From: Diphasiastrum complanatum
Lineage: Eukaryota; Streptophyta; Lycopodiopsida; Lycopodiales; Lycopodiaceae
DNA length: 64,000 nucleotides
Assembly: GCA_029204225.1 (NCBI GenBank)
Contig: CM055094.1
Location: 27,948,107 to 28,012,106, forward strand
Direction: 5' to 3'
Below, piece after piece: positions 1 to 64,000 of this stretch. A program made the position numbers and the translations under genes. The notes beneath the pieces are model-generated. The model searched no databases and had not been told where the DNA came from. It worked only from the letters and a program-made list of their open reading frames with translations. Every line of letters begins with the position of its first letter. The stretch's first letter is position 1.

Positions 1-505
1 GTTCTCTACATGACCTCCTCGACAACGTCAGCAACATTTCTTGGGCATACCTCCAGCAGCACGTCTTTCTTTGGCAGCAGCACGATATGATTACGGCATG
101 TCATACCATTACATTCGCAATCAGATATCTTTGCATTATATTTATCTTACATCTTAGCAGTTAGATTTACATGTATCTTTCTTTTTCTTTACTGTTTTGG
201 AGACATGTCATACGTCCTCATTGACCATACTTGACATGTGCTTTTCGTCTTATATGCCTTTGGCGTGGAAAAGACATTAATGAAGCTTTCTTTTTCTTTC
301 TTTTGTGTACCTTTAAAATCACCAAAGCTCCTACTGTCAAAATGAAACTGACAATCTGATGAAAGATGAAAGATGAAAGATAAAAGAATAAGTCATTAAC
401 CCAAGAATGAATTTTTCAAAGTCCAACACTACAAGGCAAGAGAAATTAGCGTCTTCTGAAGTACAAGAATAAGACAATATGCACCAACATTGCAGTAGAA
501 ACATA
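1..505 (-). other. SMG1 intron 3 (partial) and left edge
   Basis: This stretch follows the donor site after SMG1 exon 3 (exon ends GCCTG, intron begins GTATGT on the minus strand) and runs off the window. No further SMG1 exon is recognised on the minus strand. Bases 3-164 are open on the plus strand for about 53 codons, but I recognise nothing in that frame. The next exon of the gene should lie beyond position 1. Confidence 0.5.
358..385. repeat. GATGAAA microsatellite
   Basis: Three perfect GATGAAA units and one decayed unit lie in tandem inside the putative SMG1 intron 3. No function is suggested. Confidence 0.8.
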
Positions 506-506
506 C

Positions 507-3500
507 CAGGCAATCTAAAATGTGACGAAGCTCATCTGAAGGCTCTCCATCAGAAGCATTCCAATCCACAAGAGTTGGATAGACAATTGCCCAAGGAGAG
601 ACATTGGCTAAAGCCAATAACAAGCCTTCCAATTGCTTCCGGACTTTTGGCTCGGGATGATTACTTAAGCGCGCAAATAATTGAGAAGTTATGTCCTGCA
701 CATAATATAGACATTGAAATTTACAAACGGCATGTTGTGGTTGATGTATCTCCCGAAAAATATCCTGTGACCCAGTATAATGCAGATACACAGAAAGCAG
801 TCTTTTCACAAAAGGTTTCAAACCTCCATTGATTATCTTGCTCTAGTCTGTTAGTCTTATCATTTCGAAATGGTTCATTAGACTGCCTTTTCTAAAACAA
901 AGTTCCAATATGTCAGCAGCAATATCTACTGATAAAACTTTACCTGCCAAGGTGATGGGGGCACTGAAGCTAACCCCTGTTGAAAAACATCTTCTAACTC
1001 CACACCATAATTCTGTAGAATGCACAAGACATGCAATGAAGCACTTAAGACAGAATCAGGTCTTACTGCCTTAACTGTTGTATGCCAATAGCTACTGTCA
1101 CCCTCCTTATTACAAGTTTTCCGCATTGACATGCTCAGATACTGCAAGAAACCACGTGCTGCACACCCAAACATAGAAACCTTCCTCTGCTTCCACCAGA
1201 TATTCATTATTTCAGAGACCACATGGGCAGAGCCACTATAATCAAGCATCTGCAACTCCTGGTGTAGTTGCTTAGATAAAAGCATAACAGGCGATTCTGC
1301 AGAACTATCTGCACTTTCATTGCTCCCAGATGCTGCTTGCATCAAATACAGGACCCGCTGAACGAAGGCCTCTACATGATTGCTTACGTCTGAGCTAGAC
1401 AACAATTGGAAATCTGCTCTTGATATCCATTCTTTTCCACCACTGACTTTCTTGCAATGCTCCTGAACAGCAGTTTGTAACAAAGAACGTATATATTCCA
1501 CATCTTTCTCCAGAAAACTAGATGCAACAGGTGAAAATTCTTTCTCTAGTAGTTTAGGAAATATCAACGGTTCATGTATGGTGGAAGTTCCTATGAATGA
1601 ATTTTTTGCATGAGCAAAACACCAGGATGCATAGGAAAACCATGCCCTAGCCATTCCAGGAAAAAGCAAGGTAGCAGCCTTTATTCCGGCACCAATTAGC
1701 TCCTCTAATATGGCCACAGGTCGTAAATAAGGTCCGAGATTCTTCACGCTGGAAAATACCTCAGCAATTTTAACTGAGCTTCCTGCAATATGGCCACTTC
1801 TGCCCTTTAACTCTAAGCCAGAAAGCAAACTTTCTGAAGGAACATAAAAAGATCGTTGTTTCAACCAAGAAGAGAATTTAAGGCATGCTTTTGCTTTTAG
1901 AAGATCCACTTCGCCAACTGGAACCGATTCAGAAAAGGGGATGTAAGAGCTCACAATGCACCAAAGTTGTCCAATGGCCTCCTCATGTTTACCATCTGAA
2001 AAGAGGAGGAGACTTTGTTCGTACAAAAACCTTCCCAAAAGGAATTTCCAATTTAACCAGTTGCTTGATTCTTTACCATCTTCAAAGGTTACAGAATCAG
2101 AGTTGGGAACTTCCTGCAGCAACCGATAAGCTAGTCTATAATTTGATTGTCTGCGGGCCAATCTTGCTAGTTGCAGTTGAAGCTGTAAGGTAGGAAGTGA
2201 CTTTGGATAAACAGTTCTATAGACGCGCAAAAGTTTGAGCCACAAAAGGCTATCCTGATGAAGAGCATCAAGAGATGAACCCATAACCAGAGGCAATATA
2301 CTCAAAAACCTATCCTGTCGTATGTTTCCATACCGACTTGAGGAGATACCGGTTCCTGCCTCGAACACATTGATACATTCTAACTGCATGGTCAATGGTG
2401 CTGCGTCAAAAACTCCATCAAATGCCGAAACATTCAGTACCTCTTCTATCATACTTCTGGCCAGCTTCAATTCTCGTCCTTTCTCCTCGTTTGTACTTTC
2501 TTTTCGTAACATTGCCTGTAATAGCATTTGCTCACTTCGCTGAAGAGCCTGTCGTGGATCTATTGTTAACTCTATACTGCTTTGAGGTGTCAAGTCCAGA
2601 TATCCCCAGGTTCCAACCACGTCCCCAGCATCAAAACGGCTCATAGCATGGATGGCATTCATGTCATTCCCAGCTGTGGTAAGAGATCCAGCATACGCTT
2701 TGCCAGCATTCCTAACACGAAGATTCTGCAAATCCTGTAGCCAAGCATCTAGGGAATCCCAATCTGCCAGAGCAACATAACATTCAATTGTTCGTGCAAT
2801 AGTGAACTGCACATTATCAGCCCCCATAGCCACCAAAGCTTCTTCCGATTGCAACAAGTTTGTAAAATGAGCTGCAGCTCTTTCATACTGGCCCTTTGCC
2901 TGGAGGGTCAGTCCCGTTATCCAACCTAATGGCCCAAACTGGCTGCTTACCTTCTGTATTGAAGACACATCATCGGATATCAGTGGACCAAAAGTCGATG
3001 CCGCCCACGTCTGCAGTCCCAACAAACCATCAGCATCATGAGCCCGGCAAAGTGCAATAGATGCATTTCTTATAACACGTAAAACATCTTGCTGGACCTT
3101 TATCTTCAAATTTGGCCCCGTGTCAGAAGACTGCGTACGAACTGTTTCTCGTACTGCGGTTGCTGCTATACCTCTAAGGTCCTGTAAACGTAGCATGGCA
3201 TAATGGAATGCTGCTGAGTGACACTGGATGGCTGCACTAGCATTCATTAAAGCTTCGCGTATCCTAGCGAACCATTCCTCACAAACTTTCTTGTTAGCAC
3301 GAAAAAAGAGTACACTGGCTGGTTGAGGGGTGGGCAATATCACTGAACCTTCATACGCATTGTATATATTCTTCTGGAGTCCCTCAACAAACTCTAATAG
3401 CAAGCGCATTGGCAAAAGTTGGAGATTTGATATGCTCGGAGAGCTAAAACCCTCTCGTTGTCCCAACTCTGTTTGTACTTGCTGAGGAATTTCCAGCAGA

Positions 3501-6500
3501 ATTCGTTCGATTGCTGCAAAAGTTTGAGTGGGTCCTCCAAGGTGGGTGCGTAGCTTCACCGTAATGCAATGACGGGCAGCCTCGTTAACTGCCCACCAAG
3601 CTGCAACCAGGTTGCTGCTAGCACAGGATCTTTCCAGCAACTCGACGCCAACATCCAATTCCAGAGACTGAGTATCATGTTTAACGTCTATCAAACCACC
3701 ATCCTGTCCAACAAGTGATTTTTCCAAGGCACGCCTTGAATGTCCAAGCTTGATGTGTCCAGGCGAGCAGTGAAATAACCGCTGCAACCAGCTGGAAGGA
3801 AAAATTTGCGACCGTTGTGTAATATAGCTTAAAATAGAAACAAGTTGCTGCGGTCTAAGGTATTGTGAGAAATGCCTTATTGCAAATACCTGCTTCCAGT
3901 TCCCACATTTGCTATCACGCAATGAGGAAGAAGATAGAATCGGTTTATCGGAAATGGACGAATCATTGTTGAGCCAACCGTGAATCCACAGAGCACCAGG
4001 TGCAGCAAGTGAAAGCAAACTCATATATGCACCCTGAATAGCCACCTCTGGATCTCCAAGCCGCTCCAGAGCGATGCCAGCAACAGCTTCTAGTTGCGAA
4101 GCACCAATAAGCTCTGCTTGCAAAAGCAATTCGAGCACAGTTGCAACACGACCTCTAACCCTGGGTTCTCGATCTCCTGCAGCTGCAATAAGCATCCGCA
4201 GCAGATCGTAACCTATACCTGCACCTTGCATAGTTCGGCACAGGTTTTCTTTTATATGATTGTCGAATGACTGCCATACATGAGAAGAAAGATACTTGCC
4301 TCCAGAAATCTCGTCCTCAGCTAAGTTGGCAATCCATTCTAAGACTTCCACCTTGACAGGAAGACTTGCATGAGCATCCAAACCCCGGGCCATCATCCAG
4401 CTACACTGGTTCAAGCAATCTATCCCTGTTACCCTGCTAATACTTTTGTAAACCTCAGTATTCTGTTCATAAACAACCTGTGGATTATCATGCATAGCTC
4501 CAGATGGCTTTTTTGAAAGTCGTAAGGACCATAATCTGCGTAAAGCTTGTATAAGTGCAAGCTGAAGATCTGAATACCACTGTATTGGATCTTCAAAGGG
4601 ACTCAGCTTTTGTGATATGAGCTTGTCAATATAATTTGCTTCCATGCCTTCACATGTGCATGCATGCAAGTGTGAAGAGCTTGGTGCACTTATGCCAGTG
4701 GAAAAACTACTAACCAAAACAGCCAGATCAAACTTGAACAATGATATAGCCTCTGATTCACTCAATGGCTTCACTGACACAGATTTCTGAATAGCTGTAG
4801 AAGGTGCCATTCCAAATGATGGCCTTTCTGCCTTACCAAATCTGTCAAGAAAGTACATCTTTAACCTCTCCAATTCATCTTCAACACATTTTGCTGCTCC
4901 CATTACTATTTTGATGGATACATGCTGCAACAGAAACAAGTATGTTGCTGCAACAATGCCAGTGACAAGACGGCTTGGATGCAAACGCAGAATTGAAACA
5001 ACTGAGCCCGATCCAACCACTTTGTCAACGTTTGAAGGTATCAAGGAAAGACCCTGCGAACGAAGTAGATGTAAGTTTGCCTTCAGCAATTCCTGTATCT
5101 GTCCAGGCGTACGTGCCACACAAAATGGCACGGCAGCTAGTCCAACAATGCTTCTTTGCTTAAGTGTCTCTTCAATATTCTCTGCGACCAGGTTGCTGAG
5201 TAAAACGTCAATTGCTAGCTCGTAATAGCCAGCAAACTTTTCTTTCAAAAAATCTGCCAAGATGATCAAGCAATTTGCAGCTTGATTTGTCCACCTAAAA
5301 TCCCCAAACTTAACACCCACATTTTTAAAGCATATCAGCAACCGTGCAAGTAATTGCTCAAAGGATTTTGCCAAAAGATCAATCTGACTCAACTCCAAAA
5401 CTCCCGAAGCAGTAGATTGAAGAACAGCTACAAAACAAGATGCTAGTGCAAGCAGTCGGCGCAGTTGCTGCTCAGTGGCAGGAGTTGCATCCTGAGCCAT
5501 CAATTCCATGTCATCAAGAAATTTTGACAGCAGCTTCAATGGAAATGGCAAGCTTCCCACCCAAAGCTTCTGAAACTCCATAAAAGAGCCTGTTATAACC
5601 TGACGATCTGTCTCTGACACACCAGGTTCTAGTGCCCACCCCAGAAGCAAATCCACCATGTCCACAAAGTGAGGTTGAAAGCAATGATGGAACCTGATTG
5701 CAATAACTTTCAAAAGATCCAAAAGAGGCTGAACAACTGTCATGGAGGTTCCTCCATCTTCCAACACATCCTGGCAAGCTCTGAGGATAGGAGTAACAAA
5801 CTGTTCTGAGGTGCCAACATCACCTGAAACAAAGAATTCACGCGTAGCAACCAATGCCAAGACAACAGCATCAGAGTCGGGACATGCTCCTGTAAGTAGT
5901 GGCAATGCCCATCCCACGAAACGATCTGCAGGGCCTCCAGTAAGTGCTGCATTTGGCCGTCCATTCGACGAAGAAACTGGGGCTGCTCCCACGGCAGAAA
6001 GTGCTCCAAAAAGAATGGCTGCTGCATGTTTTACTACATAAGCTCTGTACACACATTACTTTATTAGTTCCTTCTTCCACAAGAATTGATTGCAGATTAG
6101 AACGCAAACTTACGAAAACTTAAAGCATCAATACAAAAATAGCATTCATTTCATTCAATGAGGCAAACTATTTGTCACAGAATTATACATTAACACTGCT
6201 TTTCACCTAGATGAAAAGGTACGCGACAAAATCCATTCCCCAACACGCAAATTCCACTCACCATTACTTTCTTGAATGAACTATTGGTGATAATACAAAA
6301 AATTTGCATCCCTTTTTTTTGGAGTAAAAATCTACTGTGCAGAAAACCTAATTGTTGAAGATCTTTAATCTGCTTGATAAACGTATGGTAAAGTTTACAA
6401 ACAAAATAGATCAATGACTGCATAGTAAATGAGGCAAAAGAGAATTGTACTTGTCAGAAAGGAGCTGATGAACACTCTGGAAGAGCCGAGCAAAGGAGCG

Positions 6501-6749
6501 GCGGACAAGGAGATTTGTCTGCGGAAGCAAAATAAGGTGGTGAAGAGAATTCAGGGCTGTGGCACGTGACGCATCGTCCGAAGCGGTGGCAGAAGAAGAA
6601 TCTGAAGCAGCGGTGAGAAGCGCCACTAGTTGCTGCTGATATTGTTGCTGCTGCTCCTGTTGCTGTTGATGTTGTTGTTGTGGAGGCGGAGGAGGCGGAG
6701 GATGCAACGTGTGGTGCATGCCTGATGATGTTGCCGAGCCATCGCCCAT
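507..6749 (-). CDS. SMG1: SMG1 PI3K-related kinase, N-terminal half (partial gene, three exons)
   Basis: SMG1 phosphorylates UPF1 in nonsense-mediated mRNA decay, working with SMG8 and SMG9. My splice model is exon 1 6749-6451 (residues 1-99 plus two bases), intron 6450-6045, exon 2 6044-944 (to residue 1800), intron 943-696, exon 3 695-507 (residues 1801-1863). All phases agree, introns are GT-AG, and acceptors read TGTACAG and TGTGCAG. The start is the first ATG of the open frame, followed by a Pro/Gln-rich stretch. Exon 2 is a long helical-repeat (HEAT/FAT) region. Family identity rests on stretches such as LGGPTQTFAAIERIL and on the run across the exon 2/3 joint, SVPPSPWQ then DITSQLFARL, which matches SMG1 near residue 1800. 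SMG1 proteins are about 3,600-3,800 residues, so the kinase domain, insertion and FATC lie off the left edge. No internal stop is seen, so the gene looks intact here. The single 5.1-kb exon is notable. Confidence 0.9.
6631..6702 (-). repeat. Pro/Gln codon-repeat tract in SMG1 exon 1
   Basis: Minus-strand CAA/CAG and CCG/CCT codon runs encode seven prolines followed by several glutamine blocks, at about residues 17-40 of the SMG1 model. Such tracts are prone to length change. No conserved SMG1 function is known for this segment. Confidence 0.85.
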
Positions 6750-7160
6750 GCGATCGTCGGCACAATTGAACTAACTGCTACAACAAACCCCAGCATTCAA
6801 ATGAGCACTTCCTTGTTGCGCTATTCATTTCCAATTTCGCACAAGATTGTGAGCGGCAGGAGCAGTTAAAGATCCGTCCTGTGTCAGAGATCAAAGGCAA
6901 AACAACTGTTCGTGAGCGGATTAGTTGCCAATGGGTTTAGTCACGAAATGCAAGGCTCGATCGAGAAGGCGGATGCATCAAGGAAAAAGCCTGCACTGGA
7001 TCGCAAATTTAGGGTTACATAACTCGTCTTCTGAAGACGCAAATTTTTCATTCCCAGCTCACACGAAGAGTTGCAAAAATTTTGCAACATAACGTTGCAT
7101 TATTCAAGTCCTGGAGGAGGCCAACGTTTTTGGTCCCTCTCCTTGCTTTGCAAGGAAGAA
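6750..7160 (-). promoter_or_regulatory. SMG1 5' region with telo-box-like site
   Basis: This is the sequence upstream of the SMG1 start codon. At 7008-7017 the minus strand reads TAACCCTAAA, one base away from the plant telo-box AAACCCTAA, which is common in promoters and leaders of housekeeping and translation genes. It lies about 260 bases upstream of the ATG. I see no convincing TATA box and cannot place the transcription start. Confidence 0.35.
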
Positions 7161-7207
7161 AAAAAATTTAGGAGTACCTAAACTTGCCCTCCCTCAGGAC
7201 ACCCAGC

Positions 7208-7281
7208 CATGCACTTACAGGGATTCAAAGTAGGATCAAGTCATGCACTTAGAAGGATTCACACTAAGATCCAAAGCTAAA
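7208..7281. repeat. two-copy tandem duplication, about 37 bp unit
   Basis: Two adjacent copies share CATGCACTTA then GGATTCA and GATC at matching spacing. They mark the boundary between the SMG1 upstream region and the transposon-derived DNA. Bases 7282-7535 hold nothing I recognise. Confidence 0.5.
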
Positions 7282-7535
7282 AGTTGTTGAGAGAAATCCA
7301 ACAAAGCTGGAATAACATCGGTAACATGTCCCACAATATAATTGTCATCATCAGTAGAGAAAAACAAACAAGACTAAAAAGTAGCAAGAGAAGCTCGTAA
7401 TATGCATGAAAGTGTGCCAAAGTAGCAAGGAAGTTTGATAAGCCACATGGCACTGCCTTAAATTGTTATTTTGAATTGCTTTTTGGGTTACAAGTCAATA
7501 GATCCAAATGTATTACAAGAACAAATTGCCTTTTT

Positions 7536-7907
7536 TTAGGTAAAAGGATGGGAATGCCTGCAAATTATTGCTTTCCCATTATGATAACAACAATTCCTTT
7601 TAAAAATCAATATATATGTATCTGGGTTGCTATATAGGAAATAAATTGGTGAGTAATCACTCCAATAACAGTGTGTGACTCCGTCAAGACATTTCGAGTT
7701 GTGTGCATTTGTCCATATATGATCTAATTGGCTTCCATATATGATGTTGTTGATGTTGCGATCATCTGTCCTAAACCATGTTTGTGCATGAATGTTGTAC
7801 GATGGTTGTCGTGGTTGGTGCAAGCAAGCACATAGATATTGAAGTCTCCAAGGATGGTTGTTGCCATGTTTGGATGTATTTTGTATTATTTCTTCTATTG
7901 TATTCAA
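7536..7907 (-). pseudogene. endonuclease/exonuclease/phosphatase-like fragment of a Helitron-type protein
   Basis: The 123-codon frame contains SQLDHIWTN, then GVTHCYWSDYSPIYF. This resembles the C-terminal part of EEP-type endonuclease domains carried by some Helitron polyproteins, where an Asp-His pair (here WSDY, with Tyr where His is usual) forms part of the active site. The N-terminal catalytic residues are absent. The fragment is non-functional; assignment is by motif memory, not by search. Confidence 0.45.
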
Positions 7908-8867
7908 GAGACATTATGTTTGAGTTCGGTTTTCGAACGAAGCTTTGATGATTTCTGCAACATCTGTATTGTGTAATTGTTGGGTGGGGTCGTATATGGC
8001 TGTTCTTGAGCTCATAAGATTCGAATCTGCCAAAATATCAAATTCATGTTTTCATTGTGAGACAGTGTTTTTGAATAAGAAGGTGCATATTGTTAAAATG
8101 TTCTAGGTTCGTTAGACCATGCACACAATGTATAGTACGAGCAACAACAAGTTGTATAAGAAATTGGGTTCGTGTGATAGTATTTAAAAATGACCCTATT
8201 TAAAATTCTTTGGTAACTCTGTAAATTGGTGTCCATGTTTGTGGTATGTGTGTCATTGTATAAATGGCTATGCAAGGCGTGTTTTTTGTCCAATGTGTGG
8301 AGCGAAGAGTTGAATCCAAATAATATCAATTGACATTATGACAATTTTGTTTGGAATAGACCATCAGCACCATTTACAAAACTGTCTTCAATATTTATGT
8401 TTGCTACATATTTTGACAAGCATAGTTGCGTTGACAACTATGTTTTTCATAGACCAGCAATGCTTCTTGGTTTTTAGGAACGGATATTGATGTGCTGCAT
8501 GTGCACGAGCGTGTGCATGTAGGTAAAAACTAGTGCCCTTGGCTTGCTTGAAGCTTGTTCACTGTATGTTTCCATTTCTTTGTTAGTATGGCATAGGTTA
8601 GGAATATTTGGCGTATTTGGAATGGATTGTAAAATTTGTGTGATATCCAAGTCGGGTCCACTCGTACATTTACTGCAACATATTATGGTGTTTGGCACAA
8701 ATTAAACAAGGCAGTCATTACTCGTACAAGTCAAACTTGTCCAATCATAAATTTGATTTGTATTCGAGTTTTTATATCAAAGCTATTGTAAGGGATGCCT
8801 CTTCATCTATGAAGCGAGCAAGCACAATTTGAATTTTTTCGAGATTTCCAACAACATTGACAATACT

Positions 8868-9146
8868 TCATGTTGCATCTACTTGTCCATCATCGTATGT
8901 CAAATCTTTTACTTGGAGAAAAGCAATCCTGGGTGCAACGAATCGTTCTTTGATTTCATTGAGTTTTTTTATGCAAGGCACTTCACAGGCAATTGATATA
9001 TGATTTGGACACAATAATTTTGGGACTTTGTCAAAATGTATACTTTTATGACATTGGGCACAAATATATTTTGGAGAGAGTTCTGCTAGGTCATTGGGTA
9101 TTTGTTTGAGATTTGAAATATAGTTTTCATCGTCGTTACTTAGCAA
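8868..9146 (-). pseudogene. Helitron/PIF1-associated N-terminal domain fragment
   Basis: The frame reads CAQCHKSI, VPKL, then IKERFVAPRIAFLQVKDL. A Cys-x2-Cys pair followed by an LxxLxxIEERLIAPRI-like stretch is typical of the conserved domain at the N-terminal side of Helitron helicase-like proteins. It is cut off shortly after the motif. Between this and the endonuclease relic (7908-8867) only short, unrecognised frames remain. Confidence 0.5.
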
Positions 9147-9372
9147 ATGGACTTGGAATAATTTGATTCACAACGAACGCAAGTTCAAGTCGGCACATCA
9201 GGTATACGATCGTAGTGTTTTTGTGTTGCAATGGTATTTTTTTGGGCATTTAATTTCATCATTCTTGTAATTCGATTTTTGATACATTGATCTATACAAT
9301 GCATATTGATGTCATGTTTTTTAAATTCTGCAATTATATGAGTAGGTTCTTAAGAAGTGAGTTATGAATTAT

Positions 9373-9610
9373 CTATTGTAGCGTAGCAATGCGTTGTTGT
9401 GTCCAAAATTGTCGAGTACTTGTAGTTGCATTGGATGAATTTAAATTTCGGGTACATGTTTGTATGGGTGTTTCTTGGTCATTGGCCACTAGGTTAGCTT
9501 TTTTTAGTTTTCGAATATGGTAGACAATACTAGATAATTTATAGGAAATGTTTGGGTGGTTTTCTTTGAAAATGGCAGCTATTCTTGTTGTTGGTGAATG
9601 GATGAATTTT
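9373..9610 (-). pseudogene. HTH-like segment upstream of the Helitron relic
   Basis: On the minus strand a frame without stop for about 75 codons contains TTRIAAIFKENHPNISYKL and VYHIRKLKKANL, a helix-turn-helix-like pattern, and ends at TAG (9375-9373). It precedes the Cys-Cys domain in the same orientation, so it may be the N-terminus of the same element. There is no clear start codon. Confidence 0.3.
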
Positions 9611-9844
9611 AGAGGGCAAATAACATGTCATTTTGTCCATGGGTAATTTGACAAAAAATGACCCATAGAGTTGTTTGGTATGATGATATTGTGTAACGTG
9701 CAAGGATATATCTCTAAAGGATTAGTTAATATTACCAAAATTGTATTTAATTGTTGTACTATGATTCTCCATTTCCAAAGTTTTGTAGGCATAATGGATT
9801 GTGATTTATGTGCGCAAAATTCATGTACACGCCCAGACAGAATC

Positions 9845-10171
9845 TGATGAGCGAATTAAAATGTGGAACGCAAATTGCAAATATCAATCAGACTATGAAA
9901 CAAAACGAAGCGAAACTAGACGAAACGAAGCGAAACGAGACGAAACTTGAACGAGCTCTGATTTTGACATTGTTTGAGCGAAATCACATTAATCGTGAAC
10001 GAAATACAACTCGGATGGATTTCAGATATGATTGTTATTCATTGCCGGCTATATCATTCCTACAATCCTCTAGATTGTAGACGGACACTGCTGACCTACG
10101 TTTTAGATTAATACAACATTCAACAAAAACTGAACCAGTGTGCGGAATAGATAAAACAAGTGAGTGAGATA
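9845..10171 (-). repeat. fragment of Copia A-type LTR (3' part)
   Basis: This matches, inverted, the end of the LTR at 17,855-18,910, including the CGAAACGAAGCGAAAC-type runs, and stops exactly at the LTR terminus (minus strand ends TTCGCTCATCA). In the complete copy the primer site starts one base later; here it is absent, so this is the outer edge of an integrated 3' LTR. The LTR is truncated inwards and abuts reverse-transcriptase sequence. Confidence 0.7.
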
Positions 10172-10545
10172 CACAAGCGATATGAAGCCGTCGGGTTGCA
10201 ACATGCATATTTCCTCCTCCAAGTAGCGATTCAAAAAAGCATTTGTCACATCCATTTGATAAAGATTCCACTTGAATAAAGTAGCAATACAAATGATCAA
10301 TCTAATGGTTACAAGTTTTGTTACAGGAACAAATGTTTCTTCATAATCTATGCCTTTAGTTTGAAGAAACCCCTTAGCAACCAATCTAGCTTTGTACTTA
10401 CTTATAGATCCATCTTGATTCTACTTTAATCTATAGATCCACTTACATGCAAGTGGCTTCTTCCCATATGGAAGGTGTACAAGATTCCAAGTTTGATTAT
10501 CTATCAAAGCATCAAACTCTACTTGCATTGCATCTCTTCAAACTT
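10172..10545 (-). pseudogene. Copia reverse-transcriptase fragment
   Basis: Minus-strand frames carry YKARLVAKGF, GIDYEETFVPVTKLVTIRL, YQMDVTNAFLN, EEEICMLQPDGF, the fingers and start of the palm of Copia RT, with the preceding IDNQTWNLV segment readable after frameshifts. The YVDD active site is missing because the frame passes straight into LTR sequence at about 10,172. It is more like families X/Y than the RT of element A. Confidence 0.75.
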
Positions 10546-10550
10546 GTGAT

Positions 10551-10659
10551 CCAGTTGAAAAGGTGTTTGATTTGTACTATTTTTGTAAGCGGTTTTGAAT
10601 GCCCATAATGCTGCATACACCCAATCAGACCGACTCGCTTCAACTGTCTTTGTCATAAT
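10551..10659 (-). pseudogene. scrap of Gypsy integrase region
   Basis: About 109 bases match 41,640-41,751 inside the Gypsy integrase, including the shared run GTGTTTGATTTGTACTA. The fragment abuts the Copia RT piece directly, so the region is a mosaic of two retrotransposon superfamilies. Confidence 0.7.
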
Positions 10660-12554
10660 GAGGCTTACCAACTGTTAGAAACAGATGAACTCAGTTATGA
10701 AAGCAAAGAGCAGGGAAAACTTGAAGACTAGTTCATAGTAGATGCTTGGAGTTGATTATTTGATCTTCTGACTGGATTCAATGTTGTCCTTTGACAAAGA
10801 AACATACTACAACGTCTATCTATTTCCTTCTGCCTAGTTTGGCATCGTAAAATCAAGAAACCATGCAGTGTCAGCTGAAAAGCAACTCACGTACCTGTTG
10901 AGAGCCTTACCTAGAACATTGATCGACAACCCTCTTGCACCATGGGGCAGTCGCGGAATGGGAGGCTATTCCAATTCGGATGCAGCAGAATTGCCTTTGT
11001 AAATATCGGACATTTTTAACTCGTCAAACAAACGTTTGAGGCAAAGGGTTAATTCCCAAATCTTGAATCAATTTTAGAATCAACGATTATTAGGACAACG
11101 AAATGGCCTTCTTGACCACTGATGGACAGGCAAAAAGTCCCCCTCGCCGACTAGTGATTTTGTATAAAGGTTCAAGGCTTAGTATAAGTTGTTTAGAATT
11201 GGTAGATAACGATGCTTTGGTTGTTCCTTGATCAACAACAGTCAAATTTCTAGCGATGTATAGAGTCTTCACATCTGAGATTGATCACAGATCACAATTG
11301 AACGGCTGGGCATTCACAAGGACTAGCCACACAACTGGAAAACCAGAGCACCAAACTGAAGGCATGGACCACAGTATTGGACTCAGACAGGAGTAGGGAT
11401 GGGGAGCAAATCAGGTTAGGGCTAAACCGCAGGTAGAATTAGGGAACGGGACGGCCACAAAAGGGTCATGGAAGGCATAGATAGCATGGATTAAATCGTA
11501 AGCAAGGATGGGGTGGCCGTAGACAACAGCCCCGCAGATCAGGAAGGTAGGGAGCGGGCCACAGAGGTCGCTGGTAGGCTTTTCCACGCAGGCAGGGATC
11601 GTGGCCAGAGGAGGAGGTCGCAGGCAGCGAGGAGGGATGGATCTAGTGCGCAGGCAGGGTTTAGGTAGGAAGCGTGGCCAGGCAAGGCAACGAAGGCCAC
11701 AGGCTGGGTGGAGACAGGGTAATTCGCAGATCAGGGAGTAGAGGGACGGAGCAACAATAGGTCTTCAAACAAATCTGCGGGCAGGTAAAGAGTTTTTCCT
11801 ACGCAGGCAGAGACTGAGCGCTAGGCAGGGAGTGAAGGAGATGAAAGCAGGAAGGAGAGAGGGCGTGGATCAGATCGCAGGTAGGGAACACAAAAGCAAG
11901 AGGCAACAAACTAGCGGTCACTGGGTGGATCTTTCCACACAGGAAGAAACCTGAGGTAAGTCACAGATAGCAAAGAAGAAGAAACTGCAGGCTGGGACCT
12001 ACAGAGCTAACTTCTATGTGACAGAACTATGATTAGACTCAGTGAATGTGACAATCTCACCAATGACTGTCAAAACAGATTACAGATAGAGTTTGCCAAT
12101 GGCTTTCAAAGCAGCCAGAGGAATGGCTCACTGTCTATAAATCTACAGAGTTGGTTGGTCAACGAAACAGAAACGTTGTCAAGCCTGAACTTGAGTATAA
12201 GTCAAGTGGTAGTAGTGCCATGCATGACATATTTAGGGACACTTGACAATTGTGATAGATCTTTTGTTTTACACTCCTACCACATTTGAGCCTAAGAGAG
12301 AGTGTTAGTAATCAAGTTCTAACCTAAGTAAGCACTAATGTGGTATTGTCCAACACTCAGTATGCAGTTTTTGGTAGGGACCGAGGGACCCATTATTGAC
12401 ACTAACGTGCATTGATCAGTTTTTGCTATCGCATGCAATTTGCAATGAGTTCTTTTATTATAGAAAGGTCATACAATCTATGCTGAGGAAAGATTATTAA
12501 TATAAAATAAGGTAGTTATGCACTAGCATTAAATTTATCCATTTAGGAGAGTAA
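10660..12554. other. no gene recognised; G/A-rich plus strand at 11,380-11,960
   Basis: No coding frame I recognise. From 11,380 to 11,960 the plus strand is strongly purine-biased, with degenerate repeats of CGCAGGCAGGG and GATCGTGGCCAG-like words. At 12,290-12,303 a purine run (AAGAGAGAG) followed by TGTTAG looks like a polypurine tract next to an LTR start, but no second LTR was found. The frame at 12,029-12,289 is unrecognised. Confidence 0.4.
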
Positions 12555-12938
12555 ATGAAGCTGCATAGAAATCAAGTTCTTGGAGCTGAAAATTCTAGCC
12601 CACCATCACATGATAATGTTCAATCTAACATTGTTGAAGATGTTGAAGATGTTGTTCAATCTATGCTATCTCCCGAGGAAAGGCAAAGGATGAAAGCCCT
12701 TTGTCTTTCCGAAGGAGAATCCGATCAACAAGATCGTGGATTCGTTTCGACGGACATGCCGTCGGAAGAATCCACGAATATTTTCTATGACCTTGATGAG
12801 GATGGTTCCATCATCATGGACATTAGGGGTAAGGTCGTCATCAATAGATTTCACGACCTTACTCTTAAATACTTTGGTCACGATTTGTTTAACCCTTGGG
12901 AGCAACAAGACCAAGGGGACAAAGACAAGATACTTGAG
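12555..12938 (+). CDS. unrecognised acidic ORF running into an LTR
   Basis: A frame opens at ATG 12,555 and runs 128 codons before entering LTR sequence at about 12,938; it stays open to 13,022 using antisense LTR codons. The protein is hydrophilic and acidic (IVEDVEDVVQSMLSPEE, FYDLDEDGSIIMDIRGKVV) with no transposon motif. It could be an exon or captured fragment of a host gene cut by insertion of element A, or a chance frame. I do not recognise the family. Confidence 0.35.
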
Positions 12939-13100
12939 AAAAATATTCTTTCGCGAACTTTTCACGTTCGTGTCTCTTCGTCAGGGTATTCGCGAACATT
13001 TTCGCTTCGTGTCTTTTCGTGATGTTCGCGAACATTTTCGCTTCGTGTCTTTTCGTCAGACTGAGGGTTGAAAGCTAGCAAAGCTTTGGTAATAGAAACG
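12938..13100 (-). repeat. truncated 3' LTR of Copia A
   Basis: The minus strand shows a polypurine tract (AAGAGGGAGC, near 13,120) followed by sequence matching the first 160 bases of the complete A LTR at 17,855, including two copies of GAAAAGACACGAAGCGAAAA. The match stops near 12,938, so most of this LTR is missing. Confidence 0.75.
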
Positions 13101-16100
13101 TTTTGTTTCTTTAGCTCCCTCTTAAAGCATGGTAGCTTGATGATTCCAAGATTGCTCCTTTGTTTCTCGAACAGACCTTTGTCTAAGGCCTTTGTGAAAA
13201 TGTCAGCCACCATCTCCTTTGTTCCAATGAAGATAGTCTGCAGCATCTTCTTTCTGATCAGATCCCTTGTCAAGTGATACTTGATTGCGATGTGTTTCGT
13301 CCTTGAGTGAATCACAGGATCCTTTGTCAGATGTATTGCAGATGTATTGTCCATTTGCAAAATCAGAGGCTCATTTCTTGTTTCGCCCAGTTCGTCAAGG
13401 AACTGTTTGAGCCAAATGATTTCATTAGCCATCTTTGCTGCTGCAACGTACTCTGCTCCGTAGGATGACTGAGCCACAATGGTCTAACCCAGAGAATTGC
13501 TGCTCCTGACGTGATGGTGCATCCTCCTGAGACACTTTTGCAGTCGTCCTTGAGAGATGCCCAGCTAGCATCACTGTAGGAAAGCATCTGGAACCCTGCA
13601 TCACGAGAATAACACAAACCAAAATCCTTCGTTAATTGGAGGTATTGCAATATTCGTTTCGCAATCTTCTAATGAGTTGATCCTGGATTTGTACAAAATT
13701 GGCTCATCCTGAACACGGCATAAGCGATGTCAGGACGTGTGTAATCTACAACCCCCAGGTCTACAATCTCGAAATGTTTTGAGATATCATACTTCACCTC
13801 AGCAATAAGCATCTCACTCTTGCATAGTATCAGAGTGTCGTCCACATACACAGCTACAATGATGATCTTCCCATCTGTAATTCTTACATAAACATTAGAA
13901 TCAGCAAATAATGGCTTGAATCTTAAAGACTTGAGGGCTTGATCTTTCTTTTTATACCATTGTCGCGCTGACTGCTTCAGACCGTAGATACTCCTATGCA
14001 TTCTGCATGCATAAGTAGGAAGTGAGTTTGAAGCGTAGCCTAGAGGTTGATCCATGTAGACTTCCTCGTCTAGCTCGCCATGCAAGAACGTTGTTTTTTC
14101 GTCCACGATGTGAATCCTGAGATCATAAGCAGCTACATATGCAAACAGTAAGCGTAGGGACGAATGTTTCACGACAGGAGAGAAGGTCTCAGCATAGTCA
14201 ATACCACATCTCTGAGAAAACCCCTTCGCTACAAGTCTAGCTTTATATTCAGATATATCTTCATTCGGTCCGTACTTCAGATTGTATACCCACTTGCATT
14301 TTACAGTCTTTCGCTTATCTGGTAATGGCTGCAATGTCCATACCTGATTCTTCCTCATAGATTCCATCTCCTCGTTCATGGCTTGGATCCATTTGTCCTT
14401 CTCTAATGTTTGTGGTTCTCCACTGAATCCACAAAACTCTTCTGATGTAGAAGCTTTTCTTGTCGATCTTCTAGGAGATCCTTCAGGAACTGCAATGCCT
14501 TTGCCTTTGTCTGCTCTGCTAGGTCCGGAACCATTTCGATTTACAGGTATTGTAGCAGTAGGCTGGCTTGCGAATCTTTCTTCGTCTGATTCGTGACTCG
14601 AATGAGACCCGACTCGAACATCTTCGTCTGAGTGTTCGTCCTCTGCTCCCTTTGTCACAGTTGGTAGATCATAGTACTGTCTTTCAAGGATTTCATAACT
14701 GACAGGATCATCGTTGGCCATCATTCTGCTCTTATCAAATTTGACATCTCTGACTGTCTTCACTGTGTATGTCTCTGGCATATAGACTCTGTAGTATGAC
14801 AAATGATTGTCATATCCTACAAGATATCCATGTTCTGCTTTCTCATCAAGCTTCTTTCGAAGCTTATCAGGAATATGTGCATAAGCTGCACAACCAAAGA
14901 TACGGATGTGAGTCAGATTGGGTTTTCTACTCCACTATAATTCGTGTGGTGTCGTGTGAGGAATACCAGACTTTCCTGTCCTATTCTGAATGTAAGCAAT
15001 TGTAGCTACTACTTCAGCCCACAACATTCTCGGAGCCTTTGAATAGGCCATCATGCACCTAGCAACTTCCATTAGAGTCATGTTCTTTCATTTCTGCAAC
15101 ACCGTTGTGCTGCAGTGTGTAAGATGCAGTTCTTCTGTGAATGATACCACGATCATTGCAGAAGTCAGTGAATTGATTCGAGATGTATTCTCCACCTCGA
15201 TCTGTTCTGATCTGTTTCACTTTATTACCGGTGCATCTTTCTGTCCAATTCACATACTCTGTGAATTTGTCAAATGCTTCTGATTTATTGCAGATAAAGT
15301 AGACTATGGCAAACTTACTGTAATCATCAATAAAGGTTATATAATACTTTGAGCCTCCTACTGAGATCACGTTGAAAGGTCCACATATGTCAGAATGTAC
15401 AAGCTCCAAAATCTTTTTGGTTCTGTAGGAGTCTTTGACAAAAGGAGTACGTGACATCTTACCCTTCAGACATGCATCACAGGTCATCGAACTGGTTGCA
15501 TTCGAGATGTTCACCCATGTGATTGCTCCATGATGGCTTGCTTGATATAGCGCCATTGAATTCATATGGCATAGTCTCCTGTGCCATAAAGTATCTGGTG
15601 AATCGTCACGAGTCTGATGTATTTGACCTGCAGGTAGACGTACCTTCAAGTGATATAGGTTGCATTTTCTTCTTCCTTGAGTGATGAGCATATTGGTACT
15701 TGCATCAACAACGGTGCATGCTTCGTCTGAGAACGTCACATGCATCCCTACATCAGCTATTCTTGCCACTGATAGCAAGTCCCGCTGTAGCGTAGGCACG
15801 AATAGAACATCTTCGAGTTGTCTGCCTCTACCGTTTGTGTTGAGCCATAGTGAACCAATATCATTCACTTGATGTTTTGATCCATCTCCAAAAACAATAA
15901 ATCTTGATGGATCTGCACTTCGGAAATTAGACATTATCCGTCTTGATGTAACGAAGTGCGAGGTAGCTCCTGAATCAAGAACTACCTCCTGTGTGTCAGG
16001 CGTTGATGCTGCACACATGTCTGCACAGATGTAGGCGGTCGAATTTCCGTGATTCAATCTTTTTTTGCCCATCTTTGAGCTCTCTGGCTCCTCGACACAG

Positions 16101-16573
16101 GATGAACTATTGTTGTTCTCCTGTCTACTTTGAGCTAATTTGTTTCTTGGGTTCTGGCGACAGTCCATGGCTGCATGACCCTTCTTATGACAGTGGATAC
16201 ACTCAATTTTCGGATTAAGTCCTTCGCGTTTGCATCTCACGCATGTCTTCTTGTCTTCACTATGCTATTTCGACCTTCCTTTGTTCTTCCATTTGCCTTT
16301 GTTGTCTCCTTCTGCTTGCTGATCTCGATCCTGCCTTTGATCTGACCCCCTCTTAGGCTTGAATTGCTTCTTTGATTTCTCCTTATTGTTGTAGAGAGCT
16401 TGGTCAGAGGCATCCTTGTGATCAAGGTGCTCTCGAGCTTCGACTTCTTCTGTAGGATCTTTTGCTAGCAGCGTTCTGGTTGTCTGGAAGGATCTTGGTA
16501 AGGCTCTCAACAGATATGTAAGCTGCTTCTCTATTGACACTTCATTTTCTGCTCCAGAATTGTGTAGTGAAAG
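13101..16573 (-). pseudogene. Copia A gag (C-terminal part) and pol
   Basis: Reading leftwards: gag C-terminal part (ENEVSIEKQLTYLLRALP), zinc knuckle CIHCHKKGHAAMDC at about 16,195, protease VVLDSGATSHF at about 15,985, integrase with HSDICGPF, FIDDYSKF, RTDRGGEY and HNGVAEMKE (15,060-15,450), RT with ARLVAKGFSQ and VYVDDTLIL (13,830-14,250), RNase H with AEYVAAAKM and VADIFTKAL (13,190-13,470). Lesions are a frameshift near 15,065, an in-frame TAG near 14,937, a deletion of about 75-80 residues in late RT (IVDLG joins VDYTRPDIAYAV), and a frameshift near 13,480. The gag N-terminus is found on the other strand at 19,024 because of an inversion. It cannot make a working polyprotein. Confidence 0.9.
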
Positions 16574-16852
16574 TGTTGGAGGGTTTGCGGATCCCAAGGC
16601 AACCCTAACCCTAGTTAATAAGTGAGAGGGATTTGGCACCCTGTGTGTGTAAGTCCAACCCAATGATCACATAGTTATTTGATTAATTAGAATGTTAATA
16701 AAAGGACTTTAGGCCTTTTTGCGGGACTTTTAATCTCGCAGGGCCTAAATGTCAAGTTAGTGAATAAAGTTGGGTTTCCCTCCAATTTTGATGGTTCCCA
16801 CACTTTTTTAAATTTTAATAAAAAGAGAAGCAAGACTGGACCAATAGGATTC
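16574..16852 (-). repeat. Gypsy LTR, first half, inside Copia A gag
   Basis: It starts TGTTGGAGGGTTTGCGGATC on the plus strand and matches the right 280 bases of the Gypsy LTR at 36,692-37,456 in reverse complement. It stops abruptly at 16,852. The missing half of the same LTR is at 19,422-19,899 in opposite orientation; the two halves add to about 757 bases, the expected length. Confidence 0.8.
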
Positions 16853-17197
16853 GATTTGAGCAACAAAGCATGAGTGATCATGCATTTGATAGACTCAACT
16901 CAGATCATGTTTTTCCATTTTGCCAGTCCATTCGACTTTGGATAATAGGAAGCAACAAATTGTTGTTCGATACCTATCGCTGAACAATGATCCTTGATTG
17001 CATTTGAGATGTATTCACCACCATTGTCACTCCGAAAGCTTTAGTTATTTTTCATGTCTACAACTCTAAGTGCTCTTTGTACTTTTTGAAGAATTGGAAA
17101 GCTTCATAAATGTGCTTCATAAAATATACAAAAGTTCTTTTAGAATAGTCATCGATGAATGTAATAAAGAATTTTGCACCAAGTAATGATGATGTTT
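16853..17197 (-). pseudogene. Copia B integrase, N-side fragment
   Basis: The minus strand reads LGAKFFITFIDDYSKRTF then, after frameshifts, SDNGGEYIS and YYPKSNG-like sequence, the integrase core with the Asp residues. It joins the primer site at 17,198-17,209 directly, so gag and protease are deleted. It stops at 16,853, and the following integrase part is on the plus strand from 19,900. Confidence 0.75.
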
Positions 17198-17209
17198 GCT
17201 CTGATACCA
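17198..17209 (-). other. primer-binding site of Copia B
   Basis: The minus strand reads TGGTATCAGAGC directly after the LTR end CCCGACA, complementary to the 3' end of plant initiator Met-tRNA as in most plant Copia elements. Confidence 0.85.
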
Positions 17210-17854
17210 TGTCGGGATTATGGAAGTAGAAGTATCGGGGTTGGTCGATAATTCTCGGTACATGAATCTACGTCTATCGGATTCAAGCTACCTTCGATAA
17301 TTTGAAGATCGCTCTACTTGATCCTAGCTTCAAAGTCGCTGGGATTGAAATAGTCGATTCCATAGACATGCGCGAATTAGATTGATTTAGATTTAATTGC
17401 AGAAGTGAAATAGAACTGATCTTAGAGCATTACAATCGACACGAATTATCACTCACATGAATAGTTCAATCTACGAATCCGTTTATGTACAAGACTACGA
17501 CTCAGATGAAAACAAAAATAATGCAAATGACATGACACGACAATGCTCGAGTTTTTGGAATGAGTTTGAATAAGTCAAAGAATGTGTACAAGTTTGAATG
17601 CAGTTGCATGGGCGATCTTTCTGATACAATACTATGTGATAACTGAGAAAAAGATCGAATAAGACACAATTGAAAAATAACGTAGCGTCAGAGTAAGAGT
17701 AATCTTTTTAACTTGAGTAACTTCTTTACATCGATTGTTATCGAATATATACACATGGCCATCTGATTAAAAGAATGCTTAATCTATACTATTACAAGGC
17801 ACTACGTGCTATTAGCAGTTGTTGTCGGACATAATCTGATTCCATTAGAGATTC
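17210..17854 (-). repeat. 5' LTR of Copia B
   Basis: This matches, in reverse, the LTR at 20,487-21,033 (shared CACGTAGTGCCTT, TATTCGATAACAATCGATG, ATAATCCC ends). It is followed on its inner side by the primer site. Its outer end abuts the outer end of the Copia A LTR without spacer. Confidence 0.8.
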
Positions 17855-18910
17855 TGAAGAAATAAAACGTGTCTATTACCAAAGCTTTGCTAGCTTTCAG
17901 CCCTCAGTCTAACGAAAAGACACGAAGCAAAAATGTTCGCGAACATCACGAAAAGACACGAAGCGAAAATGTTCGCAAACACCCTGACGAAGAGACACGA
18001 ATGCAAAAAGTTTGCGAAAGAAAATTTTTTGTGATACAGCAGGAGAAAGTCAGACGACGCGAAAGCCAAGCGGCTCGAAGCGACACGAAAATCTTCGTGA
18101 CACTTTTCAACCTTCATGCTCCAAAGGATCAGGAAGATCATGCAAGTACCATGAAGTACAAAACCCTAATCTGATATGATGACATCAACGGAAGAGCGTT
18201 AGGACGTGCCTAACCCATCTCTCTTTTAATTCATGAATAGATTGTTTAGTCTATCTAATCTGGTGTGCTACTCTGAATGTATAAGATACATACAGTCGCA
18301 GATAAAAAAATATACAACACACAGAATACAGAATAGAAGTCCACCTGCTGAGCGAGACAAGTTTTGTAAGTAGGATCCACAGAGATCCAAGAAGTCCGCT
18401 AGTAAGCGAGACATTACTCGTGGGAGAACATCGCTTCTCTCACGCCAACGTGCTGTGTGGGTATGTCATACAGCGCTCGAAAAGCAAGATGATCAACAGA
18501 TGATATTGTAGCTATTACGCACATATCACTCTTAATTTTGTCTGATCTTGAACGAATTATTGTCTGCTATCACTTGTGTATCTCACTCACTTGTTTTATC
18601 TATTCCGCACATTGGTTCAGTTTTTGTTGAATGTTGTATTAATCTAAAACGTAGGTCAACAGTGTTTGTCTACATTCTGGAGGATTGTAGGAATGATATA
18701 GTCGACAATGACCAGCAATCATGTCTAAAATTCATCCGAATTGTTTTTCGTTTGTGATTGATTTGATTTCGCTCCAACAATGTCAAAATCAGAGTTTATT
18801 CAAGTTTCGTCTCATTTCGCTTCGTTTCGTCCAGTTTCACTTCATTTCGTTTCGTTTGGCAGTCTGATTGATATTTGAAATTTGCGTTCCACATTTTACT
18901 TCGCTCATCA
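17855..18910 (+). repeat. 5' LTR of Copia A
   Basis: About 1,056 bases from TGAAGAAATAAAACG to TTCGCTCATCA, followed after one base by a primer site. The first part matches the 3' LTR piece at 12,938-13,100 and the last part matches the LTR fragment at 9,845-10,171. It contains degenerate repeats of CACGAAAAGACACGAAG and, near the end, TTTCGCTTCGTTTCG. The open frame at 17,869-18,174 is LTR sequence, not a gene. Confidence 0.85.
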
Positions 18911-18911
18911 G

Positions 18912-18923
18912 TGGTATCAGAGC
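18912..18923 (+). other. primer-binding site of Copia A
   Basis: TGGTATCAGAGC one base after the LTR end, complementary to the initiator Met-tRNA 3' end. It fixes the orientation of this part of element A as plus. Confidence 0.9.
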
Positions 18924-19023
18924 CCACCTGTCATAGTCTGACATAGCCAGAAAGCTATCAGATCCAGGAGGCTAAGCATTTAAACAAAGAACCATCAACA
19001 AGTGAGAACAAAATTCACATCAA

Positions 19024-19421
19024 TGGCTTCAATCAGCAGCATACAATCTAAGATCTGTATAATCCTTGATTCATCATGATCTACCTTCCTAGCATGGAAG
19101 GTTAAGACCTCGCTGATACTAAAGGGAAAAAGATTATTTCCCTAGGTAGATGGCACTGAGGAGATGCCTACAACAACAGGCAAGGAGCTACGCGAATGGA
19201 GGGAGAAGAATGACAAGGCAGTAGTCGTGTTATCTTCATCCATCGAGGATAGTCTAACTCTTGACCTGGCTACAATCTCTAAAACAAAGGAGATGTAACT
19301 CACAAGATTTCAAACGAAATCACGTAGTCAGATCATGCTGCTCGAAGATCAACTGACAAACCTGCAGTGGGATGGCAAAGACCTCACTTCCTTTATTAGG
19401 AAGATAAAGGATCTATTCCTT
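19024..19421 (+). pseudogene. Copia A gag, N-terminal part
   Basis: ATG at 19,024 opens MASISSIQSKI, then FLAWKVKTSLILKG, ELREWREKNDKAVVVLSSSI and LLEDQLTNLQWDGKDLTSFI, the usual Copia gag layout. Three in-frame stops break it. It is cut at 19,421 by a Gypsy LTR. The missing C-terminal part begins at 16,573 on the opposite strand with sequence that continues the same domain. Confidence 0.8.
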
Positions 19422-19899
19422 TGTGTAGTGGGTTTCTTTCCTTGCCTAACCTGAATCCAAGATCTAGTCAATCTAGCATCAAAGAGACGGAGTTAGTTGT
19501 CACGCGTAGGTTCGTTCCCATGAGAGCGATAGTATAGTTCAGATTTCAACATGAATGGAAGATCTAACACTAACATCCATTAACACTAAGCATTAACACT
19601 ACATCCATTAACCCTACTTCCATTAATCCTAAATCAACAACAATGATAGAAACTTACTCTTCTCTCTCTCCCTTTCTCTCTCACAAAAAGCATAAGAAAT
19701 AACAATTCCAATAATGATCAAATCCAACAATTAGCAAAATCCAAAGAAAGCATGAGAAATGGAGGAGAAGAGAGGAAGAGCAAGGACATTTATCAATTCA
19801 TTTCTAAAGAGAACCAATTTGCTTTATTGAAATGAGGAAATGAACATGAGGAGCAACTCGAGTTGGTCCCTTTTTATAGTAAAGAGGAGGACCCTAGCC
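19422..19899 (+). repeat. Gypsy LTR, second half, inside Copia A gag
   Basis: It matches the first 475 bases of the plus-strand reading of the Gypsy LTR at 36,692-37,456 (GTGGGTTTCTTTCCTTGCC through GGAGGACCCT) and stops at 19,899. With 16,574-16,852 it accounts for one complete solo LTR. The flanking gag bases (CCTTT on one side, ACTTT on the other) look like an imperfect 5-bp target duplication. Confidence 0.8.
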
Positions 19900-20190
19900 A
19901 CATGTTGTGTCGATGATAGCGTACGTGCAAAACCGATGTATAACTGAAGGCCTATCTGACAACAAGACTCCTTATGAAATTTGGACTGGATCCAAACCTT
20001 CATTCAAGCATTTAAGAGTCTTCGGAAGCATTGCCTATGCTCCTGTCCCAAAGGACACAAGAAAGAAATTAGATGAGCATTCAATCAAAACTTTTTTTGT
20101 TGGTTATTATTCTTCGAATGGCATGTATCGACTGTACAATATTGTAACCTGTAAAATTTTTACTAGCAGAGTTGGATTCAGATTAAGGGA
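19900..20190 (+). pseudogene. Copia B integrase, C-side fragment
   Basis: A plus-strand frame carries MIAYVQNRC, TPYEIWTGSKPSFKHLRVFG and KTFFVGYYSSNGMYRLYN, the part of Copia integrase that follows the catalytic core. It is the continuation of 16,853-17,197. RT and RNase H are missing between it and the 3' LTR; 20,191-20,486 has no recognisable coding. Confidence 0.8.
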
Positions 20191-20486
20191 GGTGTTGGAT
20201 TTCTATCCTCTCCGTCTCTTATATCTTTGCTAATCTAGATCCATTCATTTGTTGTATGTAAACACTTGTACAATCGCGTATTGTGTAGAAATACACTAGT
20301 TTTTTGACAATCTGCAGAAATACAAAAGATTTGATGATAGTATTTCTGTCGACATAGCTTAACTATCAATTTGACTATCATCGTCTATATGATAGTCATC
20401 ATCGACTATTCGGCCATCATCAAACTAGCGAGCAGTCACCATCGACACTCGATTATTCAGCAGCTCAACACTATCACGCACAAACA

Positions 20487-21033
20487 TAATCTCTAATGGA
20501 ATCACATTCTGTCCAACAATGACTACGAACAACACGTAGTGCCTTAATTCCATTTGTAAAAGTACATAATAAGCATTTTTTTAATCAGATAGCCATTGTA
20601 TATATTCGATAACAATCGATGTACAAAAGTTACTCAAGTTGCTCAAATTAATGATTACCCTTACTTTGATGCTACATTGTTTTTCAATTGTGCCTCATTC
20701 GATTTGTCTCTCTGTTATCACAAAGTACTGTATCAGAAAGATCGCACATGCAACTGCATTCATACTTGTATACATTCTTCAACTAATTTGAACTCATGCC
20801 ATAAACTCGAAGTATGGTTGTCATGTCGTTTGCATTATTTTTGTTTTCGTCTGAGTCGCAGTCTTGTAAATGCATGTCTACGGAATCGACTGGTTCGATC
20901 TCAACGACTTCAAAGCTAGGATCAAGTAGAACAATCATCAAATTATCAAAGGTAGCTTGAATCTGATAAATGTACATTCATATACCGAGAATTATCGGCC
21001 AACCCCGATAATTCTACTTCTATAATCCCAACA
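20487..21033 (+). repeat. 3' LTR of Copia B
   Basis: Inverted match to 17,210-17,854, ending TATAATCCCAACA. The sequence CTTCA occurs three bases past its end and also at the outer edge of the opposite LTR, a possible remnant of the target duplication. Confidence 0.75.
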
Positions 21034-23489
21034 GAACTTCAGCCATACAAATTTTTGGGCTTTTGAATTAGATAGAAAATTGAAAGACATGCAATAGCCC
21101 ATAATTTTGTTGGTGAAAAATGTAAGAATAACATCCTATACGACAAAAATGATGGGGGCAAGATAGAAGGAAGAACGAGAACGGAGAAGAGAGCAGGAAT
21201 ATTGCGGAACAGCTCTCCCGTTCTAGTCGGCTGCTAGGTGCAAAAACAGTCTAATAGACATTTTATGCTAAAGATAATCACAACTTTATGTGTTCTGATT
21301 GCCCAACAGGATCTTAAAAATTAATTCATACTCTAAAACAAGAGTACAGTCACCGAAGAAATTAGAGATGGTTTGTGTGTGGTACTACTGAAATCAGATT
21401 CAATGTGTAGTATAGTTCTGAAATAAATGAAAGAGCAGTATGATATCGCAAGTTCCTCAGGCGTCAAAGACAGCCATCATCTGATCATAAACTAAGAAGT
21501 CGTAGATGTCCGTGTTCTTATCAGAGTGAGTATACAAGCGCGATCAAACAACAATGAAAGTGCATTCAATCACAACAAGCATTCATCTACGTTGTACACA
21601 GATAAAAACGTGCTGCTACTATATTACACTTAAGCACAATATAAATAGCAATTACCACCAAAAATTTACGGCGTAATTGGGAGGCTCAAATAATGCGTCT
21701 CATGGACGGAGTGACCACTAATCTGTGTTTGGATGATCTATTTATAGATTTCATCCGTGTATTAATTACATTGAATGTTTGTCACCTAATTGGGAAAGCC
21801 GTTGTACTTGGAAGTATATGTCTTCGCAAAATTTCGCGAAGTAACGTGGGAACAAACCTCGTTCATTTTAGACGACCTTCGGCATTTTTTCTCTCTCTTC
21901 GGGTTTTTGCGAAAAAAGGTCGAAGGTGTCCTAAATAAGTTTAAGGTGCCCTTAGAAAGTTGAAGGTGCCCTCAAAAAAGCGAAGATCTCTGTAACAGTT
22001 TGGCTTTCTCGCATTCTTCGGAAAATTGTGAAGAAGCCGAAGGTATCTTTTAAACAACTTGAAGGTGCCCTTAAAAAGTTGGCGAAGGTGCCTTTAACAG
22101 TTTAACTCTAAAAAATAGAGGACCTTCTGGAATTTAATCTTTCTCGCATTTTTTGAAAAAATGCGAAAAAAGGCCGAAGGTGCTGAAAAATAGTTAAACT
22201 TTTGAACTGTGAACAAGTTAACTCCTTCAAAATAATTGAACGGAAGAAGTCGAAGGTAAGTTTCGTAGTTTTTCAGAAGAGTGCGAAAAATGCGAACTGT
22301 GCGACACTTAGTATATTTCTGTAGACTGTTTGAAAAAGTGATGTAAATCTGCAGACTTGTTATCTAAATTTATAATGGGATTGGTTACCCTTTGCTGGCG
22401 ATCAGCCGGAAGTCCGTTGTAGACGTTCTTCAAGTAATTGGCTGTCTAAGTTATGATTCACCAAGGAGGCAACTGTGGGCTTAATTTTCAACAAAAAATA
22501 CTAGGCATTGTTCTCATGCAACAAATGGAAAATACCTATGCATGAAATAGTATAAGGTAGCCCTGCTATTAGAAATTTGAACACATGATGTAATTTGAGT
22601 TGGTTCAGTAAATTTCATAGATTTTCAATTAAAACTATATGCTTTTTGAGTGGAAACATCAAGATATAAAAGCCAGCTCTATTTGTTAGCGCAAAAAAAT
22701 TAGATAGTCTATTAACATCTAAAATATTCTATCAACTTTCAAAATTTTCTAGCATTATCTAAATATATTGATACATTTCATAAAAGCCATCATTTTATTT
22801 GATGTCCAACAAAAATAAAAACTTGAATACACGGATCATGAGTTGCCTATGTATTTGCATTTATTATTTGTATGTCGTGGCATAATAACATCTTTTCAAA
22901 GTAGTTGCCATCAACATCACTAAAACATGTACATTTTCTGAAAGCTGGTATTTTATAATTTCCATAAAAATAGTTTGATCTTTTATGCACAAATCTCGGA
23001 CTTTTACGTAGAGTAGCACATCAACGTTTTTTTAGCAATGGTATATTTGGACTGAACCAGTCTTTTATTTTTGGGCGACATCCTCTTGGTAGTTTATCCT
23101 GTTGGATTTATTCCTCTACGCTCGTAAATTCCATGTTAAACTCAATCCTTTCATGTTTAGTCTCATTGTCGCACAATCTGCAGAAATACACGGGATTCAA
23201 AGATAGCATGCCACGCGATAGTCAAAGTCAAACTGTTGAGGGTCGAAAAGGATCAAACTCCTCGACATATCGTGACTTGACTCAACTCGAAGTTCTACTA
23301 ATTGTCGAAGTCGATTGCCGATGTGGCACCACCCAAAATAAAGCTAGCCACCTATACTAGCCCTTTCTACTACTATGCAACCACCTTCACAATGACAGCA
23401 GCTACATCACCATTTGTTGACCAAATCGTGACAGACACAACGGCCACCTACCAAGATAGCGACAACCACACCTACTAACCACCCAGATG
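21034..23489. other. intergenic, no gene recognised
   Basis: AT-rich DNA without a convincing coding frame. The part from about 21,690 to 22,400 has a TATA-like CTATTTATA and Gly/Lys-coding-like GAAGG repeats, a layout similar to the LTR at 47.5-48.4 kb, and may be an old minus-strand LTR. The phrase CAATCTGCAGAAATACA occurs both here (23,172) and at 20,310. Confidence 0.4.
21900..22260. repeat. imperfect GAAGGTGCCCTT repeats
   Basis: At least six copies of a degenerate unit (GAAGGTGCCCTTAAAAAGTT and variants such as GAAGGTGTCCTAAATAAGTT) occur with irregular spacing, mixed with inverted TTTTTGCGAAAAAA-type words. The same GGCGAAGG core recurs at 40,650-40,880. Confidence 0.55.
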
Positions 23490-23962
23490 ATGACATCCAC
23501 TACTACAACCAAGATCTACATCAGACGACGCAACGGCTCTAAGCCATTATGTATATACCTGCACAAAAGTACATTACAAATGATGATTATTTGAATGTTG
23601 ATTTTGTAAGACAAAAACTATAGATGCTTTCCTAGCTATTATAAAACTAAGATAGTTTTGAGCACGCGATTTCACCTGCAATTGTATTTTGCTCCATCAT
23701 CAACCAACTTGTATTTTCATATTCTTTCAGAATTAAATTGTTGTCTACTTCTTTTCGCTTTTGCAATATCAATCGCAAGACTTTCTTTGTGCTTGCATGT
23801 GTAATTGACATCATTGATTCTAACGACTTCGAAGTTATAATCAAGTAGAATCAATCAAGTCGTTCGACTCACCCATCTGGTTCAATTCAATAGGACCAGC
23901 GCATGCACCAAGGAATCGTCTGGTGCTCCATCATCTCAACGGTGTCCTTGTGATTCCCAACA
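23490..23962 (+). repeat. 5' LTR of Copia X1
   Basis: The end is exact: TGATTCCCAACA followed by primer site TGGTATCAAAG at 23,963. The body resembles the Copia B LTR (AAAAGTACATTA, GACTTCGAAG, ATCAAGTAGAA). The start is estimated and uncertain. It marks X1 as plus-oriented. Confidence 0.6.
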
Positions 23963-24145
23963 TGGTATCAAAGTTGTGTTATCAAAGTCTGATACGACAT
24001 TGGGCTATCATCATAGCTCAAAAGCTTCCCACGGGACTCGATCCTATTAGTCGATAGAATAATTGCTTTCTTGTTCTATAAATAGCACTAGATGTTCTTT
24101 CTTAAGTCACTGATAGTTATTACTATGACCTGGACTAACTTCCAT

Positions 24146-24986
24146 ATGGATTCCCAAATCAAGGCTAGTTCCATCGTGGACAAGCTCGATAGATCCAATC
24201 ATCACATAAGGAATTGTATGACATTGTCACATGGATCGAGGCAAGACCCAAAGCAAACGTTGTGACAATATCCTAATGGAAGATAAATGATGGCAAGGCA
24301 TTCGCTGATCATCCTCAACATATCGGACACACAAATCGGCCATGTGTCTAAAGCTCAGACCTCAAAAGAAGTTTGGAATATCATGAACACTATAGGATGT
24401 GCGGAACGTAGCTTCCAAGCTATATCTTAGAAGGAATATTTTCTCCCTCAAGATGGCCAACGGTGATTCATTACAAAATCACATCAACCAGTTCAAGAAC
24501 CTACTACAACAAATGGTTGTTGTCGGATTTGTCATTGACGATTAAAACACAGTAATGACGCTGCTTTCAAGCTTGCCAAGCTCATATGAAAGCTGCGTGA
24601 GAATCATTAGACAAACCTAGATCTGACTCTATCAAGAATCGTTGCAATGTTGCTGCAGGTAGAAAATCCAAAGAACGAGTCCTCAGTCCCTCGAATGTCG
24701 ACTCTCACGCCCTCTACACAAACAAGAGCTTAAACAAGTAGGAGAAGAAGGACCGAAGCAGAAGTTGAATCAGAAGCCGACTAGAGTAGTTGAATCCACC
24801 AACCAAGAATAAAATGTTCTGTAGATACTACAAATGAACCAACCATGAGATTTAATATTGTCGTATACTAAAGGCCAAGAACACCATCAAAGGGCAATTG
24901 AATCAACAGGCAAATGCAACTACATAGGCGTCTCACCCCAATTCAAAAGTGGATCACGATGCATTTATGAAAAATCATCAAGAAGT
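24146..24986 (+). pseudogene. Copia X1 gag
   Basis: ATG at 24,146 opens MDSQIKASSIVDKLDRSNHH; frames further on give ISDTQIGHV, SKEVWNIM and a decayed zinc knuckle CRYYK-TNHEI-YC. Many stops and frameshifts. It is interrupted at 24,986 by element V; the protease continues at 32,112. The same gag occurs in better shape at 49,041. Confidence 0.75.
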
Positions 24987-25173
24987 TGTAGGAAATCAAA
25001 GTGCCAAGATTCTTCTAACATTCAATCTCCATATATAAGAAGAAGAGGGAGAGGGTTAGGCGCCCTCAAGGAGAGAGAAAGTAGTAGCAATGCTTGAAAG
25101 GAAATCAATTACAAATGAATAATGAAACATATAAATAGGCCTTCCAAGGGCCTAGATTCTTCCAAACCAAGTC

Positions 25174-25506
25174 TCATCCCCACTCTTGATCATCAAAGCC
25201 ACTTGAAGAATGAGTTTGAGACAATGAAAAAATTGAACCAACAACCTTGCTATCCTGCAAAGTTGATTGTCCAATAGCCACATGATTTTCACCTCTTGGT
25301 TGTCCAAAGTGTTCCAAAATTGAACCTTGTTGTCCAAAAATCTTCTGCAAGCCACAAAAAACGTCCCACAATCCTTTTGTAATGAGCAAATTCTTAATCA
25401 TGAAACACCAAAAGTAGTAATTAGTGCCATCCAACCTATATTCATTAAACAAAGAACCATAAGACTCTGTTTCTTTAGCCATGCCAGCAAAAGATTTGCT
25501 TTTCAA
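25174..25506 (-). pseudogene. Copia V gag fragment
   Basis: A 110-codon frame reads MAKETESYGSLFNEYRLDG, TNYYFWCFMIKNLLITKGLW, the N-terminal pattern of Copia gag (x-L-x-G-x-NY-x-x-W). It then loses similarity and runs to a stop at 25,174, next to the LTR. The 5' leader is 25,507-26,320, without recognisable coding. Confidence 0.6.
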
Positions 25507-26728
25507 ATTCTAAATGTGCCATAAACGACACAAAAACCAGGAGGCATCAAATCTGAAAAATCAGCACCGGAATGTGTCAAAATCACACATGTAGATGGAT
25601 GTAGGAACTTGCCCTCCTACAAGCCTTGTGTGCTGAAAATTCAGCCTGAAATTGGATCACAAACTCAAAGAACTAGCAAGCAAAGAATTAGGTTAGACTC
25701 CAACAAAGCTTTCTCCAAAGTCCTCCAACAAAGCTTTCTCCAAAATCCTTCTTTCTTACCAAAAAAATGTGAACAATACACACACGAATAGGGCTGTTGC
25801 AAACACCCTACAAATGGTAATATGCTGTCCAATTTTTAGCCTCAGAATGTGATCGGATCATCACAAAAAATTAGCGCCTTGTTCCACACCTGAAAACAAG
25901 AAAAAAGAAGCGGATCGTCACTTTGTAAAATCAACAAGGGTGCTGATTTTTCAGCCAAATTAGAAGATAAAAATTGCTTGTAGATGGGCACCCTCCTACA
26001 AATGAGCAAATCTGAAAAATAGGGCAACAACGGACCAACAGAAGAAGGATAAACCTACACGAATGTGGGCGACGTAAAAGTTTTTCCAAAGAAGATAATT
26101 AATGGCGCCTTTCTACAACCTGAAAAATCAGCAAACAACAACCTGATTTTTGGGCACCCAAAAGCCTATTATCTTCTTTGATGTGTGGCGTCCTCTGGCA
26201 AAACGGAAAAGAGTCAAAGTGGAACAGATCTTCACTCCAAAAAATCAACAAAGGTGCTGAATTTTGTGATCCCTAAGTGAAGACGATCTCGCGCCCAAAA
26301 TCAAGCATAGAAGATACAAGGCTTTGATACCATGTAGGAAATCAAAGTGCCAAGATCCTTCTAACATTCAATCTCCATATACAAGAAGAAGAGGGAGAGG
26401 GTTAGGCGCCCTCAAGGAGAGAGAAAGTAGTAGCAATGCTTTAAAGGGAATCAATTACAAATGAATAATGAAACATATAAATAGGCCTTCCAAGGGCCTA
26501 GAGTCTTCCAAAAACCCTAAATTATAGAACCTTTCAACCCTAAGCTTATCCACTACTACTTATAGGGCACCCCCAAAAGTCAAGATAGGGTCCCTTAACA
26601 TAATTAGAATTTACTTGGACCCACGAGTTACTACTAGACCAAAATTGGGTCCAACATAACTAAAACTAATTTAACATGGTCTAAATAATACACCTAACCG
26701 AAGTCTCGACCCTTTGGGTCAAAGTAAC

Positions 26729-27349
26729 TATGAAAGATTCAACTAGTTTCATCACATTTTGCAATATTTCCATATTTGGCATATTGAGGCCAAAACTTGT
26801 TTTAGACTTAGAGGTTGACTTTTCAAAGTTCATTAGTCTAAATTTCATTTGAATAAACACTTTTTGAAAGTGTGGGAAAGATAGAATGCGAGTTTGAGTA
26901 GATTCAATTTGAATAAGTTGGGTACATTGAATCTAGGCCCAAAATTGGTAGGGTTAGCATTTTGGTGGGAAAGCGAAGTGGCCAAATAGGGTTCGGACCT
27001 GTTATAAAAGGATGTAACTCGTGGAGAGAGTCATCTTCTCTCTTCTCTATCTCATTTCATGCTTATACATGGTTCTCTTGGGTTCTACTATCCATTGGTG
27101 CACTATCTTGGTGATTGCTTGCAATTCTATGTGTAGAATGATCTATATTTGCTATTTGTGGATCCACACGTGTGAAAACAGTAGCTTGCTGGTTTTTTAC
27201 GGACAACAACAGGATATAATCATTTCATTCAACTTTGATCAAGTTCTATTAGTGTTTGCATCTCAAATTGTGTGTAGATGCTGATTTTTTCTACATTTGT
27301 GAGATTGGTAGTGTATTTCTCTTTCTAACCAAAGATCATTCAAGTAGAA
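26729..27349 (+). repeat. 5' LTR of Copia C
   Basis: Matches 31,418-32,038. The first bases read TATGAAAG instead of TGTGAAAG. The last roughly 30 bases present in the 3' LTR (32,039-32,068) are missing, so CAAGTAGA joins the primer site TGGTATCAGAGC (27,350) almost directly. Contains a TATAAAAGG promoter-like site at about 27,003. Confidence 0.85.
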
Positions 27350-27950
27350 TGGTATCAGAGCTTGTGTTTCAGGCTATGAAAGAGGAAATCAGATCTATCA
27401 ATGATTTGGTGAAGATATCAAGTCTAGAGCATGCTAGAGAGGATTCTACACCAAAATCAATTTTTTTGCTTTTTTAGATTGGATCTTTTGTAGATCAAAA
27501 CACTAAATAGGTCAATATACTTGTTCAATGTCGATTTTTGAATTCACATACTGGATTTGGCCGATTTTTGGATCATTGGTTCAGCCTAAGTGGTGGCTTA
27601 TAGATTGCATATCAAATTTTTAGCATTTGCATGTAGATTTGGAATAGTCAATTTTTTTGTGATTTTGTCAAAACCCTAATTTTGATTGGATCTCTAGATA
27701 GTGAGGCTGCTGGACTTCATTTGAGTGTGTTTCAATCTTAGGAAGTGGCAAAAGTCATTAGATTGAGGATAGATCATAGGTTGATCAAGATTCCATGATT
27801 CTATGTGTTGATTTGCTTGGATAAGTGCTAGAAGAGAATTTGTGAGATAGTTTCAAATCTTGGTGATTTCTTTTGAAAGCATTTGTTGTTGTTCAAAGGA
27901 GTGCTTTGTGCATTGAATCAGGTTGAAAGAGAAGATCAGGTCATTTCTAT

Positions 27951-28415
27951 ATGGCAACCTCAATTGGAGTCATATTGGAAGCCAATGATAGGCTTACCTC
28001 AAGTAACTATTCATTGTGGAAAGTGAGGATGGAGTCACTTCTTGAGATGAATGATGTTTTGGATATTGTTGTAGGCTTGGAGGAGAGACCAACAACACAA
28101 CAAGATCAATTGAGGTATGACAAGAGGGCCAAGAAGGCTCTACACATGATAAAGATGAATGTTACCAATGAACTTCTCAAGGAAGTTGGTAAGTGCACAT
28201 CATCTTTGGAAGCTTGGAATTCATTGAAGAAGCTTTATGAATCCAAGTCTACTTCTAGAGTGTTGACTCTAAGAAGGCAAATCTTTTCTTGTTTGCAAAA
28301 GAATGAAGAAAGTCCAAGTACTTTTGTTTTGAGAATGAAAGCATTGAATGATGAATTAGCTTATTCAAAAGACTTTGCCAAGTTTGATGGATCTTCAAGA
28401 GATCTTGATCAATGA
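27951..28415 (+). CDS. Copia C gag (truncated)
   Basis: ATG at 27,951 opens a 154-codon gag: LTSSNYSLWKVRMESLL, RAKKALHMIKMNVTNELL, SRVLTLRRQIFSCLQ, FVLRMKALNDELAYS. This is the capsid-like domain (UBN2/Retrotran_gag type). A short deletion after LAYSKD shifts the frame; the zinc-knuckle part continues in the overlapping frame from 28,375. Either this element makes a separate short gag or a frameshift would be needed to extend it. I read it as a lesion. Confidence 0.8.
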   Translation: MATSIGVILEANDRLTSSNYSLWKVRMESLLEMNDVLDIVVGLEERPTTQQDQLRYDKRAKKALHMIKMNVTNELLKEVGKCTSSLEAWNSLKKLYESKSTSRVLTLRRQIFSCLQKNEESPSTFVLRMKALNDELAYSKDFAKFDGSSRDLDQ

Positions 28416-31400
28416 GGAATATAGGCTTCAACCAAGAGGTGGATCTACATCGACACTTCAAGAGGATGCTATGTTCACAAAGGGCAAATGCAAGGGCAAA
28501 ACCAAAAGCAAGTGGTCTGAAGGGCAAGATCAAGTGGATGCTTCTTCAAGTGGCAAAAATAAGGATAGATCAAAGCTCAAGTGCTTCTATTGTGGCATCA
28601 AAGGACACTTTGCAAGTGAGTGCTACAAGAAGAAGAGAGATCAAGGAGACAAGCAAGGTAATCTTACTCTTGATGAGGATGGTTTGGATGTGCAAGATGC
28701 AAATGATGATGCTTTTGTGATGTCTTCATGTATGCTTGCTAATGATGGAGATCAAGATCCTTGGTGGATTGATAGTGGAGCAAGTTCACACATGACCTTT
28801 CACAAAGAGTACTTCACTTCTTTGTTGGCATATGGAGATGACAAGACGGTGATCTACATGGCCAATGATGGTGAGTGTGCAATCAAAGGGATTGGCACAA
28901 TTCCTATTTCTCTCTCTACAAATAGGAATGTTCATTTGGAGGATGTCTTGTTTATTCCATCTATTACCAAGAATTTGCTTAGTGTGAGTCAAATGCTAAG
29001 TAAGGGCCTCAAGGTGGAGTTTGATGGAGATGCTTGTATGATCAAAAGGAAGGATGTCTTGATTGGAAAAGGTAAAAGGCAAGGGAAGTTGTTCAAACTT
29101 GATGCTTGTGTTATTGCTAACCAAGTTGGATGTGTTGCAAGGGAGCAAATTTCTATTCAAGATGTTTGGCACAAAAGGATAGGACACATCAACTTCAAGT
29201 CATTGGAGGTAATGGCAAGGAAGAAGGTTGTGATTGGTCTTCCAAGTTCCTTAAGTAATGACAAGCATGTTTGTGAGTCTTGTGCTTTGTCTAAGTCACA
29301 TAGTCTATCTTATACTAGATTTACAAAGCCTTTTCAACTTGTACATTCGGATATTCATGGATTTACTACAATTAGCAATAGTGGAGCTAAGATGTATGTA
29401 ACATTCATTGATGATTTTAGTAGATTTTGTTGGATCTATCTACTAAAGAGCAAGGATGAAGTGTATGATGTCTTTGTCAAGTTCAAGAATGCAAGGGAGA
29501 ACCAATTTTCCACAAAGATCAAGTGCTTGAGAGGTGACAATGGTGGTGAGTACATATCTAACAAGTTCAAGGCTTTTTGTGATGAGCATGGGATCAAGAG
29601 GGAGTATACAACATCAAGGACCCCACAACAAAATGGAGTGGCTGAAAGAAAGAATAGGACTTTATGTGAAAGTGCTAAAGCTATGAGGTTAAGTGCTAAT
29701 CTTGACAAACCATTTTGGGATCAAGCTTTGTTGTGTGCCAATTTCTTGTGCAATAGGTGGCCGAGTGCTATTTTGGATGGAAGGACACCTTTTGAGATGC
29801 TATTCAAGAGGAGGCCGAGTGTCAACTTTCTAAAAACCTTTGGATGCACATGCTATGTCAACACTCTTGATTATAGGACCAAGGAGGATCCATCTTCAAG
29901 AAGAGGTATTTTTGTTGGATACAGTGAGGTGAGTAAAGCCTACAAGGTTTACATTCCTTCTACTAACAAAGTGATTGTTGGTAGAGATGTCATTTTTTAT
30001 GAGAGAAACATTCCAAAGGTGTCTTCAAGCATGATTGATGGTAAAGTAGATGGATCTAACATTCTTGATGTTGATAAGAAGGATCTTACTTTGGATGGTG
30101 GTGATGATGGACCTTCATCAAGTCAAAAGCCAAGGAGAACATCAAGAGAAAGACAAGTACCTTCAAGGCTCACATATGATCAAAAGGGTAAGCAAGTAGT
30201 TTCTGTAAATTATGTTGCTTTCCTAACCTCTTTGGATGAGCCTATAAGTGTAGATCAAGCAAGGAAAGAAGAGGAGTGGATCCAAGCAATGGATCTTGAG
30301 TATCGATCTCTTATGAAGAGTGGAACATCCTTTGGAAGATATTCTTGTGTACATCGAGCTATGCAAGTGGATGGATGTTATCTTGCTGTAAAATCAAGTA
30401 TTGGATCTGGAAAACAAAGTTTGTTCAATGACTTTGATGATCAAGTTGAAGATCAAGAATTTGATCTCAAAGCGCTTCAACTAGTCAAAAGGGAAGGTGG
30501 CAATTTGGAGCTAGTCAAGAGCATCAAAGGAGAGGTAATTGGCAAAGGTGTTATGGATCTATTTTTACAGCATATTGAAGACTCAATTAAGGTCAAAGGA
30601 GCAACAAGAAAGTGTTTTTCAAGTTTACTTTACTTGTTCTATCTCATGTTTGAGCAATTTCATGTGGATGTGTGCAAATTGTCAAGATATGGTAAAACTA
30701 GCTACATTGGTGAGCATTGTTTTGATGTTGGATTTGTACTAGCATTCTTGGCTGGTTTTGCTGATGGAAATGAAGCTATTGGAGGTTCATTATGTCACTC
30801 ATTCATGGTCAAGTCATCAAGGTATGATGGTATCTTGAGGCAAGATGAAGATGGAGGCTCATTCATGGAGTATCATGGTGGATACATGGCAACGAAGGAC
30901 AAAGGAGGAGGAGACATGCAAGCAAAAGTTGATCACTCACATTTACTGTTTCTTTGCTGTATTTTTCTAGAGAGTTCAGAGTTGGAAGCATGGTGGAATC
31001 ATCTCATTTACATTCTATTTGATTCTTCATGTTCTAGTCACATTTTTACATGTAAAATTGATGTAAGAAATAGTGAAGCATTCCAAGTGGACACTATTCT
31101 CTGTATCAATTATGGTTGTTTCTATTTTGAGCATTACATGATTATTGAAAGGAGGTCTATTCTTAAGAAGATGATCATTCTTATGATGGATCAAAGTTCT
31201 ATTGTCAAAAACTATGCTAGGAGCAAGCATATTGAAATACAATATCATTTTGCGAGGGAGCGAGTCATTGCAAAGGGGGTGGAGCTTCAATATGTGTCTT
31301 CAAGGGAATGTGTAGCTGATATCTTCACCAAAGCATTGGGAAAAGACTTGTTCATGAAGCATAGGACTTCACTTGGAGTATTATCAAAGTCTATGCTAAA

Positions 31401-31422
31401 ACTAGTTGAAGAGGGAGTGTGA
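28375..31422 (+). CDS. Copia C zinc knuckle, protease, integrase, unrelated insert, RNase H end
   Basis: A single 1,015-codon frame. In order: CFYCGIKGHFASEC zinc knuckle (about residues 71-84), protease WWIDSGASSHM (about 131), integrase with HSDIHGF, GDNGGEY and NGVAERKNRTL (about 325-435) and its C-terminal part FGCTCYVN, then WIQAMDLEYRSLMKSGT, the usual entry to RT. The next 40 residues look like frameshifted RT (HRAMQVDG). From about 30,440 to 31,180 the sequence is unrelated to RT, yet open for about 247 codons. It then rejoins RNase H at YARSKHIEIQYHF and VADIFTKALGKDLF and ends at TGA. There is no YVDD motif, so the product lacks reverse transcriptase. Confidence 0.85.
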   Translation: MPSLMDLQEILINEEYRLQPRGGSTSTLQEDAMFTKGKCKGKTKSKWSEGQDQVDASSSGKNKDRSKLKCFYCGIKGHFASECYKKKRDQGDKQGNLTLDEDGLDVQDANDDAFVMSSCMLANDGDQDPWWIDSGASSHMTFHKEYFTSLLAYGDDKTVIYMANDGECAIKGIGTIPISLSTNRNVHLEDVLFIPSITKNLLSVSQMLSKGLKVEFDGDACMIKRKDVLIGKGKRQGKLFKLDACVIANQVGCVAREQISIQDVWHKRIGHINFKSLEVMARKKVVIGLPSSLSNDKHVCESCALSKSHSLSYTRFTKPFQLVHSDIHGFTTISNSGAKMYVTFIDDFSRFCWIYLLKSKDEVYDVFVKFKNARENQFSTKIKCLRGDNGGEYISNKFKAFCDEHGIKREYTTSRTPQQNGVAERKNRTLCESAKAMRLSANLDKPFWDQALLCANFLCNRWPSAILDGRTPFEMLFKRRPSVNFLKTFGCTCYVNTLDYRTKEDPSSRRGIFVGYSEVSKAYKVYIPSTNKVIVGRDVIFYERNIPKVSSSMIDGKVDGSNILDVDKKDLTLDGGDDGPSSSQKPRRTSRERQVPSRLTYDQKGKQVVSVNYVAFLTSLDEPISVDQARKEEEWIQAMDLEYRSLMKSGTSFGRYSCVHRAMQVDGCYLAVKSSIGSGKQSLFNDFDDQVEDQEFDLKALQLVKREGGNLELVKSIKGEVIGKGVMDLFLQHIEDSIKVKGATRKCFSSLLYLFYLMFEQFHVDVCKLSRYGKTSYIGEHCFDVGFVLAFLAGFADGNEAIGGSLCHSFMVKSSRYDGILRQDEDGGSFMEYHGGYMATKDKGGGDMQAKVDHSHLLFLCCIFLESSELEAWWNHLIYILFDSSCSSHIFTCKIDVRNSEAFQVDTILCINYGCFYFEHYMIIERRSILKKMIILMMDQSSIVKNYARSKHIEIQYHFARERVIAKGVELQYVSSRECVADIFTKALGKDLFMKHRTSLGVLSKSMLKLVEEGV

Positions 31423-32068
31423 AAGATTCAACAAGTTTCATCACATTTTGCAATATTTCCATATTTGGCATATTGAGGCCAAAACTTGTTTTAGACTTAG
31501 AGGTTGACTTTTCAAAGTTTGTTAGTCTAAATTTCATTTTAATAGACACTTTTTGAAAGTGTGGGAAAGATAGAATGCGAGTTTGAGTAGATTCAATTTG
31601 AATAAGTTGGGTACATTGAATCTAGACCCAAAATTGGTAGGGTTAGCATTTTGGTGGGAAAGCCAAGTGGCCAAATAGGGTTTGGACCTGCTATAAAAGG
31701 ATGGAACTCATGGAGAGAGTCATCTTCTCTCTTCTCTATCTCATTTCATGCTTATACATGGTTCTCTTGGGTTCTACTATCCATTGGTGCACTATCTTGG
31801 TGATTGCTTGCAATTCTATGTGTAGAATGATCTATATTTGCTATTTTTGGATTCACACATGTGAAATACAGTAGCTTGCTGGTTTTGTATGGATAGCAAC
31901 AGTACATAATCATTTCATTCAAGTTTGATCAAGGTCTATTAGTGTTTGCATCTCAAATTGTGTGTAGATGCTGATCTTTTCTACATTTGTGAGATTGGTA
32001 GTGTATTTCTCTTTCTAATCAAAGATCATTCAAGTAGATTGGATCTTAAGGATCTGAAATCTTTCACA
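31418..32068 (+). repeat. 3' LTR of Copia C
   Basis: 651 bases from TGTGAAAGATT to AATCTTTCACA, an 11-base perfect terminal inverted repeat, followed by GTAAC. It overlaps the last codons of the pol frame, as is common in Copia elements. Confidence 0.9.
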
Positions 32069-32111
32069 GTAACCTATGGGAAACTAACATTATCATTTAT
32101 TATTTCTAACA

Positions 32112-32660
32112 GAAGCATCAGAAAATAACTCTTGATTTCTCGACTCCGGAGCCACTCAGCACATGACCAGCCACATCGGCTGTTTTGAGTCCTATACGCC
32201 TCACAATACCAAAAAATATGTTCACTGGCCGCGACAATAGCACACATGCTATCAATTGTGAAGGCACACTAAGATTAAGTTTTCCAAATGATTGATTCAA
32301 GCTATTGTCGAATGTCCTCCATGTATTGAATCTTTCTACAAATATGCTGCCTGATATCATAATTACAGATTTAGGACATAAAGTAGAGTATGAATAAGAC
32401 CAATGTAAAGTAACCAATAGGACAAACAAGATCCTGGCACTCGAAAAGAGGCATGGATACTTGTATAAATTAAGTCATTGTTATTCTGCCTCTAATGAGG
32501 TTCTTAGTGCCTCTCTTTAAATCCATAAAAGTTTACTTTGGCATTACAGACTTGGTCATTTAGTTTAGAAGCAATTAGATCTAATAGATATTTAGTTGTC
32601 TTTAGGTAAATGGTTTTCAAATTGGACATGAAATTTCAACTTTGTTGCATGCGTTCATAA
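32112..32660 (+). pseudogene. Copia X1 protease and pre-integrase fragment
   Basis: Continues X1 beyond element V. The frame reads E-N-N-S, TGA, then FLDSGATQHMTSHIGC, the aspartic protease motif DSGA, and decays into stops. Nucleotide similarity to 56,120-56,560 continues through the GIDRSNKI-LALGKRH-like and LWHHRLGHL-like parts to about 32,660. The TGA at 32,133 is at the same place as in X2. Confidence 0.75.
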
Positions 32661-32665
32661 GAACT

Positions 32666-33371
32666 CTAACAAAAATTGTGAGAACTTTGGACTATACACA
32701 ATGCCCACTTTATGGCAATAGATTCAATAGTTGGATGGTGGCCTTGGTAGATACAAACTACAACACTTCTCCACTGCACTGAAAACATGGGATTGTATGT
32801 ACACAAAATTCTATCAACTATAAAAGAGCATAAAGCTTGAAATGAGGAGTTTTTTATTTTGAGCATGTTGAGACAACAATTTGAATCAAAAGGAAGATCC
32901 TCGTTAATAATGGATGAGCAAGCATGCACTGTTAGTGTAGGAAAAGTGTTGTTGGGTATACGAAACATCTCACAAAAATGTTTTGCATCAATACAACGAT
33001 GTATGTTTGACTAGGGCAAAACTAGGTCACTTGTAATTTCAAGCAATTCCTTTTCTTTTGAGAACTAGAATGGATGAAGTAGCACGGGGCAACATTTTAG
33101 CAACATGTCTTTGGCCTTCTACTATGAGACTAACAATATGGTGTATCTCATTGTGTTGGCAAAGGTGGAAATAAATGCACCCAAGAAAATATGCTTGAAT
33201 GACGTTTGCAAATTTCGGGTTATCAAAAAAAGGCCTATAGTCATGATAAGGTAGCAACAACAGTCGTGGAAAATCTTTGGAAATAGGTTGAGAGATAGTT
33301 GCTACAATTACAAGTTGATCCTCATCATTAAAAATATTTTTGAAAGGTAGGTGTATATGTGACGTAGCCAT
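32666..33371 (-). pseudogene. two adjacent unrecognised frames, possibly transposase-derived
   Basis: Frames at 33,371-33,039 and 32,968-32,666 lie in line on the minus strand. The second, extended upstream, reads FCEMFRIPNNTF, LKIKNSSFQALCSF, VQWRSVVVCIY and ESIAIKWALCIVQSS, which weakly recalls the start of PIF/Harbinger transposases (FRM-x3-F pattern and a helix-turn-helix). No DDE motif is seen. The first frame is unrecognised. Low confidence. Confidence 0.25.
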
Positions 33372-35125
33372 AAACTTGATTATGAAGGTAATATAACTAG
33401 ATGTGAACTTGGAACTGCAATTGAATTCTGCATTATGATTTATTGAATTAACTTGAAGTTTTGAAATTACATCCAGAAGATAATAATATGAATAAGCTTA
33501 CATGATTTCTCATCCAAGACTCGCTTTGTTGTTGTAGATGAATTCTTAGCCTCTGTCATCATAAACATGTGCAATATTCATTTGAATAGATGATAGTACA
33601 TTTTATATATTCAAGCAACTATTACATTTTATATTTGACTCAAATATTACCCAAAGGTTTGCTTGCTTGTAAATCTTGTTCAAATTGATGAAATTTTTCT
33701 ACAAATTACAAATACATTTGTGTTAAAATTAACTATTATTATCAAATCAATGACAAAAAATTTTAAATTTTAAATTCTAGTTTTTAACGTTACTATCAAT
33801 CAGTGGCAGTTTTATATCTACTGCTATGTGTTGCAACTCTGCTCTCCTCTATGAAATTAGCAATAGAAATAGTAAAATAAATTTGTTGTTATTTGATAGG
33901 CACTATTTTTAACATCATGAATTCAAATAAAAAATGTAATATTAACGTCATTAAAAAAGTCAACACCGCTATTTATTTGGCACACAAAAATCTCCATTTG
34001 AATTTATGAATATAGACATCCATATAATCAAGAGATACAAATCAAGTATGATTTTGATTAATAAAGAAGTGTTCAAGTAGAGTATGTATGGGGTTCGACA
34101 TATTTGCATGTGCATTCATAATCAACTATATTTCATGGAACTTGTTTTATATTTAGCCACCTAATTGAGTGCCTATTCAAGTTGTCTACTTTTTTGAAAC
34201 TAGAATTTCGAATATAAATATATTCATGAGAGTCCCACATGTAAAATGCACTGGGCTTTGCTTAAAAATCTGAAAAGCAACATGTTTTTTCTAAGAAGGA
34301 GACTTTCTAAAAAAGCTTCATCTTCTTGAAATTTCGTTGCAACTACTATTGTATTCATTATTTTACAATGAAGGTGAACGTTATTGTCTCAAAAATGATT
34401 TCTATATTTCATTTGTCACCTACATAAACTATATGTAGGAACAATATGTATATCACAAGTTTTAAAACCCGACACTTTTGATTATGGTTATTGTGGATGT
34501 GGGTGTCACAAAGCTTGAGGAGGGTTCCACTCTTGAGACCTGACTCAATGATACAGGAGGGCAGGATCCAGTGGTCCCAAAACAGCAGTTCTTGAAGAGA
34601 CAACACAAGGGCAAAGAGATTACAGTTCAGGATTTCATAGAGGATTGGCCAGATGATCTTTGAACAAGTTCACCACGTCCAGCCAAGCACACCATCCAGC
34701 GAAGCACCACGTCCAGCCAAGAGGAGTACGAGTTCTTGACTCCCACACCATATTCTGCGGCCCAAGGGATTAAGTATGCCCTTGCCCTTGTTTTTTCCTA
34801 CAGCATTGTAGTTTCAGTAGCCATGTTTTTGGTCTGGAATGTCATGCTTACTTTGGGTATCGACAAACTCTAGGTATTGAAAAATCCAGAATTTTCTGAG
34901 TCGAACCTGTATCGAGAATTTTTGAGTTTGTGTATTGAAATGATCAGATTCTAGGTATCGAAAAAATTTGAATACGAGTATCGCAAAATTTTGAATTTTT
35001 GAGACGATCAAGTATCAAAAAATTTTGTGTCTGGATTTCGATCTTTGGGTCGGACGAATTTGATATTGGATTTTTTCGATCTTCTGATCAAAAATTGATG
35101 CGCTTTGAAGGTCATGTGATACACT
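33372..35125. other. AT-rich DNA, no gene recognised
   Basis: No supported coding. 34,480-34,790 is less AT-rich, with the phrase CACGTCCAGCCAAG given twice (34,672 and 34,708). 34,856-35,020 contains about five copies of a GGTATCGAAAAA / GTATTGAAAA-like word; the same word recurs at 35,466-35,500. Confidence 0.4.
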
Positions 35126-35203
35126 AAGCTCACTGTTTATAACTATTGTCCAGTTTCAATTGTCGGCGATTGAAGCTAGACAATAGTTATAAACAATGAG
35201 CTT
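35126..35203. repeat. long hairpin (25-bp inverted repeat)
   Basis: Arms 35,126-35,150 and 35,179-35,203 match at 24 of 25 positions (AAGCTCACTGTTTATAACTA and its complement). A second stem TTCAAT/ATTGAA (35,155-35,160, 35,169-35,174) lies inside the 28-base loop, so the whole 78 bases can fold. It could be a small foldback element or a hairpin RNA locus. Confidence 0.8.
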
Positions 35204-36691
35204 TGTTTTAAAACAGGTCCTTAGCACTTTGTTGGAGAACCTAACTTTGGAGATTTTTCAAAACCCTAACTTGCACGTTTGTTGGCTCTATCTTAGTTCG
35301 TTGGATTTTTTGTCGAAAGTAGGAGTTCGTTGCTTCAGTCATTTGAGATGGCATGTAGCTAGATCATTCAAGCATATTTGATAAACTTCAAATAGGCGCA
35401 TTGATTTGCTGGTGGACAATCATTTTAAATGTCCTGTAGCTGGGTAGCAAAAATTTTGAATACTCTAGATATTGAAAAACTCTGGGTATCAAAACAATAT
35501 GATTATGGATTTCAAACTTTGTGTCAAAAAAGTCAATATTGAAATTTGTCAATATTGGATTGAGACCATAACTGATTTGTTGCTCTTTCATAAACCTTCC
35601 AAAACATATTATTCGATTCCAAAAACATTCGATAAACAAAAATTTTGCATTAAAAAAAATCCAATCTCAAAATTTTCGATTCCAAACAAATTTACTGAGC
35701 TTCAATAGGCGTTCTTTAAAAACTATTTTAAACGACAATTAACTTTAAACTCACTTTTGAGGGAGTGTAAGAACTATGGCTAGAAATCCATTGAGAGGTC
35801 AACTGGAAGGAAAGGTGGTGGTGACATCGATAGATGGTGTGGATGATAGAATAGATATGGGAGTGGATGAAGAAGAAGGCTGATTTCCCAATACTTGTAC
35901 TTCCTATCTGGTAAAGGATCTTTGTCGTGAGTGAGGTACTTCTTCTGATTGAGTCGCTTTGGATTGCTCATCTGTCTTCTTAGCCTTGTTGTTGTCGTCT
36001 TTGGTTTTGTGACCTTGGTTGGTGATGTTGTTGCTGACAATGAGGCTGCTTCAGTGGATGCAAGGAGATCCACTCTCTCCCCTCCCCCCCCAAAATCTGT
36101 TGGTGGGGATGTTGTTACTAGCGGCCTGCATGCTCAAGGTCGGATCGTCATTTGGAACATGCAGTTGAAACACATTGAACATGCAACTGGACAAAATTTT
36201 AACTAAATTTGTCTCAAACTTGCTATAGTCGACTCGAAAACTAATATGGCAGTGAGATGCATGAATCAACTCGGAAGTGGCATGGATTTTGGGATATGCT
36301 AAAAAATCCTAAACTTTGGACAAGGTGATTTGAAGATGGATAGATGAATGAAAATGCATTTTTGAGATACACTACAAGATTTTTCTAGTTCAATGGCTAT
36401 CCTTGATAAAAGCAAATCTTGAAAAAATAGATGCATTTTTGAAAAAAAAAACTATCAAATCAAAAAAAGACAAAAAAATAAACAAGGAAGATACCATCTT
36501 TACAGAGAGTGAAAACTGTAGAGCACTTGTCAAACAAAAAGTCATTCATCAACATTGACATGTCACCTAGATAGTTGCAATTTTCATTAGAGTCAGAGTA
36601 AAAACTCTAACATGTTTTTGTGAACAAGGCGGGATTGGTAACACTAATTTATCATCAGTGATAGCAGATGTTGTAAGATATAGCTTGAAAT
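35204..36691. other. no gene recognised
   Basis: Several open frames of under 100 codons on both strands around 35,780-36,210; the minus frame is Pro/Thr/Ser-rich, the plus frame has a hydrophobic start (LLICLLSLVVVVFGFVTLVG). None has a recognisable family. 36,420-36,490 is A-rich. Confidence 0.35.
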
Positions 36692-37456
36692 TCTATAGTG
36701 GGTTTCTTTCCTTGCCTAACCTCAAACCAAGATCTAATTAATCTAGCATCAAAGAGACGAAGTTAGCTGTCACGCATAGATTCGTTCCCATGAGAGCGAT
36801 AGTATAGTTCATATTTCAACATGAATGGAGGATTCACATCTAACTCTAACATCCATTAACCCTAAACATTAACACTACATCCACTAACACTACGATCCAT
36901 TAACACTACGCATCCACAATAAGATTGCTTACTCTTTCTCTCTCTCCCTTTCTCTCTCATAAAAAGTATAATAACATACAATCCCAATAACAATCAGATC
37001 CAACAATTAGCAAAATCCAAAAAAAGCATGAGAGATGGAGGAAAAGTGATAGAGAGCAAGGACATTCATCAATCGATTTCTAAAGATAACCAATTTGCTT
37101 TATTGAAATGAGGAAATGAACATGTGTAGGAACTCGAGTTGGTCCCTTTTTATAATAGAGAGGAGGACCCTGGCCTCTGAATCTTATTGGTCCATTTCTG
37201 CCTCCCTAATTATTCAAATTTAAAAAAGAGTGGGAACCATCCAAATTGGAGAGAAACCCAACTTTATTCACTAACTTGACATTTAGGCCCTGCGACATTA
37301 AAAATCCCCCAAAAAGGCCTAAAGTCCTTTTATTAACTTGTAACTAATCAAATAGCTATGTGATCATCGGGTTGGACTTACACACGCAGGGTGCCAAATC
37401 CCTCTTACTTATTAACTAGGGTTAGGGTTGCCTTGGGATCCGCAAACCCTCCAATA
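36692..37456 (-). repeat. 3' LTR of the Gypsy element (or an adjacent related LTR)
   Basis: About 765 bases. On the minus strand a purine-rich run (TTTTGGTGGGAGATAC) precedes the LTR start TATTGGAGGGTTTGCGG, which ends CCCACTATAGA. It is the only nearly full copy of this LTR; the two halves at 16.6 and 19.4 kb match it. A second copy beside the gag of the Gypsy element is not seen, so linkage to that element rests on orientation and position. Confidence 0.65.
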
Positions 37457-40407
37457 GTATCTCCCACCAAAACTGGTGGCGGTCCCACAACACCTACAAG
37501 ATGCAGTTATTGGGGACTTTTATTGGCTTTGCGCCGAATCTTTATTAAATGGTACTGCACCTTCTCCATAAATTCGAGACGGGCAGTATTAAATTTCAAA
37601 TTATGGGGCAAAAAACAACGATGGGCTCCTGCAATCCACTTTGAGGTCGTCCAAGATGTGAAGCGCGATTCCCAGGAGCCTCCCATCATTGTTGGATGCA
37701 ACCGACAACTGATCTTTGATATTCTCTGAGGCCATCGGCTTATTTGGATCGAATGCCAGAGGAGGGAGGCAAACGTCCCATCTGGTTGCCACTGATGCCA
37801 ACAGAGTTAAATCTTTTGCAAACAGTGTCGATTGTCACACCGTGGGATCTGGAGAGTGGACATACTCTCACTGGTACGCTTGTAAGGCCCGCTGAAAATC
37901 TACTGATATTGTCTAGTTGTAGGACTGATGGATGATTGGACAATTGGGCGTATGGATTGTGATCTTGTCCATAGCCAATCCCAAATCTTTCCATTTATTC
38001 CTTCTCGACATTGGCACATAATAGGGATCTACCCGCAATTGGCTAGGGTTGGCCACAAACTCCTGATTGATTTCAAAGTTTTCTCAAAAACGGTAATTCT
38101 CCATGTCGGCTGCTCTCCCAATGCAAGTATTTTATCCACTTCTTTGTCGGCCTCTATCTCGGAGGCCTTGAACTTAAGGACCCATCCACCACACGAGGAC
38201 TCATGTGGATGTTGGTTTAAGAAATTTTGAATCTGGTCCCCGACGCTGATGGGGCTTCTGAATAGCGGTGTGGTCCTTGATGAGGATGGACCCAGTTGCA
38301 CTGTCAGAAAAACTGGCGGTTGTTCTTGTATTTCTGGAGCTCTCCCCAAGTCCATGCTCGAATCCAGCCCTGTATCCATTGGTACATCCTCTTGGTGCGT
38401 AGGGGAGAATTGTGGCATGACCGGTATGGGGATTTGTGGTCCGGCTTCCAACACCTGAGCGACTGCTTTTTCATAGGCACTGATGGTTTTTTTAGCCTTT
38501 GCCAACTCAGTTGAAACTGCTCCTTTGAATCTGTAAGCGGCCTTGGAATCCTTGAAGGCCACTTTGTACGTTTCCACTTTCTTGAACAAATAAGCGATCT
38601 CCGTCAGAGTGACTGGATGATCTGGTATTTGCGTCTGAAAATATGCATCACACTCAAGGGTGGTTGCATTCAATTCACCTTGGAGACGTGTGCGTACCTG
38701 CTCCGCCATCTGTAGTTGACCTTTTAGCAGCTGCACCTGTTGCTTTGAATCCTACACGGCCTTGTCCACCTGATCCTATGCGGTTGTCAGGGCATTTTGT
38801 AGGGGGCTGACGTATTCTTTGAGGCGATCAGCGTGGTGTTGTGCCATCTTTTTTTCAGCTTCAGATTTGTCTTCTACTGCTTGGCGATCTTTAATTCCCT
38901 ATCCAGCTAGACAATCTTCTAGCTCATGAGAGTGTATTATGAAATTCTCTACTCCATTTCTTTTTTCTTGTCAAGCATAGATTGGATCACTTGCGCAAGG
39001 CTTGAGACCAAACCGAGAGCATCACCAGAATCTACTACTGGGGAGGTGACAGCAGCAGGAGGACATAATGGTATTGTCCTTGGTTGGCGTGAAATAGGTG
39101 CCAGTACTTCTTCTTCTTCAAAAACATCTTTTTCTTCAAAACCCTCAGGCACGGTGGCGTCGAATTGCTTCCATGATTTCATAGCTTGGTCGACCCGAAG
39201 TGTGGCTGGGCTGTCTTCAGCTTGAAGTTGTTGGCTTGAGTCTTCAACACCGACAGTAGTATCATGGATTTGTTTGAATCCTCTTTCAGGGGATTGGAGT
39301 TCAATGGGCACAGGGCTCTGGGACATTTCAAAATCTTCGGAGGCCCCAAGGGGGTTGGAATCATCAAACATATCCATGAAATACTGTGTGTTTGGTGATA
39401 TAGCTTCGATGTGCAGGGGTGAGGCGACCTGGGCAGCTGTGATGGGAATGGTAGCCCCAATGGTCACAGACTGTCCTTGAGTGGAAGCAGAGGCGAGAGG
39501 AGCATCAGAGGCAGGGGGAATAGGAAGTTCAGTGCGAACAACAGTAGGGGGTGGAAGCGCAGCTGACGATGTATGCCTAGTACGACGTCGTGACGTGGAA
39601 GGCGAGTCAGGAATGATGATCTCGTTGCATGGATGACGTCGACTATGTGAACTGGAGGCCTGGTGGGACGACTTGGCTGGTGCTTCTTCATAGACCGAAA
39701 GCATAGAATCCAAGTGGAAGCCATGGATTTTGTTTTCTAGGTGAGAGGCGGCTAAAAGAGACAACAAGGAACCAAAAACAAACTGCTGCTTAGTATTGCT
39801 CTTAATAGCTCATTTGAGCTCACCAGAAACAGTCTTGAACCAATTATACGGTTCAAGAGGGGCTTTGGCTAGCTTGGTATAAGACTCAACTATCCTATGG
39901 AGGATCTGTGAAGTGATGTGGTCTTTCTTGAGGTTGCCAACCATCAGGAAGTTATTCAGTAGCTGGGCAGCAGCGTGTATGATAGACTCAGTGATGGCAT
40001 CGAGGAGGTATCCGTCATTGGTCCAGTGCAGATCGTTGGTTAGGTCAATGTAAGGCTTTATGGCCTGTTTGGGCTGTTTATGGTTGGGTGAGGCTTGTGT
40101 ACCTAACTATGCCTATAGCAGCAAGGGCGGCCTCAGTGACGTGCACCTTGTGTGTTGCTCTCTAAAAGGTGATATAGAATTTGAATTTCTCTTCCTTCCA
40201 CGTACTGAAGGCAAGAGTGATGAAATCCATGTTGATTCTCCCAGAAAAGGCTCTCTCATGAATACCCATTGCGGTAAGTAGAGGCTCCGCAAGGGTCATC
40301 CATTGAGTGACCATGCTTGTGCTAGGAAGTATCATGATGTCCGTCGCAGATGGGAGATCACGATGGATAGTATAACGTGGAGACTAGGAAGTATCTATGG
40401 AAGACAT
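37457..40407 (-). pseudogene. extra ORF downstream of Gypsy integrase (coiled-coil protein), broken
   Basis: Minus-strand reading from ATG 40,407 (MSSIDTS, then TAG) continues through frames with MVTQWMTLAEPLLTAMGIHE, passes into the 272-codon frame 39,767-38,949 (Ser/Pro-rich with an acidic end FEEKDVFEEEEVLAPI) and the 235-codon frame 38,736-38,029 (RTRLQGELNATTLECDAYF, ELAKAKKTISAYEKAVAQV, likely coiled coil). Frameshifts separate the parts. 38,028-37,457 has shorter unrecognised frames. Extra ORFs on the pol strand between integrase and 3' LTR are known in the Tat lineage of plant Gypsy elements; function is unknown. It could also be a separate captured gene. Confidence 0.5.
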
Positions 40408-41229
40408 GATGATCAGAAATGAAAAGTAAGACACGCGAAAGTATATCAGAAAGCAGTTCAGAAAATTTGGAAGGCTTTGGTAGCAGAAAAAGTTTGCAAG
40501 AGCTTCGTTAGCACAAGTGAGGAATGAATCGAATTCAACCAACTTATAGGTGAATTTGGTGGATCCATTACACTGAATATTAGTTTGGCTGATCAGTTCT
40601 AAACCAAAATTTGTAGGCATGTACAGTACTGTGAAAATAGGCTATAAAAATCTCGGCGAAGATTTCTGGGAATCTGAACCTATCAGGCGAACGTTTTTCA
40701 AGGCTGGCAAAGGATGAACCTTCGGCCAAGAGGGTCCTTCGCCTAAGTACTGTCATAAATGCATTTTTTCACAATATGAACCTATAGCCAATCTAATTTT
40801 GACATTTAAGACCATCCAGCATGTTAGCGAAGGTCCATAATGAGGATAAGATACTCGGCGAAGGTTCCCAAAATGACATATTGTTGATCATTTGCCTAGC
40901 TCCAAAAATGGATTTTTCCTGGCCAAGAACCTTTGCCCACCTCAAATTAGATAAATCTAAAGTGGATGTATAGTTTGAGAGCTCAACGAATGTTTCTGAT
41001 ACTATATAGGCCAAATCTGACCAAAACAGTGATTTTCTAAGTCATTTTTCATCAAAAATCTTGTTCTTTTTTCCCATGCTGATGATTTTTTTGACTTTTG
41101 CTCATTAGTCTTTTCTCATTTTTTTTTTTACTATCTTTTTCAAAAAAAAACTCTGAACAATCAAATATTGAAAACAACAAATTGAAAAACAAATAATTTA
41201 AAAAATCCTTGAGATCAAGCTTGTTGATC
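40408..41229. other. spacer between extra ORF and integrase
   Basis: No coding recognised. Contains GGCGAAGGTTC-like repeats (40,650-40,880) resembling those at 21.9-22.3 kb, and long A/T runs at 41,110-41,160. Confidence 0.4.
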
Positions 41230-42612
41230 TGGCAGAGTAGGCTACCACAACTTGCATAATAGGCTGCCATTCACCAGAGTATCAAATCGTATTCCGTCCA
41301 AGTGCTCAAGGATTACTGCACCATAGTTTAAGATTTCCTACACTTTATACGGGCCTTCACCAATAAACTTCAGTTTTCCCTTGATTAGCTTGGTTTTGTA
41401 CATCAATACAAGATCTCTTGCTTTCAGATCCTTTTTGTGCAATCGACGATCGTGCCATGCCTTGTGGCGAGCTTTCTCTATTGCTAATGCATGAACTGTC
41501 ATCAATCGGATTTCACATAATTTGTGCAATGCTTCATGACGTAGTTGTAAAAACTTATCATCATTTAACCGTTCTGTTGTCGCTATGCGTAAAGATGGGA
41601 TTAAAAATTCAATCGACATGACAGTATCTTGACCATAAACCAATTGAAAGGGTGTTTGATTTGTACTATTTTTGTAAGCGGTTCTGAATGCTCATAATGT
41701 TGCATGAAGTTTTTCAATCAGACCGACTTGCTTCAACTGTCTTCGTCATAATAGTACAGAGAATCTTATTGGAAGATTCAACTTGGCCATTTCCTCTGGG
41801 ATAGTAAGGAGTGCTAAATCTATGTATCACAAAAAAATCTTCCAGTAAGCACTTTATTGTTTGATTAACAAAGTGTGTAACCCAATCACTGACAATCTCG
41901 ATCGGACATCCAAATCTGATTATAATATTTTCATAGAGAAACCTGGCCGTAGATTTTGCATCAGCAACTTTGACAGCTTTGGCTTCAACCCACTTGGTCA
42001 TATCATCAGTTGCTACGATAATGTATCGAGCCTGAGATCCTTGCACGACAGGATCAAGAGGACCAACATAATCCAGTCCCCATTTTTCAAACGGTGATAA
42101 AACAAGATGCAAGGGTTCATAGTTGTTCTAGTAGGCCGTCGTGTTTGCTGGCAAACATCACATGTCTGAATAAAATTTTCTGTGTCCTTATGAAGCGTAG
42201 GCCACCAACAACCTGATTGCAAAAGTTTGCGAATAGTAATATCTGTAGAGAAGTGTCCTTTGCCCATGCCATCATGTGAAAACATGATTAAATCTGGTAC
42301 TTCATGTGGTAAAACACATCTACGTAGAATATTGTCTGATCCACGATGATACAATTGTCCTGCAATCAATTGATAAGGTTGAGCCTTATGAATCAATTGC
42401 CTCTTATGTACTTTTGTCAAAGAGTCATTTGGTTGTCCTAGCATCAAGTACTCAACAATATCTGCTGCCCATTCAGGTACTGCTTCTACATAGAAAAATG
42501 CAGCATCTGGTAATTCATCATCCACTTCAGTGTTAACTGGTGTGGATTTGATTCGCGTAACGTGATCGGCTATATATGTGCTTCTCCTTTCGAACCACAA
42601 TTCGAAAGTCAA
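41230..42612 (-). pseudogene. Gypsy integrase
   Basis: Minus strand: zinc-binding segment CWWPTLHKDTENFIQTCDVC (about 42,220-42,140), catalytic core with WGLDYVGPLD, IVATDDMTKW, VSDWVTHFVN and NGQVESSNK (about 42,085-41,740), then the C-terminal part KDLVLMY-like KARDLVLMYKTKLIKGKL and GEGPYKV (41,430-41,340). There are frameshifts near 42,110 and 41,700 and a stop before the last LEHLDGIRFDTLVNGS piece. It inserts element cDNA into host DNA. A scrap of this region also lies at 10,551-10,659. Confidence 0.85.
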
Positions 42613-44164
42613 ATTCAGTCAATAATAATAACCATATTGCATGTCTTGTTTACCAAGTAAAGTAATGGTTGGTGGTTCGTATAAAATGCAAAGTGCGTTT
42701 CCATGAGGTAGTCACAAAATTTTCGAATTGAAAAAATCATGGCTAACGCTTATGTTGTTGAATAATTCTTCTTTGGATTTGTAAGCTGTTTGCTTGCAAA
42801 TCGTATAGGATAATCTTTCTTATAATCACCTGGCTGCGTCAAAACTGATCCACTGGCATATTTGGAGGCATCCGTGTGAACATGAAATTCAATCGTCCAA
42901 TCTGGAGAACGCAGTATTGGTGCTGAAAGTTAATATATTTTTTTAAGTTTTCAAAGGCTTCTAACGCCTCTACTGTCCAAATAGGAACAATGGTCAGTTT
43001 GTATATAGGTCGTGCTAAATCCACAAAGAAGATAATAAAAATGCGATAGTAGTTCGCATGATCCATAAACACATAAACTCCACGAATCGTTGTTGGCGGT
43101 GGCAATTCCACAATAATCTTGATTTTAGAATAATATGTGGCAATACCATGTCTCGATATCACATGTCCAAGCACAACTCCGTGGAGAACCCATATCTGGC
43201 ATTTTTCTAGATTTAGAAAAATTTGATATTTGCGACATCTTTCAAATACTTTCTCCAATCGATCCAGGTGGTCTGCATCTATACTATGGACTCCCAGGTC
43301 ATCCAAGAAAATTTCAAAAAAATTTTGTAGATAATTATTAAAAGAAAATTGCATTACTCTTTGGAATGAACTTGGTGCATTACAGAGTCCAAACAACATT
43401 ACTTTGTAATAGGTGCCACATTCTGTTGCAAAAGCGATTTTGTGGCGATCTGCAGGTGCAATCTTAACCTGGTTATAACCACTAAATCCATCCAGAAAAC
43501 TATAAGCTTCCGCTCCAGCACGACGATCCAAGATGCTTTCAGCAAAAGGTAACGTGAAGTGATCCTTTCACGTCACTTTGTTCAAAGCCTTGAAATTCAC
43601 ACAAATTCTCAATTTTCCATTCTTCTTAGGGACAATGACAATCGATGAGATCCATTTGGTATGCTTGATCTCATAAATGAAATCGGCGTCAAGCAGTCTT
43701 TGAAGTTTTTTCTTTATCAGATCCGCAACATTAGGATTACAATGATAGAACTTTGTAAACTTTGGAACTGCATCAGGTTCTAAAGGTATGGTATGTTCAA
43801 TAACTGACGTCGAAATACCCTTTAGATTTTGATAAGTCCATGTAAAGCAATCTTGATACTTAATAAGTAACATGCGGAGTGCTTGATATTGTTCAGGATT
43901 AAGTTGTGATCCAACTTGTACAATCTTTTCTGGTTCTCCTGGCTCAGCAAGATTCATTGGCTGTGTCCTAGCTGGGCCATCGTAAACATCTTTCGATTCT
44001 GGCACATGTTCTTCGGGTTCACGATGCGCTTTAGGTAACATGATAACCACATCATCTAGTGTATAACGTTTAAAATGCTCAAGCATATCATGCTGGACTA
44101 CATCTACTTGTTCCTTTTCAAAAGGACTTGTCTTGGATCTTCGCTTAGCCTTCTTAGCATGCAT
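42613..44164 (-). pseudogene. Gypsy reverse transcriptase and RNase H
   Basis: 44,164-43,568 carries VGSQLNPEQYQALRMLLIKY, QDCFTWTYQNLKGI, EHTIPLEPDA and IVIVPKKNGKLRICVNFKAL; after a frameshift 43,531-42,839 carries FLDGFSGYNQVKIAPADRHK, the active site FLDD at about 43,300, and LEKCQIWVLHGVVLGH. The YQD-F-W-Y-LKGI stretch is typical of the Tat lineage. RNase H is only readable in pieces (42,838-42,613) with several stops. It copies genomic RNA to DNA; inactive as it stands. Confidence 0.85.
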
Positions 44165-44176
44165 TGATCGTGGAGG

Positions 44177-45181
44177 TTATGACTTCTGAGAAGATAAACT
44201 CTTCTTCGAAGGTGAAGACTTCCTAGACGATGATGTCTTGCTAGAATTTTGACTTGTAGAATCATCCTCGACTTTCCCTTTGTCTTTATCCAGTAAGGGT
44301 GGCACATTCTTTAAATCAATCTTTTGAGGAGGATTTTTCCATTTCAGGACCATATTATAATGTTGCTTGGCTTGTTTCTTCGTCATTAACCTTGTGATTC
44401 TGTCTTCCTTCAATATAGCTGCTTTGGGCGATTTTATTGTTGGTTCATTGGGAATATTACGCACTCCAAATCTAGTCGGATCCATATGATTGAGAATCTA
44501 CTCATCAGTAAGTTCTACCTTGTCATCATAAGTCAAGGCATGACTCACAGGTATGAGGTCTTCTTCAATTGGATCTGGTATAGGTTTCGTTGATATCCAA
44601 GCTACATTCAGCACATTCAATGGAAACGTGATAAGTGTATCCAAAGTTCGATCTAATAATGAAATCTCACTCAAATCAAATTGATTATCTTGTTGACAAA
44701 TATATCCTGCTGTACAATCAATCATTGCAAGAGCTTCATTCTGATAATGAACTCCCAAATTTTTCTTTGGATGGCCACAAGTGTGATCTGTTGTTGATAA
44801 ATAGTCATCCTCTTTTTGAACCATTGGTTTGATAGTCCAAGTTGCAAGATCAACTGCACATTCACAATTTTCAAAAGTGATTTTTTCGGTACCCCAGTTA
44901 TGAATTACTTGCGCAACTCGTAACCATGGACGTCCTAGTAGGACTCGGTAGACATTTGGCACTTCTGGGAAGTCCATTACTACGAAAATAATGACGAACT
45001 GTACTCCCGCAATTCTGATAGGTATATCTTCAACCATTCTTTGCGAACGAACTATCGTTTGATCAGCTAGCTTAATGGCAAAAGTCGCAGGCTTGATCTT
45101 TGTAAGGCCCCATTTTGCACATAGCTTTGTAGAAAACAAGTTCCATTGCTCGGCACTTCTGTACGGTTCTGGTTCCATCAA
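44177..45181 (-). pseudogene. Gypsy protease and linker
   Basis: Frame 45,181-44,498 carries WGLTKIKPATFAIKLADQTI, VEDIPIRIAGVQFVIIFVVM and YRVLLGRPWL, a retropepsin-like fold with the ILGRPWL-type C-terminal motif. The usual catalytic D-S/T-G lies before it in a damaged stretch and I did not find it. After a stop, 44,485-44,177 is a Lys/Ser-rich linker (KTSSSRKSSPSKKSLSS). Confidence 0.7.
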
Positions 45182-45202
45182 ATTGGCAGGAGGAGCGGAG
45201 TA

Positions 45203-46279
45203 CTATGGTGGGGCAGGTAAGGCTAAACGTTTCGGGTATCCAAGAGTAGATTGTGGAGGTCCGGCTGCTAGATTTCCTCCATACTGTGGTTCTCGAAATC
45301 CCATTTGGACATACCATTGCTGAATTATCCGAGGATTGAAGTTGCAAAAAGTAGTTTCATGATCAGACAGATTACACAAATGGCATACACTGATTTCCAT
45401 TCATTTTTTCAATTGAGGACACTCGTTCACTGTGTGATTTCCTGTACAAATAGAACACCAGACATTTTTCCTGGTAGGAAAAGTCTTCACAAACTTTTCC
45501 GGTTCCTTGTTCGCTTGTTCGTGAAAATCTTCCAATGATTTGATCTTCTCATCAAATTGCAAATGCAACTTTTCCATCTGTTTCTACTGGTTCTTCCCGA
45601 GTTTCTTGAACTCGTTGAGCATCATTTCTACAGTAGCCTTGACATTTGTTGATGCTATAGTGGTGGATGTCGTAATGGTTTGCCCTGCTGTATAAAGCAA
45701 CATACTGATATTCGGCTCATCATCTGAATCTTCATCTTCCTCCCGAATTGCATCGTCCATAGCATTATGCAACATTGCGTACTCATTATGGCGTTTCAGC
45801 TCACGTCTGATCCGTTTAGGTAAACCTGACAAAAACCACATAATCATAGCATTTTCGTTAATCAGCTCAGGTTTGCACTCAGATCTGAGGCATTTCACCT
45901 GTTCAATGTAATCTCGAACTATTTCTCGCTTTTTCATTTTAATTTTACTTAAAAGTAGGAAAGGGTCTTCGATAAACTTTCGCAGTTTGAATCGTGTGAT
46001 AAGGGCTCTTTTAACAACCTCCCAATCTATACGTTCAGTTTCATCTTGATTATAGTACCAATCTTGTGCTGCACCTGTTAAGGCCATAGAAAACAGCTTA
46101 AGTTTATTTTGAGAGAAACTTTTGCCATAGACTTCACAGGATTCAGCATAGATCTGAAGAAATCTAACTGGATCTGTTAATCCATTGTATTTGGGTACAT
46201 CCAAACGGGGTGCTCTTCTAACAATAATTGAATTGACTTCCTGAGGAACACCTCTCGGAACAGCTCCAGAGACAGCCAT
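45203..46279 (-). pseudogene. Gypsy gag with two zinc knuckles
   Basis: ATG at 46,279 opens MAVSGAVPRGVP, then LDVPKYNGLTDPVRFLQIYA, LTGAAQDWYYN, LITRFKLRKFIEDPF and VRDYIEQVKCLRSE, a Retrotrans_gag capsid. The frame stops at 45,584. Further down, other frames give CSICTGNHTVNEC and CHLCNLSDHETTFC, two CCHC knuckles. Gag packages RNA in particles. Confidence 0.85.
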
Positions 46280-46859
46280 CTTAACAGATTCAAATCAAGC
46301 AGACAATGAGATTGGATCTAGATTTTTCAATCAAAAACTATCTCAGATCAGATCTGCTAGATCTATTCCACTTTCAAAAATCTGATTCTATATTGTAAAA
46401 AAGATTTTGAAATTCGATCAATCGATACTTCTCAAAAATGATAAATTTCTCATAATCCAAATCAATTTGTATCAGATTTTTGACACTTATGGATGCCATC
46501 TTCAATGATAAGGAGATATATTCAAAGAAACAAGATAGATTGTACAAGATATGATCACTACTAGTTATCCCACTCTCTTTGGGACCGGAGATGAATCACT
46601 CTCTGATTTCTCAACAAGATCTAAGGTGATCTTGAGCTTGATCTATCTTCAAGGTCCAAACTAGATCCAAACTTACTATAGATTTGATCAAGCTAGTCTC
46701 CTCCTTGATCTCGACTTCACAAGAAGGGTGAATCCACCTATACTGAACCAAAAGCACTTTATAGCATCAAAATCGAGTAGAATAGAAACACAAATTTCAC
46801 TCGCCAAGTACGATGCATGTGACCAAAAATGGTCAAGCTAGAATTGTGAAATTTCAATA
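46280..46859 (-). other. Gypsy 5' leader region, no LTR seen
   Basis: Upstream of gag on its own strand. Rich in GATCTAGAT-like words. I found neither an initiator-Met primer site nor a copy of the LTR at 36,692-37,456, so the 5' end of the element appears lost or diverged. Confidence 0.4.
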
Positions 46860-47131
46860 TCAATACAGACCAATCAGTCTTATCGTCACGATCGAGAACC
46901 AGTCATGTGCTTTAGCGATCATGGTCATGGAAAACAGTTGAACCATAGCGTCGGGAGATGTTTTGCCATACACATCGCACACATTCTCAAAGATTTGCAA
47001 AAATCGTTGAGGGTCTGAACTACCGTCAAACTTTTGTAGATCCAATTTTGGGGTTCTTTTCTCATGATGAGCATTGTGAGTAGCAAAAATGACATTAAGG
47101 TGGATTCTGGCCTGTGAGGGTTTAGCACCAT
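46860..47131 (-). pseudogene. second Gypsy gag fragment
   Basis: Frame reads MDLQKFDGSSDPQRFLQIFE, NVCDVYGKTSPDAMVQLFSM and AHDWFS, the same capsid segment as LPKYNGLTDPVRFLQIYAES in the neighbouring gag but clearly diverged. It therefore comes from another element of the same group. 47,132-47,519 has no recognised content. Confidence 0.7.
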
Positions 47132-47519
47132 AAAAATGGCTCTAGATCATGAAGACCTTAGCTCTATCAAGTTTGCGGCTATCAAATGGGTTTGTAGACA
47201 GCTCGTGTATATGGGACCGCATGCGAGAGAACCTAAGACGTTCGATTTCTTCTATTTATGTCATGTGGATATTCATCTATGATATGGGAATCTGTATGGT
47301 GTTCCATGTTGGAAAGAGGTGTGTAAAAGATAGGTCGAAAAGAATCAAATAAAAGGAATTTGAACGACAGAAAGAAATAAACTATCTTCCTCTTCCTCAA
47401 TGCATGACTATGCCTATCAATTTCGAACAAAACAATAGTGACAGAAATCACGTTCGATCTTATAGTAACTAACTTTGAAATCATTAGTACTATAGTGATT
47501 TGGTAGCCAAACATTTAAG

Positions 47520-48399
<880 letters not shown>

Positions 48400-48406
48400 C
48401 CCCCCC

Positions 48407-49015
48407 CTTAATCTGAATCCATAAATGCCTTGACCTTTAAACTTAGTTTTGCACAAAACTTTTTGTGTGCATCCAAGCTTAATGCTTTAGTAAAAATATC
48501 GGTTGTCTTATCTTGCATTCGACAATACTGCAATCTGACCTCTTTGTCAAGAACTTTGTTTCTGACATAGTGATACTTGAGCTCAATGTGCTTATCCTAG
48601 ATTGAAACCTAGGGTCTGACAAGGCAATGGCACTTTGATTATCACAAAATAGTAAATTCAAAGCATATTGATTCAGATCTGAAAGTAAGTTTCTCAACCA
48701 AATTGCTTCCTTTGTAGGTTGTGAGACTGCCATATACTCTGATTCTGTAGAAGACAGAGCTATCAAAGATTGCTTGTAACTGTTCTAGGAAATTGGACCA
48801 TTGTTGAGAAAGAATGTAAATTTAGAAGTGGATTTACAAGTGTCTACATCTCCTGCGCAACTTGCATCTGTGAAACCAATGAGTAAATTGAGTTTGTCAT
48901 TGTCGACTTCTCCATAACAAATGCAAAAGTCCATAGTAGCTCGAAGATATCTCATGACCTCACACATCTGCTCCTTTTCTTCAATTTGTTTCGGTATCAA
49001 AAAATTGATTTCCAT
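48407..49015 (-). pseudogene. Copia D RNase H
   Basis: Frames 49,015-48,785 (MRYLRATMDFCICYG, IGFTDASCAGDVDTCKST) and 48,766-48,479 (MIALSSTESEYMAVSQPTKE, LFCDNQSAIALS) make the Copia RNase H; after frameshifts TDIFTKAL-like and FMDSD lead to a stop next to the polypurine tract. A frameshift near 48,780 and another near 48,600 break it. It is cut at about 49,020 where X2 begins; RT is absent. Confidence 0.8.
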
Positions 49016-49040
49016 TAACGTCCGCAGACTAAAATTCTAG

Positions 49041-49748
49041 ATGGATTCTCAAAGTAAAGTCGGTCTTATTGCAAACAAGCTGAATGGATCCAATTATTAT
49101 TTATGAAAATTTAAGATGAAGACCTTGCTAATTGCCAACGAGTTGTGGGATGTTGTTACAGATATTGAAGTGAAGAAGCTTGAAGATGAAACAAACGATT
49201 TGAAATGGAAGTCAAAGGATGGTAAAGCTTTCGCGCTTATTATGCTTAATATATCAGATACTCAGATTGGCCACGTAGTTGAAGCCAAAACTTTGAAAGA
49301 AGTTTGGGACATCCTGGGCTCACTATATGATATGAGAGACGTAACTACCAAGTTACATCTTTGAAGGAAATTTTTCACACTCAAGATGTCGTATAATGAT
49401 TCTCTTCAAAATTATATTAACCAGTTCAAAAATCTCTTGCAATAGATGGCCACTGTCAAATCAGTCATAGACGATCAAGACGCAATTATGACATTGCTTC
49501 AAGTCTGCCATCTACATATGAGAACTGGGTGATGATCATCACGACACACTCAGATCTAACTCTTATCAGAGTTACCACTATGTTGCCACAAGAAGATAAT
49601 CGAAGAAGTCAAGACACTTTGTCTACCTCTTCGTCTCATGCTCTATATGTCAATAAAGCTCGAAACGATAGAAGCCGAAAAGCTTCAAGCAGTCTACATC
49701 GAATCAAAAACAAACTCAAGGTCAAGAACAATCATCGAGTCCACAAAG
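49041..49748 (+). pseudogene. Copia X2 gag, first part
   Basis: ATG at 49,041: MDSQSKVGLIANKLNGSNYY, then TAG-type breaks, MKTLLIANELWDVV, FALIMLNISDTQIGHV, TLKEVWDILGSLYD. Family X gag, with stops at about 49,067, 49,362 and 49,444. The 5' LTR and primer site are missing; Copia D sequence abuts within 25 bases. It is interrupted at 49,748 by element Y. Confidence 0.8.
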
Positions 49749-50487
49749 TGTTGAATTTCACATGTGTGAACTGTCCACTACATGTACTTGTGATCTCCTA
49801 AGGTGTGTAGATGCACCAAGATCAAGACTAGATTGAGATTCAAGATCTATCTTTGAATCTATGGCAAAAACACACTACTACATGCATTCAATCACATGCA
49901 ACTCTCACTCACACATGTGGGAAGTATTCAAAAAATAATCTAAGTAAAAACAAGCTGCTCTCCTTGGGTAGAGAGAGAAAAAAAGCATCATGAGCTCTCG
50001 GGTAGAGAGAGAAAGCTAGAAATCCAATAACTCACAAAATCCATGAAATCACCAAATCAATTCAATCCAAAATGAGGAGTACAATGATAGTAGTAGATCC
50101 ACGAGCTACCACTATGCTTAACTATGATTGGACCATATTTTGTCACCTCTTGATCCTATTGGATCATTGATCCATGCACCTCTTAATTCTATTGGACTAT
50201 ATTCAAGCACACCTCAATTTCCTATTGGACCTCACAAGGTTCCACCTCTAAATCCTATTGGACCTCTTGGAATTCATCAAACAAAAGCTTTACACTTGTC
50301 TACACTCTAATTGGAACGTGTTTAGCCTCTTACTCTATTTTGGCTCAATAGTGGCATTACAAGTGGAAAGACATAATTTGCCATCTATGCCAAATTTATT
50401 CCTATCAACATCCTACACCTAGATGCTTGATGTAAAAAACATAAGACCCCTATAACTAACATAGATAATCTTTTTCAATTCTTCACA
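49749..50487 (-). repeat. 3' LTR of Copia Y
   Basis: Plus-strand ends TGTTGAATTTC and CAATTCTTCACA. It differs from the 5' LTR by a few substitutions and a short insertion near 50,050 (ATTCAATCCAAAATG region). Contains three CCTATTGGA-type phrases around 50,150-50,260. Confidence 0.9.
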
Positions 50488-50505
50488 CTCCTCCTAAGAA
50501 ATTAT

Positions 50506-53500
50506 CTATGAAGATTTGAACATTGATCTTGATATAACTCCAAGATTAGATCTATGCTTGATGAAAGCACTTTTGCTCAAAAGCTTGGTGAGTAGATTGG
50601 CAATACAAGAGGACGAGTTGACATGCTCCAAATAGATTTCACCTCCAATAAGCTTTTCTCTCACAAAATGGTGTGCCACTTCTATGTGCTTGCTTCTTGC
50701 ATGAAATATGGGATTATTGGCAAGAGCTTGGGCCGAGATGTTATCACACTTGATCATTGGTAGATCATCCTCCTTGATGCACTTTAGCTCCATTAAAAAC
50801 CTCTTGATCCAAAGCACTTCTTTGGTAGTTGTAGTGAGTGCTTTGTACTCGGCCTCACATGAAGAGAGAGATATAGTATCTTGCTATTTGGAAAGCCAAT
50901 ATATAAGACTGCCTCCAAGAAAGATAGTGTATGCACTAATAGACTTTTGATCCATCTTGTCACTTGCAAAGTCCAAATCCGAGTAGCCAATAATGGATAG
51001 ATCTTCACTTTTATAGAGTAGACCAAAATCACAAGATGAAGATACATATCTTAAAATCCTCTTGGCCATCTTCCAATGATGGATCTTAGGATCTTGCATA
51101 AATTGACTCAATTTGTGCACACAAAAACTTAGATCGGGCCTAGTAATTGTAAGCCAAATCAAGGAGCCTCCAAGACTCCTAAAAAGTGTGATGTCCTCAA
51201 AAGATCTTTCATCACCTTTATTAGGATCTTTTACAATTTGCTCCATTGGAGTATCTATGCTCTTAGAATTTTCCATATGAAATTTTTTCAACATAGAGTG
51301 AGCATATCTAGATTGGCATATAAAGACATGATTTTCATAAAAATCAATTTCTAGGCCTAGAATGTAATGCATCTCTCCTAGATCTTGCATTTTAAACTCA
51401 CATCCAAGTGCTAGCTTGGCTTCATCAACTAGCTTGATATAACTTCCACAAAGAATAATGTCATCAACATAAATTAGAAGAATGACAATATTGCTATCAA
51501 CAACTTTAGATACATGGAAGGATCATAGTCACCATGAGTAAATCCTAGTGAGATAAGAAAAGAGTTAAGTCTTGAATACCATGATCTTGGTGCTTGCTTG
51601 AGTCCATAAAGACTTTTGAAGAGCAAGCACACTTTGGACTCATCCTTGATGAATCCTTGAGGTTGTTCCATATAGATCTCCTTCTCAAGATAACCATTTA
51701 GAAAAGCATTGGATACATCTAATTGGAACACCTTCCACTTGAAAAAACAAGCAAGAGAAATAAGAATTCTTATTGTCACCATCTTTGCAATGGGTTCAAA
51801 GTTCTTCTCATAATCAAGACCATGGATTTGAGCAAATCCTTTGGCACATAATCTTGCTTTATGCTTATTGATGGTGCCATCATGATTGAACTTGATCCGA
51901 AATACCCACTTGCAACCAATCACATGCTTGTTGGATGGAGGATCCACAAGCTCCCAAGTATTGTTGGTGACCAATGCATCATACTCTTGCTTCATGGCAT
52001 CATACCACTCCTTGGTATTGAGTTCCTCTTGTACATTCTTTGGCTCTTCATGAGAGACATAAAAAACATAATGAGTGGAAATCAAGATCCACTTGTTTGC
52101 CTTTGTCAACATATGAGAGCCTCTTAGGCTCGGATCTATCTCTCATGGATCTTCTTGGTGAGAAAATCTGAGGAGAGTCTTCTTCAAATCTCGACCCCAT
52201 CACATCATAATTGTCTTCAAAATCGATAATTGATGATGCATCCATAGATTTCTTGATCTCGGCCTCTTCAAAAGATGAGTGTTGATCTTCATGAAAGACA
52301 ACATCTCTACTTTCAATAACTTGAGAAGTATAGAGTATAAAGACTCTATAGGCCTTCTTGGTGGATGAGTATACAACCATGATCCCTTTACATGCACTAG
52401 GATCTTCCTTCTTCCTTGTTTTCAAGGGAATATGGACAAAGCATAAGCATCCAAAAACTCTAAGGTGATCAACCTTAGGCTTCTTCAAAAATAAGATTTC
52501 ATATGGTGACTTTCCTCCAAGAGCTATGTGTGGGAGCCTATTGCAAAGATAATTTGCACAATTAATGGCTTCTCCCCAAAAATCTTTGGGCAAAGATGCC
52601 TCAATTCTCATAGATTTTGCACATTCACATAGAGATCTATTCTTTCTCTCGGCCACTCAATTTTGAGATGGAGAGTAGGCACAAGAAAACTCTCTTTTAA
52701 TGCCTTCAAGCTCACAAAAATCTTGAAATTTATTGGAGATATGTTCACCACCTCCATCACTTCTAAGAGCTTTAATCTTGAATGAGAATTGCTTCTCTAC
52801 ATAAGCTTTGAAAATAAGGAAATGATCAAACACCATAGATTTAGAAGCAAGAAGATATATCCAAGTGAATCTTGTGTAATCATCAATGAAAGTAACAAAA
52901 CAAGTGGCTCCTCCCTTGCTTGTAGTTGATGAGAAATGCACATCCGAGTGGATTAACTCCAAAGGATGCTTGCTTTTGATAGAAGATCTTGTAAATGGCT
53001 TTTTGTGAGATTTAGCAATAGCACAAGCCTCACAAGGCTTGATCTTCTTGGACAGTGACTTTGGCAAGCCAATAGCTTTGGCTTCTTTGATCATAGAGAG
53101 CATGGATTTGTAGTTAGGATGTCCCAACCTCCTATGCCATAATTCCTCCATAGAGAGCTTATTCACAAGAGCAAAATTACAAGCATTCACATACTCATTT
53201 GGATCTAGTTTATAGATGCCACCAAATCTAGATCCTAATGCAAGTATCTTATCATTCTTCTTGATAGTGCAAGTATCAACATTGAATTTTACATCAAGGC
53301 CATTATCAAGCAATTGGCCAACACTAATAAGATTCTTTGTAAGCTTAGGTACATAAAGAACTTTAGAGAGAGAAAGAACTTTAGAGGATGCAAGCTTCAA
53401 GGGAATGTTCCCTATGCCTTCAATAGGACACTCAAAATCATTTGTAGTGTATATTGATTTCATGACTCCATCATAAGGTGCAATAGAAGAGAAAGAGTCC

Positions 53501-54491
53501 TTGGAGCTACACATATGTGAAGAGGCTCCACTATCAATATACCATAGGCCGTCCTTCTTGAAAGGAGTAGATGAGAAACTAGAGACCATAAGATATCCCT
53601 CTCCATCACTTGCAATAGTGTCTTCCTTCTCATTGGTAATGTTGGCTTGCTTGAGTTGATTCTTCTTCTTGAAGCAATTGGTGGCATAATGACCTTTCTT
53701 GCCACAATAAAAGCACTTGATCTTCTTCTTCTTGAGCTTGGATGATGAAGCATTAGAGGAATCATCTTCCTCCTCATCTTTATCTTTGGATTTGACTTTG
53801 TCCTTGCTTGAGGATTGTTGATGTTGGTTCTTGCTCCTCCCTTTGTGCTTATCCTTGGCAAAGAGAGTTTTGCCATCATTATGAGTGAGAGAAGGCTTGT
53901 CCATCCTCAAGAGCTTGTACTCTTGTCTTGATTCTTCCGAAATTAGCACACTTTGGAGAGCCTCCAAACTTGGTATCTCCTCCTTAATGGCATAGGATTG
54001 TACAAGGTTATCAAATTCACTTCTCAAGCCATTGAGAATGACTTGAACTAGCTCATTTTGATTGATGGAATCACCAATACAAGTAAGTTCTCTATGAATA
54101 TCTTTTACTCTCAAAACATAACTAGATGCACTCTCATCACTCTTTTGGCTACTTTGAAAGATTTGATTCCTAAGAGTGAGAAGCCTAGAGGTATTCTTAG
54201 CCTCATAGATAGCCTTGAGACAATCCCAAGCTTCTTTGGCTGTTGTACAAGTACCTATCTCTCTCAATATCTCATTAGAGACATTCATCTTAATGTGGTG
54301 GAGAGCCATCCTAGATCTCTTTTGTATTTTTGAACCTCTTGAAGAACTTGTGGTTCTTCTTCAAGGCCAAGAACTATGTCCATCACATCTTGAAGGATCA
54401 AGATGGACTCCATCCTCATTTTCCAAATTGAATAGTTTGAGGTGGTCAATCTTTCACTTGGTTCCAACAAGGATGAACCCATTGAAGACAT
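50506..54491 (-). pseudogene. Copia Y gag-pol polyprotein
   Basis: Gag starts MSSMGSSLLEPSERLTTSNY (ATG 54,491). Then come the zinc knuckle CFYCGKKGHYATNC (about 53,700), protease WYIDSGASSHM (about 53,540), integrase HSDVHFSS, FIDDYTRF, RSDGGGEHIS and AERKNRSL (52,640-52,960), RT ARLCAKGFAQ, LDVSNAFLNGYLEKEIYMEQ and IYVDDIIL (51,465-51,870), and RNase H CEAEYKALTTT, NPIFHARSKHIEVAHHF (50,570-50,830). Lesions: frameshift in gag near 54,305, a TGA in place of Gly before VAERKN (52,655), frameshifts near 52,080, 51,475 and a stop near 50,884. It is the best preserved pol in the window. Confidence 0.9.
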
Positions 54492-55247
54492 TTGAAGTGA
54501 AGAAAACTCAAATGATGAACAATAAATGTTGCTACACACTCTCAATAGGATCCAATAATAGAGTACTATCTCCTCCTATGAAAGATCTTGCAACTATTTG
54601 TGAATTGATTCTTACTAGCTACAAAATCTCTCTAACACAAGATCTATTTCACATCAAATGATGGAGTATAGGCAAAGTTAGGATCAAACACTCTTAGCAC
54701 GTGTGAAGTACTCTAAGAAATCAAATTTGACTCAAATACAATGATATTGCATAAAACAAAATGGCTAAGATCTCAAAACAGTGCCTAGATCACATATAGA
54801 TGAGATTGGCAAACATACAACTGTGATTTTGGATCAACCAAGAAATCTCTTGACCAAACCAAATGTGTCCACCCAGGTCTAGGTGCCCTAACTAACCCTC
54901 TTCAAAAGCTTATAACTTCTAATTGGCTCAACCAAATGGAATGAAACTGACTGTATCAAAAACTAGACAAAAATAGCTTCAAAACAAGCTATCAAGCAAG
55001 ATAATTGGATCAAGCATGAGAGAGAACTTCCAAACTGAAATTGGATGTTCCTCACACGTGTCTGAGCACCTGATTTCGTACAGTACTAGGTCAGACCCAA
55101 TCAATGTCCTTTTGATCTCTTTTGATCCAAGATTGAACAAGATAGCTAGAAAAATGGGCCTTGACAACTTCTAGCTCAAGATTGATGAGAAATTTTTCAC
55201 TTAGATGGATCAAAATGCATGGTAACCTTAGGTAGGATCTGATACCA
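54492..55247 (-). other. Copia Y leader and primer-binding site
   Basis: Non-coding leader between primer site (55,236-55,247, minus-strand TGGTATCAGATC) and gag ATG. Contains several ACACGTGT-type words near 54,700 and 55,055. Confidence 0.75.
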
Positions 55248-55969
55248 TGTTGAATTTCACACATGTGGACTGTCCACTACATGTACTTGTGATCTCGTAA
55301 GGTGTGTAGATGCACCAAGATCAAGACTAGATTGAGATTCAAGATCTATCTTTGAATCTATGGCAAAAACACACTACTACATGCATTCAATCACTTCCAA
55401 CTCTCACTCACACATGTGGGAAGTATTCAAAAAATAATCTAAGTAAAAACAAACTGCTCTACTTGGGTAGAGAGAGAAAAAGCATCATGAGCTCTCGGGT
55501 AGAGAGAGAAAGCTAGAAATCCAATAACTCACAAAATCCATGAAATCACCAAAATGAGGAGTACAATGATAGTAGTAGATCCACGAGCTACCACTATGCT
55601 TAACTACGATTGGACCATATTTTGTCACCTTTTGATCCTATTGGATCATTGATCCATGCACCTCTTAATTCTATTGGACTATATTCAAGCACACCTCAAT
55701 TTCCTATTGGACCTCACAAGGTTCCACCTCTAAATCCTATTGGACCTCTTGGAATTCATCAAACAAAAGCTTTACACTTGTCTACACTCTAATTGGCACG
55801 TGTTTAGCCTCTTACTCTATTTTGGCTCGATAGTGGCATTACAAGTGGAAATGCATAATTTGCCATCTATGCCAAATTTATTCCTATCAACATCCTACAC
55901 CTAGATGCTTGATGTAAAAAACATAAGACCCCTATATCTAACATAGATAATCTTTTTCAATTCTTCACA
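55248..55969 (-). repeat. 5' LTR of Copia Y
   Basis: 722 bases, paired with 49,749-50,487. The inner end CAACA touches the primer site. The 60-codon plus-strand frame found in both LTRs is LTR sequence and not a gene. Confidence 0.9.
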
Positions 55970-56996
55970 GCAAGTATTGCAAGCGCAATAACCATGAGAT
56001 CCAAGATTGTCGAACTCTCAAAGTGAAGAATGCAACCAAGCAACCTGATCAACAAGAAAACACAGTTACAGCATCTCCTAAAGTCGAAATGGACGAAGGC
56101 ACTTTTATGGTCAAAGACAAATACACAAATTCGGATGATTCGTGATTTCTGGATTCTGGAGCTACTCAACATATGACCAATCATCGTGAGATTTCCATTC
56201 CTATACGCCTTACATCAAAAAGAAGTATGTTCATCTTGGTGATGATAGCACTCACACTATCAAAGGTGAAGGTACTGTAAGATAAAGACTCTAGCATGAT
56301 CAATTCAAAGTACTGTCAAAAGTCTTGTATGTTCCTAAACTCTCTACAAATCTGTTATCAGTAAGTAGATTTACGGCTTTAGGTCATAAGCTGGAGTTTG
56401 AGTCTAATCAATGCAGAATTATCGATAGGAGCAATAAGATCCTTGCACTCGGCAAGAGGCATGTATACTTATATAGATTGGCACATTGTTATTCTGAATC
56501 TAGTCAAGCCTTGAAAACCTCTATTCTTGTCAATAAAGCATTACTATGGCATCATCGCTTAGGACACTTGAATTATGCATATGATTCGAACATGTCAAGA
56601 CAATCCCTAGCACTTGATCTTGATTATTGTTCTGGCAAAGTCGATCTTCATGTCTGCCATAGCTGCATTCTTGGAAAGCAGACTAGGATTTCTTTTAGAT
56701 CAAGTCATAGGCATGCAGCAAAAGGTTTGTTAAATGTTGTTCATTCAGATATATGTGGACCTATGAAGACTCCTTCATTGCTAGATGCAAAATACTTCAT
56801 TACTTTTATTGATGAATTCTCTCGAAGAACAGTTGTTTACTTCATTAAGCATAAATCAGAAGCTTTCATCAAGTTTAGACAATTCAAAGAGCATGTAGAA
56901 AATCAGACTAGTAGACGAATCAAAGCACTGAGATCCGACAATGGAGGAGAATACATCTCCACCAAATTCAAGGAGTATTGCATGCTCCTCTAATGA
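55970..56996 (+). pseudogene. Copia X2 zinc knuckle, protease and integrase
   Basis: Directly after element Y the gag frame resumes with zinc knuckle CKYCKRNNHEIQDC, then SPKVEMDEGTFMVKD, an in-frame TGA at 56,143-56,145, and FLDSGATQHMTNH, the protease motif. A frameshift follows; integrase is open from 56,325 to 56,993 with LLWHHRLGHL, CHSCILGKQTR, HSDICGPM, FIDEFSRRT and RSDNGGEYIS. It ends at a stop soon after KFKEYC, and the catalytic Glu region and RT are missing. Confidence 0.85.
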
Positions 56997-57225
56997 AATA
57001 GTATGGACTGCTACTTCAGGTGGGAGCCCCTTCATTTGGTATAATTCCAAGCAAATACAGAGTCTGTATTTGTGTAGTAAGGTCTCCAGATCAAGAAGTT
57101 GACTTGGTGTGATGTGGGCTCCAACGTGTTATAGGAATTGGGTCTATCATCATTAATGGAATGATGGGTGTCTATATGTCCGTAGAAGACAGGAGAATAT
57201 ATGTGTCTTCTATGGTGGTTTTATC
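56997..57225. other. unidentified spacer with a 21-bp palindrome
   Basis: Between truncated X2 and element Z. CAAATACAG-AGT-CTGTATTTG at 57,052-57,072 is a perfect inverted repeat around one central base. No coding recognised. Confidence 0.5.
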
Positions 57226-57517
57226 TATTAGAATTTAGCAATTTTCACATGGTATTTTTTTATGTATTTGACATCTATGTGGATCCACACGTGACGTGTG
57301 AAATGACACTTGTAATACTCATATCCATTGTGATTAGCTTTCATTTGAGTCAAATATGACATCTCCTAAATTATAGGAGTTAGGTCCTTGATTGTAGAAA
57401 TCTGGAAGGTCAACACAAACCACCAATGGATGATGTGGCAAACTTGATAGATCTTATCCAAAGTGGATATGGATGAGTACAATGAGCTGTCCCACACGTG
57501 CTGGATGCAGCTTAGAG
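57226..57517 (+). repeat. Copia Z LTR, first 292 bases only
   Basis: Matches 57,671-57,978 (TTAGAATTTAGCAATTTTCA through CTGGATGCAGCTTAGAGA). It breaks off inside the LTR and joins RNase H coding sequence of the same element. Confidence 0.8.
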
Positions 57518-57666
57518 AACAGGAGATCAAGCTACATCATGTATCTTCTTCAGATTGCCTTGCTGATATACTCACTAAAGCCTTGCCAAAGGCTTCATTT
57601 ATCAAGTTAAGATCAGCTTTAGGAATTGTAGATAGATGTACAATAGATGTTTCATGTAAAAATTGA
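57518..57666 (+). pseudogene. Copia Z RNase H C-terminal end
   Basis: Frame carries QEIKLHHVSSSDCLADILTK, ALPKASFIKLRSALGI and ends at TGA after DVSCKN, the standard end of a Copia pol. Everything upstream of this has been deleted. A purine run GAGGAGCG leads into the following LTR. Confidence 0.85.
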
Positions 57667-57670
57667 GGAG

Positions 57671-58340
57671 CGTTAGAATTTAGCAATTTTCACATGGTTT
57701 TTTTGATGTATTTGACATCTATGTGGATCCACACGTGTGAGGACCTATCCACACATGTGAAATGACACTTGTAATATTCAGATCCATTTTGATTTAAAGC
57801 TTTCATTTGAGTCAAATTTGACATCTCTTAAATTATAGGAGTTAGGTCCTAGATTGTAGGAATCTAGCGTCAACACAAACCACCAATGGATGATGTGGCA
57901 AACTTGATAGATCTTATCCAAAGTGGATATGGATAAGTACAATGAGTTGTCCCACATGTGCTGGATGCATCTTAGAGAGAGATTATGGTGATTGTGTACT
58001 TGATCCATGATGGATCCATTGTGAACCTTATGATGAGAAACATTGGTTTGTGGAGCAATCTTGGTGTTTTCACTCTCTATAGCACTTTATTTGTGAATGA
58101 AGTCTTAGTAAATCATAAATAAACTATTTCTCTATTATCTGTTTGTACAATAGTTGTACGTCACACGTGTGAAACCGTGGATCATCATTTCTTGATTGTT
58201 TTTGCTTGGAATCACAACGATTGTCAAGTAGAAGCTAGATTTGGAAGCTAGTCTTGATATAGATCAAGATCCCAAGCTACCAATCACTCTTTGTGATCAT
58301 TTGTAGATCAAATTCAGTCCTAAATCTCTGAAATTTGACA
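57671..58340 (+). repeat. complete Copia Z LTR between pol end and primer site
   Basis: Starts CGTTAGAATTT (from TGTTAG) after a polypurine tract and ends AAATTTGACA, directly followed by TGGTATCAGAGCC at 58,341. It thus has a 3'-LTR context on its left and a 5'-LTR context on its right. Confidence 0.85.
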
Positions 58341-58865
58341 TGGTATCAGAGCCAAGTCAAAGATCTTAGTTGATGATCCAAATATCTTCATTTTGGTGAA
58401 AGCATTGGTGGTAAAGTCATTTTGAAGGAGGGCGATCTTTACTAATAGTTTACTTGTAATGTTGAGGTTTAGATTAGTGTGTAAAGTTCAGATGTAGTTC
58501 TCATACGTGTGAGAGGCTGCTGGAGTTGTACTTTCACCAAAACTTTGTGTTTTTTCAATATTTGAGCTTCAAAACAAGTTGTGAAGAGTGAAACTAGTGA
58601 TGTGCTTGTAAAATTCCATTGTATCCATTATAGATTTGATGAGGAATGGTGTTAGAAGTTTATTAAACCTCCAAATCATTGAGAGTGAGTTTTGAGGCTT
58701 ATGTTCTAGTTCAAGAGTGAAGCTAAAATCGATTCTAAATACCATAGAAAGGCATTGGCACTTCCAAGAGTCAAATCCAAACTTCTAAATTGAATAGATT
58801 GTGTAGAATTCAACTTACCAAGTCCTTTTGAGTTTAAGATCATACTAGATCTTGCTTCTTGAGTT
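58341..58865 (+). other. Copia Z primer site and leader
   Basis: Primer site TGGTATCAGAGCC at 58,341-58,353 and about 500 bases of non-coding leader. It ends where a minus-strand Y-family fragment begins, so no gag follows. Confidence 0.7.
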
Positions 58866-61487
58866 TTGTGTGAGAAAATCTGCAATACAAGATGATGTGT
58901 CGATGTGCTCCAAGTAGATTTCCCCTCCAATGAGCTTCTCTCTCACGAAGTGATGTGCAACTTCGATGTGTTTGCTCCTTGCATGAAATATTGGATTGTT
59001 GGCAAGGGCTTGTGCTAAAATATTGTCACACATGATCAATGGTAGATCATCCTCCTTGATACTCTTTAGCTCCACAAGCAACCTCTTGATCCAAAGCACT
59101 TCTTTTGTTGTAGTGGTAAGTGCCTTATATTCAGCTTCACAAGATGAGAATGATGCCAAGATATTAAATTTCCTCCACGATATATGACATATGCACTTGT
59201 AGATTTCCGATCTACTTTATCACTAGCAAAATCCAAGTCAGAATAGCCAACAATAGAAAGATCTTCACTTTTGTATAACAAATCATGATCATAGGTTGAA
59301 GATATATACCTAAGTACCCTTTTGGCCATTTTCCAATGATGAATTGTAGGATTTTGCATTGCTTGGCTCAACTTATGAACACTAAAACTTACATCAGGCC
59401 TACTTATGGTGAGCCAAATTAAGGAGCCTATAAGACTCCTAAAAAGAGTGATGTCAACGAAGGATCTTTCATCACCTTTGTTAGGGTCTTTTACAATTTG
59501 CTCCATAGGAGTATCAATACTCTTATAATCTAGCATATTGAACTTTTTCAACATTGAAAGAGCATACTCCTATGTTGGATTGACAAACAAAAGCTTTCTC
59601 ATTATGGAAGTCAATCTCTAATCCTAAGATGTAATGAATTTTTCCAAGATCTTGCATCTTGAATTCTCTTCCAAGTGCAATTTTGGCTTCTTCAACTAAA
59701 TTAATACAGCTTCTTGTTAGGATAATATCATCAACATAAATGAAAGAATGACAATATCAGTTTATAGAACTTGACATACAAGGAAGGATCATAGCTACTA
59801 AGATTGAATCTAGTGAGATAAGGAAAGTGTTAAGTCGAGAATACCACGATCTTGGTGCTTGCTTTAGTCCATAGAGACTTTTGAAGAACAAGCAAACTTT
59901 GGTCTTGTCTTGGATGAACCCAAGGGGTTTATCCATATAAATTTCTTCTTCTAGATATCCATTTAAAAATGCATTTGAGACATCTAGTTGAAAAACTTGC
60001 CATTTGAAAAAACAAGTAATAGAAATGATGATTCTAATTGATACCATCTTTGCAACTGGAGCAAAAGTCTCCTCATAATCAAGTCCATAAACTTGAGCAA
60101 AACCCTTTGCACAAAGTCTTGCCTTGTACTTGTTGATTGTGTCATCTTCATTATATTTGACTCGAAAAACCCATTTGCAACCTCTAGTGTGCATGTTGGA
60201 TGGAAGATCCACAAGCTCCCATGTCTTGTTGGCAATCAATGCATCATATTCCTCCTTCATGTCTAGAAACCATTATTTTGAGTTGAGTGCATCATATACA
60301 TCCTTTGGCTCTTCATGTGAAACAAAATATGTGGAGTTGAGTTCCACTTGTTTGCCTTTATCTCCATATGTAAGCCTCTTAGGCTCGGATCTTTCTCTTT
60401 GTGATCTCCTTGGTGAAAAAATTTGAGGTGACTCCTCCTCAATTCTTGGGCCCATCTCTCCATGATAATATTCAAGGGTGATGATAGGAGAATCCTTTTG
60501 AGAATCTTTGATCTTGGCCTCATCAAAGATGTATTTTTTATTCTCATGAAAAATAACATCTCTATTCTCAATTGTAATTGAGGTAGAGGGAACATAAATT
60601 CTGTATGCCTTTTTGTTGGATGAGTATCCAACCATGATCCCTTTGACTGAATTTGGATCATCTCTTTTCCTTGTTTCCAAGGGTACATGAACAAAGCAAG
60701 CACATCCAAAAACTCTAAGGTGATCAACCTTAGGTCTCTTTTTAGACAAGACTTCATATGGTGATCTTCCTGCAAGTGTATTGTGAGGTAATCTATTGCA
60801 CAAATAATTTTCACAATTAATTGCTTCTCCCCAATATTCAATAGGCAAAGAAGCTTCAACTTGAATTGCTTTAGCACATTCACATAGAGATCAATTTTTT
60901 CTTTCGGCAACTCCATTTTGAGATGGAGAATAAGCACAAGAAAACTCTCTATTAATCTCTTCAACCTCACAATAATCATAGAACTTGTTGGAGATGTATT
61001 CACCTCAAAGCTTTAACTTTGAAAGAAGACTGTTTCTCAACATAAGCTTTGAAAACTAGGAAGTTTTCAAACACCATAGCTTTTGAAGAAAGAAGGTACA
61101 ACCAAGTATATCTTGTAAAGTCATCAATGAGGGTAACAAAACAAGTTGCACCACCAATACTTTTTGAGGAAGAAAAATGAACATTCGAGTCAATTAATTC
61201 CAAAGGATGAGAAGTCTTAATGGAAGACTTTTGATATGGCTTTCTATGTGATTTTGCAATAGCACAAGCCTCACATGGCTTGATATCTTTGGAAAGTGAT
61301 CTTAATAGGCCAATAGCCTTATCATTCTTGATCATAGAAAGCATAGATTTATAGTTAGGATGCCCCAACCTTCTATGCCATAACTCCTCCTTGGACATAA
61401 GAGCAATTTCACAAAAGTTTGCATTCTCATAAGAATTTAACTTGAAGATGCCACCATATCTAGATCCATTAGCTCCCAGTCTCCTTT
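58866..61487 (-). pseudogene. Copia Y2, second copy of family Y, truncated at both ends
   Basis: Minus strand in order: LWHRRLGHPNYKSMLSMI (about 61,380), integrase FVTLIDDFTRYTWLYLL (about 61,110), a deletion near 61,000 removing the NGGEY region, AINCENYLCNRLPH and HLRVFGCACFVHVP (60,650-60,830), RT ARLCAKGFAQVYGLDYEETF, LDVSNAFLNGYLEEEIYMD (59,930-60,120), a broken YVDD region near 59,740, and RNase H to FLTQ (58,870). Several frameshifts. The protein is closely similar to Y over its length. Gag, protease and LTRs are missing. Confidence 0.85.
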
Positions 61488-61879
61488 TTTGCATGCTCCT
61501 TGAAGATTCTGAAGCACTTGAAGGCTTCTGATTTCTTCTTTATGAAGTACACCATCGTTCTTCTCAAGAATTTGTCAATAAAGGTTATAAAATACTTGGC
61601 TTCCTTCAACGAAGGATTTTTCATCGGGCCACAAATATCTGAATGTATAACATCTAGCAATCCTTTAGCAACATGTTGATGGCTTGACTTAAATGGCTTC
61701 CTAGTCTGTTTTTCAACTAGACAGTCTTGACAGATAGGTAGCTTGACTGTTTTGCAAGGATAGTCGAGATCAAGAACAATAGATTGTCTAGACATTTGTT
61801 GTACATCAACATGATTTAAATGACCAAGTCTATAATGCCAAAGTAAACATTTATTTGATTGAATTGAAGTACTGAGAGC
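61488..61879 (-). pseudogene. Copia X3 integrase fragment fused to Y2
   Basis: Minus-strand frame reads NKCLLWHYRLGHLNHVDVQQ, CQDCLVEKQTRKPF, HSDICGPMKNPS, FITFIDKFLRRTMVYFIKKK, the X family integrase start. At about 61,488 it passes within a few bases into Y-family sequence that lies earlier in pol (GSRYGGIFKL). On its other side it is cut by the LTR of element W. Confidence 0.85.
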
Positions 61880-62728
61880 TGTCAAAGTACAGCAAAAAGG
61901 ACCAAGAATGGATCCAAATCAGATCCACAAGTGTGATTGGATGTTAGATTAGATTGATCTACCAATCTACACAAGATTAGATAGCACTAGATGAAATTTA
62001 CATCAACAAATCTAACAAGAACAATCAAATATGATCAAAACTTGTACTTGTTGGTTTCACAGGTGTGAATACTTGTCAGAGTATGGACTACTAGCAAATA
62101 ATGAAGTACACTAAGCTTAGAAACCATTAGAAGCATAAAATCACAAGACAAATGGAGAGATTACTCAAGAAATGCACCAAAACCAAGATTTAGCTTTCTT
62201 GTCAATTATGGCCAAATGAGCCACCATATATACACAAGAGCTGATGCTTACTCGGCTGATTTGGCACGTGTGAGAGTGTCTACTCATCAAAGGATCCACC
62301 AATAATCATCAATATGGCACATGGACCAAGTTTCCTAACTTATAGCCACCTCCCTTGATTTTAGGCAATTTTCCTAATTTATAGGGAGTTGCACAAATAT
62401 CTACTACAAGTTGAATCTCACCTACTACTGATGTTTTAACACATGTGAGCAGTCCTTGGCACGTGTGAGATCACCCCTATCCATGTGAAATAGATTTTCC
62501 TACCAATAAAATGATGCCAAGTGACATATAGCTAGAAAACTAGATTTTGGCCATTTTAACCACTAGATCTCAAATGAATTGGTAGGTACAACCTATATGA
62601 CTCATCTAGATGATAAATGCATTTATTTCACACGTGGGAACAAGCTCCACACATGTCTAATGATGATATGTACTACTCATAATGGTATTTACAAGATTTG
62701 ATCAAGTTAGCTTTTGCCAATTTTAACA
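61880..62728 (-). repeat. 3' LTR of Copia W
   Basis: Plus-strand ends TGTCAAAGTACAGC and CCAATTTTAACA, giving an 849-base LTR that begins TGTTAAAATTGG on the element strand, preceded by polypurine tract TTTTGAGGAGGAGTG. It is inserted in X3. There is no second copy in the window, so the 5' end lies beyond the right edge. Confidence 0.7.
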
Positions 62729-64000
62729 CTCCTCCTCAAAACTAACTTGATAAAAATATGATGATATTGAGATTGACTCCATGGGCTGAATTGGTCTTCA
62801 AATATGGATCCTTGCTGGTTCAAAGGTGTGAAGATCAGCCAATGAGCTTGATGTCGATCCGAAATCACTGTATCCATGATAATGCCTCTTTGATGTTGAC
62901 TTTTTTGATGAACTTGAGAGCTTTGCACCATCCTAGCACCTCTTTCATTGATTTGTTCCATCCTTGAAGCATATGGTTGATCCAAAAGCTCCTCCTCCTT
63001 GAAAATAGCTGCAACTCCATGAGAAAATAAAGAGTCCTTCTTGACTCATGAGGACTCTCCTCCTCAATCCTTGGCACACTTGAACCTCGAGATGACTCCT
63101 CAAGATCAACTCCTTGGTGCTCCTCCTTGATGGAAATCCGAGACCTCCATGTCTCAAAATGATCACAACAAACATGATCATATAATGTGCACTTCATATG
63201 ATTATCAACATTATTTATGCTAGAACCATAAGTCCAAAAATCACCACAACTTGGCATGATTTTTCTAATATTGAGATCAAGAAGTATTTCCATCTCAATA
63301 AGGCTAACTACTTGCTTATGGATTTAAGTCTCCACTTTGGATGCTTCACTTATTCTCATAAGAAGTCTACAACTTGCCTTTAAAATTGAAAATTTACAAT
63401 CTTCAACATTATGAATGAACACATCATTCATGACCTTATTGAAACCAACAAAAAATACATTATGAAGACATTTCCATTTCCTTGACTTCATATTCAATGT
63501 AAGTTTACAAGGAAAACATGCTTTGCTATCTATTAAGGCATCACACTCAGCTAGTATTGCCTTAATCCACCTTTGAGATACAAAAATCTCTTCAAAGCAA
63601 AATAGTTCTTCATTAGATGTCATGAGAGCATAAATGGAACTATTTTCATTTTGTGATTGCTCCTCCTTAATCTTTCTTGGTTTCTCTTGGGTCATAACAA
63701 TAAATTTGAACTTTTCTAAAGTTCTAAGCAAAATGCTTTTCAAGGACATGAAATAGATCCAAGTGACATTTATCTTTGCATCTTGTACCAAACAATGCAC
63801 TTCCAAATGAAAAACTTTTAAAGGTTTGAAATGTGTGATGATGGACTTTTGAAGACAAATCTTGTAAGTCCTTGTGAGACTCCAAGCCTCATGCATCTTT
63901 CCACAAAGGAAACACCTTTCCTTGGATTTGTCCTTCTTTCCTTTGCACTTTGAAATTGAAGCTCCATCCTTTACCTCGGCCTCCTTGCTTTGGTTCTCCT
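62729..64000 (-). pseudogene. Copia W internal region, scrambled, runs off the right edge
   Basis: From the right edge, the minus strand reads SKCKGKKDKSKERCFLCGK then MHEAW, a gag zinc knuckle (about 63,935-63,895). It continues in one frame into an integrase-like stretch (ITHFKPLKVFHLEVHC, WIYFMSLKS) without any protease, then RWIKAILAECDALIDSKACF, the entry to RT, and ends at 63,324. A second frame (63,293-62,865) carries SVPRIEEESPHESRR, like the linker GPRIEEESPQIF of family Y, and WINHMLQGW. No RT active site or RNase H is visible. It is a rearranged non-autonomous element. Confidence 0.6.

Follow-up and report, generated by a model that had tools for sequence, protein, structure and literature searches.

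Element C of Diphasiastrum complanatum, a multi-copy Copia family with an open segment at the place of reverse transcriptase

The following results indicate that element C, a Copia retrotransposon in the window (the whole 64,000-nucleotide stretch analysed here), is very probably (about 0.85) a multi-copy semi-autonomous family that borrows reverse transcriptase (RT) in trans and arose by exchange of RT in a family with the same LTR. We confirmed that the absence of a recognisable RT is real: the pol frame of the window copy (28,360–31,422) is stop-free for 1,020 codons and matches the Pfam families CCHC, Pol_BBD, GAG-pre-integrase, rve and SH3, but no RVT_2 match was found anywhere in it. The preliminary description had reported an unbroken, RT-less frame with zinc knuckle, protease and integrase, and both the frame and its Pfam content bear this out. 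The segment at the RT place, searched alone, matched no Pfam family with E up to 10, and viral contig scans gave no match. Moreover, 257 segment codons contain no stop where about 15.8 are expected, and 0 of 2,000 simulated sequences were stop-free. An open frame by chance is ruled out by these simulations, as the earlier remark on the long stop-free run had anticipated.

Element C spans 26,729–32,068 between GTAAC duplications at 26,724 and 32,069 (Table 1). An LTR pair, primer binding site, polypurine tract (PPT) and 5-bp target duplication are all present, as is the Ty1/Copia gene order with gag, protease and integrase before the RT/RNase H region, where the segment fills the RT place. On its domain content C is a derivative of Ty1/Copia and not a complete member, RVT_2 being absent from it and present in its sister. 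The primer binding site is presumably of the initiator Met tRNA type. The LTRs start with TGTGAAAGATT (3' LTR) and TATGAAAGATT (5' LTR), and the 3' LTR ends with AATCTTTCACA. Complete, similar LTRs with a target duplication had been described; the duplication and the similarity (K 0.042) hold, but the 5' LTR is incomplete.

Table 1. Features of element C in the window
Feature	Position	Strand
Target site duplication GTAAC, 5' copy	26724..26728	.
5' LTR, shorter than the 3' LTR by about 30 bases at its 3' end	26729..27349	+
Primer binding site TGGTATCAGAGC	27350..27361	+
gag, truncated by a 92-bp deletion near 28,359/28,362	27951..28415	+
pol frame: zinc knuckle, protease, GAG-pre-integrase, integrase, SH3, start of RT region	28360..30327	+
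Open segment, 295 codons, at the RT place, without family match	30328..31212	+
RNase H tail, preceding 386–387 bp of RNase H absent	31213..31419	+
3' LTR	31418..32068	+
Target site duplication GTAAC, 3' copy	32069..32073	.

The genome (1.74 Gb in some 23–24 large contigs) was searched with methods that score the best places only, and 39 genomic copies of C were selected by their match to the segment. Other copies with the same junctions were found: in 38 of these 39 copies element sequence, 22 bases or more, adjoins the segment on its left, 36 match the pre-RT block and 37 the RNase H tail. The segment is exactly as long as in the window copy in 30, the others having indels or an incomplete match, and the same segment edges were seen in two more divergent copies. 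The best 134 protein matches to the segment are 86–100% identical and run from residue 1–15 to 283–291 of 291. Exact 5-bp target duplications flank 13 of the 15 copies with both full LTRs, at 11 distinct sites, so that these are independent insertions; LTR divergence across the two-LTR copies is K 0.009–0.050. The common edges and exact duplications support the earlier view that the element moved in RT-less form. Private decay of one copy with a chance open frame is refuted because other copies have the same segment and edges, and we give it practically no credence, even though the window copy does have gag and integrase deletions that other copies do not. It lacks about 15 bp of integrase (near 29,304–29,313 and 29,863) kept in 22–24 of 26 aligned copies. 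Likewise, the gag/pol frameshift noticed before exists in the window copy but is no family trait, being a private 92-bp deletion absent from each of the 23 fetched copies in which this site is covered.

The left edge of the segment lies at 30,327/30,328; where RNase H is present, the segment ends directly before the HWK codons. A replacement at the RT place had been proposed for 30,440–31,180; the replacement stands, but its coordinates are revised to 30,328 to about 31,212. After the right edge, RNase H follows in 21 of the 39 fetched copies, while 386–387 bp of it are gone from the window copy and the other 18, with a 12-base repeat, ATGCTAGGAGCA, on both sides of the missing piece. Read on past the right edge, the segment frame soon ends in the 21 RNase H copies: within a few codons of the flank there is TAG in 19 and TAA in one, and one has no stop. 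The smooth run into RNase H is a second, separate event, because these 21 copies keep the RNase H that the others lost by deletion. Thus the rejoining of the frame with RNase H is true of the window copy, but it came with a deletion common to 18 of 39 copies and not with the replacement itself. A decayed RNase H at 31,130–31,212, suggested by eye, is ruled out, since fuller copies carry real RNase H downstream.

As a semi-autonomous partner would, C has its LTR in common with an RT-bearing family of the same genome: the 3' LTR of the one sister copy read is 96.5% identical to that of C over 651 bp. The comparison with the sister covers LTR, pre-RT stretch and RNase H, its RT and LTR being known from this copy: the 171 bp before RT are 97% identical to C and the RNase H protein 97%. 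In between, it carries a normal 882-bp RT (RVT_2, E 2e-79), at the place occupied in C by about 893 bp of different sequence. The best 133 places for RT are 95–100% identical, four with a stop-free 1,325-aa frame. Among the best 150 places for RNase H, 114 have the 195-aa frame expected from a stop at the segment edge; the remaining 36 differ, and 21 of them adjoin a place from the RT search. RT from another element had been named as the likely source, and this same-LTR sister suggests a probable one. Elements D and E were ruled out as partners of C, with only 46–48% identity from gag to integrase, and C gave no match at the DNA level to the LTR of D. A first look gave 119,352 RVT_2 candidates in the genome, and the top matches were rejected as partners, belonging to another lineage (four tails of the best 150 read). 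LTR identity cannot tell which RT serves C.

No sign of protein constraint on the segment was observed in the comparison of synonymous and nonsynonymous change among the copies. For gag, protease and integrase taken together, amino-acid changes make up a smaller share of the shared variants than of the singletons (Fisher one-sided p 0.03), a difference not seen in the segment (p 0.75); on single parts the signal is weak (gag p 0.07, integrase p 0.10). The pre-RT region has pN/pS 1.54 and, with the RNase H tail, also few shared variants. The gag of C is open in part of 22 copies (pN/pS 0.36, 23 sequences). Counting codons from the start of gag, these 22 copies reach their first stop between codons 22 and 848, and only three run stop-free past codon 780, namely L031 (848) and L011 with its duplicate L018 (784). 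Since the first stop comes so early, most copies read yield no complete gag-integrase protein. A new protein domain serving the element, like those of wheat semi-autonomous elements, would fit a segment whose frame is open, whose length is equal in 30 of 39 fetched copies and which was amplified to many copies. We consider such a domain improbable: the segment varies among copies like the LTRs (shared-variant density, p 0.90), its shared variants are even over codon positions (15/21/16, 18 sequences), 28 stops occur across 39 sequences, 19 of which are stop-free, and AlphaFold2 gave a mean pLDDT of 34.6 on one sequence. At present, the segment probably has no protein function.

As to its origin, the segment may be coding DNA from a host gene or another element, taken by template switching, which replaced RT and then drifted; this is plausible, at slightly less than even odds. 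Template-switching capture has been described in plant LTR elements, according to the accessible part of PMC13317346. In favour, one frame is open where about 16 stops are expected, and a codon-phase signal is present, its chi-square being reached by 28 of 2,000 stop-free simulations and its G excess of position 1 over 3 by none of 2,000; in 291-base windows, however, the signal is clear in the first only (fraction 0.003; others 0.09–0.52). The edges are sharp, the longest blastn match between segment and sister RT is 11 bases at most, and hhalign found no relation between segment and RT. With RT pieces of three window elements (A, D and E), tblastn matches were confined to the left edge and RNase H, which also rules out an RT in another frame. 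On the other side, 893 bp is near to the 882 bp of RT replaced, the right end is weakly colinear with RT, and no source gene was found among the best-scored genome places, nor any protein family match. The preliminary description offered a captured host segment or a new non-autonomous Copia type; these results support the latter, with the former a candidate origin of the segment.

Alternatively, and only tentatively, the segment could descend from the RT of the family itself: in an RT-less lineage of long standing, this sequence would have diverged until no longer recognisable, with recombination keeping the flanks sister-like and the frame kept open (for example, because early stops would lead to nonsense-mediated decay). 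Its length nearly equals that of RT, and its right 150 and 220 nt align best to sister RT; as good were 0/98 and 0/88 other segment windows, 0/170 and 0/164 windows of C gag-integrase, and 0/274 and 1/162 random window pieces, while the right 110 nt (14/104) and right 50 aa (11/230) are unremarkable. The right 100 aa reach z 3.0 against shuffles (0/180 other windows as good), but the whole protein gives z -0.2, without protein signal in the left part. Locally, the best match extends over about 75 bp and is displaced by 5 bases from its colinear place, although the local score is equalled or beaten by 3/18 decoys and a complement control (local z 3.2) exceeds the segment (2.9). For the whole segment, 3/427 random pieces were as good and eight blocks combined give z 3.1; yet the top block score lies off the diagonal (13.0 vs 8.9), the middle is unremarkable (77/456), and the rotation test ranks 11 of 298 (66 of 298 against D RT). 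Moreover, the profile-profile hhalign match (E 0.28) is not colinear, and zero ancestral stops are hard to obtain without selection, none of which is visible on the segment at present. The replacement had been called unrelated to RT, and the profile-profile comparison agrees, but the weak, disputed colinear similarity in its last 150–300 bases suggests that "unrelated" is not fully secure. It seems rather unlikely that the segment is a former RT with all motifs lost and length and open frame kept, its flanks held 96–98% sister-like (LTR, pre-RT and RNase H compared) by repeated recombination, as a pure reading-frame spacer perhaps shielding the RNA from nonsense-mediated decay. An inverted RT is ruled out, the reverse complement showing no similarity to sister RT, as is D as a close parent (DNA alignment z 1.7–2.1 vs controls 10 and 7; protein z -0.8 to -0.05 vs controls 52 and 24).

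For a semi-autonomous family, events may have run as follows. In a family that had the same LTR and possessed RT, about 295 codons of other open sequence, in frame with integrase, would have taken the place of the 294-codon RT, with sharp boundaries. C RNA with LTR ends, primer binding site and PPT would be co-packaged with sister RNA, less damaged C copies supplying gag, protease and integrase, and the sister supplying RT in trans, as well as RNase H for RNase H-cut copies. The segment would at present be a passenger or spacer. C and its sister are two multi-copy Copia families of a single genome that match in every part compared, apart from RT, for which C has an open segment of near-equal size. 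Such a clean natural contrast makes it possible to test directly which components of Pol an element has to encode for itself and which can be borrowed, and to ask why an apparently functionless frame was open while copies multiplied.

Several non-autonomous systems resemble C in part. TR-GAG elements keep gag only, and LARD and TRIM elements are not known to carry a coding frame. These and BARE-2 and Tos17 are, like C, non-autonomous LTR elements whose missing functions are given in trans, but BARE-2 and Tos17 have no working gag (accessible parts of PMC6696364, PMC9744471 and PMC3977881). TARE1 of tomato, also Copia, differs from C in being described as incomplete copies of an autonomous family, with no replacement segment mentioned in the available portion of PMC3701649. 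Bs1 of maize, as far as the available text of PMC13317346 goes, is an LTR element with host segments inside, as C may be, and a cited title speaks of a hybrid frame; its captured genes are identified, whereas no source was found for the C segment. The RLG_Sabrina variants of wheat share with C a semi-autonomous, high-copy state and unique coding segments, but they are Gypsy elements without RT and integrase, with the unique segments at the gag-protease place (PMC9744471, accessible part). A further similar system is the pair RLG_Quinta and RLG_Cereba of wheat, where an RT-less partner has the LTR ends and primer binding site of a complete family; RLG_Quinta also keeps Gag, has a coding segment (DUF1) without known function and shows signs of inter-lineage recombination, though it is Gypsy and its integrase is also gone (PMC11302176, accessible part). 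In contrast, C belongs to Copia and has had RT alone exchanged: its protease and integrase frames are present, and 21 of the 39 copies still contain RNase H sequence. No Copia family with RT alone replaced was found in the literature searched, which was partly covered. As far as this literature goes, semi-autonomous partners with unknown coding segments are already known in wheat, and the Copia form with RT alone exchanged is new.

Element C, a Copia LTR retrotransposon bordered on both sides by a GTAAC target duplication (LTR divergence K 0.042), contains a long open pol frame in which Pfam matched the zinc knuckle, Pol_BBD, GAG-pre-integrase, integrase and SH3 domains and, at no position, a reverse transcriptase (RT). 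The absence of RT from this Copia frame, as asserted in the preliminary description, is thus borne out. The open segment standing in its place has no match of its own in Pfam or NCBIfam (E up to 10) or PHROGs (E up to 1), and its best match among PDB sequences is only E 1.7 or worse. Chance would place 15.8 stops in 257 codons, where there are none at all; none of 2,000 simulated sequences was likewise free of stops.

Coordinates of the features (window positions unless a genomic locus is given)
Feature	Position	Strand	Remarks
Element C	26,729-32,068		Copia LTR retrotransposon
Pol frame of C	28,360-31,422		1,020 codons
Segment	30,328 to about 31,212		in place of RT
SMG1 frame	926-6055	minus	1,709-codon open frame with a Pfam match (SMG1, E 1e-34) to the SMG1 kinase of nonsense-mediated decay; sits in a retrotransposon-rich plant window
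Tandem array	47811-47919		perfect, short, 6-base register
Copia D	49749-55969	minus	LTRs 95.7% identical; RT and RNase H split over several open frames
L026	G000:C8:40734309-40741004		shorter C copy
Segment copy	G000:C21:31074720-31075592		open frame of 4,423 aa listed around it, which could be real or not
RT copy	G000:C10:9205261-9206142		open frame of 4,055 aa listed around it, which could be real or not

Searching the host genome (1.74 Gb, 5,176 contigs) with the segment DNA gave 5,707 first-look candidates and 41 listed matches, namely the window itself, 39 others with 96-97% identity and one overlapping fragment. Since these 39 copies were fetched by their segment, the telling part is the adjoining sequence: the left flank (at least 22 bases) is matched in 38, the pre-RT block just before the segment in 36 and the RNase H tail in 37; the start of RNase H is present in L028 and L029. 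Further copies with the same junctions, proposed earlier as a check, therefore exist. At the protein level, all of the best 134 of 16,965 candidates (identity 86-100%) reach from residue 1-15 to 283-291 of 291, and two of the more divergent ones, when read, have the same edges. Moreover, 13 of the 15 copies with two full LTRs show exact 5-bp target duplications, at 11 distinct sites when two duplicate pairs are each counted once, and LTR K in the 15 is 0.009-0.050; the C family has therefore moved by retrotransposition several times. In L026, gag is joined directly to the segment's left edge; with its target duplication and LTR K of 0.009, it is perhaps a further-deleted mobile form.

The smooth rejoining to RNase H and the gag frameshift, both previously described, are real in the window copy; the former comes from a separate deletion. 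RNase H follows the segment in 21 of the 39 copies, and 386-387 bp of it, with a 12-base direct repeat on both sides, is missing from the window copy and 18 others. The frameshift is a private 92-bp deletion, absent from all 23 copies covering the site; about 15 bp of integrase, present in 22-24 of 26 aligned copies, is also missing. In 20 of the 21 RNase H copies the segment frame closes within a few codons of entering the right flank (19 TAG, 1 TAA), and RNase H is out of the segment frame in L030 and L047, the two translated copies that lack the one-base insertion. In a tree built from 34 segments, that of the window plus those of 33 copies, L035 and L014/L041 nest inside the cut group although they have RNase H, which suggests template switching. 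Segment stops are scattered, and no segment indel is common to five or more of the copies compared, which makes an open frame in their common ancestor probable. When translation is followed from the start of gag in 22 copies, the first stop comes at codon 22 to 848; three, two being duplicates, are open past codon 780.

An RNase H query from a fuller C copy gave 110,168 candidates; among the best 150, a hand count found 114 with a frame of precisely 195 aa, the length that a stop at the segment edge predicts, and 36 with another length. Reading upstream of one match with a long frame revealed a sister copy: its 171 bp before RT are 97% identical to C and lead into a normal, YVDD-bearing RT (RVT_2, E 2e-79), which is followed by RNase H. 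Its 3' LTR is 96.5% identical to that of C over 651 bp, RT and LTR having been read in this one copy. The best 133 of 135,482 candidates for this RT are all 95-100% identical; four lie in a 1,325-aa frame without stop, and 21, read by hand, adjoin one of the best 150 RNase H matches. RVT_2 itself had 119,352 first-look candidates, of which 150 were scored; this genome thus appears to be very rich in Copia elements.

The segment may be the family's own RT, altered past recognition. Its length is close (893 bp in L047 versus 882 bp for the replaced RT), and its right 150 and 220 nt match the sister RT at a level reached by 0/98 and 0/88 other segment windows, 0/170 and 0/164 C gag-integrase windows, and 0/274 and 1/162 random pieces of the window, whose own Copia RTs are in the pool. 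The right 100 aa give z 3.0 against shuffles (0/180 other windows as good), the best local match sits 5 bases from the colinear place, and eight blocks give a combined z of 3.1. However, the whole protein gives z -0.2 against RT, the complement control had a higher local z than the segment, and 3 of 18 decoys reached its local score. In the left part and the middle, as in the rightmost 110 nt and 50 aa, the signal is weak or not special; rotation ranks are 11/298 against the sister RT and 66/298 against that of Copia D, the highest block score lies off the diagonal, and hhalign (E 0.28) is not colinear. Several of the tests in this comparison were chosen after earlier results were known.

Among 18 non-redundant sequences (5' leader 15, RNase H tail 17), shared variants reach 59 per kb in the segment, against 48 in the LTR and 47 in the 5' leader, 34 in pre-RT, 32 in gag, 31 in integrase, 19 in the RNase H tail and 17 in protease, with 159-221 singletons in every region. 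The shared/singleton ratio separates gag, protease and integrase from the segment (p 0.002) and from LTR plus leader (p 0.02); by this ratio the segment does not differ from the LTR (p 0.90), nor from the leader (p 0.25). The comparison of synonymous and nonsynonymous change suggested in the preliminary description gave a contrast in the three genes (N:S shared 29:21, singleton 237:90, one-sided p 0.03; gag alone 0.07, integrase alone 0.10) and no amino-acid shortfall in the segment (40:11 versus 126:42, p 0.75). With all covering sequences used and duplicates kept, pN/pS is 0.36 in gag (n=23), 0.66 in protease (n=26), 0.51 in integrase (n=27) and 0.72 in the segment (n=39; its two wrong frames give 0.81 and 0.84). 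This modest evidence fits some constraint on the element's own Gag, protease and integrase and a drifting segment, a picture into which pre-RT (1.54, n=36) does not fit neatly.

Because C shares its LTR with the sister and lacks RT, its RNA is most likely packaged together with sister RNA, and the sister RT, possibly with the sister RNase H, would most likely copy both. Comparable partners are found in wheat: RLG_Quinta, with Gag plus an unknown domain, accompanies RLG_Cereba (PMC11302176), and RLG_Sabrina variants carry unique coding segments (PMC9744471). The literature searched, with partial coverage, yielded no Copia case in which only RT is exchanged. Unlike the wheat systems, C is a Copia element, keeps its protease and integrase frames, and has only RT exchanged.
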